This document shows, piece after piece, positions 1 to 48,251 of a stretch of DNA of 48,251 nucleotides. The position numbers and the translations under genes were made by a program. Under the pieces are notes generated by a model. That model saw only the letters and a program-made list of their open reading frames with translations, was not told where the DNA came from and made no database searches. Positions within the stretch are counted from its first letter, which is position 1, and the number at the start of each line of letters is the position of its first letter. This DNA is from a virus: IMG/VR virus record IMGVR_UViG_3300030099_006253, positions 1 to 48,251 of that record. The stretch is one strand, 5' to 3'.

Positions 1-566
1 AGCTTGCCACCGTAAGTGGTAGAAGGCGAGCCGTTAAGATCGTTGATGACGTTCGACAGGTCGAATCCAAGCGGAGACGCACCTTCAAACTGTGCAGCAC
101 CCATGGAGCTAGGACCATCGAAAGCAGCCCAGTTGGCGTGAGCTTGAGCGATGTTCGTGGTCGCATCACCGGAGAGCGAGCCGATCGCGCTAGTAGTTAT
201 GCCCAGCGGAGTGATGTTGAACTTCGAGTACATCGTCTCTTCGTTGCCATTGCCAGCACGCGAGTTGCCCATGTAGAAGATCTGCGAAACCGGGCCGTCC
301 ATCGTTTGAGTCGCGCCAATCTTGTTAAAGATAAGCTCGGGGTACATACGACGAATCATCGGGAACGCAAACTTCTGGAATGTGCCAAGTTTACCCGTGG
401 TCGTGGCGTGAGGGCTTAAAGCCTCTTCGTTCAGATTTTGCTTTGTGAACTCTTTGGCTTGATTTTCAAAGAGCCGCGCTGTCTGATACGCGATGTGATC
501 ACTCTCGATCCCTTCAAGGAGTGGCTCCCAACGCTTCAGTAATTCATTTCTATCTTGAGCGGTCAT
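1..566 (-). CDS. 23: gp23-like major capsid protein, N-terminal part (cut by window edge)
   Basis: The reverse strand is open from an ATG at 566 to the window edge, giving about 188 residues with no stop. The start MTAQDRNELLKRWEPLLEG matches the T4 gp23 layout, where a short N-terminal helix (LLxKWxPLLEG) precedes 'ARLFENQAKEF' and a 'PMIRRMYPELIFNKIGATQ' segment comparable to T4 'GMVRRAIPNLIAFDICGVQ'. The protein forms the HK97-fold hexamers of the prohead and, in T4, loses its N-terminal segment to the gp21 protease. A GAGG Shine-Dalgarno lies 6 nt before the ATG, and only 2 nt separate it from the end of the scaffold gene. It is visibly richer in G+C than its neighbours, as expected for a very highly expressed gene. 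The C-terminal half lies outside the window. Start and family are secure. Confidence 0.93.
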   Translation of the reverse strand, partial: MTAQDRNELLKRWEPLLEGIESDHIAYQTARLFENQAKEFTKQNLNEEALSPHATTTGKLGTFQKFAFPMIRRMYPELIFNKIGATQTMDGPVSQIFYMGNSRAGNGNEETMYSKFNITPLGITTSAIGSLSGDATTNIAQAHANWAAFDGPSSMGAAQFEGASPLGFDLSNVINDLNGSPSTTYGGK

Positions 567-568
567 AA

Positions 569-1222
569 TTAACCTCTATAACTGTTGAGTTTTTCTAACA
601 CGCCTTGATTGATCCATTCATTACCATGGACAGCGTGGTTTTCATTTAACTTTTCATCAGCTTCCTTCACCTCGAAGTTATCCTCACTGATGACTAGTGC
701 CGTTTCAGAGAGTTTCCTCTCTGCTTTAGTGGATTCTTGAAGACTAACCATTTCATGCTTAATAACTTCAAGGGACTCCTCTAATTTTTGATTCTTATCG
801 TTTGAAATCTTAGATTGACGCTTTAAGCTGACATTCTCCTTTAACAGTTTGTCTACTTGACGCAGAAGAGCTTCGTTTTTCTCTTCTTGCTGCTCACCTA
901 AAGAGGCTAGTGCGTCTAAACCATTGATTTCATCTTGATTAGTGTTTTCTAGAGCAAACATTGAACGAACGGTTTCAAACATTTGAGCGTTACGGAATGT
1001 TTCATTCTCAAGCTCAAGCTCTTTAATGGCCTGTTCTTTTAATTTTTCAATGTTTCCACGAATGAAAGACTGAACCTTCGTAGACAGGTCATTAACTTCT
1101 TCTTCAACGCGCTGATCAATTATAACAGCGACAAGCTCAGACACCTTGCCTAAAGTGTTTTCATCCAAACCTTCAGGTAGATACTCAGCAATTGAATCTA
1201 ATATTTGCGTATTGTTCGACAT
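569..1222 (-). CDS. 22: gp22-like prohead scaffold (core) protein
   Basis: This 217-residue protein is mostly charged alpha-helix and contains a long coiled coil from about residue 40 to 175 (for example EEKNEALLRQVDKLLKEN). T4 gp22 is the main prohead scaffold, of comparable size, and is degraded by gp21 before DNA packaging. The evidence is the helical composition, the Leu-Asp-rich N-terminus and the position directly upstream of the gp23-like gene. GAGG sits 6 nt before the ATG, and a CTAAATA element lies about 18 nt upstream in the 59-nt gap. Sequence identity to T4 gp22 is low, so the assignment rests on synteny plus architecture. Confidence 0.85.
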   Translation of the reverse strand: MSNNTQILDSIAEYLPEGLDENTLGKVSELVAVIIDQRVEEEVNDLSTKVQSFIRGNIEKLKEQAIKELELENETFRNAQMFETVRSMFALENTNQDEINGLDALASLGEQQEEKNEALLRQVDKLLKENVSLKRQSKISNDKNQKLEESLEVIKHEMVSLQESTKAERKLSETALVISEDNFEVKEADEKLNENHAVHGNEWINQGVLEKLNSYRG

Positions 1223-1240
1223 ATAAATCCTCTATGTAGG

Positions 1241-1247
1241 TATTTAG
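1241..1247 (-). promoter_or_regulatory. Candidate late promoter element upstream of gp22/gp23
   Basis: On the minus strand this reads CTAAATA, followed by CCTACATAGAGG and the gp22 start, so a transcript beginning 6-7 nt downstream would still carry the GAGG ribosome site. It resembles the T4 late promoter TATAAATA and recurs as variants at 43088, 33412, 5204 and 37432. It lies in one of the few gaps (1223-1281) in the operon. Confidence 0.45.
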
Positions 1248-1281
1248 GGTATTTGAATTATTTTAATAATAATTATTTTAT

Positions 1282-2133
1282 TTATCCTTGCATTCCGCCT
1301 TTGGGTCTCTTACCCTTAACAAGTCCAAGATTTATCCTTGCTTGTTCCATCTCATCGCTGTCTTCGGGGAAGTCTCGGGCGAGCCTAGCTTGGCGTTCGT
1401 TATCTGCTTTTGTCGGCGGCTTGAAGACGTTGTCTACGCCGACTTCCACAGGTTCCCTACGTTCACCTGCCCCCGTTTTAGTTCCGGCCTCAACTCTCTT
1501 GGCCTTCATCCTTCCAATCTCATCTCTTCTAATAAATTCTTTGTAAGCTTCAAGAACGGCTACACCGAGAACCTCTTTAGATTCTTTTTTGCTTTTCTTT
1601 TTCTTCTTTTTACCACCCGGTTTTACTTTGCCACTGCAAACAGCGGATGCATACATGTTAGCGTAAGCCGAGGGATAAACAGCAAACTTTCTTTTTGCGG
1701 CTGCTTTACCCTTAGGGCACAGTTTCTCTGAAATGATTTGACCAAAGAGTTCTACTGCTTCTGTTTTAGAACTTTTTTTCTTTTTAAATGTAGATACCAT
1801 TGTAGGTTTACCTCCTGGATTGCCTGCTGCTCTCTTGCGTTTAACCGCAGACCTTCTTTGACTCTTACTCATGCCTGCTGCCTTTGCAGCAGGCACACAT
1901 TTTGGATAGCCTTTACGCTTTTCGCCTTTTGAGCGACCACATGGCTTGAAACCTCCACCCTTTTTAGGAGCACCGATATCAACCCATCTTTGAGCAACCC
2001 ATTTACGCAAGTCTTCGTTAACTCTACCCTTTTTCAAAAGGGATCTAATTCTTTTAGCTTGACTGGCATGAAGTTCGACAGCCTTGTCCAACTCCTTTGC
2101 AATCTTATCTAAAACTTTAGACTTGTCGGTCAT
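1282..2133 (-). CDS. Very basic, Cys-containing conserved phage protein between protease and scaffold genes
   Basis: This 283-residue protein is extremely Lys/Arg-rich. An N-terminal helical region (1-45) is followed by 'KWVAQRWVDIG', then 'GGGFKPCGR', 'KGYPKCVPAAKAAGMSKSQR' and 'KRAAGNPGGKP' (46-112, C65 and C79). A second block, 'CPKGKAAAKRKFAVYPSAY' with 'ANMYASAVCSGKVKPGG', spans 139-174 (C139, C166). I recognise both blocks as conserved in many marine phages, without known function. Two Cys pairs separated by basic loops could bind metal or nucleic acid. Near the C-terminus EAYKEFIRRDE (195-205) matches two copies in the protease extension. ATGA overlap with the upstream gene shows coupling. 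Position among head genes suggests a packaged internal head protein; that is inference. Confidence 0.75.
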   Translation of the reverse strand: MTDKSKVLDKIAKELDKAVELHASQAKRIRSLLKKGRVNEDLRKWVAQRWVDIGAPKKGGGFKPCGRSKGEKRKGYPKCVPAAKAAGMSKSQRRSAVKRKRAAGNPGGKPTMVSTFKKKKSSKTEAVELFGQIISEKLCPKGKAAAKRKFAVYPSAYANMYASAVCSGKVKPGGKKKKKKSKKESKEVLGVAVLEAYKEFIRRDEIGRMKAKRVEAGTKTGAGERREPVEVGVDNVFKPPTKADNERQARLARDFPEDSDEMEQARINLGLVKGKRPKGGMQG

Positions 2134-2615
2134 TTCTTAGATTCCTTAGATTTCTTATCCTCATGGCCGTTGGCATTACCATTAGCATCTGATGCATCAG
2201 CAGCACCCTCGGACACTATAGAACGTAAATTTTGCATTAAAGCTGTTGCTACAAGAGTTAACAATGCTGAAGCAACTGATACTTGATCATCAGGAATGGA
2301 GCCTGTGCCAAGCATCGCAATGAAGCCACCGATCAACAAAACAAGAAGTGCAGGCGTTGTGAGAGCGATATTAGTACGAGCTTTCTCACTAGCACTCTGA
2401 GACAGCTTCAGCTTAGTTAATTCAAGTTGAATCTGATCTCTTTTGATTGCACGTTCAGCAGCCTTTTCTTCTCTCTCGCGAGCGACGACAGCTTTGTATT
2501 TTTCACGGGCGGCTCTAGCCTCCTCGCGTTTCATCTTCAATGCTGCTTTTTCGTCTTTCACAATAAATGTCTGCTTTGCGTTGTTGTAATCGTCATAGTC
2601 TTCATGTTTTGACAT
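2130..2615 (-). CDS. Coiled-coil membrane protein of unknown function
   Basis: The first 85 of 161 residues are charged helix rich in Glu, Lys, Ala and Arg (about 20-82), likely a coiled coil. A hydrophobic segment follows at about 86-106 (TPALLVLLIGGFIAMLGTG), then a second moderately hydrophobic stretch at about 115-133 and a polar, Lys-rich tail. It looks like a two-pass or hairpin membrane protein with a cytoplasmic coiled coil. I do not recognise a family. The gene lies inside the head-assembly cluster, with AAGGA 7 nt before its ATG and an ATGA overlap with the next gene. T4 proheads assemble on the inner membrane, so a membrane anchor for prohead initiation is conceivable. Lysis or superinfection roles are equally possible. 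Confidence 0.65.
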   Translation of the reverse strand: MSKHEDYDDYNNAKQTFIVKDEKAALKMKREEARAAREKYKAVVAREREEKAAERAIKRDQIQLELTKLKLSQSASEKARTNIALTTPALLVLLIGGFIAMLGTGSIPDDQVSVASALLTLVATALMQNLRSIVSEGAADASDANGNANGHEDKKSKESKK

Positions 2616-2638
2616 GGTTCATTCCTTGGGTTTAATTG

Positions 2639-3985
2639 TTATTTTTTTGGCTCTGGCTCTGACCCTGTTTGACCTCTAAATTGAGCAATATACCTTGCCC
2701 TCGCCCTGCCTGCTGTTCTGCGAATAGATTTAGCAGTTTGGCGAGCGCCTGCGGTTGGCATATCGGCATCTCTATCCGTCCTATCATCAAAATCTCCGGT
2801 CTTCATCCTCTGTTGCTTATCGATATCATAATCGCTCATCTTGGCCTCATCCTTTCTGATAAGGTTTCTGTAGGCCTGTTCGACGGTTCTTCTCATTCCT
2901 CTGCGTGCTTTGAGTTCAGCGGGAGCGGCTGTTTGCCCTGGTGCTCGACGCGCCTGAGCTATTGCCCTAGCTGCCATACTAGAAGATTGCTTTCCAGGAC
3001 GCTTATTGATATTTGCAGGTGCCATCTCATCTTTTCTAAGAATATTGTTGCAAGCTTCAATAATTTTCTTTCCAAAAATATTGGCTGAGTCTCCAATGAA
3101 TCCCAATTGCTTCGCTGTAAGTTGCTTGGCAAATGGCACCTGCTCGGGCTTCTCGGGCGGCTCGGGCGGCTCGGGTTTCTTGGGTTTCTTGGGCTTTTTA
3201 CCGTTTCCATTTCCGCCATCATTAGTTTGTGTTTGCTCTCCTTCACCCATGGATTGTTTTTTCTTGCCGCCCTTGATGACACCACGACCAATTAAAATAT
3301 CTTTGAAGGTAGTTTTGCCGTCACCGCTGAGATCGGGAAAGTCTTTCTTACCCTTTTTCTTCTTGTCTTTTCTTTTTTTAACAGCTTCTTTAATTTTGTT
3401 CTCTAGGACAGCCATTAAAACTCTATCCTTTTTATGCTGAGACACTATCGCCTGAGCACGTTCGCTGTTCTCTCGCATTGATTCGGTAAGCTCAGGGAAT
3501 GCTCCCTTAGTGGAGGGGTCAGACACTAAATCAAAAGTAATTAACTTGAAATCCTCATTAACAACTTTACCCTTTGTGCTTTCCGATACACTACCAACTC
3601 CCCTGCTAGAGATTCCAATTTTCACACCATCGTTGATTAGTGATTCAACAATTTTGCCATTGGGTGTAGAGAGAATTTCACATTCACCAATCACATCACC
3701 ACTATTGTCTACAGAAAGACCCGTAATAAGATGGGACGCTTGAGAAAGGTGAATGGCATCATTAGCAGGGTGATCTAATGCACCGACTAATGATCTATCT
3801 TTAATTTTTTCTTGAATTGCTTGAACTTGACCCTCTAGAATTTTTCGAGGGTAGACTCTACCATTGTTGTTTTGCTCGTCACACTTTTGGAATCTGCCTC
3901 TAAGCTTCAGCCTTTGAGTGCCGCCGGTAGTGTTTTCGTTAATAACTTCAAGATTATCTAAAAGTGTGTATTCTACGAGTAACAT
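2639..3985 (-). CDS. 21: gp21-like prohead maturation protease with long C-terminal extension
   Basis: The protein has 448 residues from the ATG at 3985, where AAGGA lies 5 nt upstream; an in-frame ATG at 4015 would overlap the previous gene and has no better site. Residues 1-170 follow the T4 gp21 serine protease: N-terminal 'LLVEY', 'NNNGRVYPRKILE' (39-51), 'GALDHP' with the likely catalytic His72, and 'GISSRGVGS' (124-132) with the catalytic Ser. T4 gp21 is about 212 residues. The remaining 250 contain an EF-hand/dockerin-like loop (D218, S220, D222, G223, D229) followed by LIGRGV, a Lys/Pro/Glu-rich linker (262-285), and two copies of a motif, EACNNILRKDE (310-320) and QAYRNLIRKDE (370-380). 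The extension is not needed for catalysis in T4. It may be cleaved off, or serve as core or internal protein. Confidence 0.88.
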   Translation of the reverse strand: MLLVEYTLLDNLEVINENTTGGTQRLKLRGRFQKCDEQNNNGRVYPRKILEGQVQAIQEKIKDRSLVGALDHPANDAIHLSQASHLITGLSVDNSGDVIGECEILSTPNGKIVESLINDGVKIGISSRGVGSVSESTKGKVVNEDFKLITFDLVSDPSTKGAFPELTESMRENSERAQAIVSQHKKDRVLMAVLENKIKEAVKKRKDKKKKGKKDFPDLSGDGKTTFKDILIGRGVIKGGKKKQSMGEGEQTQTNDGGNGNGKKPKKPKKPEPPEPPEKPEQVPFAKQLTAKQLGFIGDSANIFGKKIIEACNNILRKDEMAPANINKRPGKQSSSMAARAIAQARRAPGQTAAPAELKARRGMRRTVEQAYRNLIRKDEAKMSDYDIDKQQRMKTGDFDDRTDRDADMPTAGARQTAKSIRRTAGRARARYIAQFRGQTGSEPEPKK

Positions 3986-3993
3986 AGTTTTCC

Positions 3994-4320
3994 TTATTTT
4001 TGTTTGCGAGACCAATACTTCTCGCTCTTAAACTTACTGCTTTTTTGTTTCCCATGCCTAAGCATGGTCCTTACAGCATATTTTTTAACATCACTAAACT
4101 TTGAGGGTATATTGCCTGGACTAAACCCCTTGGCAGTTCGACCTCCAACCATCTGTTCATTGTCTTTTCCCCACTTTCGTTTAGTGATAACATAAAGTCG
4201 ATCGGCCCCTTCAGTTGAAAATATTTGACCTACATGTCCTTTTGAAAGAGCGTCCGTAATAGACTTGTAAACCTTAACGCGAGACTTGGAGGCCTTTGTT
4301 TTACGGGTAGTTTTTCTCAT
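3994..4320 (-). CDS. Small basic protein of unknown function in the head cluster
   Basis: The product is 108 residues, strongly basic, with Lys/Arg clusters at both ends and a central stretch 'HVGQIFSTEGADRLYVITK' that looks like a small folded beta segment. The start at 4320 is chosen because AGGAG lies 4 nt upstream. An ATG at 4392 is in frame but has no Shine-Dalgarno and would overlap the previous gene. I do not recognise a family. Its place between the gp68-position gene and the protease suggests a head-assembly or DNA-associated internal protein. A basic protein beside acidic core proteins could bind either DNA or the acidic core. Confidence 0.6.
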   Translation of the reverse strand: MRKTTRKTKASKSRVKVYKSITDALSKGHVGQIFSTEGADRLYVITKRKWGKDNEQMVGGRTAKGFSPGNIPSKFSDVKKYAVRTMLRHGKQKSSKFKSEKYWSRKQK

Positions 4321-4360
4321 TTTACTCCTACCCTCCTGAGAACCTTTTGCCTTGGTTGCT

Positions 4361-4777
4361 CTAGTTTCCTTTATTAGGTTTACGAGATCCATATGTACTA
4401 GTCATCATCTTGCCATAAGTTTTAGGCTTAATTTTTTTTTGATTACCTGTGCCTAGGCTCCCAACTGTAGTCATTTCTTGCAATACAGTTTTGGCTTCAG
4501 CAAGAAGATTCTTCAGTCTTTCTACAAGGTTTTGAACTCTTTGCTCAAGCAATTCTGCTTCTTCTAATTGATTAGAATTTTCAACGGCTTCAGGTTCTTT
4601 GCTCTCCTTAAGAGCACCAGCAAAACCAATAATTTTATTTACGTAAGAATCAGGAACTTCAATGGCTTTTAAACCATCGTCGAGAATTGGGTTAGGAACA
4701 GGAACCTCCTTCACGGGAGATGACTGAGCTAAGATACCTTCGGTCAAGGCTAAAAGATCTTTTGTGCTTGCACTCAT
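4361..4777 (-). CDS. Prohead core-type protein in gp68 position
   Basis: This 138-residue, largely helical protein has a strong heptad-like segment at about 70-105 (ELLEQRVQNLVERLKNLLAE), a Pro/Val-rich N-terminal part and a basic Gly/Lys tail. T4 gene 68 encodes a 141-residue prohead core protein between 67 and 21. This gene has the same size and order (acidic gp67-like, this gene, then protease). I cannot see direct sequence similarity to gp68, so the label is positional. GAGG lies 7 nt before the ATG. Confidence 0.6.
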   Translation of the reverse strand: MSASTKDLLALTEGILAQSSPVKEVPVPNPILDDGLKAIEVPDSYVNKIIGFAGALKESKEPEAVENSNQLEEAELLEQRVQNLVERLKNLLAEAKTVLQEMTTVGSLGTGNQKKIKPKTYGKMMTSTYGSRKPNKGN

Positions 4778-4786
4778 CTTTTAACC

Positions 4787-5173
4787 TCAGCCCTTTTTAT
4801 CTTCTTTGTCGTCCTCGTCTTCGTCCTCGTCTTCGTCCTCGTCTTCCTCTTTTTCAGCCTCGTAAAGCTCTTCACCTTCCAGTTCATCAGCTTCATTGAT
4901 AGTTTCAAGAATAAATTCAATGTGCTCTTGGATTCTATCAACACTCAAAGGCTCTTCTAATTGGGACTCGCAAAGAGGGCACTCATGAAGATCATTGGAC
5001 TCGTTGGCCTTCTTGTCCTCATCATCATCATCATTCTTCTTCTTCTTGCCTTTGACATGATCCGCCAATTGCGGAGGAACCTTATCCTCGGTCAAAGTGT
5101 TGGAATTCTGAGAAAGGTTGTTAGCCTCTAAAATTTGATTAATATAATCTTCACTAATATCTACGTAACGCAT
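4787..5173 (-). CDS. gp67-like acidic prohead core protein
   Basis: The 128-residue protein ends in a long Asp/Glu run from about residue 98 to 126, just as T4 gp67 (80 residues) ends in an acidic tail. A middle section has a Lys run followed by Asp/Glu (42-55) and a single CPLC pair (C65, C68) that T4 gp67 lacks. gp67 helps shape the prohead core and is cut by gp21. This gene is the first of the head cluster, preceded by 84 non-coding nt with a promoter-like element, and AGGAG lies 10 nt before the ATG. The tail is encoded by a simple repeat (about 4795-4850), so length may vary between strains. Confidence 0.68.
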   Translation of the reverse strand: MRYVDISEDYINQILEANNLSQNSNTLTEDKVPPQLADHVKGKKKKNDDDDEDKKANESNDLHECPLCESQLEEPLSVDRIQEHIEFILETINEADELEGEELYEAEKEEDEDEDEDEDEDDKEDKKG

Positions 5174-5257
5174 AATGGAAATACTCCTAGTACTAATATA
5201 TGTACTATTTCAGCCTAATATAAAATATTAAAATATTATCCGTCTGGGAGATCATTA
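5174..5257. promoter_or_regulatory. Intergenic region before head cluster with candidate late promoter
   Basis: This 84-nt gap separates the PAAR tip gene from the gp67-like gene. Positions 5204-5213 read CTGAAATAGT on the minus strand, a 10-mer found again before the gp26-like gene at 37432-37441. The element lies 30 nt before the ATG, leaving room for a leader with the AGGAG site. An inverted repeat AGTAC (5189-5193) / GTACT (5202-5206) encloses an AT-only loop. The rest is AT-rich and shows no strong terminator hairpin. Confidence 0.45.
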
Positions 5258-6100
5258 CTAGGGGTCAGTGCTAAGAGCAAACTGAACATCAAAGTTAACA
5301 TCCTTTGCAATGATTGAGCTTGCCTCACCGTAAATAAACCTTACGGAAACTGGTATGCTCCTTACAAATAAGGTGCTTTCACCTGTATTCTCTTGCTCTG
5401 GTGGGATAAATGAGGGTATAAGTGTTATTGCCCCCGCATTGTCAATTGTAAAAGGTCCGCTAATCATTTCAAATCTAACAAAAGGATCTAAAGGTTGCTG
5501 ATATATTGGGGGTGCTGTTGCTGGTATATTCGCGGCCCCTTGAGACTGAATACTTGTATACCGTCTACCTGTAAACTCCTCTTGAAGGGTCACTCTAAAC
5601 CCATTAGATGATTTAGGTTGCAGTGCATCTGGTCTCCAACCGCTCCAGGTTTCTTTAAATGCCGTGGGGCCAAGGCTAGTTCGGACAATACGACCCCTCA
5701 ATACAACATTGTAAGTAACCGAGGTTCCAACGACAACATATCCGACCTGTTCGCCAACGTTTGCACCGGGGTCACCACCCGGAACAACTTGAAGAAAATT
5801 GCCACCTCCGTTTGCATACACAGTTCCCCCAGGTGTTTCAGCAGCATCGCCACAACCCATAGGATCACCGTCTCTTACTATTGGGATACCCCCTGCAAAT
5901 ACAGTGGGACTGCCTTGTATGGCTATCACATCGTGAGTGCTAGGTGGGGTAGTGCAGCCAGGAAGGTGAACAGTTTTGTCACCTTCAACTATAGCGAGAG
6001 CCCCGTCTACATGAACGCTTCCATTCTTCTGACTCACCATGGGAGCGGGAGGCCAACAGTGTCCTTGCGTAAAATCTCCTACTTTAGCTATTAAAGGCAT
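5258..6100 (-). CDS. PAAR-domain spike-tip protein with C-terminal extension
   Basis: Residues 1-105 have the PAAR pattern: repeated Gly-turn hairpins with Asp/His/Cys metal-ligand candidates ('GDFTQGHCWPP', 'VHVDGALAIVEGDKTVHLPGC', 'THDVIAIQGSPTVFAGGIP', 'IVRDGDPMGCGD'). PAAR proteins, including T4 gp5.4, cap the central spike of contractile tails with a metal-stabilised sharp tip. Residues about 106-280 form a beta-rich extension not found in gp5.4. It contains 'NVVLRGRIVRTS' (131-142), which is close to a segment of the fibre encoded at 39074-41383. GGAG lies 7 nt before the ATG, and the start overlaps the upstream stop (TAATG). This is the last gene of the tail operon. Confidence 0.88.
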   Translation of the reverse strand: MPLIAKVGDFTQGHCWPPAPMVSQKNGSVHVDGALAIVEGDKTVHLPGCTTPPSTHDVIAIQGSPTVFAGGIPIVRDGDPMGCGDAAETPGGTVYANGGGNFLQVVPGGDPGANVGEQVGYVVVGTSVTYNVVLRGRIVRTSLGPTAFKETWSGWRPDALQPKSSNGFRVTLQEEFTGRRYTSIQSQGAANIPATAPPIYQQPLDPFVRFEMISGPFTIDNAGAITLIPSFIPPEQENTGESTLFVRSIPVSVRFIYGEASSIIAKDVNFDVQFALSTDP

Positions 6101-8853
6101 TATCTGTCTCCAGACTTTATGATAGTCTTTTCATCATCCGAAAGTATTTTACTTAAAATATCCTTAGATGTGTTGAGTATGAAATTTATTTTTACACCGG
6201 ATCTAAATCCTCTATCTAGTTCTGAGATTAAAAGATTGTTGCTGTCATAGAGAAATTCACCGACCCTATTTAAAGGCATTCTTCTGATGACATCATACCA
6301 AGAAATAACTTCAGGATCGTAAGTAGTGATGATGTAATCAATTACATCTTTAATCATGAAGGACAATCCTTGAGACGATACAACTGATATATCAGCACTA
6401 GTGGTATACTCCCCATTTTTAAAGAAAGTTTCAGTGTATCTCTCATTTGATGCATCATATTTATATAATACATTTTGAGTGTCCACAGGCTCCGCTAGGC
6501 CTACTTTTAAATCACCATTGGTGCTATTAAACAAATTAACTTCTTCAAGCTCAGGCTTGTTAGGTTTTAAATCAAAAACATCTATATCAGGTATTAGGAG
6601 CAGGCTCCTGGTAAATGGCTCCTCAAAAGAATCTAAGGTGGATTTACCATTAAAAGGATTAAACTTTGAGCCCACCACAGGGGTGATGATTAATCCAAAA
6701 GGTATATTTCTAGCAATGCGAGCGCCTCCAGGATAATCTTTGGGGTCTAAGATACTTTCAAAATTTATGTCACTTAAAGCTAAGGAGACATCTCCACCAT
6801 CTAAAATATAACGATAAATAGGATCTCTGTAATCAATATTTATCCTGGTTACGGCAAGACCATTATCTTTGGCGTGTTGATCAATAATACCTTGATTGTT
6901 TTCGACCACATACCTACCTGTGTATCTTGAGATAAGAGGGTTATTGTTAACTTCGGACGTTACAGAAGATATATCAAGAGTTAAATATAAAGGAACCAAG
7001 GATGATACTCCGAGATCCCCAGCCACAAGTTCATTTTGACCGCTGACCGCAGAGACTGATAGTGTGTAGGCAGAGTCTTCTTTGAACAACTCTAGAGCGT
7101 TTACTCTAGTGTCTGGGGGAACGAAGAACGTATTTTCTATATCTGTTTGAAGTAGTAAGGGTACTTTAGTTCCATCTGCTAATTCAGAGGGTATGTAGTA
7201 ACCATCTCCTTCACCAATAGAAAGCTTAAAGGAGCCTCCAGACGAATCTAAAACATCAAAACCAATATCAGTTAACTCTATGGATTCCTTGGGAATGTCC
7301 TCCAAAGTGTCTGTCGTAAGTCGCGCATCAATATCGGTTAACAGTCTTCTCTGCCTACGAACTTGTCTTTTCTGAAGATTTACAAGCTGATTTGTATCTG
7401 CGGTAATTGCTTGACTGCCTACAAGACCCAAGCCTGCTCGTTCGGAAATATCTTTATCCTGTATACCTGTAAAACGAATCCTGGTGTCTTGTTTTTGTTT
7501 TCTAGCCAGATCAATATAATATTCCGAATCAAACTCCTCTAAGGTCCCTGTAAGTAGATGCTTCCTAACCATTTCTAAGAAGTCTACCTTGCCCACTAAT
7601 CTACCCCCAGAATGATGAATAGTATTGAATGCATCTAAGAGATTATCGTTCAAGCTGAGTTCAATATCAGTTAGGTTCAATGAGAAAAGAGTGTTTTCTC
7701 TCCACGAAGATAAACTACCCTCATTATTAATTAAATCAGCTACTTCAGACGCTACTGAAGGTTTAAATATATTAGGGTAAGAGAAATTAGGACTAAATGA
7801 ATTAACCTGTAATGATCTGTTTGCTGCAAAGAAATTAAAAGTATTATTAAATATTTTTGAGTAGACTTGAATGCTAGGAAGTGGTTGTCCTTGAGAATTA
7901 GTTATGTTTGGTTGTAAGGGCTCATTAATAGAAACTCCAGGCTCGTTAACTGAAATACCTAAAGTTGGGCTTTGAGCTACTTGTTGAGATATATTTATAG
8001 TAGTCAATACGGGTGTTTGAGATCCTGTAGGCTCTGATGGTAATTGAGATACAGTCAGCTTAGGATTCTGAGATGGAGGTAAGGGGGCTTGAGACAGAGG
8101 GTCCACACAATCTGTTACAAATCTACCACCTGTTATAGGGCCGGGTGGACATGCATTTTCACAATTTTGCTTTGTCCTATAGATACAATCCGATTGAAAT
8201 GTTTGAACAGCTTTGTTGCCTTTTAATACTGGTGGTCCTTGGCTCTGTAAAATATTACTTCCATTTGGGTCTAAAGAATTACAGACTACACATATGTGTT
8301 GAGCAGCAAGAATACGACGTTCATTAGGTTCCTTCTCGATATCTTGAGGACATATAAATAGATTTCTTGTGCATCTAAAGAATCTAGCTCCACCTCCTGT
8401 TGTGGGACCCAATTGACCACCACCACCACCACCACCCGCAGGAGGCGGTTCCTGCGGATCCGGCTCTTCCACTTCTCTAATAAAAGGGTTGGGACATGGA
8501 AGATTATCACACTCCTCTCTTGATGCGAATATACAATCAGGATCATTAGGACCGGGGTTTTTAGGAAGCCCAAAAGGTCTAGTATTTAAAGCATTATCGC
8601 AGGGTAAGCATTCTTGAAAAAATCCATTCTTATACCTAAATCCAGGAGGGGGCGGTGGGGCAAAGGCAAGGCTCATTTTCTTGCAAGCAAACTTAGGGGG
8701 ATCGCCTGTTGGAGGAATGAACGGGGGTATTTGCTCGTTGAATCTAGTTGGTTTAGGAACAACCGTAGTGGGTGTAGGTGGATCCACACTAGGAATATTA
8801 ATTGGTTCTCCCCCTGGGACGAACTCACCACACCCAAAACGAATGCCAGCCAT
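6100..8853 (-). CDS. Large structural protein with duplicated Cys-rich N-terminal modules
   Basis: The protein has 917 residues. After a Pro-rich start, two Cys-rich modules follow: C57, C82, C85, C107, C115, C120, and C161, C168, C188, C191, C223, C231, C235. Both end in a D-C-I-(F/Y)-x3-x2-C-x-N-x2-C-P pattern and are separated by a poly-Gly linker (140-146). Residues 260-320 are Gln/Ser/Pro-rich repeats of 'SQ' phrases, and the C-terminal 550 residues look like mixed folded domains. I do not recognise a named family for the whole. Its place between the PAAR tip and fibre genes points to a baseplate/fibre component exposed on the virion. Start and stop overlap neighbouring genes by one codon (TAATG), indicating coupled translation. 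Confidence 0.72.
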   Translation of the reverse strand: MAGIRFGCGEFVPGGEPINIPSVDPPTPTTVVPKPTRFNEQIPPFIPPTGDPPKFACKKMSLAFAPPPPPGFRYKNGFFQECLPCDNALNTRPFGLPKNPGPNDPDCIFASREECDNLPCPNPFIREVEEPDPQEPPPAGGGGGGGQLGPTTGGGARFFRCTRNLFICPQDIEKEPNERRILAAQHICVVCNSLDPNGSNILQSQGPPVLKGNKAVQTFQSDCIYRTKQNCENACPPGPITGGRFVTDCVDPLSQAPLPPSQNPKLTVSQLPSEPTGSQTPVLTTINISQQVAQSPTLGISVNEPGVSINEPLQPNITNSQGQPLPSIQVYSKIFNNTFNFFAANRSLQVNSFSPNFSYPNIFKPSVASEVADLINNEGSLSSWRENTLFSLNLTDIELSLNDNLLDAFNTIHHSGGRLVGKVDFLEMVRKHLLTGTLEEFDSEYYIDLARKQKQDTRIRFTGIQDKDISERAGLGLVGSQAITADTNQLVNLQKRQVRRQRRLLTDIDARLTTDTLEDIPKESIELTDIGFDVLDSSGGSFKLSIGEGDGYYIPSELADGTKVPLLLQTDIENTFFVPPDTRVNALELFKEDSAYTLSVSAVSGQNELVAGDLGVSSLVPLYLTLDISSVTSEVNNNPLISRYTGRYVVENNQGIIDQHAKDNGLAVTRINIDYRDPIYRYILDGGDVSLALSDINFESILDPKDYPGGARIARNIPFGLIITPVVGSKFNPFNGKSTLDSFEEPFTRSLLLIPDIDVFDLKPNKPELEEVNLFNSTNGDLKVGLAEPVDTQNVLYKYDASNERYTETFFKNGEYTTSADISVVSSQGLSFMIKDVIDYIITTYDPEVISWYDVIRRMPLNRVGEFLYDSNNLLISELDRGFRSGVKINFILNTSKDILSKILSDDEKTIIKSGDR

Positions 8854-11297
8854 TACACAAGGTTAAGAGTCGGATTGTTTTGACTCATCAAAGTTCTAGA
8901 AGTTTGTTCAATGTTTTCAGGAACTCCGTAAACCTGGAAGCTAACACTAGGATAAATGGAAACACCAGCCGTGACAGACTCAGTACCGTTTCCGGTTATA
9001 CTACCATTAGGATTAGTAGCTGTCATGATGTCCGAGTTAAGAACACACCAACCGGCATATCTTTCCCCGTCCTCTCTATTTTGTGCAGGGGAGTTTGCAA
9101 ACATGTCTCTGTTATAAGCCCCGTAATCGTCGCCACTCCAAGACACAAAGATAGTAAACTCTGTCTCCCTCTTGTCTACCCAAATGTTAGCCGTACCAGC
9201 GGCGTTATGAAATTTATTGGCGCTAAACGAAGAATCCGCTCGGGCAGATAAAGGAGCACAGTTTAGAAGCTGAACGGATACAAAATAATCTTTTGCCCAA
9301 TTAATGTCGGATCTGTCTATTTGAACAGTCTTCTCTACAAACATGAAAGAAGTGATACCTCTTTCTTTTAATTCTCCATTTAAGGTGTTCCTTTGTTCAC
9401 TGTGAAAAGTTTTGTTAGTTGCAAGTCTAGGTATCCTGTTTGAATTACTTACAAATTCAGAATCTAAATCTGATCCAGGCTTAGATTTGAAAGCACAGAA
9501 TTTTAGATTTTGAGTTGTAGCTTGATCATCTCCAAGTCCCCATTGGAAATAATTCACTCGGTCATTTGGGAAGGTGCCTTTAGCTGAGAACGTGCCTTGC
9601 TGACACCACCTAGCGATATCCCAATCAGGCAGATTAGGAATACTATTTGTAGCGTAACCATAACGACTTTCAACAACTGATTTAGCTCCGTTAAAAGTTG
9701 TGGCGTTAAATTGATCTCTTACATAAGTGCCTAAAGCTCCTTCAACACCATAAAACATTCCACCTTTGATAGATCCGGCGCCAACGATTCTTGCTGTTTC
9801 AATTGTGGGCACACTAAGCTTACTCGTATAATCATCTACGATCTGTCTTTTTACTAACTCAAGATGAGATTCAGTAACAACAGGGTTTGCAATAGAAATC
9901 TGAGGAGTAGCTGCGGCAATTCCTGCCCTCTCATTATATGCAAGTTCAGTTGTTCTAAAAAATGGTCTGATATCTATAATATCATCGTTAGTAATAATAG
10001 CGTCAGCCTGAGAGTTCAGAGTGGCATCCTTTTTGACCACAACATAAGCGACAGGCAGTATAGACTGACCAATCAGAGCAACAGATGTAGTTGACAGATT
10101 CTCAGACAGAAGGGGAGCCAAGTTCATTAAATCATCAGGCGACGGGAAAGAACCCCTTATGGCCGCTCCAGCGGATAACTGAAATCCTGTGTCGGAAGAA
10201 AGATCATCTGAACTATTAGGCACCATAAGGGTGACACCATCTAAGCTTTGAAGATTAACTAAATCTTCGGGACTGCTGCCTGTTTGTTGGCTCACGCCTA
10301 TGCCAGCCCCTTTTACAATTCCTAATTCTGGTTTGGTTATTACTCTCGGACTTCCATTGGTGTAGGAGGGTAGTGTTGTTTGAGATTCATCAACAGGCTT
10401 TGAGTAAATAAATACAAGGTCAATTCTTTGAGTTGAATTTACCTGTCGCTTGACGCCATCAGCATCAATGTAAAAGAACTCCTCCTCATCAAATTTAGGA
10501 ATGTCAATCTGTAATGTTTCTGGCACATCAACAATAGAAGTTCTAGTGGCACCCCTCCATCTTTTTATAAAATTTGATTCTAATCTTCCGGTTTGCCTAA
10601 AGATATCTGTAGCTGCCCCAAAATCCATATTAAGGATATTTCTAGTATTTTGATTAGTTACATTTTCGTGCAAGTAACCTATAAACCCAGGCCACCCTGC
10701 CTTATCTGTTATTTGCGCCCCTACGGTTGAATTTATATTATTAGGATTATCAGTATCAACTCCTTCCCCCACAGAATCGTTGTTCTTCATGGGGTAAACA
10801 AAAGATCTTTCAAAAAGACCGTTCATAAGAGTTGAGTTTGCTGCTAATTGCTCTTGCCACTTAGCTAAAGCAACTGCAACCGTGGCCCCCGTTGCTGTTT
10901 CAATATCGTAAGAGTTTGGAGCGGGGAACCCAAAGCTTAGACCTCCAGTCCCTGTCAAGGCTTGAGTAATAACTTGAAGAGGTTCTTTAGTATAGGCATC
11001 ATTAATTCTAGCCGTAAAACGTCCTGGTAAAACCTTTACTTTAGAGTCAGTGCCATCTACGATAGGCTTTAATTCATTGAATTTGGCTCTGTCTAAAGTG
11101 GATGTCTCGCCTTCTTCTAGAAACTCTCTTCCTTGATTTCTTAATAAACCATCAACCTGATCCTTAAGAAATTTAGCGTTCTCCTCTAATTGCTTGATGG
11201 GTATATTGTCAACCTCAAAGTAATAGGGGTCGTTAGCTTTAAAATGTCTTACCGGGTTAGTATACCGATTGCTTGTTTCAAAATAATTAATAGCCAT
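8853..11297 (-). CDS. Baseplate/tail-fibre structural protein with shared N-terminal anchor motif
   Basis: The 814-residue protein begins with 'NDPYYFEVDNIPIKQLEENA' (22-41), which parallels 'SFYNFEQDNLPLHDLDERTH' in the spike encoded just upstream, suggesting a common attachment segment. It continues with a predicted helix (FLKDQVDGLL) and long beta-rich regions. Near the C-terminus (about 570-760) there is a domain with aromatic and Gly/Asn-rich strands. It belongs to a type common in marine T4-like phages and usually annotated only as structural protein. T4 analogues at this map position include gp9-gp12 wedge and fibre proteins, but I see no specific match. It overlaps both neighbours by one codon. 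Confidence 0.7.
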   Translation of the reverse strand: MAINYFETSNRYTNPVRHFKANDPYYFEVDNIPIKQLEENAKFLKDQVDGLLRNQGREFLEEGETSTLDRAKFNELKPIVDGTDSKVKVLPGRFTARINDAYTKEPLQVITQALTGTGGLSFGFPAPNSYDIETATGATVAVALAKWQEQLAANSTLMNGLFERSFVYPMKNNDSVGEGVDTDNPNNINSTVGAQITDKAGWPGFIGYLHENVTNQNTRNILNMDFGAATDIFRQTGRLESNFIKRWRGATRTSIVDVPETLQIDIPKFDEEEFFYIDADGVKRQVNSTQRIDLVFIYSKPVDESQTTLPSYTNGSPRVITKPELGIVKGAGIGVSQQTGSSPEDLVNLQSLDGVTLMVPNSSDDLSSDTGFQLSAGAAIRGSFPSPDDLMNLAPLLSENLSTTSVALIGQSILPVAYVVVKKDATLNSQADAIITNDDIIDIRPFFRTTELAYNERAGIAAATPQISIANPVVTESHLELVKRQIVDDYTSKLSVPTIETARIVGAGSIKGGMFYGVEGALGTYVRDQFNATTFNGAKSVVESRYGYATNSIPNLPDWDIARWCQQGTFSAKGTFPNDRVNYFQWGLGDDQATTQNLKFCAFKSKPGSDLDSEFVSNSNRIPRLATNKTFHSEQRNTLNGELKERGITSFMFVEKTVQIDRSDINWAKDYFVSVQLLNCAPLSARADSSFSANKFHNAAGTANIWVDKRETEFTIFVSWSGDDYGAYNRDMFANSPAQNREDGERYAGWCVLNSDIMTATNPNGSITGNGTESVTAGVSIYPSVSFQVYGVPENIEQTSRTLMSQNNPTLNLV

Positions 11298-14200
11298 TAG
11301 TCTAATTTCCTAAGGTTAAAGTTGTTAACTGAAGCCACACCTTTTCCTGTGTCCTTATCTGAGACTGAGTCGCCACCCGGCCCAGTTATGAAAGGTTCAT
11401 ATCTAGTTACCACATTTGCTAATCCAGACTTATTAACTGTGTTATGTTTAGCGTTTGCAAAAGTATTCATGGCCGAATCATCCAAAACAGCCTTCACAGT
11501 TACTGGACTATGCACTAGTCCCGACGCATAGTAGAATCCTGAATCGCTAACTGAATCGGTCCCAGCAAGATCGCCGTGTTCTGGTCGGAATAAAGTCTTG
11601 GTGTATTCGGAGCTAACATCCAGTGCCACGGTGGACAATGGCGCCGAGAACTGATAACCTTGAGCATAAAGTTGAGTCGGAAGACCACTCAGAACGTCAT
11701 CACTATAATCAGGATTTGTTCTTAAGAAGTTGGTGACTGGATCCACAGAGAAGTAAATTCTAAAGGCACCAAAGTTCTTTGCAGAATCATGTTGTCCGAA
11801 GCTATTCTCTTCATATTCATCTCTACCATAATAATCTAACACCGAAAGACCGCTTGTGTCGGGAGTGTTATCTGGAGCCTCGGATGCGCTGAACCAGTTC
11901 CCCGAAGGGCCAACATAGCCAGCATCTTGCGGATGCTTACCACTGACCGACAGATAAGAGGCTCTGAGTATCGAGTCATCAGCAATATTCCAAATGTGTA
12001 ATCTAGAGCATTGAGCTTCGGGGAGGACCTTTTCAGGCACACCAGCAAAGTCATAAATTATAGATGACGCTTGAGGATAACCAGTGGGGAAGTGTACATT
12101 TAATGCATTAACTTTACTTTGATTTATGGCTCTAACACACATCCCTCCAGTGGTTACACTGGACAAGCCCGTAGTTTCATGAAGCTTATCCGATTCATCA
12201 ACAGGGACATCATATAGGTAGTAATAGCTTTGGGGGGTGTATGTGCCGTCATCAGAGAATGCAGCGTTGCGATTAGAACCAACTGGCTTAAATGGAATAT
12301 CTGAATCATTCAGGAATGCATTAGGGTAGAACTGAAGAGAACCTGCACTCACAGCGGAAACATAGTCAACGGTTCCAGCCTCTGCGCTAGTAAGATAGTC
12401 TAAATTAGTTTTGTCAATTAACTTGCCGTAATCACTATCCTCTCTACTCCATTTGTCATGATAAGATCCTAAATCTTGAAGGTTGACAACTGACCCATTA
12501 TCTGCTACAATGCAAGCTCTTGAAGAGTGTAATTCAACATGAGTATGGTTTGCTGGATCTATCAGATCGAAAGAAGAGGCAAGCAGTGAGCCATTTGCAT
12601 CCCTAGCAGGGCATACCTCTAATTCAGAATTGTTATCTACGAGAACATCAACACCAAACTGAGCAATAACTGTTGGCCCTTGAATAGAAATTACAGAGTT
12701 GTCGGTGGCATATAAACCTGCTCTTCGATGTTGAGCAACGCCATCGTTGTCACCGATAACTTTGTTTGCAAATTCTTTAGAGCCCCTAAAGAAAACTTGA
12801 GATCCATTCTTAGCAGCCACAGCCTCACCCATGCAGGCATCATTAATATCACCGTTGGCGCTGGGATAGAATGCAGCGTGAATTGCGTCAAGCTTAGAAG
12901 AGTTCAACTCAACATTAGGCTTAACATTATTATGTTCTCCACCGTTAATATCTTGATGGTATACACCATGAGTCCCTGAAACCATAAAAGATTCGTATAG
13001 CCCCGGCATCGAGCTTGTGTAGATCGGAGCGATGGTAGAGTTTTCCGCTGTAATAGCGGTACCATTAGCAAGTAGAGTTACTTGGTGTTGCAGGTAGTTG
13101 TCCCTGGCATCAGTGTAAAGGTCTGCCCCCAAAAATCCGCTGTATATGTTATTATTATACGTAAAGTCGCAAGAATCTAATTTAATTCCCTCTTTTTGAT
13201 TACCATAAGCTTTGAAGTAATCAAAGGAGACATCACTATTGTAAGCATCCAAACCAAAGTAGTTGCCATACAATGTGAATCTACCAGCTAAATTTAAGCT
13301 ACAATTATTAAGTCTTACACCAGCTTCAGTATTTAGTTCAGAGAATATTTGAGTGGCATCTTGCCAAGATACTGTGGCAGACCCTCCAAGCTCAATTCTT
13401 CCCCCTTTAATTTGAGAGTTAATCGCATGAATACCGATATCATTACGAGAGAGGCAGTACAGATTTTCTTGAGAAGGAACCGGCAACCCTCTTGTATAAT
13501 TATCAGCAGTATAGACAAGTGAAGAAGCCTGAGAAGACTCATGAACATCTCTTTCGTAAGTATCCTTGAAGTTTATTACGGAGTTTTCGGAGTAAATACC
13601 AGCGCCATAATCGTCTAGAACAGCATAACTTTCTCTCTTTGCAGTGTAGTCTTGACCCACGCGAACATCATTACTAAACCCATAGTTTCTGAAAGCCACA
13701 AAGCCTCTAAGCAGATTTACGTCAGAGTTAACTGCGTAAAGACCAGCCTTAGTGCATCTAGACGCAGAGCATCTTTCTAAGTTTACAGTGGAGTTTAAAA
13801 TTTCAATGCCTTTTTCTCTGGACTTCTCACCGTCAACCGTAAAGTTTCTAATAAATATTGGTCCGTTACAGTTGAAAACCTTAATAGAGTCCAAATGGTT
13901 AAAGTATACAGATGCAGCAGCTACGCTGTTAACATCATTACCGTTAGCTAGACCATTAGGAGGATAGATTAAAGATCCATCAATTTCATTAACAGTACTA
14001 GCGTCATAAGTATTCATGAATTCGCCTGCTGTCTCTCTGTCACTAACATCATAAGGGTTGAATATCAAACCACTAGAGGCTGTCTCCAGGTCAGTATTAT
14101 CGTAGCCACTCACCGTGCTGCTAAGTGATGCTGTCAGAACTCCCAGTTGATCTCTACCCACTCTACGAGTAAACGCATAATGCTGCTCAAGTGAGTATCT

Positions 14201-14806
14201 TAAATCTTTCCACCTATCAGAACTAGATGCGATGAATTGATCGTTACTAAACATTTGTGCATTGAATAAATCAAATGTTATTGAGGGAGCGGAAGCCGCT
14301 ACAAAAGAACTCACCGAGCTAGCAATGCTGAAGTCAGTGTAAGCCACTGTCATCTCATCCAAGGACATAGCCTCATTGTCGAGGCTCGCTGCTCCTGCAA
14401 AAGCAGAGTTCCTATTTATAATCTCTAACGCCCCACTAGGACCAAATACTTTGTTGGACAGATGAAGTTCGCCTAAATTGCCGAAGCTGCCAACCTCTAC
14501 CAATATGGGATAATTAATTACATCGGGTAATGCATTAATGCAGGCACTTAACGTCGTGAAGTATTGAGGGCTACATGAGGAGGTAGCATCTCCAGACACT
14601 ATAAACGACATTCCGGTTATAGAGGATGTTGGGTGACCCATGCGTTCCCATAGAAGGTGAGTCCTTTCATCAAGGTCATGCAAAGGTAGATTATCTTGCT
14701 CAAAGTTATAAAATGAACTTGCGTCATATTTAGTAACCTGATCAGTCCAGCAAACTAGAAGGTCACTCGTCCCGCCTTCAACATATACATCACTTGGGTT
14801 TAACAT
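11297..14806 (-). CDS. Right-handed beta-helix tailspike-like structural protein
   Basis: From the ATG at 14806 the protein has 1169 residues. An in-frame ATG at 14887 would overlap the previous gene by 80 nt and has no ribosome site; GGA lies 4 nt before 14806, right after the upstream stop. After the anchor motif (31-50), residues about 150-900 show recurring turns of the type G(I/L)xAxNSxV(x)L, for example 'GIEILNSTVNLERC', 'GLYAVNSDVNLLRG', 'GIHAINSQIKGG', 'GLYATDNSVISIQG' and 'CVRAINQSKVNALN'. This is the signature of a parallel beta-helix. Such spikes often bind or cleave surface polysaccharide; no catalytic residues can be assigned by eye. The C-terminal 250 residues are a separate beta-rich part. 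Confidence 0.78.
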   Translation of the reverse strand: MLNPSDVYVEGGTSDLLVCWTDQVTKYDASSFYNFEQDNLPLHDLDERTHLLWERMGHPTSSITGMSFIVSGDATSSCSPQYFTTLSACINALPDVINYPILVEVGSFGNLGELHLSNKVFGPSGALEIINRNSAFAGAASLDNEAMSLDEMTVAYTDFSIASSVSSFVAASAPSITFDLFNAQMFSNDQFIASSSDRWKDLRYSLEQHYAFTRRVGRDQLGVLTASLSSTVSGYDNTDLETASSGLIFNPYDVSDRETAGEFMNTYDASTVNEIDGSLIYPPNGLANGNDVNSVAAASVYFNHLDSIKVFNCNGPIFIRNFTVDGEKSREKGIEILNSTVNLERCSASRCTKAGLYAVNSDVNLLRGFVAFRNYGFSNDVRVGQDYTAKRESYAVLDDYGAGIYSENSVINFKDTYERDVHESSQASSLVYTADNYTRGLPVPSQENLYCLSRNDIGIHAINSQIKGGRIELGGSATVSWQDATQIFSELNTEAGVRLNNCSLNLAGRFTLYGNYFGLDAYNSDVSFDYFKAYGNQKEGIKLDSCDFTYNNNIYSGFLGADLYTDARDNYLQHQVTLLANGTAITAENSTIAPIYTSSMPGLYESFMVSGTHGVYHQDINGGEHNNVKPNVELNSSKLDAIHAAFYPSANGDINDACMGEAVAAKNGSQVFFRGSKEFANKVIGDNDGVAQHRRAGLYATDNSVISIQGPTVIAQFGVDVLVDNNSELEVCPARDANGSLLASSFDLIDPANHTHVELHSSRACIVADNGSVVNLQDLGSYHDKWSREDSDYGKLIDKTNLDYLTSAEAGTVDYVSAVSAGSLQFYPNAFLNDSDIPFKPVGSNRNAAFSDDGTYTPQSYYYLYDVPVDESDKLHETTGLSSVTTGGMCVRAINQSKVNALNVHFPTGYPQASSIIYDFAGVPEKVLPEAQCSRLHIWNIADDSILRASYLSVSGKHPQDAGYVGPSGNWFSASEAPDNTPDTSGLSVLDYYGRDEYEENSFGQHDSAKNFGAFRIYFSVDPVTNFLRTNPDYSDDVLSGLPTQLYAQGYQFSAPLSTVALDVSSEYTKTLFRPEHGDLAGTDSVSDSGFYYASGLVHSPVTVKAVLDDSAMNTFANAKHNTVNKSGLANVVTRYEPFITGPGGDSVSDKDTGKGVASVNNFNLRKLD

Positions 14807-14807
14807 G

Positions 14808-15422
14808 TTATCCGAATGAAATTGTCCATCTAAATACAAGACCAAAATCAGAGGTCTTGGTAATATTACTAAAATGTCTATAGGCAACTAGAACAGATTC
14901 ATCCTGATCTTTCCCTCTAGGGTTTTTAATAAACAAGCCTATTTCGTTAAGAGATTCAAAACCTGGATCTCTTACAAGGGAATTGCAGGAATCCTCATCA
15001 ATAAATATAGTGTAGCGAACCGATCTGTCGTCTATCTTGGTCACCTTGTTGAAGGGTATCTTGGCGAAGACAACATCCGATTCAACCACATCTTCACTTA
15101 AATATAAATCACTAGAAACTGCATGGAGATTACTATCACCGTCTGAAGTATACTCTTCAGTTGAGGATAGCGGCCCAGAAAGCTCAAAGGTTGAACTTAC
15201 CTGCACAGATGAATTACCACTAACACCTAGCTGAAACCTATCAATTTGATAATCCGTAACTGTATCAGAACCCATTAGCCCAAAAAGGTGAGCAAGCGAG
15301 AAGCCGAAACCAGACGTAATGACATTGTTTTCATCATAAACGAGTTCCTCTTCGCCATTCACAATTTTATGAATAGTAAGGTGTCCTTTCATACCAATTT
15401 GTTCTACAAATGATTTTTGCAT
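14808..15422 (-). CDS. Tail/baseplate structural protein, 204 aa
   Basis: This all-beta-looking protein starts with 'GHLTIHKIVNGEEELVYDEN' and 'NVITSGFGFSLAHLF' and ends with 'DFGLVFRWTISFG'. I have seen this arrangement in baseplate-region proteins of marine T4-like phages, but cannot attach a T4 gene number. The central part is Ser/Asp-rich. It lies 1 nt upstream of the spike start and 1 nt downstream of the 349-aa gene, so it is part of the same translation-coupled run. A role in connecting spike/fibre to wedge would fit the position. That is inference. Confidence 0.65.
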   Translation of the reverse strand: MQKSFVEQIGMKGHLTIHKIVNGEEELVYDENNVITSGFGFSLAHLFGLMGSDTVTDYQIDRFQLGVSGNSSVQVSSTFELSGPLSSTEEYTSDGDSNLHAVSSDLYLSEDVVESDVVFAKIPFNKVTKIDDRSVRYTIFIDEDSCNSLVRDPGFESLNEIGLFIKNPRGKDQDESVLVAYRHFSNITKTSDFGLVFRWTISFG

Positions 15423-15423
15423 C

Positions 15424-16473
15424 TTACAAGAAATTAAATTTTAATACGTATCGGGGTCCTTTGTTTTTCAAACCTGTTCCTTGACCTAAGCCGTCAAAAA
15501 GTCCTGAAATTGTGAAAAGATCTTCATGAGCTATGAGATTATCTAGGAAGCTAACTTTTGCAACTAACTTATAGATTCTGTTATTATTTAGGGCATTATA
15601 CTCATATGGGGGAGTTATCCCTGAAGCAAGCATTGCATTTAGATCTAAACAGTAAACTCCTATGTGATTTATCCCTCCGTAGGCGGCTAGAGTAACTGCA
15701 TCCCCATGCTGAGGGATTACAGCTAAAGCAGTATTCCCAAATCCAGCACTAACACTAGAGGCCGCTGAACTGAATATAACAGGTCCACCGCTAAGAATTC
15801 CAAGACTATCAACCCCTCCAGTTAAGTCTTCATTGATGCCACTAGTTTGATTAATAGTAACAAATCCATTTTTGTCAGCTAACCCACTTGCATTGTAGAT
15901 ACCACTTAAAACTCCACTTGCCAGCACTGTTCCATCGGAGTCGTATAAATGACAGAATTTCCCAGCAGAAGAAGGCGGTGCAAATCCACCTAAAATAGTC
16001 CATGCATTACTAAGGTCAGTGTCAATATAGGCGTTCGGGTAATGACCCAAATCTGGAGCGGTAGCTGAGAATGAAGAAGCGTTGGTGGTCTGCGTCGAGG
16101 CTAACTCCAGCCTAGTGTGATTTATGGCTGGGTATTGTGGTAAGGAGGTATAGCTTCCTGAAAATTCATTGTGAGCAGCACTAGCAGGGTATGAGCTAAC
16201 CATGTTAACTGTTGCATCATTTTTGTAATTAACAGCAATAACGTGATCGTTATTATATCCAGCAATATCTCCACCCTCTTCGCCATCAACAAACTGAGTG
16301 GTGCTAACAGAGTGAGCGTGAAAATTAAACCCTTGAGCATCCTTACCGTAGGTCACAGCGTTGAAAGTATAGTTAGACGTATCCAATATGGCGCTAGCGC
16401 CGGGTAACTCAATCAACTCGGGATTAACCGTGAGGATGTTTGTCAGTACTTCTCCAAACCCTTGTAAAAACAT
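15424..16473 (-). CDS. Tail/baseplate structural protein, 349 aa
   Basis: The N-terminus 'MFLQGFGEVLTNILTVNPEL' reads as a short amphipathic helix. The remainder is Ser/Gly/Ala/Asn-rich with beta character and a hydrophobic C-terminal strand 'GPRYVLKFNFL', a typical end for an oligomerising virion protein. The family is not recognised. It follows the gp7-like gene with a one-base overlap. The C-terminal 'KLVAKVSFLDNLIAHEDLF' region is the most folded-looking part. Probably a wedge-peripheral or fibre-attachment component, by location only. Confidence 0.6.
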   Translation of the reverse strand: MFLQGFGEVLTNILTVNPELIELPGASAILDTSNYTFNAVTYGKDAQGFNFHAHSVSTTQFVDGEEGGDIAGYNNDHVIAVNYKNDATVNMVSSYPASAAHNEFSGSYTSLPQYPAINHTRLELASTQTTNASSFSATAPDLGHYPNAYIDTDLSNAWTILGGFAPPSSAGKFCHLYDSDGTVLASGVLSGIYNASGLADKNGFVTINQTSGINEDLTGGVDSLGILSGGPVIFSSAASSVSAGFGNTALAVIPQHGDAVTLAAYGGINHIGVYCLDLNAMLASGITPPYEYNALNNNRIYKLVAKVSFLDNLIAHEDLFTISGLFDGLGQGTGLKNKGPRYVLKFNFL

Positions 16474-19400
16474 TATACGTCTATATTTATTTGATCTATT
16501 AGAGTTGTTGTAAGAACCGGAGTATGACTAAAGAAGTCAGTTCTATAACGATAGTCTAACTTGGACCCACCCTCTGGACCCATTATAGTCGAGGTTTCGA
16601 TTGCGTTTCTGGACGCTAGCCCAGTCTTAGAATTCTTGCCCGATATATCGTTAAAGAACCTAAATACCTTCCTTAGTTCATCCTTATCTAACTCCACTCT
16701 ATGTTCGGTGCAATTTCCAATTAGTTCAGGCGTTTGGCAAAGAGGATTCTGATATTTGCCGGTTACGAATATTTCAGATAGTTTTTTAAGAGTAAGATCT
16801 TGCAGAGAAACAGTATCAAGAAGCATAAACTTATCTGTATCTCCATTAGGAATTAAGAAAACTTCTACAACATATTTTTGATCTTTTCTGTGAAGAAGAC
16901 TATGAGTGGTCCTGTAATCTTTAGATAGTAAAACATTTTTATTTAGAGTATTAAAGTTTACAGAGATTTCTTCAAAATCAGCCTCTCTTAGTCTAGTTAT
17001 TGGGGTCTCTATTTCACTATTAGAAGGTAGATTGTCAATGCACTCATAATTTGTAAGATTTGACGAAACTGAGACTTCCTCTTTAGTTCTGGAAGGAATC
17101 GTGAATATGTGAGATAAATTATCAATTACATCAGACCTTGAGGTGAGTGCGCTGTGTTGAGTCCAGACTCCTTCTTTAGAATAAGACCACATTTGAGAAC
17201 TTTCGGGTTTGGTATGAATCCATAGCCCTACTTGCCTACCCCCTAAATTAGATCCAGTGTTATCAGATACAAGCAACTTTACTTTTGCCTGATGAGAATG
17301 ATCTGGTAGTATGAAGTTAGTCGCGATAGGTCTTTCGGAGGGAATTTCATACTTGGTCATATCAAATCTAATTCTGGGAAGTCCCCCATTTGATGATTTA
17401 GATAATACAAAAGTATTATTAAACATAAACGGATCATCCGTGTTTGTTTTAAATCTTGAAGGTATTCTAAATATAGAAAAACTATTAGTCTCTGGGGAGC
17501 CAGAAGTATGAATTAATTCAACGGCGCTTACTGTACCCGATAAAACTATTTCCGATGTATCTAGTTGCATGTCCTCTGAACCTGAAGCCACGTAAGATCT
17601 TTCTCCGGCAAACTGAGAACTTCTAGGAGTTAGAACTTTAACATCAGATAGTGATGAGACTACTGTTGAATCGCGAGAGTCAATTTTTTCAAAATTGTGG
17701 TTGTATAGCACGGGACCAAACGTATGAGAAAATAAGTTAGCCCCATCTATATCTTGAATTTGAGGATCAATTCTGTGTTGATTGAAGTCGGTTACATAAA
17801 TTCTGTATAATTTATGAAAATCTCTTCCAAAGGAATAGTTGTAATAATCTTCAGTTGAGTTCGGGAAATCTCCCTCATTTTCTGTTGCTAAGTTTGCTAA
17901 AGATTGATAAACATTACTGACAGATAACTGATAAAAATTTGTTGTGGCATGATCTACAGATGCTTGCACGACTTTAGATTTTTCTTTTACACCATGCATG
18001 ACAGCATAGATATCTGGCAATTGACCTCTATCCACAGTTCGATCAAGATTATCAGCAAAGCTTCCCGAAGCACCTCTAATGTTTTGAGTGTTACTCACAT
18101 CATACTCAAAATATGTATGACCAGAATTTAAATCCTCGCACTGATTCCATATAGAGGGTAAGTTAACGTGATCAGTTACTGGAGAGTAAGTTAAAGAACT
18201 AGGTACTAACCCTAAAGGAATGCCACTTAGACCTGACGCCATGTCAAAGCCAACGGGCATATTAAATCCAGTTCTATCGTAATACCCTTCAGAAGGTAAA
18301 AGTTTTTCGTAGTTTCTACGCCTAAGAGAGGTTCTAGGTATATCGTTAATATTAACTCCACTAACCAGAACATTGGGGCTAGCAGCATTATCTGTGAAGT
18401 CTCTAGGAAAGCTTATACCATCATCTCTGACATCTCTCATGTAAGTGTTAAAACCCACACCAGTTACAAAGTAATTTCTAGAAGAGTTGGTGTCTTGCTC
18501 ATCGCATCTAGGTTGAATTAACGGTAATGCAGATGCCACTAATCCAGCCTCGTCAACATATGCTATCTCTAAGTTTATTAGAGGTATTGCGTGAGCAGGT
18601 GTGAAGTCTTTAGCTAATTTAGAGGCCACAAGGAAAGCCTCTCCGGTAGCAGAGCTATCTATACTATCGTCTGTAAAATCAAAAGAACTGGCGTCATACT
18701 TAACCTTGAAGTGAGATGACTTACCCGACCATAAAGAAGCGTATTCAAATTTTTCTGTATTACCACTAGCTATTAGGCTTGATAAGTTAGGCGGATCGTT
18801 ATATCCTGAAGTAAATAAAAGGAAACTTGACGTTCTCGGCTCGTCATCTGTATTTAAAGCATTATCAATAAGGTAAGTCTCAAACTGTTCAGCGAACAAT
18901 TCCGAACAGCCAAAACAAACCAACCTATCTTTTATAAAGCTAATTATTTCACTATTTAGCTCAAAGTTTATATAATAAGGATACTCTTCAAAAGGAGGGA
19001 CTGGGTGAATACGGCCTCTGTAATTAAAACCTTTCTCGTAGTTAGGAATAGGGCCTAACGTTTCTTCAAACTCTTCATATGTTTCTAATAAAATTTTATC
19101 AACGACAAGCTTTATATTTTCATCTAAGCTAATTGGATTGAAAGCTGAAACACCTAACTCAAAGGCTAAGGTTTCTGTCCAATCCTTGAATGTTTTAAAG
19201 TACCTGGACTCAGTCGCTAACCCATAATATATTAAGAAAGGGACATAGGACTCATGAAGTTCGGTTACAGTTGTTTCAATGTTAAACTGATCCTTGGGAA
19301 GAATGCCATTTACTGCAAGCTGAATAGATTTAGCCGTCCCAACCGATTTGTAAATATCAACAGCGTTTACAAGTTGCAACCTCCATCTATCAGGATCACT

Positions 19401-20384
19401 GCCAAATAAATCCCAACCAATCAATTCAGCTAGGAGAGGTAAAAATTCTTCAGGACAATCAGAAATACTGTGCAAATCTCCTAGTCTTACTGAAGTATCG
19501 TTAATGTCTTGAACAAAAAAGGATAATGCTCTTAAAAATCTGGTAAAGGGTCCATCAGGTATATCTGTTTCGGACAATAAATTGCTTTGAATGTATAACT
19601 CAAATCTGTCTCTAACAGTGAAGTCCGCTGAATCTGCTTGTAAAGGAGAGTAAATAACATCAATCCAAGTTTTTAATTTATCTAACTGTTGAGTTCCGCT
19701 TGTAAAAGTTGTGGTTGAAGTTTGAAATACCTCAGGATAGTATTCTGGGTGCCCGTCTCTCCAAACCAAATCCATGAGCATTTTAATACCGTCAACAGTT
19801 TCAACAGTATCCCCTACGTAAAGTTTGTTTACTATAGTTTCAGTTACAGTGGTAGAGGGCTCGTAGCTTCCCTTTGGAGATGGAGTGTTAAGGAAATACA
19901 ACCAAGACATCTTATCAATTAGATAATTATGAGTGTCTGAGGGTGTATGATCTTGCACAAAAACTGCGCTCGGATCGTTTAGTACAATACTTGGTAATAA
20001 CGTTCCTGAAATATAATCTGCAAAAGCACTACTAGTTTCAAATTCATTAATAGAAAAACCTAATGGATCAAGTATATCTTTATTAAAAGATTGAGTTGTG
20101 ATATTGGTTAGCTTATTTTGTTTTACAAAATAATCAGATATACCACTAACGGTGTTTACGCTGCTGTATATCGTGTCCTCAATAGAGCTAACATTAATTA
20201 TTGTGCTAAAGTCGTCAGCTAAGGATATGTTAGAATTAAGAACTTGATCCTTGAGGTCTACACTTTCTCCAAAATTATCAATATCATCATCAGTAAGATA
20301 CCGAGGTATGATGAATTTCAAAGCCTCATAGTAATTAGGCTTAAAATACTTTTGATTTGTTAAATAATTTTTGCCGGAGGTCAT
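16473..20384 (-). CDS. gp7-like large baseplate wedge protein with P2 gpI-type domain
   Basis: The protein has 1303 residues. Around 280-362 it carries a segment typical of P2 tail protein I: 'LRALSFFVQDINDTSVRLGD', then 'CPEEFLPLLAELIGWDLFG', 'RWRLQLVNAVDIYKSVGTAK' and 'SIQLAVNGI'. In contractile tails gpI partners gpJ, and in T4 gp7 with a gp6 dimer makes the wedge core. Here the gene directly follows the gp6-like gene in transcription order and is of gp7 size (T4 gp7 is 1032 residues). The rest is long, beta-rich and Ser-rich, probably peripheral domains. The C-terminus ends in a hydrophobic strand. It overlaps the gp6-like gene by one base. The role is well supported by domain and neighbour, less so by sequence identity to T4 gp7. 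Confidence 0.78.
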   Translation of the reverse strand: MTSGKNYLTNQKYFKPNYYEALKFIIPRYLTDDDIDNFGESVDLKDQVLNSNISLADDFSTIINVSSIEDTIYSSVNTVSGISDYFVKQNKLTNITTQSFNKDILDPLGFSINEFETSSAFADYISGTLLPSIVLNDPSAVFVQDHTPSDTHNYLIDKMSWLYFLNTPSPKGSYEPSTTVTETIVNKLYVGDTVETVDGIKMLMDLVWRDGHPEYYPEVFQTSTTTFTSGTQQLDKLKTWIDVIYSPLQADSADFTVRDRFELYIQSNLLSETDIPDGPFTRFLRALSFFVQDINDTSVRLGDLHSISDCPEEFLPLLAELIGWDLFGSDPDRWRLQLVNAVDIYKSVGTAKSIQLAVNGILPKDQFNIETTVTELHESYVPFLIYYGLATESRYFKTFKDWTETLAFELGVSAFNPISLDENIKLVVDKILLETYEEFEETLGPIPNYEKGFNYRGRIHPVPPFEEYPYYINFELNSEIISFIKDRLVCFGCSELFAEQFETYLIDNALNTDDEPRTSSFLLFTSGYNDPPNLSSLIASGNTEKFEYASLWSGKSSHFKVKYDASSFDFTDDSIDSSATGEAFLVASKLAKDFTPAHAIPLINLEIAYVDEAGLVASALPLIQPRCDEQDTNSSRNYFVTGVGFNTYMRDVRDDGISFPRDFTDNAASPNVLVSGVNINDIPRTSLRRRNYEKLLPSEGYYDRTGFNMPVGFDMASGLSGIPLGLVPSSLTYSPVTDHVNLPSIWNQCEDLNSGHTYFEYDVSNTQNIRGASGSFADNLDRTVDRGQLPDIYAVMHGVKEKSKVVQASVDHATTNFYQLSVSNVYQSLANLATENEGDFPNSTEDYYNYSFGRDFHKLYRIYVTDFNQHRIDPQIQDIDGANLFSHTFGPVLYNHNFEKIDSRDSTVVSSLSDVKVLTPRSSQFAGERSYVASGSEDMQLDTSEIVLSGTVSAVELIHTSGSPETNSFSIFRIPSRFKTNTDDPFMFNNTFVLSKSSNGGLPRIRFDMTKYEIPSERPIATNFILPDHSHQAKVKLLVSDNTGSNLGGRQVGLWIHTKPESSQMWSYSKEGVWTQHSALTSRSDVIDNLSHIFTIPSRTKEEVSVSSNLTNYECIDNLPSNSEIETPITRLREADFEEISVNFNTLNKNVLLSKDYRTTHSLLHRKDQKYVVEVFLIPNGDTDKFMLLDTVSLQDLTLKKLSEIFVTGKYQNPLCQTPELIGNCTEHRVELDKDELRKVFRFFNDISGKNSKTGLASRNAIETSTIMGPEGGSKLDYRYRTDFFSHTPVLTTTLIDQINIDV

Positions 20385-21988
20385 TAGATTAATTCAGCAG
20401 TTACAGTGAAGTTATTGAGTTGTATTATCTCATTAAACTCAATGTCTATATTGTTAGAAATGTTATCCACAGTTGCAAATCTAATTTGAGGTTCCTCTAG
20501 TAATTCTCTAATTAAATCTGAAGGAGAAAAAGACTGTCCAAACTCTAGATTATCCACATTAAAATAATCTAAAATAATAGAATTAGCTCTAGCAATTAAA
20601 ACATTTTTTTGACCTTTAAACTTTCTATCTAGCTTAATAGTTAGATTCAGCGAGGGTATAGTCCTGATTAGACCGTCAACGATAACCGGAGAATCAGTTA
20701 CCATTTTTTGTTCGTTAATCTCCTCTATAAGCTGTCTTTTAAATTCTTGAGTAGCCTGCCTCAGTTGGGTATTACTAGCTTTCTCCAGCACATAAACTTG
20801 AATATTATTAACAGATGCAAATGCCTTCTGAGTTGCGACAGTGGCCTTACCAGTTGAACCGTAATTTGAGGTAAAGGTGTTCGTGAAAGCCCTGTAATCA
20901 TTCAGAGTAACCAATCTATTTTGAGATCTGAATTTTAGAGGAGCGTATCTTTTTACTTTAGCTATACTTTCAGCCTCAGCACCGCCAGTTCCTTGTGAGG
21001 TGTTTTCAACCGTAACAGTAGCCTGTACTGGGGTGGCAAATTCGTTAGCTATTCTTGCAGTCCCGTTAATTTGGGCGTTTATAAAACTTTCTGAAATATT
21101 ACCCCTGGAGCCTCCTCCGACTCGATAAGTAACTGTGTAAGAATCACCAGCCGCAGGAGCTTGACCAATGGTATTATCGCCAAATATTAAGGTAGCTCCA
21201 AAATTATCATCTGTGAGGACCTGAAATACTTTATCAGTGGGTCCTGATGCAAAATAAATATTATCTTCTTCTAGGTATACACCATTGGTAGTTTCGTTAC
21301 CATCAATGAAAACTTGAGCACTTTTTTCAACGAAAGGAGATTGAGAAAGTCTAATTGATTTAATAGAATCAGGACCAGTGAAAGTTCCTGTCTCCACAAC
21401 TAAAGCACCTTCCAATAGTATTGCACTGGTAATTACAGGATTTGTGGTGGCGTCAAATACAAATTCTAGGGACTCAGTGTTAGATTCCAAATCGATACTA
21501 CCATTGAAATTAACCTTATAGATAGTGTAGGTTAAAGAACCTCCATCCTGAGGAGATGTAACAGTTATTACTCTTTGACTAGGATCCAAGGTTAACGAAC
21601 TTGCGCCAGAGTCAGTCGCTTCAAAACTTAATGATGCGTTAGCAGCGGCTGAAATCGGACCCTTCATTCTAATACCAATTAGCTCCATTAATTTCTTGAC
21701 GCTGGACCTCTCTCTAGCGGTCCTTAAGAAATTTTCATTAGCCAGATAATCAGATTTGTGGGATTGAATGTGCCCTACAGCAGCCATTAATTCAATCAAA
21801 AGCATGCCAAAGTCAGACTCATCAAAGTTATTATAATCCAAAGGAAAATTAGCCTTTGTATAATCTATTAAACTTTGACGTAAAGTAATGAAGTCTGAAG
21901 CAGAAAAGTCTATCAGTCTATCTTTATTCTGTAGTTCTGAAGGAATAAATTTTAAAAAATCAGATTTTACTGTCCCATCAAATACCAT
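20384..21988 (-). CDS. 6: gp6-like baseplate wedge protein (Baseplate J family)
   Basis: The 534-residue protein starts with 'FDGTVKSDFLKFIPSEL'. It contains 'FNNFDESDFGMLLIEL'-like sequence (here YNNFDESDFGMLLIELMAA) and 'HKSDYLANENFLRTARERSS', the conserved N-terminal helical region of gp6/gpJ. A beta middle follows, then 'KVKRYAPLKFRSQNRLVTLN' plus 'DYRAFTNTF', the usual C-terminal gpJ/gp6 signature. gp6 dimers form the inner baseplate ring and clamp gp7. The gene sits directly after gp25 and before the gp7/gpI-like gene, exactly as in gpW-gpJ-gpI loci. T4 gp6 is 660 residues, so this is a somewhat shorter form. Confidence 0.9.
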   Translation of the reverse strand: MVFDGTVKSDFLKFIPSELQNKDRLIDFSASDFITLRQSLIDYTKANFPLDYNNFDESDFGMLLIELMAAVGHIQSHKSDYLANENFLRTARERSSVKKLMELIGIRMKGPISAAANASLSFEATDSGASSLTLDPSQRVITVTSPQDGGSLTYTIYKVNFNGSIDLESNTESLEFVFDATTNPVITSAILLEGALVVETGTFTGPDSIKSIRLSQSPFVEKSAQVFIDGNETTNGVYLEEDNIYFASGPTDKVFQVLTDDNFGATLIFGDNTIGQAPAAGDSYTVTYRVGGGSRGNISESFINAQINGTARIANEFATPVQATVTVENTSQGTGGAEAESIAKVKRYAPLKFRSQNRLVTLNDYRAFTNTFTSNYGSTGKATVATQKAFASVNNIQVYVLEKASNTQLRQATQEFKRQLIEEINEQKMVTDSPVIVDGLIRTIPSLNLTIKLDRKFKGQKNVLIARANSIILDYFNVDNLEFGQSFSPSDLIRELLEEPQIRFATVDNISNNIDIEFNEIIQLNNFTVTAELI

Positions 21989-22431
21989 TATACTCTAACC
22001 TCTACATTGAAATTAACAGCTTCCGAATCCTTAAGACCAACAAAAAGCTTTACTAATATGGCTCCACTCTTGGTTTCAAATACTTGCAATTTACCTATTT
22101 TAAGTGGCTGTAAATATTTACGGACAGAAGATTCAATTTCATCTTTAATCAAAGTAAAGGTGGTTTGATCAAGAGGCTCCATTAAATACTTCTGAAGATC
22201 AGCGCCATAATCTGGGAGCATGAACCTTTCACCTCTGTTAGTTCTGATGAAAGATTTAAGCATAGTTTTAATTAAATTCAAACCGCTAGCTTTTGAAAAT
22301 ATACCGTTGCCTGGAGCAGGCTTTAGAGGGTAAATAAATCCTTTGACGAAAGGTTCTTTTAAAGTAACCTCTCTTTCTGATTTTACGGATAAGGTTTTTC
22401 CATAAATGTCGGTTTGATCTGGTATTGTCAT
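21988..22431 (-). CDS. 25: gp25-like baseplate wedge protein
   Basis: This 147-residue protein is of the gp25/gpW family. The hallmark 'NRGERFMLPDYGADLQKYLM' stretch (about 65-84), including the glutamate-proline-type core motif region, is followed by helices and a C-terminal beta hairpin ending 'AVNFNVEVRV'. gp25 nucleates sheath polymerisation and binds the gp6/gp7 wedge core. It overlaps the gp6-like gene by one base, which is the usual gpW-gpJ pairing. T4 gp25 is 132 residues. Confidence 0.93.
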   Translation of the reverse strand: MTIPDQTDIYGKTLSVKSEREVTLKEPFVKGFIYPLKPAPGNGIFSKASGLNLIKTMLKSFIRTNRGERFMLPDYGADLQKYLMEPLDQTTFTLIKDEIESSVRKYLQPLKIGKLQVFETKSGAILVKLFVGLKDSEAVNFNVEVRV

Positions 22432-22433
22432 GG

Positions 22434-25094
22434 CTATAACTTAATATTTTTAAAGAAACTTTGCGTTGCGTTATAGTTATTTAGCACTTCTGCATTAGTA
22501 AGAGGCTTTGAGTAAAATCTAGTGCATCCCAGATATCCGTTAAGACCACTGACTTTACCTCCATAGATACCACCCATGAAGCCTCCTTCAGGATTGCCAT
22601 CCGTATATCCACCTCCTAGTATCCAAGGGGTGAAGTATTCGTCTCTCTTAGGACCGTGTCTGTAATCCTCTAATGAGGCATCTGATATTCTAGTAATGTT
22701 GTACTCGAATGCGTTTGACGGCGGTATAGACGGGATCATCGGCCTTTGTTCTCTAGGATCAACCCCAAACACACCTTGATAGCTGGAGGTAACTAGGTTT
22801 ACTCCGTCGAGGTAAACATTGATCTCGTCTCTAACAGGATTTAACGTGATAGATAACTGACAGAACTCGTCCTCGCAAGAAGATAGAGTTGCACCGTTAA
22901 ACGTGCTAGAAACTGGAATTACTAGTCCAGCAAACGAAGAAGCTGATTCACAAGAATTTATTTCTAGTTTATTAGAGATGAACCCAGCACTAGAAGAATT
23001 AAATGATTGAGTCGGAGCCATTACTAGAGAAACTGCCTCAACAGGATTATCAGCCTCCAAATTGCTAGGCAAATCGGAACGTGTGAATCTACGGTCTCGA
23101 CTAAATCCTAATATCATTCCTCGGGTAATTCCAGCCCCGTTATCAAAAGACATATTTAAAATGTCTGATTGTTGCGTCTTAGTTGTATCCAAACCAGTAT
23201 TCTCATTAGCCAATATTAATCGATATAGACCTGAAACATCTGGTGTTTGATTGTATAGATCAGTGGACGATAAACCTGGAACATGAACCCAGGTCTCAAA
23301 AGTAGCACCTGTTTTGCTGAATAAAAGATCTTGGAACTCTTGTTGAGGAGGTAATTTTGCAAAAGTTCCATTGCCTGAAACAAGGCCTGCCTCACTTGTC
23401 CTACAAACTCCCTTCAAATGAGCTATGCCTAAACCTTTATCTAGTATCTCATTGGTATCACCAACTAGTTGAGCGTTATACTCCACACCCTTTGATGTGC
23501 TATTTCTCAGCTTATATTCAGTTCCTGAAGGCACTGTAGATTCTAGAGTTAAATAATTATAAAGTCCAAAGATATCATCCTCAACAAGAGAGGGTGTAGC
23601 TGCAATCGAGGCTGATATTGAAGCTGAGGCGCCCGCGCTGTCTATTACAACCCCATCTGGTATTGCATTAATAAGCAAATGGCTGAGTGTAATGTCTTCT
23701 TGTCTTTCTATTAATTGAGAGAATTTTGTTTCTAGGGGTAATACAACTCCTTGAACTTCATCTTGACGTATTATTATTTTTCTTTGAGTTTGGAGATCTA
23801 ATGAGTAATTTATTCCTGCTAAGTAAGAGAAATCGTTGATAGGTACTTCCCCAGGTTGAAACAGAATTCCTTTCCCATAAATTTGAGGCATCTTTACAGC
23901 AAGTTCTATTTGTTTTTTCCTCTTATTGAGTTGTCTAATAAAGTTATTAGACTCTGCAAACATTACTTGTTTAAGATTGTTTATAATGACTTCTGAAGAA
24001 CCTCCGTCTATATGCTCTTGTATTTCAGCGGATACATCAAATATTTTTCTATTTCTCTGTCCTAAGATGTTAACAACGGTATTGTCTTCATTGTAATAAT
24101 TTTCCATAAATAAAGAATCATCGACGTTGTTTGGATCAAAAATGGTTTCAAAATAAGCATCAAGTTGTTCTTCGTTTACAGGAACTCCCTTACCTCCAAG
24201 ATTGGGCTCGAACTCAAAAGTCCAATCCAAAGAAGGATCTTTGCTCTTTGATCTAGTATCAAGTTCTATTAGCGCCGGACCAATACCACTAGTCTGTGAG
24301 TCAAAATACAAACCATCTACAGAAAGTAAAAATTGTCCAGACTTAGACTCGGGAGGTCCTGCATTAAGTCTGAATACACTTCCAGTTGCAGAAGGACTTG
24401 CAACCTCTGCTAATCTAGGAATTAAATTAGGGTTTTGAACTCTATCAGTAATAATCTTATCAATGTCACTTATAGTTTTATTTGCTTTTTCAATGAATTT
24501 TTTGGCGTTGTTACTCGCCTCTATTTGTGGACCATACTCATTTTTTATGAGATTGGCGAATGCCTCTGGGTTTCCTCTTGCTTGATCTGCGCGAGCATCG
24601 CCAGACTCGCCCGCTGAGTTTTTTAGAAAGCTTGCGTAGTCACCCACACAGTCTATGAGTTCATTTATGCTAGCAACTCCAGCCTCAACGTTGGAGTATA
24701 GCCTACTTCCAAAAGCAATGGCTTGTTGAGCTAGGCCAACGAAACCCGCGATGTCACCAGCAAGCCCTCCTACTTCTTGACCATATTGAGATGCGTCAGA
24801 AACAAATCTGAATACTCCCTGATCTGTGTCAAACTCAATGATGCCAGTTAAGTTTCTCAGTTTTTGAGATAAAGCTTTAGTTACAGCATCAGCGGCATTT
24901 CTACCTATGGACATATTATTTCTAATACCTCCTAACACGTTAGTGGGTAGAAGCGATAGCAGATCACTACCTAAGTTCATTACGCAGGAAGGAATTCCGT
25001 ATTCAACATCCAATGCCCCTAGAATATCTTGGCCTTGGCCTATGGAAGTTGCAATCCTTAAAGCTTCGGAAGTTTGTAAATCAAATTTTGCCAT
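22434..25094 (-). CDS. Large baseplate-region protein with C-terminal LamG/concanavalin-like domain
   Basis: The first 250 of 886 residues are helical and Ala-rich. The middle is mixed, and residues about 600-880 resemble a LamG/concanavalin lectin fold: 'TGATFETWVHVPGL', 'LSITLNPVRDEINVYLDGVN', 'GYLGCTRFYSKPLTNAEVLN'. That last phrase is the classic ending of LamG_3 domains (GxIxxxRxYxxxLTxxEVxxxY). The domain suggests glycan binding at the baseplate. The gene sits between the gp5-type spike and gp25. I do not recognise a T4 counterpart for the whole protein. Cys residues cluster in the lectin part (around 735-765), perhaps disulfides. Confidence 0.72.
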   Translation of the reverse strand: MAKFDLQTSEALRIATSIGQGQDILGALDVEYGIPSCVMNLGSDLLSLLPTNVLGGIRNNMSIGRNAADAVTKALSQKLRNLTGIIEFDTDQGVFRFVSDASQYGQEVGGLAGDIAGFVGLAQQAIAFGSRLYSNVEAGVASINELIDCVGDYASFLKNSAGESGDARADQARGNPEAFANLIKNEYGPQIEASNNAKKFIEKANKTISDIDKIITDRVQNPNLIPRLAEVASPSATGSVFRLNAGPPESKSGQFLLSVDGLYFDSQTSGIGPALIELDTRSKSKDPSLDWTFEFEPNLGGKGVPVNEEQLDAYFETIFDPNNVDDSLFMENYYNEDNTVVNILGQRNRKIFDVSAEIQEHIDGGSSEVIINNLKQVMFAESNNFIRQLNKRKKQIELAVKMPQIYGKGILFQPGEVPINDFSYLAGINYSLDLQTQRKIIIRQDEVQGVVLPLETKFSQLIERQEDITLSHLLINAIPDGVVIDSAGASASISASIAATPSLVEDDIFGLYNYLTLESTVPSGTEYKLRNSTSKGVEYNAQLVGDTNEILDKGLGIAHLKGVCRTSEAGLVSGNGTFAKLPPQQEFQDLLFSKTGATFETWVHVPGLSSTDLYNQTPDVSGLYRLILANENTGLDTTKTQQSDILNMSFDNGAGITRGMILGFSRDRRFTRSDLPSNLEADNPVEAVSLVMAPTQSFNSSSAGFISNKLEINSCESASSFAGLVIPVSSTFNGATLSSCEDEFCQLSITLNPVRDEINVYLDGVNLVTSSYQGVFGVDPREQRPMIPSIPPSNAFEYNITRISDASLEDYRHGPKRDEYFTPWILGGGYTDGNPEGGFMGGIYGGKVSGLNGYLGCTRFYSKPLTNAEVLNNYNATQSFFKNIKL

Positions 25095-26257
25095 TAGTCA
25101 CTATAATCGTTTAATAAAGGTTCTATTATGGTAGCAAAGTTAGCAGGTGTCGAATTGCCTGAATTAAGATGAATCTCTGAACCATCAATAGCAACTTGAC
25201 CCTCTCCACTAGATATAGAGGCTTGCCCCGTAGAAGTGGATTTAAATTGACCGCCAGCTTGAATATCTACATCCTCACCAGCTTCAATTCTAATTGAGCC
25301 GGTTGATCTAAGATCAATCCCTTGTTCTCCTTCCATGCTAATTTTACCATTGGTCTTAATAACAATATCACTTATGCCCTCATCCTCGCCCTCTTGTATT
25401 TGTATTTGAGAATTTTGCGTGGTGATGAAGATTCTACCATCCAAAGCGTGAGAGGCCACAGAGAGGTCTCCGTTCTCACTTCTGAGATAAATACCTCCCC
25501 ATCTTTTAGGGGGCTGTTGCTCAGAGCCATTAGGCCATTGATCCTCTGAAGGAGTCTGGCCCATCTTGCCAGTTGAGTTGTTTTCGATGGTAATATCAGT
25601 CCCCTCAACAACTCGTATGTCCATGTGAGATTGCATACAAGTATAGTTGTGAGGGCCGCTAGACTTAACTTGTACCATCTGAGCGGGAAAAGTATTTGTG
25701 CTATCTCCTGTAATTATAATGCCATCTTTATGTTGATTCTTGATAGAAATCAAGTCCACTTGAGGTGAGTCATCTAAGCTTATTTTCTTCTTAAGAGGAC
25801 TTTTTAAAGATACTGAATCAATGAGGATGGGAGCTACTTGACCACCTTCACCCCCTTCTTCTAAATTATCAAAAGATGTATAATTACTAGTTATACACAA
25901 ACCAGCGCCTACTTGATTTTCATACTTTACTTTGACAGGCTTACCAACAGGGCTGTAAGTATCGGGATCTGGAACCTCTGTAAAATTTGGGACGCGCTTG
26001 GATTTAATATCCTTGATTTTGGCATCTACAACTGTAGAATGATAATAAATCTCTTTAGTGGCTGTATCCACACAGGCTAGGATTACATCACCTTCCTCAG
26101 GGATGAAGAAAAACCCTCCACCGTTTAACCTGTAGCCAGGGGATGTGTAAATTACATCTACTGGATCATCAGATACGTCTTCTATTAAAGCTTTAAACCT
26201 TCCATCGCCATTAGAGTTTTGATTAGCAGTTACAAATCCTTTTACTATTTTAAGCAT
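25094..26257 (-). CDS. 5: gp5/VgrG-type central spike protein without lysozyme domain
   Basis: From the ATG at 26257 the protein has 387 residues; GGGGTG precedes it by 5 nt, while an alternative GTG at 26263 is weaker. Residues 1-95 look like an OB-fold ('IVKGFVTANQNSNGDGRFKA', 'GGGFFFIPEEGDVILACVD'). The C-terminus (about 285-375) is a run of short beta repeats with D/I/V alternation: 'SDIVIKTNGKISMEGEQGID', 'LRSTGSIRIEAGEDVDIQAG'. This is the triple-stranded beta-helix spike of gp5/gpV. T4 gp5 has a lysozyme domain between these two; here that interval is only about 190 residues and shows no glycoside hydrolase motif. It should cap the tail tube and carry the PAAR tip. Confidence 0.87.
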   Translation of the reverse strand: MLKIVKGFVTANQNSNGDGRFKALIEDVSDDPVDVIYTSPGYRLNGGGFFFIPEEGDVILACVDTATKEIYYHSTVVDAKIKDIKSKRVPNFTEVPDPDTYSPVGKPVKVKYENQVGAGLCITSNYTSFDNLEEGGEGGQVAPILIDSVSLKSPLKKKISLDDSPQVDLISIKNQHKDGIIITGDSTNTFPAQMVQVKSSGPHNYTCMQSHMDIRVVEGTDITIENNSTGKMGQTPSEDQWPNGSEQQPPKRWGGIYLRSENGDLSVASHALDGRIFITTQNSQIQIQEGEDEGISDIVIKTNGKISMEGEQGIDLRSTGSIRIEAGEDVDIQAGGQFKSTSTGQASISSGEGQVAIDGSEIHLNSGNSTPANFATIIEPLLNDYSD

Positions 26258-29200
26258 CTTCACACCCCATTGTTTTTAATGCTTTCTTAATTCTTTTTCT
26301 CATCTCATCAGCTAACTGACGCGCAGCAACAACATTCTCGTCCATTCCCAGGACGCGGAGCGCCCCGTCACTCCGCGCCCTGAGTTCCCGTGCTCGAATG
26401 AGCACCTCGTCGGATGGGACTGGAAACTGATTAAATCTTTTATCCGCAAAGTCTCTGCCTAAATCATCTTTCTTAAGGGCAGCGTTAAGTGTTTTGCACA
26501 AGAAATCTTTTACGGTAGCGCCAGACTCATCTGTTTTCTCCGTAAATCCTTCTCTGTATAAATCAAACTCTGAGTATATATCTTGAGGAGATATTACATG
26601 TCGATACCCTCTAATACGATAGGCACCATTGTAAGGGGCTTTTCTTTTGAATTTTTCAGAGGTACCGATGATGCCACCAGTCATTCCATTTAAATGACAA
26701 ACCCTATCTAAATATAGTTTTTTATCAAAAATAGGAAGAGTCCTGGCTGTGCAGTTTATCAGAAGCTTCATGGTTTGATCCAGATAAGATTGATAATATT
26801 GATTAAAAGTATCTTCTCGATTTGGATTTCTTTCCATCCTCAATTCCGACGTGCCTTGTGTGTTAGTTATGGTGTCGAAAAATTGATAAAAATATAAGAC
26901 GGCGAACAAATCAATTATTTTATTGTTCCTTGCAAAATCAGGACTTCCAAGGTTTACGTCTTGAGCTATGGCTAAAGCCATTGAAACACTTTCTTCACTA
27001 TTATCTAATAAATTAGATTGAAACGTTATAGAGTCAGTGTTTGCATCTAATGTTGCAGCATACTTTGCAAGTTGTTCTTGAATAGGCTTGCTTAGAACTT
27101 GACCAGCTTGATCTTTTGCTAGCCTTAGTCTAGTAGTGCCCATGGCTCCCTTGTCAATGCTAGGTCTGGCAGGCATGTTCATTAAAGCAACAATATAATT
27201 ATCAAGACGATAGGACAGGCTTGTAACGTTCGGGTTAGTCATATTATGCCTTAAAGATATCTCTGTGTCGTCTGAGGGAAATGCTGCCATGAATTTATTC
27301 TTATAATTTTGATATGCGATTTTAGCACTTTCAGCGGCTGCATCTCTAGATCTTTTAAGTGGTGAATTAGTAGGTGCTATGGCAACTTGTGGCACCCTTG
27401 TCTCGGAAATAAGATCGGTGGACTTACCTGTTACCCTATACCGGGGAAGGTCATATCCCTTTTTTACCTCATAAGGAATCCCTTCGTTACCTGCAACAAG
27501 ATCATCATACCCAAACAAGGTGTTTACAGTTTGATCCTGAGGTTCTCCATCTTCAAGATACAGAGTCTTTGCAATTTCATGCATGTCTCCGAAAACATAA
27601 GCGGGCTGTTTGGGATTTGATATTATGCCATGTTCAGCCCATAATTTAAGAATTCTCATGTCCGTCTCCTCATAGAAATCAAAATAAGAAGTCTTAATAT
27701 TACCATCACCTCTATCTTTTATTTCCGATGCAAATTTTATCAAAGGAGAAACTAAAGGAGAGAATCCGTTATAGACGTTTTGAGGAGTTCCGTTACTCTG
27801 ATCAATCGAAAGCTTAAACCCTAACTCATCTTCTAATATCTTGGCGAGAGCACGCTTAGATTCACTAACTAGTTCCCACTTTGCTGCAACGTTTTGTTCA
27901 AACAACCTATCGATCTTTTTAGATATAGTTCGTTCGCTTCCCTCTTGAACGGCGACCTCCGCAGCGAGTTGATTTTCTAGATCATTAATGGGATTTTTTT
28001 CAATTTGTAATTGAGGTGCAGAAGATTCTCTATCAGACGTAAGCCTATATGAATTTTCAGCAAACCATTTCCTCTCGGCGGGACTTCCGAGTTTCAAATC
28101 ATTTTCGTAAGCAGTATCAATTCTTTTATTCTCTCTTTCAGCTTGGGCGTTTACAACTGCATTTCTTAGATCTTGATTATTCTTATTAGCTTCTTCCATT
28201 AGCGTTCTAATGCCAAGCTCGTAGAATATGATATACGCGGCTCGTTGAGATGGGGTAATCCCAGGAGTTTGCAAGCCTTGTGATAAAGTTTGAGGATCAA
28301 AGCCAGCAGTTAATATAGCTTGTCCATCCCTTCTGAATGAACGAACAAAGGCTACAGAGATTTGACTAGCAGGAGACGGGTCTGCCTGAGTTTGAAACAG
28401 AGTGGTGAGTGTGGTATCAGGAGTGATGTTTATAAAGTTTTGAAATTCATTTATTTCAGCCTCTATTAGCTCAAGCTTTTTTTGAGTATCATTTTGAACC
28501 TTAAGCTTTTCACCATTAAATGCAATTGTTCTTTCCTCAACATATGTTTCTCTAAGGAGAGAATCAGCCACGGCACGCTCAATGGCTCTTTGATTCTTGC
28601 TTGGAAGCTGTCCAGCGGCTACTCCCTGTTTTAAATTTGCTGCTAAACCTTGCTGCGTAAGGTAATCAAGCTTTGCTTGCTCTGATTTTGGTCCACCATA
28701 CCTTTCTAATATACTTACGTTAATCCCTGTTCTTTTGAAGTCTTCAAAATCTTTAAAAACACTTTCACGAATTTTAAAATTATGTCCTTTGTTTTTTACC
28801 GTGGATACCATACCGCGCTGTCTCATGTTGTCGGCTATACTTTCAACGGAGCTATCAAGGGAGTCGATCTCATCAAATCTTGGATTTGTCGAGGTCCGTA
28901 ATAGATCTCTGCCGAACCCAGTTAATTCGCTTGCGTTCAAAAGATTTCTTGTTTGTATAGGACCTGCTTCGAGACTTATATCTCCAAAACTTTGAGGAAA
29001 TGCAAGAACCACGTTATTTCTGTTATTTGTGAAAGTGCCTATGTATCCTTTAAGTAATTCACGGATTTCTACATCCAAATTAAAAGTTTTATTTAAACAC
29101 TCCTTCTTTATCGACTTGCTAGAGCATACTTGTTTTTGATCATCAATAACAAACTGGCTTAAGTTCTGAAGATTATCGTTGTAACCCAATAGAGTTCCTA

Positions 29201-29786
29201 ACTTAGGGGAATAGCTTTTAAAACTTTCTAATTGGGGAACAAACGTAACCTCAATAACTCTAACATTGTTAGAATCGTTACTCAACGTAGCTCCAGCTAG
29301 TTGCATTGAATAAGGACCCGACCAATCTTGCACATTGTCTGAAGTCCCAAAGGCCAGATAATATCGAGAAGACCTCCTAAGTTTTTGTGCAAAGTTTACT
29401 TCCTCAAAAGGGTTTCTGACAATGTTGCTATCTTTGGGAGCTTTAGATTGATCTTCTAGTTTTTGTTGCCTTTCTGATAAGATTCTTGAAAGAGGATCGT
29501 TTTCTAGTAAAAACATTTCAAGAAGTTTGGATGTCTCCGCAAGTCTCATGGTAACTGCGACGCCTTTCCCTTGGTCTGCATTGCCATTTACTTGAAAATT
29601 GTATTCAAAATACATCAGCCCATCATTGTTCATGGGACTGGCAATAAAGGATTGATTAAACTCTTCCTCAGATAGCTTCCCTAGACTTTCCTTGTATTTT
29701 TCTAATCTATGATCTGCAAAGAATAACTTATCTATTGCAGTCAAGGATTTGGTGATAAACACATTTGCAGTTATGGCTTCGGTCAT
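26250..29786 (-). CDS. Giant baseplate hub protein candidate (gp27/gp44-type C-terminal signature)
   Basis: The protein has 1178 residues. N-terminal strands ('GLMYFEYNFQVNGNADQGKG', then 'VAVTMRLAETSKLLEMFL') precede long helical, Gln/Glu-rich insertions (about 400-600). The C-terminal region contains 'YNGAYRIRGYRHVISPQDIY' followed by SEFDLYREGF. That arrangement resembles the end of phage hub proteins (gp27/gpD/gp44), where a beta-barrel closes with G-x-Y-x-I-x-G-x-x-H. It lies directly upstream of the gp5-type spike, where T4-like phages and VgrG/gpD systems put the hub. T4 gp27 is only 391 residues, so most of this protein is extra. Overlap with both neighbours (ATGA and 8 nt) shows tight coupling. 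Confidence 0.6.
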   Translation of the reverse strand: MTEAITANVFITKSLTAIDKLFFADHRLEKYKESLGKLSEEEFNQSFIASPMNNDGLMYFEYNFQVNGNADQGKGVAVTMRLAETSKLLEMFLLENDPLSRILSERQQKLEDQSKAPKDSNIVRNPFEEVNFAQKLRRSSRYYLAFGTSDNVQDWSGPYSMQLAGATLSNDSNNVRVIEVTFVPQLESFKSYSPKLGTLLGYNDNLQNLSQFVIDDQKQVCSSKSIKKECLNKTFNLDVEIRELLKGYIGTFTNNRNNVVLAFPQSFGDISLEAGPIQTRNLLNASELTGFGRDLLRTSTNPRFDEIDSLDSSVESIADNMRQRGMVSTVKNKGHNFKIRESVFKDFEDFKRTGINVSILERYGGPKSEQAKLDYLTQQGLAANLKQGVAAGQLPSKNQRAIERAVADSLLRETYVEERTIAFNGEKLKVQNDTQKKLELIEAEINEFQNFINITPDTTLTTLFQTQADPSPASQISVAFVRSFRRDGQAILTAGFDPQTLSQGLQTPGITPSQRAAYIIFYELGIRTLMEEANKNNQDLRNAVVNAQAERENKRIDTAYENDLKLGSPAERKWFAENSYRLTSDRESSAPQLQIEKNPINDLENQLAAEVAVQEGSERTISKKIDRLFEQNVAAKWELVSESKRALAKILEDELGFKLSIDQSNGTPQNVYNGFSPLVSPLIKFASEIKDRGDGNIKTSYFDFYEETDMRILKLWAEHGIISNPKQPAYVFGDMHEIAKTLYLEDGEPQDQTVNTLFGYDDLVAGNEGIPYEVKKGYDLPRYRVTGKSTDLISETRVPQVAIAPTNSPLKRSRDAAAESAKIAYQNYKNKFMAAFPSDDTEISLRHNMTNPNVTSLSYRLDNYIVALMNMPARPSIDKGAMGTTRLRLAKDQAGQVLSKPIQEQLAKYAATLDANTDSITFQSNLLDNSEESVSMALAIAQDVNLGSPDFARNNKIIDLFAVLYFYQFFDTITNTQGTSELRMERNPNREDTFNQYYQSYLDQTMKLLINCTARTLPIFDKKLYLDRVCHLNGMTGGIIGTSEKFKRKAPYNGAYRIRGYRHVISPQDIYSEFDLYREGFTEKTDESGATVKDFLCKTLNAALKKDDLGRDFADKRFNQFPVPSDEVLIRARELRARSDGALRVLGMDENVVAARQLADEMRKRIKKALKTMGCEDA

Positions 29787-30079
29787 GAGATTTCTAAAAT
29801 TCTAATTCTATCTCCTACGTTTAACTGCTCAAAAGGATCTGAAATATTATTTGTCCAAAGAACAAGCCAGTCTAAAGTTGGACTTCCATAAAATAATTCT
29901 GCAATTTTATCAGCGCGATGTTCATAACTAGGAGGTATTATGCCAACTGAGGCGGGAAGAAAGTTAAGTCTAGCTAAATTAACAGCAAAGGCATCTGAAT
30001 TTATAGACGAGATAACTTTTTTGTCTTTAAACAATACTTCATTAAATCCTTGGCTTAAATGGTTTTTGTAATTAGGCAT
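29783..30079 (-). CDS. 53: gp53-like small baseplate wedge protein (LysM-like)
   Basis: The 98-residue protein contains 'RADKIAELFYGSPTLDWLVL' followed by 'WTNNISDPFEQLNVGDRIRI', matching the conserved C-terminal half of the gp53 family (YG..DYWWLIL.AN.I.DPF...G..I.IP). gp53 joins wedges around the hub. T4 gp53 is about twice as long, so this is a minimal version. AGGAGGTGA lies 7 nt before the ATG, inside the end of the gp48-type gene. The stop overlaps the hub start (ATGA). Confidence 0.82.
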   Translation of the reverse strand: MPNYKNHLSQGFNEVLFKDKKVISSINSDAFAVNLARLNFLPASVGIIPPSYEHRADKIAELFYGSPTLDWLVLWTNNISDPFEQLNVGDRIRILEIS

Positions 30080-31407
30080 TAGGTCACCTCCTCTCCTTCA
30101 GCCACAGGCGGGAATGGGCCTGTGCCAAGAGATTCAATCTCTGCTCCTTGAGGAATAATAGCACCATTATAGGGATCAATGTTATTATCTTCTATAATAG
30201 CCTCCCATCCAACTAAGTTATCCCCAGCTTCAATTCTACCTTGTTCAAAGCTGCCAGTGGTTCTAAATTCACGCATGGTCATAGTGATATTAAGCTCTTT
30301 CGGAGTTAAAGTACCAACCTCATAACCTGCTTCCTGAGTCATCGATATGTTATAATCTGAAACTACGAAAGGAACATTGTTATACATCGGACCATGTGTT
30401 AGTCTTACTATGGGAGGTCCTTGAGTAGTATTAGATGAATTGTTCATTACAGTTGATCTCACAAGATTTACCCAAACGTATACCGCGTTAATACGGTCAT
30501 TTAAGAGATTCATTTGCTCCTGAGGGCTGGGGATCGTTGCTGCTTTATTTTCACCAAAAAGATTAAGAGAGGTATTTTCATTTATAGGTCTTATGAGATA
30601 TTCATTTGCAAAGTCATCAATACCAGGAATTTCTTGAGGCTTTGTGCCTGTTGCTAAAGATAAAGCTTTTCTGTAAAAGGTCCTATGTGTTTCCGCATGA
30701 GAGAATCCTTTACCTATTGTTAGCTCTGGGTCGGGTTTATTATCATTATGAGAATCAATAAACTCATTGCCGATCTCACCTGCGAGAATATTCAAGCTTG
30801 ATTGTTTTTTCAGCATTTCTATTCTAGAAGATTCATATCTTTTTTGAGCCTCTTTAAGATTCTCAAAAGTGTTCGACATTCGAGATCCAGCGGCTCTTAC
30901 ATCACCTGTCATATATTGTTGTTTACTTGCTCTATGATCTTCCTCTGCCTGAGTGAGAACAGTGTAGGCTTGATTATGAGCTTGTTTAGCCTCAGACAAA
31001 GCTTTGTCAGCCTTTCCGTAATCGCCTTCGGGAGACATTCTAAAAGCTTTTTTAGCTCTCTTCTCATCAGCATAAAATAGATTAAACTGCCTAAAGAACT
31101 TTGAATCGATAAGTTCATTGGCTGAAGAATACATTAAATGTAATAAATTTATTTTGAAATCAAGAGTTATGGTTCTAGACTTTGCACCGCCATAGCTAAA
31201 CAACTGACCAGCACGACCGATCATATCGTATTCAATTAGGTTGGAGCTTCCTCTTTCCGTTATTATGGGGTTTTGAAGAAAAGGAATATAAGTTCTAAAA
31301 TATCTTCCGTTCTTTTGAGGAAACTCAATGCCTAAATGTGACCTCTCCGGTAATTTTCTAGAACGCTTTATTTGCTCAAATGACTTTGTTGTTGTGAATC
31401 TTGGCAT
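30079..31407 (-). CDS. 48: gp48/gp54-type tail tube initiator of the baseplate
   Basis: The protein has 442 residues. N-terminal strands 'GRAGQLFSYGGAKSRTITLD' with FKINLLH pair with C-terminal 'PIVRLTHGPMYNNVPFVVSD', 'YNISMTQEAGYEVGTLTPKE' and LNITMTMREF, the tube-like fold found in T4 gp48/gp54 and their relatives. Between them lies a long charged helical insertion (about 115-205: KADKALSEAKQAHNQAYTVL and similar). gp48 and gp54 form the rings on which the gp19 tube polymerises. Only one such gene is in the window, so it may serve both roles. It follows the tape-measure gene, as gp48 follows gp29 in T4. Confidence 0.78.
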   Translation of the reverse strand: MPRFTTTKSFEQIKRSRKLPERSHLGIEFPQKNGRYFRTYIPFLQNPIITERGSSNLIEYDMIGRAGQLFSYGGAKSRTITLDFKINLLHLMYSSANELIDSKFFRQFNLFYADEKRAKKAFRMSPEGDYGKADKALSEAKQAHNQAYTVLTQAEEDHRASKQQYMTGDVRAAGSRMSNTFENLKEAQKRYESSRIEMLKKQSSLNILAGEIGNEFIDSHNDNKPDPELTIGKGFSHAETHRTFYRKALSLATGTKPQEIPGIDDFANEYLIRPINENTSLNLFGENKAATIPSPQEQMNLLNDRINAVYVWVNLVRSTVMNNSSNTTQGPPIVRLTHGPMYNNVPFVVSDYNISMTQEAGYEVGTLTPKELNITMTMREFRTTGSFEQGRIEAGDNLVGWEAIIEDNNIDPYNGAIIPQGAEIESLGTGPFPPVAEGEEVT

Positions 31408-31417
31408 TGGTTACCTC

Positions 31418-32911
31418 TTAGTTTTTAGTCTGGGGACTAGGCGCATTATTCTGTTGAGTAGGCTTTAATTCTTCAATTTTTTGAGTCAACATCTCTATTG
31501 CCCTGGTCAACTGTTGGGAGTCAGCCCTCTGAAGAGCTTGTCGGTTTACCTCTGAAACAATGTTAACTAAAGTAGAATAGTCATTCATATCACGACTTTG
31601 AGGTAGCTTACGACGTTCGCGAGCTTCTTCTTCAGCGAGAGCGGCTGCTTTCTTTTCTGGGTCGCTTCCGCCTTTAATGGCATCCAAAAGCGAAGGTCCA
31701 AATGTCATCCCTAGACCCGCTATGATACCAATTGGCCCACCAGCCAATAGGCCAAGACCTCCTATTCCTTTTAAAATTCCCCTTAAACCCTTAGACGCTG
31801 CCCTATCTGCCTTAGCACTACCCATAAGTTGAGCCCCTGCTTTAGTCGCCTCAAACGCAGCAGGCACACCCACAATTAACGGAAGAAACCTAACGATGGT
31901 TGAGTGAATTTCAGGTGCAAGGTCTGTGAAGAATTTTGTCTTAGCTATCTCAAATTCTCTCATTGTTTCAAGTTGCTTAGACTGTTCTCTTCTTTCTGCA
32001 TCAGTAAGATTCATTTGATTCTGAATCATAGATCCAAGCTTTAAAATAGAGTTTACTTGTGCTGATCCTATTTTTTCAGACAAAACTTGACGGGTCAGAT
32101 TGTCTTGACCAAGCATTGATTGCAAGTTCTTTGAAGCATTAAGTATTTCTTGATTTATTTGAGCTTCAGACAAATCATTATTTAATGCTTTTTCAGCGAA
32201 ACCTTTTATCCCTAGAAGACTTTGTTGTGCTATGTTGAGAGGTTCTAAAGTTTTAAGTAATATAGCTATAGCTCTCTGAGATCCAGGCACGGATGCAAGA
32301 CTTCCTGTTAAAGTTGTTCCAATTTTGCTTAGTCCCTCTACGGCTTGGGGTCCAAAAAGTGAAATATTAAAAAGTTCTGTTTGAAGGTTTGTTACTGATT
32401 GTGCTAATTTTTCAAAGCTAACTCCCGTTGCTTCCTGAGTTGTTCTTATCGTTTTGGCTAAGTTTGATGTTGCATCTATAGAATTTCCAGTTAGGAATCT
32501 CATAGTAGCCATAGCCTTAATAAGAGATTCAGTGTTCTGCCCTGTCAAATTCATCTCATCTGCAAGCTCCAAGGTATCCCTGGACATCCTTCTTAGACCT
32601 TGAGCAAACGCAGATACCATGATCTCCATCAAATCCACATTTGATGACTTTAGACCTTTTATAGACTCAGTGTTGGCAGCTAAAAATTGATTGTAGGTAG
32701 TGCCAATGGATAAGGCCTGTAGCGATATTTTTTCTTGTCTTCTGAAAGCATCTGTTAGAGTGACTATCGGGTTTATTTGTGACGCTACTTTGGCCGTCAT
32801 TGTGGCTAAGCTTCTATCAAGTCCGTTTATCGCTCTAACATTTGTTTTAAGGGCTGTTACTACATCCCTCAACTCTTGTCTTGCCAATCCAGATATACTT
32901 TCTTCAGCCAT
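31418..32911 (-). CDS. 29: Tape measure protein (gp29-like)
   Basis: The 497-residue protein is almost entirely helical up to about 340, followed by an Ala/Gly-rich hydrophobic stretch at about 365-410 (ILKGIGGLGLLAGGPIGIIA), typical of a tape measure's membrane-active segment, and a polar Gln-rich tail. Tape measures set tail length and exit first during DNA ejection. Position immediately before the gp48-type gene fits T4 gene 29. T4 gp29 is 590 residues, so if length scales the tail should be somewhat shorter than T4's. GAGG lies 6 nt before the ATG, with an 8-nt overlap with the upstream gene. Confidence 0.8.
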   Translation of the reverse strand: MAEESISGLARQELRDVVTALKTNVRAINGLDRSLATMTAKVASQINPIVTLTDAFRRQEKISLQALSIGTTYNQFLAANTESIKGLKSSNVDLMEIMVSAFAQGLRRMSRDTLELADEMNLTGQNTESLIKAMATMRFLTGNSIDATSNLAKTIRTTQEATGVSFEKLAQSVTNLQTELFNISLFGPQAVEGLSKIGTTLTGSLASVPGSQRAIAILLKTLEPLNIAQQSLLGIKGFAEKALNNDLSEAQINQEILNASKNLQSMLGQDNLTRQVLSEKIGSAQVNSILKLGSMIQNQMNLTDAERREQSKQLETMREFEIAKTKFFTDLAPEIHSTIVRFLPLIVGVPAAFEATKAGAQLMGSAKADRAASKGLRGILKGIGGLGLLAGGPIGIIAGLGMTFGPSLLDAIKGGSDPEKKAAALAEEEARERRKLPQSRDMNDYSTLVNIVSEVNRQALQRADSQQLTRAIEMLTQKIEELKPTQQNNAPSPQTKN

Positions 32912-33353
32912 TATCTACCTCTATGCGAATGATGCTTGTGCCCGAAAGCTCTAATATTTTAAATGTTTTGAACTTATCCATTATGGTGACTCCATTGATA
33001 TCCCCACCATACTGATATCTAAACTGAGAGACTATTGGCTCTAATTCTTCATTGTATAGTTTATCTACTATATCCACAAATTCATCGTCACTTATCTCAG
33101 CAGCATCAACAAAATTTAAAATTTGATTCAGCCTACTGGATATTCTTAGTCCTCCATCTCCATCTGTTCTGCTTGAGGACATTATGAAACCAATCCTCTG
33201 AAGAGGCGTCCTAGCTCCAGTCACTTCATCAGTCCTTGGATAATTTACTACCACTATATCACCGGATTCCACACCAAGATATGAGGTGCTAACTAATCTA
33301 ACCACTGGGTAGGTCGCTTGAAGTCTGTCAATAGCTGATTGAAAATTCACCAT
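32904..33353 (-). CDS. Conserved tail-operon protein of unknown function, 149 aa
   Basis: This is the first gene of the minus-strand tail operon. The protein mixes helices and strands: 'GDIVVVNYPRTDE', 'RIGFIMSSSRTDGDGGLRIS' and an acidic helix 'DDEFVDIVDKLYNEELEPIV'. I do not recognise a family. Its size, position ahead of the tape measure, and beta-alpha make-up would fit a small baseplate or tail-completion protein. No clear Shine-Dalgarno precedes the ATG. An ATAAATAGT element lies about 59 nt upstream on the same strand, which could be its late promoter. Confidence 0.62.
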   Translation of the reverse strand: MVNFQSAIDRLQATYPVVRLVSTSYLGVESGDIVVVNYPRTDEVTGARTPLQRIGFIMSSSRTDGDGGLRISSRLNQILNFVDAAEISDDEFVDIVDKLYNEELEPIVSQFRYQYGGDINGVTIMDKFKTFKILELSGTSIIRIEVDNG

Positions 33354-33423
33354 GTAATTTATTGGTCTTTTCTAAGATTCTTATAAGAATTTGGGAGGCC
33401 TGCCTCTATAACTATTTATTATT
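33354..33423. promoter_or_regulatory. Divergent regulatory gap with palindrome and promoters for both strands
   Basis: This 70-nt gap separates the tail operon (minus) from a plus-strand gene. It contains a perfect 14-bp palindrome ATTCTTATAAGAAT (33377-33390) and a GC-rich inverted repeat GAGGC/GCCTC around 33395-33406. On the plus strand a TTGGGA (33391-33396), 16 nt and TATTTA (33413-33418) set ends 5 nt before the ATG at 33424. On the minus strand ATAAATAGT (33412-33420) resembles the T4 late element. The palindrome could be an operator; nothing identifies its binder. Confidence 0.5.
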
Positions 33424-33723
33424 ATGAATACCTTAGAAGAAGATTTAGTAGAAATAATTGATTTACTAAACTTTACTTTCTCTAGTGAATTTACCGATAA
33501 ATGGTCATTTAAATACGGTAAAAGATTACCTAGCTTATTTCAAATAAAGCTACTTAAGTGCTTAGATTCTAGAAAACCATTAAAAATTAAGATAGTTCAC
33601 AAATTTCTAACTATTGATTCTGGTTTCAACAAAGAAGTTGTAGAAAGTTTTCTTGAAGATATTGACTTTGAAATCTATCGCCCTATAATATCAGGATCTC
33701 TTGAGGCACTAAAACATGAATAA
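33424..33723 (+). CDS. Small hypothetical protein, 99 aa
   Basis: The protein is Leu/Ile/Phe/Lys-rich and probably all-helical (LEEDLVEIIDLLNFTF ... LFQIKLLKCLDSRKPLKI). No motif or family is recognised. It has no Shine-Dalgarno, and a TATA-like hexamer lies 5 nt before its ATG, as for other plus-strand operon leaders here, so a leaderless early transcript is likely. Its last codons overlap the start of the next small ORF (ATG inside CATGAATAA), which supports it being translated. Confidence 0.6.
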   Translation: MNTLEEDLVEIIDLLNFTFSSEFTDKWSFKYGKRLPSLFQIKLLKCLDSRKPLKIKIVHKFLTIDSGFNKEVVESFLEDIDFEIYRPIISGSLEALKHE

Positions 33724-33874
33724 CGAAAGTAAAGATACTCAGAATGCCGTAGATCGAGGCATGTTTCAGAACGCAAACAACGGTATTCCTGTTGGAGATG
33801 GTGGATTCATCTCAAGCATTCTCTCCCTAGTATTTTTTGTACTAGGACTTAGATTTCTTTTCAGCCTTCTTTAA
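33716..33874 (+). CDS. 52-aa single-pass membrane protein
   Basis: This short ORF begins at ATG 33716, overlapping the end of the 99-aa gene, with GAGG 9 nt upstream. The product has a polar Asn/Gly-rich N-terminus and a hydrophobic C-terminal helix at 31-52 (FISSILSLVFFVLGLRFLF). It ends inside the 3' end of the convergent nuclease gene (33 nt overlap). Size and topology would suit a holin-like, spanin-like or membrane-modulating early peptide; nothing distinguishes these. Confidence 0.5.
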   Translation: MNNESKDTQNAVDRGMFQNANNGIPVGDGGFISSILSLVFFVLGLRFLFSLL

Positions 33875-34636
33875 TTCCTTTTGCTCATCAATGCGTTTAC
33901 AAACGTGTTCTTCTGAGTGAAACTTAGGGCAGGCTTCTTTATACTCACACCAGTCGCAGAATACATTCTCCTGCGCCCAGAACTCATCCTTCTTTTTCTT
34001 TCTTATTCTCCAAACTTTTTCAGTTTGCAGTTTTTTCCATCTGTCAACTTGAAACTTTGAGAACTTAACAGTCACAAAATTACCGGTGACAGGATAGTAG
34101 TGAGCGCAGAATATTTTATTGTAAGGGACATCGTAAGTCTTATGGATAGCATAAGCGTATCCCTTAAGCTGATTATCATCCATGAGAGTTTTCTTCTTCT
34201 TCTCGCGCTTGGATGTCTTGTAGTCAATTACTAAGTATCCTCCATCTGAGCCTTTGATAACTCGATCAATGATACCTATGAAATTTATGTCGTGCTTTTC
34301 GTCTAGAGGAATAGTGAACAATTGCTCGGTTGATAGGGTCTCCCCCAATTTCCTGTTCCACATGACGAAATTCTCTAGACAGGATTTCATCCTATCGTTT
34401 TCTCGAAATGGAATTTTGTAGGTGGGACGTTCTTGTTCAGCTATCTTTAGTAAAGACTTTATATCGTTTTGCTGATACCCTAGCTCAAATATTTTGTGAA
34501 TAAAAGACCCGAAGTTCAAAGCATCCTCATTCTTCGAGCCGAATCCCGGCAGCTTCAAGATGTATCTCAGTCTGTATTTCCACAGGCACTGGTCTATTAT
34601 GTCACTCTTAGAGGCACTAATACTATTTATAAACAT
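33842..34636 (-). CDS. RecB/Cas4-type PD-(D/E)XK nuclease with Fe-S cysteine set
   Basis: The 264-residue protein shows the family's ordered motifs: 'ASKSDIIDQCLWKYRLRY' (C17), 'FGSFIHKIFELGY' (H47), 'FIGIIDRVIKG' (D124), 'GGYLVIDYKTSK' (D138, K140) and a Q/Y helix 'DNQLKGYAYAI'. A C-terminal 'FCDWCEYKEACP' supplies C227, C230 and C236. With C17 these make the 4Fe-4S cysteine arrangement of AddB/Cas4-like exonucleases. All catalytic residues are present, so it should be active, probably resecting or processing DNA ends in replication and recombination. Its start codon shares bases with the divergent primase start (CATG). A long basic tail (241-264) follows the cluster. Confidence 0.85.
   Translation of the reverse strand: MFINSISASKSDIIDQCLWKYRLRYILKLPGFGSKNEDALNFGSFIHKIFELGYQQNDIKSLLKIAEQERPTYKIPFRENDRMKSCLENFVMWNRKLGETLSTEQLFTIPLDEKHDINFIGIIDRVIKGSDGGYLVIDYKTSKREKKKKTLMDDNQLKGYAYAIHKTYDVPYNKIFCAHYYPVTGNFVTVKFSKFQVDRWKKLQTEKVWRIRKKKKDEFWAQENVFCDWCEYKEACPKFHSEEHVCKRIDEQKELKKAEKKSKS
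34624..34629 (+). promoter_or_regulatory. TATA-like hexamer 5 nt before primase start
   Basis: TATTTA ends 5 nt before the ATG at 34635, within ACTATTTAT, the same context and spacing as before 33424. There is no Shine-Dalgarno. The element lies inside the first codons of the divergent nuclease gene. No good -35 hexamer is visible. It is a candidate -10 element for a leaderless primase mRNA. Confidence 0.4.
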
Positions 34637-35576
34637 GATGGATGATTCCTATATTAGAAAATACTGTCTAGATAAGTTCTCCTCTAATTATAGGCTTGAG
34701 AGTGATGGAAGGCAGATGGTAGTTCCATCTATTTTCATTAATAATGATTATAAACGTCACATGTCCATCAATGTTGAAAATGGATTGTGGAGGTGTTTCA
34801 AGACTGGTGAGACTGGGAACTTCATCAGGCTTTATGTTCTGATGGAAAAATGCTCTTACGCAGAGGCAAAAGTTAATCTTGCTTTTGAGCAGTTTAATGA
34901 GGGTAGAAAGATTCGCAAGCCAATTAGATTCGACACTAACAAGATTAAGTCTAATATTGAGGGCGCAAAAGACTTTGAGTTCGTAGAGGGTCATCCATTT
35001 GCTAAAAAAAGAATGGTTCCCGATGCCAAGTTTATGCTAGCAAAACACGGTCCCTACAAAGGCAGGTTGATTATTCCTTTTATCAACCGAAAGGGACGAT
35101 TGTTCTACTTTCAAGCTCGCGCATTGGGAGATGAAATGCCAAAGTATTTGAACTGTAAGGATCTCAAAAGTTCACAAGTTCTATACCCCTATGACTATAG
35201 CTCGTACGAGCCTCTATACGTCACTGAGGGCGTCTTTGATTGTTTAAGCCTACAGCAGATAGGCTTGAACGCTACGACCACTCTAAGCTGCTACACAAGT
35301 CGTGAACAGATGCTTCAACTGAGTCAATATCAAGGATCTCTTGTGTGTGCATTTGATAGTGATGAGGCAGGTCAAAAAGGTAGAGATAAGTTCCTACAAC
35401 TTAGTAACTGGGTTTGCAGAGACAATATTCAAACGGTCACCCCCCCTAATGGTTTCAAAGATTGGAACGAATTATTAATAAGGGAGGGGCCTGATTATTT
35501 GAAGCAGGCTGCTGAAAAGACAATTCCCCTAAACAGCCTTGAATGCCTTCTAAGCTCACCTGATAATAAATCCTAG
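34635..35576 (+). CDS. 61: DnaG/gp61-like DNA primase with degenerate zinc-binding domain
   Basis: From the double ATG at 34635 the protein has 313 residues; an upstream in-frame ATG at 34560 lies inside the nuclease gene. The Toprim core is clear: 'YVTEGVFDCLSL' with E198, 'VCAFDSDEAGQKGRDKF' with D241 and D243, then 'GFKDWNELL'. The N-terminal 'INVENGLWRCFKTGETGNFI' aligns with the DnaG zinc-ribbon end (xxxGxWxCFxCGxGGDxI). However, only C54 remains and the other zinc ligands are replaced. It should make RNA primers for lagging-strand synthesis with a gp41-type helicase, which is not in this window. Its 3' end overlaps a convergent structural gene by 21 nt. Confidence 0.87.
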   Translation: MMDDSYIRKYCLDKFSSNYRLESDGRQMVVPSIFINNDYKRHMSINVENGLWRCFKTGETGNFIRLYVLMEKCSYAEAKVNLAFEQFNEGRKIRKPIRFDTNKIKSNIEGAKDFEFVEGHPFAKKRMVPDAKFMLAKHGPYKGRLIIPFINRKGRLFYFQARALGDEMPKYLNCKDLKSSQVLYPYDYSSYEPLYVTEGVFDCLSLQQIGLNATTTLSCYTSREQMLQLSQYQGSLVCAFDSDEAGQKGRDKFLQLSNWVCRDNIQTVTPPNGFKDWNELLIREGPDYLKQAAEKTIPLNSLECLLSSPDNKS

Positions 35577-36500
35577 ATCATCTGATACAATGGTTTGATT
35601 CAATGCAGTAAACTTAAGTCTAACCGCATATGCACCTGTGAGAGAACCTAAGTTTCCTTCTAGAAGTTCAGGGTGAGTTTTTAAAGCCTCTGTATCAAAT
35701 GTGAAGACAGCAGTGTTTTCGGATGTGACATCCATAAATCCTGAGGTGTCTACATATCCCGAAACTGTAACCCTGGAAGGTAAGTTTCTGTCTGTATTCT
35801 TCTTCACGATCTCGATCATAGGATCCATGACAAGGGACTCCTTGAACAGGTTGACGATACTTCTGTCCACGTTAGCGTTTTCTAAAGTAAACTCATTAAC
35901 GAATTTGAGATCTATTTTAGATCCAAGCACCAAGTGATTGTTTTCTAGGCGAGTATTCACACTGAACAGCAAAGGTTCGGTAATGCTGATAAACCTGTCT
36001 TCGGTTAACGTGAACTCATTAACCACGGTGTCCAAGTCAGATCCAGCAGCCCTTTGCACTGTCCAAACATCAATATAATCTCCTGTGGATGATACTCTGT
36101 TTGATATCTCCGTTTCACCCGAAAGGTTAAATACACTGGCGGGTAGAGTAATCGGGTCCATTAAAACACAGGCGAATTTACCTGTATCAAGTTTGTAAAC
36201 ACTTGAAGAGTTGAAATCTGCGTTAAAGCCAATCTCGTTGTATAATGTATTGTCAGCAACAACCCCAGGACCAGAGAAATGCATTAGTATGCTACCAGTT
36301 ACAGCGGGGTCAATCTCACCATCGGCGGTGATTACAGAACTTGGGCTCTGATTGTCTGACGCTGCAAAAATTGAAACCCCACTGATAGCGTGGGGGTCAG
36401 CATACTGACCGTCGTTTACAAAATAAAGTATTAACGCTGTCGGGCCTTGTACTGTGGGCCTTTGATGGCGAGTGTCTACTTTGATATCATTAATTCTCAT
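35556..36500 (-). CDS. Virion/assembly protein of unknown function, 314 aa
   Basis: This beta-rich protein has alternating hydrophobic strands, few Cys or charged clusters and a C-terminal strand pair ('AYAVRLKFTALNQTIVSDDL', GFIIR). The make-up looks like a virion structural protein with Ig-like or fibre-type domains. It starts in an ATGA overlap with the end of the -1 reading frame that follows the gp26-like gene, so it is translated from the same late mRNA. I know similar proteins from marine T4-like phages as 'structural protein' but no function. Confidence 0.62.
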   Translation of the reverse strand: MRINDIKVDTRHQRPTVQGPTALILYFVNDGQYADPHAISGVSIFAASDNQSPSSVITADGEIDPAVTGSILMHFSGPGVVADNTLYNEIGFNADFNSSSVYKLDTGKFACVLMDPITLPASVFNLSGETEISNRVSSTGDYIDVWTVQRAAGSDLDTVVNEFTLTEDRFISITEPLLFSVNTRLENNHLVLGSKIDLKFVNEFTLENANVDRSIVNLFKESLVMDPMIEIVKKNTDRNLPSRVTVSGYVDTSGFMDVTSENTAVFTFDTEALKTHPELLEGNLGSLTGAYAVRLKFTALNQTIVSDDLGFIIR

Positions 36501-36679
36501 AAGTTTGAAACCTCACTATTAGTCGCTTTTGCCTCCTCGATATACATATTAAGGAAAGCCATTCTCTCATTTGAAGTCATTTTTTTAACATCTGAGTATG
36601 AAAAGCCACTCTTACTTACTAATATGTAGGCTTGACGCATTAATTGCTCAAACGTTAAAGAGTCTAGTAGGTCACTGAA
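36497..36679 (-). CDS. -1 frame extension of the gp26-like protein (frameshifted C-terminal domain)
   Basis: After GGT TTT TTT the -1 frame stays open for 60 codons to a TGA at 36497. It encodes 'FSDLLDSLTFEQLMRQAYIL', then VSKSGFSYSDVKKMTSNERM and AFLNMYIEEAK. Upstream in this frame a TAA lies about 14 codons before the T-run, and no ATG, GTG or TTG occurs until ATG 36640. That ATG has no Shine-Dalgarno and would remove the first helix. The frame ends in an ATGA overlap with the next gene, as true gene ends do here. Frameshifting would give a product of about 308 residues, organised like lambda gpG/gpGT tail chaperones. Without frameshifting a 47-aa stand-alone protein from 36640 is the alternative. 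Confidence 0.66.
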   Translation of the reverse strand, partial: FSDLLDSLTFEQLMRQAYILVSKSGFSYSDVKKMTSNERMAFLNMYIEEAKATNSEVSNL

Positions 36680-37422
36680 AAAAAACCTGCATCTAAGGGT
36701 ACTTCCATCATGGACTTATGATCACATGATGGACAGTGGAACATAAAACGAGGATCTAACCCAAATTCCCCCTTATTAACCTCGTTAGCAATGACTTTTA
36801 CATCGACAATATGCATTCTTTGAATGGCTTTAGCCACAAATACAGGATCTTCAATTCCGTTAATTGAAACCACAAACCTGTAAAGATTTTTTGAAAAACT
36901 CGAAACATCTGAAACAAATGATTCCTCTCTATTTCGTGGAAATCTAACAATTGCGTTAACACCTAATTTAGGTAGTTTTACCGTCCTGGGGTCCTCGAAG
37001 TCGTCAGTGACATATTTAACATTTAAGTCTTTTGCGATGTCTAGTTTTGTAGTAATCTTGTCACCACAGGAAGGACAGGCTATATCAAATTTATATTCTG
37101 TGCCATATGATACTTCTCTAACTTTCATCAGTAAGAAAAGTTTATCTATTTGAAGAAGCTCAGATAGGTTGATACCAGTGACACACTTATCCAGAATAAG
37201 ATTAATAACGTCCAGTCCTTTGCCCTTAGAGTTTAATATTTTCTCTTCTTCCGCAAAGGTTAAAGGAGTTACCACCACCTCTTGGATACTAGAATAGAAT
37301 TTACTCCTGGAGGGTAGTTCAACAATTTGAGACTGAGGTTCCTCTGAGTTAGAGAACATTTTGTTTAGAATCTCCTCATAAGATTCTGAGTTCTTTCCTT
37401 TTATTTGCCTAATTTCACTCAT
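36664..37422 (-). CDS. 26: gp26-like baseplate hub assembly protein (unshifted product)
   Basis: The 252-residue protein resembles the T4 base-plate protein family of gp26: an N-terminal 'PLTFAEEEKILNSK' region, 'LLMKVREVSYGTEYKFDIAC' leading into CPSCG (C116, C119), and a matching second pair FHCPSCDHK (C230, C233). The four Cys very probably bind one zinc. T4 gp26 is 208 residues and acts in hub assembly but is not seen in the finished baseplate structure, which suggests a chaperone role. The final codons GGT TTT TTT TCA hold an eight-T run that fits a programmed -1 shift into the 60-codon extension. No strong Shine-Dalgarno is visible. A CTGAAATAGT element lies 9 nt before the ATG. Confidence 0.8.
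   Translation of the reverse strand: MSEIRQIKGKNSESYEEILNKMFSNSEEPQSQIVELPSRSKFYSSIQEVVVTPLTFAEEEKILNSKGKGLDVINLILDKCVTGINLSELLQIDKLFLLMKVREVSYGTEYKFDIACPSCGDKITTKLDIAKDLNVKYVTDDFEDPRTVKLPKLGVNAIVRFPRNREESFVSDVSSFSKNLYRFVVSINGIEDPVFVAKAIQRMHIVDVKVIANEVNKGEFGLDPRFMFHCPSCDHKSMMEVPLDAGFFSVTY
36678..36687 (-). promoter_or_regulatory. Candidate -1 ribosomal frameshift slippery site
   Basis: The mRNA reads GG-UUUUUUUU with zero frame GGU UUU UUU UCA, so the heptamer U UUU UUU lets both P- and A-site tRNAs re-pair after a -1 slip. It lies five codons before the zero-frame stop. I see no obvious strong downstream hairpin; a pseudoknot or internal Shine-Dalgarno was not evident either. Confidence 0.6.
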
Positions 37423-37458
37423 GTAATATACACTATTTCAGATAAACTATTATAGTAT
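37423..37458. promoter_or_regulatory. Divergent promoter gap between gp26-like gene and uvsW
   Basis: Only 36 nt separate the two start codons. ACTATTTCAG (37432-37441; minus-strand CTGAAATAGT) is identical to the element before the head cluster at 5204. TATTAT (37448-37453) ends 5 nt before the uvsW ATG, with no Shine-Dalgarno between. The gap can therefore hold a minus-strand late promoter and a plus-strand early promoter back to back. No good -35 hexamer is visible. Confidence 0.48.
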
Positions 37459-38853
37459 ATGAAAATAGTGGTCGGTAACTTAACGTCAACCCTTGATACA
37501 GACAATCCCAAGATAATAGCTGCTTTGAAAGAGAAATATTCTTTTAACGTGCCGGGTCACGAATATTCTGTTGCCTATAAAAAAAGAAGGTGGGATGGTA
37601 AAAAAAGATATTTCAATTCTAAGGGTAAATTTAGAACTGGGTTACTAACTAGAATTTTAGGCGATCTGAAATCAATCGGGGCAGATAGTGTAGACCTTGT
37701 TAATAACCCTGAGGAGGAGTTTTTTTTCGTTCCTACTTTAGGTGAATTTGAATATAGAGATTATCAAGAGAAAGCTATTTATGAGTGTCTTAGTAAGCGA
37801 AGAGCAATTATCGACAGTCCTACAGGATCAGGTAAAACTCTGATAATGGCAGGATGCATAGCATCACTTCAATGGGGGGATAATCCAAAAGCGGTTGTTC
37901 TATTTAGAGAAAAAGGAATTTTAAATCAAACATATGAATTCTTTAAAAAATGTGGTATAAAAAACCTTGGATACAACTCAGGGGAGGGTTACGTGCCAGG
38001 ACAGGTTATGCTGTCAACAGTGCAAAGTATTGATAAGATTATTGATACACATCTCAAAGAAGCTGAGATACTGATGGTGGACGAAGCTCATCAATTTTGT
38101 AAAGGTGAGACAACCATAGCAGCAATTGAAAGCTTCCCAAATGCTTCCTACAGGCTTGCATTTACTGCTACGCCTCCCAGAGAGAATGCTAAAGACATCA
38201 ACGCTAGAATGGTCTTAGAGGGTGCTTTCGGGCCTGTCTACACAACTCGTACAGCAGAAGATCTAATTAAGGATGGGGCACTCGCTAAACCAATTATCCA
38301 AGTCGTGGACAACACGCCTGTATCACTGGATGATATCGAAAAAGATAACTTGTCCTATCTTGATATATACGATCAATACGTGGTAAACTGTGATGTTCGT
38401 AACGATAAGATTAAAGATATTGTAGCAAAAATATATCAATCCAACTCTAGTGCTAAAATATTAATACTTGTAAAAAATCTACAACATATTGAAAATTTGC
38501 AGGAGAGAATTAATAATTGTTACACTATTGAAGGTAAAGATGACATTGATAGTAGATATTATGTCATTAACAAGTTTGTAAAAGATGATAAGCCTGCTAC
38601 AATCATTGGAACAAACGTCATGCAAACTGGAATTAGCATTGATGAAATTACTCACATGATTAACGCTAGAGGTTTGTCTGGTGAAGTCCCTACTCTTCAA
38701 GGCTTGGGGAGAGGCATTCGTAAGGCAAAGGGAAAAGATAAAATGTATTTCTACGATTTTTATGACAAGGTTCCCTACCTTGAAAGTCATTCAAAACAAA
38801 GAATTCTTCATTACAAAAGATTAAAGTTTGAGGTAAATAATGTCCGATTCTAA
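37459..38853 (+). CDS. uvsW: UvsW-type SF2 DNA/RNA helicase
   Basis: The 464-residue protein has all the SF2 motifs: I 'DSPTGSGKT' (K126), II 'LMVDEAHQF' (DEAH at 208-211), III 'FTATPP' (235-240), then 'ATIIGTNVMQTGISI' (motif V region) and VI 'QGLGRGIRKAKGK' with the arginine finger. The N-terminal about 95 residues, ending before 'YRDYQEKAIYECL' (Q-motif-like), correspond to the small substrate-binding domain of T4 UvsW. T4 UvsW unwinds R-loops, drives fork regression and promotes the switch to recombination-dependent replication. The protein is a little shorter than T4's but appears complete. No Shine-Dalgarno is present, so a leaderless mRNA is likely. Confidence 0.92.
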   Translation: MKIVVGNLTSTLDTDNPKIIAALKEKYSFNVPGHEYSVAYKKRRWDGKKRYFNSKGKFRTGLLTRILGDLKSIGADSVDLVNNPEEEFFFVPTLGEFEYRDYQEKAIYECLSKRRAIIDSPTGSGKTLIMAGCIASLQWGDNPKAVVLFREKGILNQTYEFFKKCGIKNLGYNSGEGYVPGQVMLSTVQSIDKIIDTHLKEAEILMVDEAHQFCKGETTIAAIESFPNASYRLAFTATPPRENAKDINARMVLEGAFGPVYTTRTAEDLIKDGALAKPIIQVVDNTPVSLDDIEKDNLSYLDIYDQYVVNCDVRNDKIKDIVAKIYQSNSSAKILILVKNLQHIENLQERINNCYTIEGKDDIDSRYYVINKFVKDDKPATIIGTNVMQTGISIDEITHMINARGLSGEVPTLQGLGRGIRKAKGKDKMYFYDFYDKVPYLESHSKQRILHYKRLKFEVNNVRF

Positions 38854-39085
38854 TTTTATAACCAAAGAAGCTCAAGTAGACACAATTAATAAGGTCACCA
38901 AAGATCAACAAAATACAATTGATTCTTGTGTAGACACTCTTAAACAAATTAAAAGTGAAGCTGTCATCACAGAATCAACTCTAAGAAACATCACTAGCGC
39001 AATTAGAGAGTTGGACTGCCTAAGAGAGCTATTCTACACACGTTTATTTAATTCGCTTAAACGTGGTGATATGCTATTGAATTAG
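38840..39085 (+). CDS. Small coiled-coil protein following uvsW
   Basis: The 81-residue product is a polar, probably coiled-coil helix (ITKEAQVDTINKVTKDQQNT ... ITSAIRELDCLRELFYTRLF). GAGG lies 6 nt before its ATG inside the end of uvsW (14-nt overlap), so it is translated from the uvsW mRNA. In T4 a small ORF, uvsW.1 (76 residues), occupies the same place; I cannot confirm homology. The 3' end overlaps the convergent fibre gene by 12 nt. Confidence 0.6.
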   Translation: MSDSNFITKEAQVDTINKVTKDQQNTIDSCVDTLKQIKSEAVITESTLRNITSAIRELDCLRELFYTRLFNSLKRGDMLLN

Positions 39086-41383
39086 ATCTCTTCCTCTCAG
39101 GGGGTCATCGATGCTAGTGTTAGGCTTAAATCTATATTGATGCCAATCGATAAATATCTCATTACCAACGTCTTGAACTGAGGAGCCCCAACTATTGGCA
39201 TTCCTGATAGCCCAAGCTAACCCTAGTCGATTAAATCTATTATCAGGGATTGTGTGACCTGCTGCCAAGGTAAACTGAGCTTTATTTACTCCATCAATAT
39301 AGAAGTCTACGGTGTCCCAATTTTCGTTGCAGCTTACCTGTAGAACTTGAAACTCTTGACCAGATGCGGCAACTCCTGTGTCAGTGACAGTAGAGTTACT
39401 ATTGTCGGTGACAACCGCTGACCAAGTGTCTCCTCCACCACCAGCACCTTGACCGTATTGGAACTCCATGGCGTAAGTAGCTTCGGCGTTACTAGTTCCA
39501 TTTCTAAATCCGAAACACATTCTACCCTCATTTTCACCAGTCACCCAAAGACCACTTGGTGCCATCCTGCTAGTGAATGAGAATTCACCTGAGCTAACAG
39601 CTATAGCATTGTTGAAGGTAGTTACGAAACATCTACCATAAGCGTCAGTTCCCGATCTAACCTCTATAACACCGATAGTTCCCTTATCAGGGTGCATCAC
39701 ATCATTATCAAAACATTGACCTGTGCCTGCCCCTGTACCTGTGTTTGACTGCCCAAAGCCATTAGCAGCAGTGCCAGCAGTAAGCCAATCTGCTTCATGA
39801 ATGTAACAGGCTGGATTTCCTTGTCCCGTCCTTGTAATAGATAGGTCAGTCGCTGACAGACTAGGAGTTGAAACACTGATATTAGCTGTTGTTTCGGTCG
39901 TTATGGTTAAACCAAGGTCAGCACCCGTGAGAGTCTCAACATTACTTATCGTTGTAAAAAGCCCGCCATCACCTTTTATCAACGGAGAAGAAACTTGAGT
40001 TGTGGCTATAATATTTTCCGCCGACACATTGGTAGCACTGCCGTTCTGAATTAAGTTCTTGCCGTCGATGCTTAAAGATAGTGAATCTGTTGAGGACGCA
40101 TCTGTGCCTGAGAAGAATAAAATCGTATCTGCTACTATATCGCCTATTCCCGTCTTGCCGGGGGGCACTGTTACAGTATTCGTAAAGCCAGAATCATTTC
40201 CTCCAAAAGAACTAGTTGTCAGGATGTTTCCTCTCAAAACAACATTAAAAGTTTCGCTGGAACCGGCATCTTGAAGAGCGACATCAACCAAAGATGTCAC
40301 TGCAAGATTATCCACTTTCGTATTAGTGGCATATGCATTGAGGTCTGTAGCAATAACAACATCTGTTCCCTCAACCGTTGGTTTGTCTTTGAATGTTACT
40401 GATCCAGTAACATTTGTAGGACCAGTTACATTTAAACCGTTCTCAAAAGAATTAGTTTGCGTGAATACATTGGCTGCTGTATATTTCGCTATCTCATTAG
40501 TTGATATAAAGTTACCTGGAGTTTGCGTTGATGTTTCATTATTACTAGCATAAAGGATAAGATCATTATTACCACCAGACCCAGGCTTTTCTAAAAGCGT
40601 TGACGTTACTGAAGTAAGAACAAATTGTTCCTCGGCGAGAGAAGTTGTTAAATATTGTTCTTCGGCTAAAGCAGTTGTTAAGTACTGTTCCTCCGCTAAA
40701 GCAGTGGCTAGAAATTGATCTTCAGCTAAAGCAGTTGTTAAATACTGTTCTTCGGCTAAGGCAGTAGTTAGAAATTGATCTTCTGCTAGAGCAGTGGTTA
40801 GAAATTGATCCTCTGCTAGAGCAGTGGTTAGAAATTGATCCTCTGCTAGAGCAGTGGTTAGAAAAGGATCTAATTCACTGGTTACCACTAGAGGATCTTC
40901 AGATCCGCCAACTGTAGGCGCGGCTGCAAATGTAACCGACCCCGTGGTTTGCAGTCCTGCATTAAATTGAGGAGCTTGTGTAAATGTAAGTTTAGGGTTA
41001 GCAGTGACAGGTAGTGTACTATTGGGGTCAATAATTACAAGTGTCGAGGGGCAAAACTGAGACCCATCCCAAGCTAGAACTTCACCTTCAGAAGCCGCGT
41101 CACCACAAACATCTGTGAGAGCGGTTACACTACATCCAGTTAAATCACCGCAGGTAAAAGATCCACCTCCACCACCTCCGGTGCCTGCGGTGATTGTAGA
41201 AGGAGCATATATAAAAGACCCATCTCCAACAGCAGACCAAGCCAAGACTTGATAGTGCTCAGGAGCATGATCGGTAGCAACATCAACAAGATCAACTGAA
41301 CTGATACTATATTCCGCTAAACCGGAGGGGTTATCGTTGCTGTCATAGCTTAATGCTAGAGGAAGTCTGTTTTTGATTGTCAC
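39074..41383 (-). CDS. Tail-fibre-like protein with decapeptide repeats and C-terminal jelly-roll region
   Basis: The start is GTG at 41383, preceded by a perfect AAAGGAGGT at 6 nt. The N-terminus (NDNPSGLAEYSISSV) is the type found on marine T4-like fibres. A poly-Gly linker follows at 68-74, two 'VLAW' blocks at 42-62 and 101-115, and eight decapeptide repeats (ED/EQ-Q-(F/Y)-LTTALA) at 171-250. The C-terminal 230 residues ('GEFSFTSRMAPSGLWVTGEN', 'DTVDFYIDGVNKAQFTLAAG') resemble a concanavalin-type beta-sandwich that could bind host glycans. It contains 'NVVLRGNILTTS', shared with the PAAR protein. It is probably a receptor-binding or collar/whisker-type fibre; the exact virion location is unknown. 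Confidence 0.78.
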   Translation of the reverse strand: MTIKNRLPLALSYDSNDNPSGLAEYSISSVDLVDVATDHAPEHYQVLAWSAVGDGSFIYAPSTITAGTGGGGGGSFTCGDLTGCSVTALTDVCGDAASEGEVLAWDGSQFCPSTLVIIDPNSTLPVTANPKLTFTQAPQFNAGLQTTGSVTFAAAPTVGGSEDPLVVTSELDPFLTTALAEDQFLTTALAEDQFLTTALAEDQFLTTALAEEQYLTTALAEDQFLATALAEEQYLTTALAEEQYLTTSLAEEQFVLTSVTSTLLEKPGSGGNNDLILYASNNETSTQTPGNFISTNEIAKYTAANVFTQTNSFENGLNVTGPTNVTGSVTFKDKPTVEGTDVVIATDLNAYATNTKVDNLAVTSLVDVALQDAGSSETFNVVLRGNILTTSSFGGNDSGFTNTVTVPPGKTGIGDIVADTILFFSGTDASSTDSLSLSIDGKNLIQNGSATNVSAENIIATTQVSSPLIKGDGGLFTTISNVETLTGADLGLTITTETTANISVSTPSLSATDLSITRTGQGNPACYIHEADWLTAGTAANGFGQSNTGTGAGTGQCFDNDVMHPDKGTIGVIEVRSGTDAYGRCFVTTFNNAIAVSSGEFSFTSRMAPSGLWVTGENEGRMCFGFRNGTSNAEATYAMEFQYGQGAGGGGDTWSAVVTDNSNSTVTDTGVAASGQEFQVLQVSCNENWDTVDFYIDGVNKAQFTLAAGHTIPDNRFNRLGLAWAIRNANSWGSSVQDVGNEIFIDWHQYRFKPNTSIDDPLRGRDLIQ
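40634..40873 (-). repeat. Eight tandem 30-bp coding repeats in the fibre gene
   Basis: Eight in-frame 30-bp units encode decapeptides of the form ExQ(F/Y)LTTALA. Three neighbouring units (40784-40873) are almost identical at DNA level and the others carry silent and conservative changes, so the array has grown by recent and older duplications. Units keep exact 30-bp phase, preserving the frame. The peptide period suggests a helical or coiled shaft segment. Confidence 0.9.
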
Positions 41384-41395
41384 TAACTACCTCCT

Positions 41396-43066
41396 TTAGC
41401 TTTTGTATTGTTCAGGGTCCTTTTTCTTGTCTTCCTTATCGTTTTCAGCAGTAAGATCTTTCAGAAGATCCTCGATGCTAGAAAGAGCACTTGTTAAATC
41501 ATCCTGCTCCATCTCTTCCTCAGAATCTTCAGACTTGTCTTCAGCATCATCGGAGTCGTCTTTGGGATCTTCATCCTCGGCCTCCTTCTTCTCAGCTTTA
41601 TCTTCGTCTTTTACTTCTTTAGCAATGTCATCAGGATCCTTCTTATCAGCTTTCATAGGAACCTCAGAGTCGCTATTCATGTCATCGGGTGAGCCTAAAG
41701 ATTCTTCTTCAGATTGGTCTTCAGATTGATCTTCTTGGTCTTCAACCTCATCCGACACTTTCTCAACAGCAGGGACCAGCATTTTTAAAACTTTTCCTAT
41801 CTTACCAAGATCCTCGCCAACCTTGCTAAAGTCCATGTAATCAGCGAGTTGAGATTCATTTAAAGATTGATTGTAACCAGCTTCATTAAATAATTCATTA
41901 ATAAAATCAGCAAGATCAATGGACTCTGCTCCGCTCTTAACCTGAAGGATATCAACAAACTCGTTTAAAGTTTTTTGAACGATAGAATCCGTAGGAGAAT
42001 GATCAGCAATCGTCTTAAGTATTTCAGCCTCAGTCATAAGTAATGTTTTGAAAGTAGGAACTTCATCTAACTTACGAACATCAATGCCATATTTCTCGTT
42101 GAGAACACTTATCACATAAGACTTGACTGGTTTCTTCATTTCAAATATCTTAGAAACGAAAGAGTTTAAATCCTTATTCTTAATCGACACTTCATTCATT
42201 GATAATGAATTTCTAAGTATGCTGGCAAGTTGCTTCTTGCTTGCGAGTGCGAAATAAGGGACATCAGAAACAACTTGAGCCACTTGATGTCTAATATTGT
42301 CCTCATCACTTTCAAAGATCATCGCAGCCAAGTCTTGCATTGCTGTATTGCTGATCCAGATCTTGTCAAAGCTTTGGCGAGCTTCAAGTAATTCTTTCTG
42401 AATTAACTCTTTTCTGCAAAGGTATTCGTAGAGGCTGTTCTTGCCGATTGTTTTAACCTCAAATTGTTTCTCCTCTGCAAGTTGCTCAATGGTTTTCTTG
42501 GGAAGATCAAAAGAAGCTGCGACCAAGGTTGAGAGTTTAACACCGTTTCTGATATCAGAGGATTCAGAAACTAAGTTTTTCTCAGTAAGGAAATTTACGA
42601 TTTGATCTCTAATTTCATTAACTCTTTTGAACTCTTTTGAAGTAACAATGTTGCCTTGATCCCCAAATCTTTCGACTTTTTCTTGAAGTCTTTTGCTTAT
42701 CCTATCGTAGGAGAGCTTAGTCTCATACAATGAGAGAATATTGTTGAAAGAATTATCTGCTTTGTTATAATCGCTTTCAATAAGGCTGAACAAAAGATTA
42801 GATATCTTTTTTGAGGTTATACTCTCAAAAGATTTTTGATCTTCTAAAACAGAAGAATCCTCCACAACAATCTTATTCAGTTTTATCGTTGGGCTAAAGG
42901 TGTATTCACCACTTATGACGGATCCGTTTTCAGTCAAATAAGTAGCTTTTCCACTTTCAACGTTAAAAAGCTCTACATTTTCTCTAAGAGTGCGAGCCAA
43001 GTAATCACCAATCTTAAGTAAGTTGCTGAACTCTTTTCCTCTGTTTTCTATAAGGTTAGTTAACAT
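41396..43066 (-). CDS. Head-region protein with long acidic C-terminal tail, 556 aa
   Basis: Residues 1-440 are mostly helical with scattered strands ('GSVISGEYTFSPTIKLNKIV', 'YAQV'-like helices absent). Residues about 455-556 are an Asp/Glu/Lys/Ser-rich tail (EDQEDQSEDQSEEESLGSPD and onwards) interrupted by one amphipathic helix 'LTSALSSIEDLLKDLTAEND'. I do not recognise a family. The acidic tail recalls prohead core proteins (gp67). The gene directly follows the portal gene, so a portal-associated core, initiator or internal head protein is a reasonable inference. It is preceded by a 45-nt gap holding CTAAATAA, a candidate late promoter, and lacks a strong Shine-Dalgarno. Confidence 0.65.
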   Translation of the reverse strand: MLTNLIENRGKEFSNLLKIGDYLARTLRENVELFNVESGKATYLTENGSVISGEYTFSPTIKLNKIVVEDSSVLEDQKSFESITSKKISNLLFSLIESDYNKADNSFNNILSLYETKLSYDRISKRLQEKVERFGDQGNIVTSKEFKRVNEIRDQIVNFLTEKNLVSESSDIRNGVKLSTLVAASFDLPKKTIEQLAEEKQFEVKTIGKNSLYEYLCRKELIQKELLEARQSFDKIWISNTAMQDLAAMIFESDEDNIRHQVAQVVSDVPYFALASKKQLASILRNSLSMNEVSIKNKDLNSFVSKIFEMKKPVKSYVISVLNEKYGIDVRKLDEVPTFKTLLMTEAEILKTIADHSPTDSIVQKTLNEFVDILQVKSGAESIDLADFINELFNEAGYNQSLNESQLADYMDFSKVGEDLGKIGKVLKMLVPAVEKVSDEVEDQEDQSEDQSEEESLGSPDDMNSDSEVPMKADKKDPDDIAKEVKDEDKAEKKEAEDEDPKDDSDDAEDKSEDSEEEMEQDDLTSALSSIEDLLKDLTAENDKEDKKKDPEQYKS

Positions 43067-43087
43067 GGTATAAATTCTTTATCAAAA

Positions 43088-43095
43088 TTATTTAG
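43088..43095 (-). promoter_or_regulatory. Candidate late promoter element before the 556-aa gene
   Basis: The minus strand reads CTAAATAA in the 45-nt gap between the portal gene end (43112) and the next start (43066), 21 nt before the ATG. It matches the CTAAATA element upstream of gp22 and resembles T4 TATAAATA. Confidence 0.45.
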
Positions 43096-43111
43096 ACTTC
43101 CTTTGACGGTC

Positions 43112-44866
43112 TTATTTATTAAAATGCTTTCTCTTAGATATATCCTCCAGGAGATTAAGCAGTTCAACATCACAATCTGCCTCTAAAGCAAGAGACTTCA
43201 TACTTTCTATATCTAAAGATTCGGGTTGAGGCTCAGGTCCCTTGGGGGATTCCTCTGGTGGCCCAGGTGGTGGGGGAGGAGCCCCAGGAGCCCCAGGAGC
43301 CTGAGCCATGGCTCCAAACACAGGGTCATTTTGATCTTTTTCAAGGCCACTCTTCATCTGAGAGATTTCCTCATCCGAAAGCTGATAGTAATCTTTGTAG
43401 ATTTTCTCCATGGGGAAAATTCCTAGCCCCTTTACAGCTTGTACGACCCTCGCCTTCTGTTCATCTGTATCTAGCTGTCTTTTAAGAGCCATATCAGACG
43501 GGGCAGGTAGTTTAATTCTGACAGATTCAATGAGGGTGTTCGGAAATCCACGAAGCATTAAGTGCCTTTTTGCTAAAGTTTCTAACCCAATCTCTAAAGA
43601 TTTTTGAATTCTGCCAATGACTCTAGCAAACTTAACATCTAACTGAGCTAGGTTTGCTTTCTTTTCAGGTGCATTATCTTTCTCTACGATATAATCCTTA
43701 GGAATTTTCATAGCAGCTAACAATTTATCTCTGAAATATTTTACGTCATCCACTTCACCAAGGTTGTCGGCACCAGGAAGAGTGTCGATCTTGGTCCCCG
43801 AGCCTCTTCCGTTTACGGCAATGTAGAAATCTTCATCAGCAGCTAAAGCGTTATAATTCTCTTCTATGTTCCCCGTCGAATTGTTGTAGCTCTTGTTCTT
43901 CTTGAACTTATCCATCTGCTTCTTAATATGCATTTCAGCCTTAGAAGAAGGAAGAGAGCCTGTGTCAATATAGAATATACGCCTTTCGGGGGCTCTCACC
44001 AGACGATAGATAAGCATGGCGTCTTCCATCATCTTAAGACTCTTATAAGTAACTCTGGCCGCTGCTGCTACAGATTTACCATAAGGATAGTGAGTGGGGT
44101 CTGAAGTGTGTAATCTAAAGTGAACTATCTGACCTGGATCTAAGGAAATCATTCTAGAGTCATCCAAGGTCGGTCCTATTGAACCGTAACTCCCCCAATC
44201 TCCCTTTTTAGGAACTTCTTGCAAAAACCTTTTAAGGTAACCAAATTCATCTTCTACTCGGAAGATGTAGCTAGGGTTCAAGACCTTAATTCTTTGAATT
44301 CCTGATTTAGCGTTGTTTAAGTCGATAATAGTTTCAATAAACATGTCACCATACTTAACAACATTTCTAGAGATATCCCAAAGATATCGAGTCATGCTGA
44401 CTTGATCAAACATATCAGCAATTTCTTTTTTTACCATGGCATCGTCGGTAACAATGTCCCACGGAGTTCCGTCAATATTTTCTTGGGTAGTGTCGTCACT
44501 GTAAATGTCAAAAGCAGAGGATATTTCAGGATATCCATCCATATCCTCATATTCCTTGTATCTTTTCTTTCGATCATACTCTAACTGAGGTAGAATTGGA
44601 TAAGAACTCTTGGAGTAACCAAACTCAGTTGGTATCTTTACCGTCTGATTAGCCTGAACAGCATCCCCCTGAAGAGGTTTCGGAGGGGCAACTGATTTTT
44701 TATTTATGGGGTCAATGTATTGGGCATCTTCGTAGTCCTCTACCTCTCTGGAGAAAAACTTCTTGAAAAATCTACCAATAAGTCCAAAAGGTTTATTATA
44801 AGGACCCTGAGGATTGTCGAATTGCGTGTATCCTTCCGCGCCTTCTCTTATTTTCCTATCAGCCAT
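43112..44866 (-). CDS. 20: gp20-like portal protein
   Basis: The 584-residue protein follows T4 gp20 closely in layout. Around 105-180, 'KRYKEYEDMDGYPEISSAFD', 'IYSDDTTQ' and 'SRNVVKYGDMFIETIID' are family hallmarks. Further on come 'VLNPSYIFRVEDEFGYLKRF', 'IVHFRLHTSDPTHYPYGKSV' and 'LVRAPERRIFYID', the channel-lining region. The portal dodecamer occupies one capsid vertex, nucleates prohead assembly and docks the gp17 motor. The C-terminal 80 residues include a Pro/Gly-rich linker (APGAPGAPPPPPGPPEESP) and a final amphipathic helix, which are not typical of T4. The start overlaps the end of the terminase gene by 19 nt. Confidence 0.93.
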   Translation of the reverse strand: MADRKIREGAEGYTQFDNPQGPYNKPFGLIGRFFKKFFSREVEDYEDAQYIDPINKKSVAPPKPLQGDAVQANQTVKIPTEFGYSKSSYPILPQLEYDRKKRYKEYEDMDGYPEISSAFDIYSDDTTQENIDGTPWDIVTDDAMVKKEIADMFDQVSMTRYLWDISRNVVKYGDMFIETIIDLNNAKSGIQRIKVLNPSYIFRVEDEFGYLKRFLQEVPKKGDWGSYGSIGPTLDDSRMISLDPGQIVHFRLHTSDPTHYPYGKSVAAAARVTYKSLKMMEDAMLIYRLVRAPERRIFYIDTGSLPSSKAEMHIKKQMDKFKKNKSYNNSTGNIEENYNALAADEDFYIAVNGRGSGTKIDTLPGADNLGEVDDVKYFRDKLLAAMKIPKDYIVEKDNAPEKKANLAQLDVKFARVIGRIQKSLEIGLETLAKRHLMLRGFPNTLIESVRIKLPAPSDMALKRQLDTDEQKARVVQAVKGLGIFPMEKIYKDYYQLSDEEISQMKSGLEKDQNDPVFGAMAQAPGAPGAPPPPPGPPEESPKGPEPQPESLDIESMKSLALEADCDVELLNLLEDISKRKHFNK

Positions 44867-46413
44867 TTAATATTCTCTTCTGTAAGTTCATCTTTAGATG
44901 TCTTTACCTTATATGTATAAGCGGACTGTATGGCCGGTGGGATATAAGTTTCATCTTCTGACTTTTCTATGAAGGCATTTCCTCTTAAGTTGTTAAAAAC
45001 ATTGATCCCAGTGGCAAATGACATAATTAAATCATCATGACAGTTGCTATCTGGCTTGACCTTACCCGTAGTGGGGTCAATAATGAAGGTTAGTAACTCT
45101 CCAATCAGCCTTTCAGAGTTAATTAAAACTTTACCTGCCCTGATATTATGCTCAAGATCAGCAAGTAAATTTTCTTTATTTTTCTGAGTTATCATCATTC
45201 CTATTTGCCGCGACTCATCCATCATCAGGTTTTCATACTCTAGTTCATCCTGTAAAAAATATATTAAATTATTACCAATACCATTTCTTTCAGGGCATAC
45301 AAAAGCGGTGTTGTAAAGCCTACCCTCATCTGCTATAATCTTGGCGAACTCATTTATTGGGGTTCTGTTGGAGTAGAATTCTGCAACTTGCTTACCATTA
45401 TAGATGTCAATAATATGGAAGGCTGAATAATCTCTTTCTCGACCAATAGAGGGGTCAGCAGCCAAAACATATTCATGATTCGGCTGTGGATCTTCCCAAA
45501 TCCTCATTCTATTGTTGTATTTTATCCAATAGTCCTTATTACAATTTTCTTTAAGATTTTTAAGAATCTCTCCTTCAATATAGGTCTCACCTGTTCCTAG
45601 AAAGCTAGCTTCATATTCTTGTAGCCATTCTTTATAGCTGTGTTTACGTCTTGTTTGTTCTTCCCACTTATCAACATTGATAGGAGGATTACAAGCCTCC
45701 ATCTGCTCATATAACCATTCAAAACCTTTGTGTCTTTTGTATTCAGGATGCTCTTGCCAAGTAATATCGATTGGGTGAAACCCATTATCACCCTCTAAGG
45801 CTTGAGTGTACATTTTGTGGAACCAATTCCCGATACCATTAACTGTGGAGAGACACACCACACGCCCGCCTGTGGACGTTGTAGGCCCTACAGCAGCCCA
45901 AATAGTATCAATATGCTCGATAAATGCTGCCTCATCTAAGATGAGAAGAGAAGCTGATATGGAACGTCCTGATTGCTTTCCTGAGGCCTTTGATTGAATA
46001 GAAGAACCGTTTTCAAAGGATAACGTGTGATCATTATCTCTCGTTGTCTTAGGCTTCATCCAGAAAGGCAATTCCTCATACATGATTTTAATACGAGAAA
46101 TAACTTCTTTGGCTTCCGCATCACCTTTGGATAAAATTGCAACTCTCTTATTGGTCCCGAAAAGACAAAAGTGAAGTGCATAAGCAGCCATTAAAGTTGT
46201 GCATCCCGCCTGCCTAAACTTCCTAAGAATGGTGAGACGATAATCTTGGAACTCGTCTAAAATTCTAGATTGGAAAGGGTAAAGTTTAAAGTTCACCATT
46301 CCCCTCATCGGGTGTACTACCTTAATGTAGTTATTTGTAAAATATTCGCAATCATGAGAGCATTTCTTAAATTCGTCTGCAATCCTCTCAAGCTCTTCAC
46401 TATTATTAATCAT
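44848..46413 (-). CDS. 17: gp17-like terminase large subunit with atypical Walker A
   Basis: The 521-residue protein has an N-terminal ATPase and a C-terminal RNase H-type nuclease. Walker B is 'SLLILDEAAFI' (D160, E161). The coupling motif region 'VVCLSTVNGIGNWFHKMY' follows. Nuclease acidic residues are D320 in 'YVLAADPSIGRERDYSAFHI', probably E375, and D460/D461 in 'NCHDDLIMSFA'. The P-loop reads 'LRKFRQAGCTT' (64-73), with Cys71 where T4 has the lysine of GKTT. The enzyme translocates DNA through the portal and makes headful cuts. The gene begins one base from a divergent glycosyltransferase start, so its promoter must lie inside that gene. Confidence 0.93.
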   Translation of the reverse strand: MINNSEELERIADEFKKCSHDCEYFTNNYIKVVHPMRGMVNFKLYPFQSRILDEFQDYRLTILRKFRQAGCTTLMAAYALHFCLFGTNKRVAILSKGDAEAKEVISRIKIMYEELPFWMKPKTTRDNDHTLSFENGSSIQSKASGKQSGRSISASLLILDEAAFIEHIDTIWAAVGPTTSTGGRVVCLSTVNGIGNWFHKMYTQALEGDNGFHPIDITWQEHPEYKRHKGFEWLYEQMEACNPPINVDKWEEQTRRKHSYKEWLQEYEASFLGTGETYIEGEILKNLKENCNKDYWIKYNNRMRIWEDPQPNHEYVLAADPSIGRERDYSAFHIIDIYNGKQVAEFYSNRTPINEFAKIIADEGRLYNTAFVCPERNGIGNNLIYFLQDELEYENLMMDESRQIGMMITQKNKENLLADLEHNIRAGKVLINSERLIGELLTFIIDPTTGKVKPDSNCHDDLIMSFATGINVFNNLRGNAFIEKSEDETYIPPAIQSAYTYKVKTSKDELTEENIKWLIGK

Positions 46414-46414
46414 A

Positions 46415-47131
46415 ATGATTTACTTCTCTGTATGTAGTAGAAAAGAAAAACAACCTAAATCACTCAGTAAGTTAATTAATTACTGTAGAAAGAATGAAGC
46501 TTTAGGTATTCAAGTCTGCTACAACTCCAACTCTATTTATCAAGGACACAAAGAGAATATAAGTTTCTTTAAGCCATCTCCATTAGAGTATGGTGATATT
46601 ATAGTTCTTTGCCACGATGACATTGATATCATAACCCCTGCTGAAGAATTAATTGAATACCTGAGAATAGCTAGGAAACCTGGAGTAGGATTTGTAGGCC
46701 TAGCGGGAGGATGTCACTTGCCTCCAGATGGGGCTTGGTGGAACTCAAGAGCAAGCGGTGACGCAAGAGGATTTGTATTTCAAGGAGAAAATAGGGAGAC
46801 CATGAAACCAAATTATTTCGGAGAGAGTGGTCAAGTCCTGGTTATGGACGGGTGCTTCATGGCTACTACTTATGGTAACCTTAAAAAGATCGGCATTGAT
46901 CAGCCTGAATACCTAGAAACAGGGTGGGACTTCTATGATATACATTTAACTTACAAAGCATACCTAGAAGGATTTACCAACTACACCGTTCCTATTGTTG
47001 CAATGCATGAATCTCCTGGTATAATGAGAGAGGGGTGGTTTAAAGCAAAAGAAAAATTCTTAAGGCATCACGCAGATACATTACAGCACGCTAAAATTAT
47101 AAAAGATAAAACTCATGGATTACCTAACTAG
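46415..47131 (+). CDS. GT-A type glycosyltransferase
   Basis: The 238-residue protein has a Rossmann-like N-terminus, 'DIIVLCHDDIDII' (HDD at 67-69, the DxD-type metal site), 'VLVMDGCFMATTYGNLKKIG' (D145) and 'TGWDFYDIHLTYKAYLEGF' with a following 'AMHESPG' (H198). This is the order found in glycosyltransferase family 2-like phage enzymes. It lacks membrane segments. Phage enzymes of this kind often modify DNA, virion proteins or host surface sugars; the acceptor cannot be told here. No Shine-Dalgarno precedes the ATG, which lies one base from the terminase start. TATTAA ends 5 nt upstream. Confidence 0.8.
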   Translation: MIYFSVCSRKEKQPKSLSKLINYCRKNEALGIQVCYNSNSIYQGHKENISFFKPSPLEYGDIIVLCHDDIDIITPAEELIEYLRIARKPGVGFVGLAGGCHLPPDGAWWNSRASGDARGFVFQGENRETMKPNYFGESGQVLVMDGCFMATTYGNLKKIGIDQPEYLETGWDFYDIHLTYKAYLEGFTNYTVPIVAMHESPGIMREGWFKAKEKFLRHHADTLQHAKIIKDKTHGLPN

Positions 47132-47477
47132 CACTTTTATTTGGATTCTAGGAACATTTGGGATGGCGACTATTATCGTCAACTCTCAAATCATGCTCCC
47201 TCTGAGGAACTTTCTAACTTACTCAAAGCTAACTCAAGACGAGGAAGGCAATTACAAAGAGGTCGTTGAAAGGAAGTTTAAGTTTTTTGGCAAACTTATA
47301 AACTGTATCCTATGCATGGGATTCTGGAGTGGACTTTTCTGGGGATTACTTTATTGGCATCCATTCTCTAAATGCGAAGCTCCCTACCTATTAGATGCAC
47401 TGTTCGCAGGCTGCTTCGGAGCCGCGACTACTTGGATTATCTATCTTAAGGTCTATCCCCTTATGCAAGGAAAATGA
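47115..47477 (+). CDS. Small multipass membrane protein with CxxC (DUF1360-like)
   Basis: The 120-residue protein has three hydrophobic segments at about 6-28, 62-81 and 91-111. The second begins 'LINCILCMGFWSGLFWGLLY' (C64, C67, W71, G73), which resembles the CxxCxxFWxG signature of DUF1360-type membrane proteins found in phages and bacteria. The function of that family is unknown to me. Residues 36-58 form a charged cytoplasmic or periplasmic loop. The gene overlaps the glycosyltransferase by 17 nt and is probably co-transcribed with it. Confidence 0.68.
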   Translation: MDYLTSTFIWILGTFGMATIIVNSQIMLPLRNFLTYSKLTQDEEGNYKEVVERKFKFFGKLINCILCMGFWSGLFWGLLYWHPFSKCEAPYLLDALFAGCFGAATTWIIYLKVYPLMQGK

Positions 47478-47589
47478 GGGTAGTCAACACCCAGATGCAC
47501 AGTTAGTGACAGGCCTGATACCAAACTTAATTCTCAGTAACACAAAATTATATAGTTCAAAATTTTTATAAAAACTAATATAATATAGT
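47478..47589 (+). promoter_or_regulatory. Intergenic region with sigma70-like promoter adjoining an ATG
   Basis: This is 112 nt of non-coding DNA. GGGT(7 nt)ACCC just after the upstream stop is a weak hairpin without a T-run. A TTCAAA, 17 nt and TATAAT (47579-47584) set matches sigma70 spacing. The TATAAT ends 5 nt before the ATG at 47590, so the transcript would start at or next to the start codon. There is no Shine-Dalgarno. Confidence 0.58.
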
Positions 47590-47844
47590 ATGGAAGTCTT
47601 TGGAATAATCGTTGATTGTGTTACAATGCTGTTCGTAACGTGCAGCTTTGTAGTCCTTCTTGAGATAGCTAATCGTCTCAAGTCGAATGACAATAGATTC
47701 GATAAGATATACGAGAAAAGCTCATGCCCTCCCCATATCAAATCAAACAAATACTTTTGGAAAGCCTTAGGCAAGATGTTTCGAGAAAAGCTCTCAACTT
47801 CATCGCAAAAACTAAAGAGCCAGAAGAAAAAGAATACGATATAA
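47590..47844 (+). CDS. Small single-pass membrane protein, 84 aa
   Basis: Residues 4-27 form a hydrophobic helix (FGIIVDCVTMLFVTCSFVVL), followed by a polar, Lys-rich tail. It is preceded by the best sigma70-like promoter in the window. Its last 121 nt overlap the next ORF in another frame. The C-terminal Ser/Lys-rich part has low complexity and could be a consequence of that overlap. The family is not recognised. Confidence 0.52.
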   Translation: MEVFGIIVDCVTMLFVTCSFVVLLEIANRLKSNDNRFDKIYEKSSCPPHIKSNKYFWKALGKMFREKLSTSSQKLKSQKKKNTI

Positions 47845-47996
47845 TCGCTGTTCGCAACGTATCCTATCTGTTTACACCAAGAGAATACGAAAAACTTGCG
47901 AAAGACTGGAAATGGGCTACAGGCGATGAGATTCCAGTCTCATTAGAAGAAGCTTTAGATTATATGGAAAACGACTTGACGCAACGGGACTCCTAA
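47724..47996 (+). CDS. Small hypothetical protein, 90 aa
   Basis: The protein reads as a compact alpha/beta domain: helix 'QIKQILLESLRQDVSRKALN', strand 'EYDIIAVRNVSYLFTPREYE', helix, and an acidic end. A GAGAAAAG stretch lies shortly before the ATG. It overlaps the 84-aa gene by 121 nt. The ordered secondary-structure pattern argues that it is real. The stop codon lies within GGGACTCCTAAA, a 12-mer repeated 31 nt downstream. Confidence 0.6.
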   Translation: MPSPYQIKQILLESLRQDVSRKALNFIAKTKEPEEKEYDIIAVRNVSYLFTPREYEKLAKDWKWATGDEIPVSLEEALDYMENDLTQRDS

Positions 47997-48071
47997 AAGT
48001 ATATGATTCTTTTTTTGGGACTCCTAAACCTATTTGACCTCCTTTTTAAATTCATGAGACACAAGGTATGG

Positions 48072-48083
48072 GGGCCTAGGCCC
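48072..48083. repeat. 12-bp perfect palindrome GGGCCTAGGCCC
   Basis: This fully self-complementary GC-rich 12-mer in non-coding DNA lies about 60 nt upstream of a sigma70-like promoter. It could be a protein-binding site or a cruciform/terminator stem; no T-run follows. Confidence 0.6.
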
Positions 48084-48140
48084 TGGATCGTTCCATCGGA
48101 GTCCCGCAACTTTTTCCGGTGCCATACTAAAGAAAGGCGC

Positions 48141-48168
48141 TTGCATTGGTCGATAGAATGTGTAGAAT
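48141..48168 (+). promoter_or_regulatory. Strong sigma70-like promoter at the right edge
   Basis: TTGCAT (48141-48146), 16 nt, and TAGAAT (48163-48168) sit 7 nt before an ATG at 48176. A second TAGAAT at 48154-48159 precedes it. The expected start site coincides with the ATG, again implying a leaderless message. This is a typical host-RNA-polymerase early promoter and suggests that the early region begins here. Confidence 0.62.
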
Positions 48169-48175
48169 GGTAAGC

Positions 48176-48251
48176 ATGAGCAAGAGAGATAAGAGCTTGG
48201 TTTGCGACGTTGTCCTGGGCTTCCTGTGCCCGCCTGTCCTGTTGGGCAAGC
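48176..48251 (+). CDS. Start of a small, possibly membrane, protein (cut by window edge)
   Basis: Twenty-five codons are visible: MSKRDKSLVCDVVLGFLC followed by PPVLLGK. A charged N-terminus leads into a hydrophobic stretch with a Pro-Pro, loosely like small PMP3/YqaE-type proteolipids, but too little is visible to assign. It is more G+C rich than the genes to its left. The evidence is the promoter directly upstream and the open frame to the edge. Confidence 0.42.
   Translation, partial: MSKRDKSLVCDVVLGFLCPPVLLGK

Follow-up and report, generated by a model that had tools for sequence, protein, structure and literature searches.

The window, by which the whole analysed stretch of 48,251 nucleotides is meant, carries on its minus strand a gene (37422..36664) that encodes a protein of 252 amino acids and ends with GGT TTT TTT TCA GTG ACC TAC TAG, the TAG stop codon occupying positions 36664..36666. 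The protein read in this zero frame, which is the candidate TAC-N or "G" form of the chaperone pair discussed below, matched PF12322 (T4_baseplate) with 53.2 bits against a curated cut-off of 24.5 (E 4e-14) and phrog_150 with an E value of 1e-15. PF12322 and phrog_150 represent the family of T4 gp26, and the zero-frame product belongs to this gp26 family. Two CxxC pairs, formed by C116 and C119 and by C230 and C233, are invariant in the protein. Its closest homologues in isolates, among them those of Listeria phage LIS04, Bacillus phage SP-15 and Streptococcus phage GXN1, are 23-30% identical, one IMG/VR contig encodes a protein identical to the zero-frame product, and a DNA similarity search for the locus among isolate phages gave no match. 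The window comes from a marine T4-like phage, and its lineage is an uncultivated group with about 30% identity to the nearest isolate proteins.

The structure of the zero-frame protein was modelled with a pLDDT of 86.7 and the model was compared with known structures. Foldseek gave no significant match in the PDB (E about 1), and among viral models the best match was a protein of SP-15 (E 5e-17). Realignment of 541 candidate PDB chains to the model gave three entries listed at a Z of at least 2: YqbN from B. subtilis (4.8), 2ob9, which is the tail assembly chaperone of HK97 (4.7), and a protein of a PICI (4.3). These Z values are weak, although one of the three, that of HK97, is noteworthy as a named chaperone of tail assembly.

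Just upstream of the zero-frame stop, the gene contains a run of eight T (36685..36678, minus strand; GGTTTTTTTTCA, within 36750-36480) that includes the in-phase heptamer T-TTT-TTT. The U-UUU-UUU site lies 22 nt upstream of the stop and its phase fits a tandem slip by -1. An in-phase heptamer occurs within the last 60 nt of 3 of the 33 genes in the window, and the gp26-like gene is the only one of the 33 in which it is combined with a -1 frame that stays open for more than 50 codons. The layout as described is confirmed and goes far beyond chance. Another in-phase heptamer, A-AAG-GGC, is located just 5' of a stop within 4787-5173 (minus strand), where the -1 frame is open for 30 further codons.

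A profile search of IMG/VR yielded 80 loci with relatives of the gene, of which 65 are distinct, and each of these 65 possesses an in-phase TTTTTTT or TTTTTTC heptamer (TTTTTTY) within the overlap of the two frames, the background of such heptamers elsewhere in the same genes being 0.9% per codon. In 57 of the 65 relatives the distance from the heptamer to the end of the zero-frame stop is exactly 19 nt, and 42 of the 65 have six T followed by C. Homopolymer runs are prone to sequencing error, and it could be supposed that the length of the run is an artefact of sequencing or assembly and that the true gene is one continuous open reading frame. Such an error is ruled out, because independent contigs with T6C, T7 or T8 all keep the two parts in the -1 register, with the zero-frame stop within a few codons, and as the cyanophage loci described below and the isolate genome Atu_ph07, which has TTTTTTC, likewise preserve this register, the probability of a single continuous gene is practically nil. 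Runs of eight T can also trigger slippage of RNA polymerase in AT-rich genomes, so that the two forms might be produced by transcriptional rather than ribosomal slippage. However, the TTTTTTC of the 42 relatives is a good tandem site for ribosomes and a poor site for polymerase slippage, and for this reason we regard a transcriptional origin as highly improbable.

After the slip, the -1 frame reads ...GFFFSDLLDSLTFEQLMRQAYILVSKSGFSYSDVKKMTSNERMAFLNMYIEEAKATNSEVSNL* up to a TGA at 36499..36497, adding 60 codons and giving a predicted fusion protein of 308 amino acids. The TGA overlaps the start of the next gene (36500..35556, minus strand) in an ATGA at 36497..36500. It is evident that the first-pass annotation, which had described the zero-frame ending with its eight-T run, a 60-codon -1 frame without a usable start of its own, a product of about 308 amino acids and the ATGA overlap, was correct in these points and in their coordinates. 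The extension (36497..36685, minus strand), the putative TAC-C or "T" part, is matched by no model in Pfam. It was also thought to be a plausible helical domain, and in agreement with this its model is all helical (pLDDT 86). A hidden Markov model built from the -1 peptides of the relatives, with the window left out, detects the peptide of the window at 84.9 bits. For the part of the -1 frame that lies past the overlap, the five closest pairings with the window gave dN/dS values of 0.24, 0.28, 0.16, 0.32 and 0.26, and the median over 622 pairs is 0.30, so that the -1 frame is, judging from these ratios, under purifying selection. Conservation of the T-run and of the -1 frame in relatives, which had been named as one check of the first proposal, was found for both.

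As another way of producing the extension, it could be a separate gp51-like gene, translated by reinitiation or from its own start, with the T-run being incidental. The earliest ATG in the extension of the window is at 36640, and in cyanophages such as Sf-FS3 the annotation gives the extension a gp51 gene of its own, immediately 3' of gp26 and named "baseplate hub assembly catalyst". In 43 of the 53 distinct loci of the cyanophage type, the first start is an ATG located 2 nt beyond the stop. However, the ATG at 36640 lies about 15 codons into the extension, so that initiation there would lose the conserved first 15 codons, and a sequence similar to a Shine-Dalgarno was not seen upstream of it. 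Among the extensions of the 65 relatives there is no conserved start codon, the first start lying anywhere between -70 and +92 as counted from the zero-frame stop, and in those of the window lineage that were inspected no Shine-Dalgarno was visible before the first starts. Cyanophages, too, still keep an in-phase TTTTTTC in gp26 that overlaps the annotated gp51 (53 of 53 distinct loci), and their extensions resemble those of the window lineage in a profile-profile comparison (E 2e-5). An own start codon is therefore rejected in the window lineage, where it has no fixed position, and a separate gene with an incidental T-run is judged to be very unlikely. In cyanophages an own start is possible, and the ATG 2 nt after the stop might also be used as a start there.

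In order to relate the extension to known proteins, the peptides of the family were compared with phrog_634 ("baseplate hub assembly catalyst"), which was matched by 16 of 27 extension peptides with a best value of 7e-5. The extension of the window taken alone gave a weak value of 0.012, other members of the family matching better. T4 gp51 matches phrog_634 at 1e-23 and is matched by the extension profile of the window lineage only marginally, at 8.6 bits compared with 7.8 bits for the best shuffle. From these comparisons the extension is probably a gp51-type C-terminal domain, an assignment that is weak for the window alone and is supported by the family. The first 200 residues of T4 gp51 match PF12322, so that gp51 consists of PF12322 plus a C-terminal extension, and T4 gp26 consists of PF12322 without the extension. 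T4 gp51 is a gp26 paralogue to which a C-terminal domain has been added, that is, the long form in its own gene. As gp51 combines a gp26-type domain with the extension, T4 appears to encode the short form (26) and the long form (51) as separate genes, and these are divergent neighbours (positions 5803-7229 of the T4 locus).

In more distant members of the family, the C-terminal domain, just 3' of the gp26-type gene, is encoded in the +1/-2 frame and not in the -1 frame, as seen in LIS04, SP-15, GXN1, LuckySocke, BRock and a large uncultured phage. This suggests that the direction of frameshifting has changed within the gp26-type family. A CC-CGA-TTY context is common to LIS04, SP-15 and GXN1.

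About 50 nt 3' of the T-run, the -1 frame contains a hyperconserved nucleotide motif, CAAGCCTACATA (36623..36634, minus strand; codons GAAGCCTAYATA in the window), with the consensus (C/G)AAGCCTAYATA, which is marked by a freeze of synonymous sites. Across 47 non-redundant relatives, (E/Q)AYI is encoded by synonymously frozen codons, GAA being used in 36 of 36 cases, GCC in 42 of 45 (7.7 expected) and ATA in 44 of 44 (10.9 expected). The motif is on site in 59 of the 65 loci and occurs 7 times elsewhere in 456 kb, which makes it unlikely that it acts as a general promoter, and no enrichment of TATAAATA was detected in the window. A search for a conserved cis-pairing partner of GCCTAYATA did not find one, and RNAalifold gave no consensus stimulatory structure. 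One specified hairpin of 10 pairs showed 65% paired cells, compared with 46-54% when it was slid along the alignment, and no excess of double-sided changes. In 35 relatives, synonymous shuffles of the region between the stop and the motif yielded z values for a hairpin that averaged -1.1 +/- 0.28, and the value of the window was only -1.3. A hairpin between stop and motif is therefore favoured in many relatives rather than in all, and is weak in the window. The element, often with a hairpin 5' of it, perhaps acts without a conserved cis partner, through a trans factor or as a new kind of stimulator. The wider proposal, according to which slipping depends on a lineage-specific RNA element containing this motif, with a trans factor or new stimulator, and the family switched its direction of shift in phages of Firmicutes and Streptomyces, is put forward tentatively and, as a joint statement, with less than even confidence. 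A second stretch frozen at synonymous sites, CAGTTCCATAAA, was observed in cyanophages 66-77 nt 3' of the slip, and this stretch may be a late promoter (CATAAATA).

The genomic surroundings of the gene were compared in the window lineage and in its relatives. In four distant phages, LIS04, SP-15, LuckySocke and BRock, the gene of the gp26 type is situated between the tail tube gene and the tape measure gene, or a large gene at that place, as is classic for G/GT. It is these distant relatives that carry the argument from position, because in the window lineage the gp26-like gene adjoins a gene for a UvsW-like helicase and has no recognised tube or tape-measure gene beside it; T4 gene 26 is also near uvsW. 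Seven loci show a conserved order of a divergent gene for the UvsW-like helicase, gp26 with its extension and a gene for a protein of about 314 amino acids without known function, followed by genes for a primase, on the opposite strand, and an exonuclease. The window also encodes, at 39074-41383 on the minus strand, a protein of 769 amino acids with near-perfect tandem repeats of LTTALAEDQF, which is perhaps a fibre or decoration protein.

Taken together, a programmed -1 ribosomal frameshift that yields the short and long forms of a G/GT-like tail assembly chaperone of the gp26/gp51 type is, on the sequence comparisons, very probably what the locus encodes. This reading is best supported because the slip site is kept in 65 of 65 relatives, the -1 frame shows the mark of purifying selection, the extension is without a usable start and it resembles the gp51-type domain, and it gains further support because four relatives have the gene at the tube/tape-measure location and because the HK97 chaperone is among the weak fold matches. 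Most ribosomes would terminate at the TAG (36666-36664) and produce the short form of 252 amino acids (TAC-N; compare lambda gpG and T4 gp26), whereas a minority would slip back by one base on U-UUU-UUU and read 60 more codons. The resulting long form of 308 amino acids (TAC-NC; compare lambda gpGT and T4 gp51) would carry the predicted helical C-terminal domain. If lambda is taken as the model, this domain may recruit components of the tube or the hub, the N-terminal part, present mainly as the short form, may cover the tape measure until the tube is assembled, and both forms would be absent from the finished virion. The earlier suggestion that gp26 in this lineage forms a G/GT-like chaperone pair is therefore supported.

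A review (PMC3004832) counts T4 gp26 and gp51 among the chaperones of hub assembly. In the part of PMC10885494 that concerns T4-like phages, Vladimirov, Gautam and Davidson (Virology 2022, 566:9-15, doi 10.1016/j.virol.2021.11.003) are cited for phages that use no frameshifting and have two genes, a short one and a longer fused one, and the corresponding part of PMC12846349 cites the same work (Vladimirov et al., 2022) for poly-T -1 signals in the TAC-N genes of T4-like phages. As far as these two citing passages go, the work covers the T4-like chaperones, and the first-pass remark that no description of this was known for gp26 does not hold for the literature. The frameshifted gp26/gp51 solution was published for T4-like phages in 2022, and therefore the window represents a new lineage with a known solution, the uncultivated lineage being what is new here. 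This large lineage supports the view that the T4-like gp26/gp51 pair is the equivalent of lambda G/GT, and an extension reached by frameshifting is the best reading both of the cyanophage "gp51" and of the second form that is "missing" elsewhere. Such a reading corrects the annotation of numerous genomes of marine phages and provides a rule by which the long form can be located. The synonymous constraint near the slip and the altered direction of the shift among relatives add two minor points that can be tested. T4 genes 26 and 51 are reportedly tail assembly chaperones, and Vladimirov, Gautam and Davidson are said to have found, in 2022, frameshifting in several other T4-like groups.

With the T4-like chaperones (gp26/gp51, TAC-N/TAC-NC) the locus shares PF12322, short and long forms that differ by a C-terminal domain and a poly-T -1 site, whereas T4 itself has two divergent genes in place of one gene with a -1 slip. 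The gp26-gp51 arrangement of cyanophages such as Sf-FS3 has a similar extension, likewise in the -1 frame, with TTTTTTC in all 53 distinct loci, but differs in its separately annotated gp51 and in the ATG just after the stop. Pseudomonas phage Adele and the Vandenendeviridae (PMC12846349) shift by -1 on a GTTTTT motif that is located at the 3' end of TAC-N, as is proposed for the window's T-run, but they belong to another virus family and their gene lies directly upstream of the tape measure gene. The two-gene chaperone of 0305phi8-36 (PMC2147016) is, like T4 gp26/gp51, a pair of short and long paralogues without a frameshift, and it was presented as the equivalent of lambda G/GT with no link to gp26 being drawn. 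Lambda gpG/gpGT and other frameshifted chaperones (Xu, Hendrix and Duda, 2004) are similar to the window in their layout of a short product and a minor -1 extension, and distant gp26-type relatives resemble them also in lying upstream of the tape measure gene. Unlike lambda G/GT, the gene of the window is away from any recognised tape measure gene and its G part contains two CxxC pairs.
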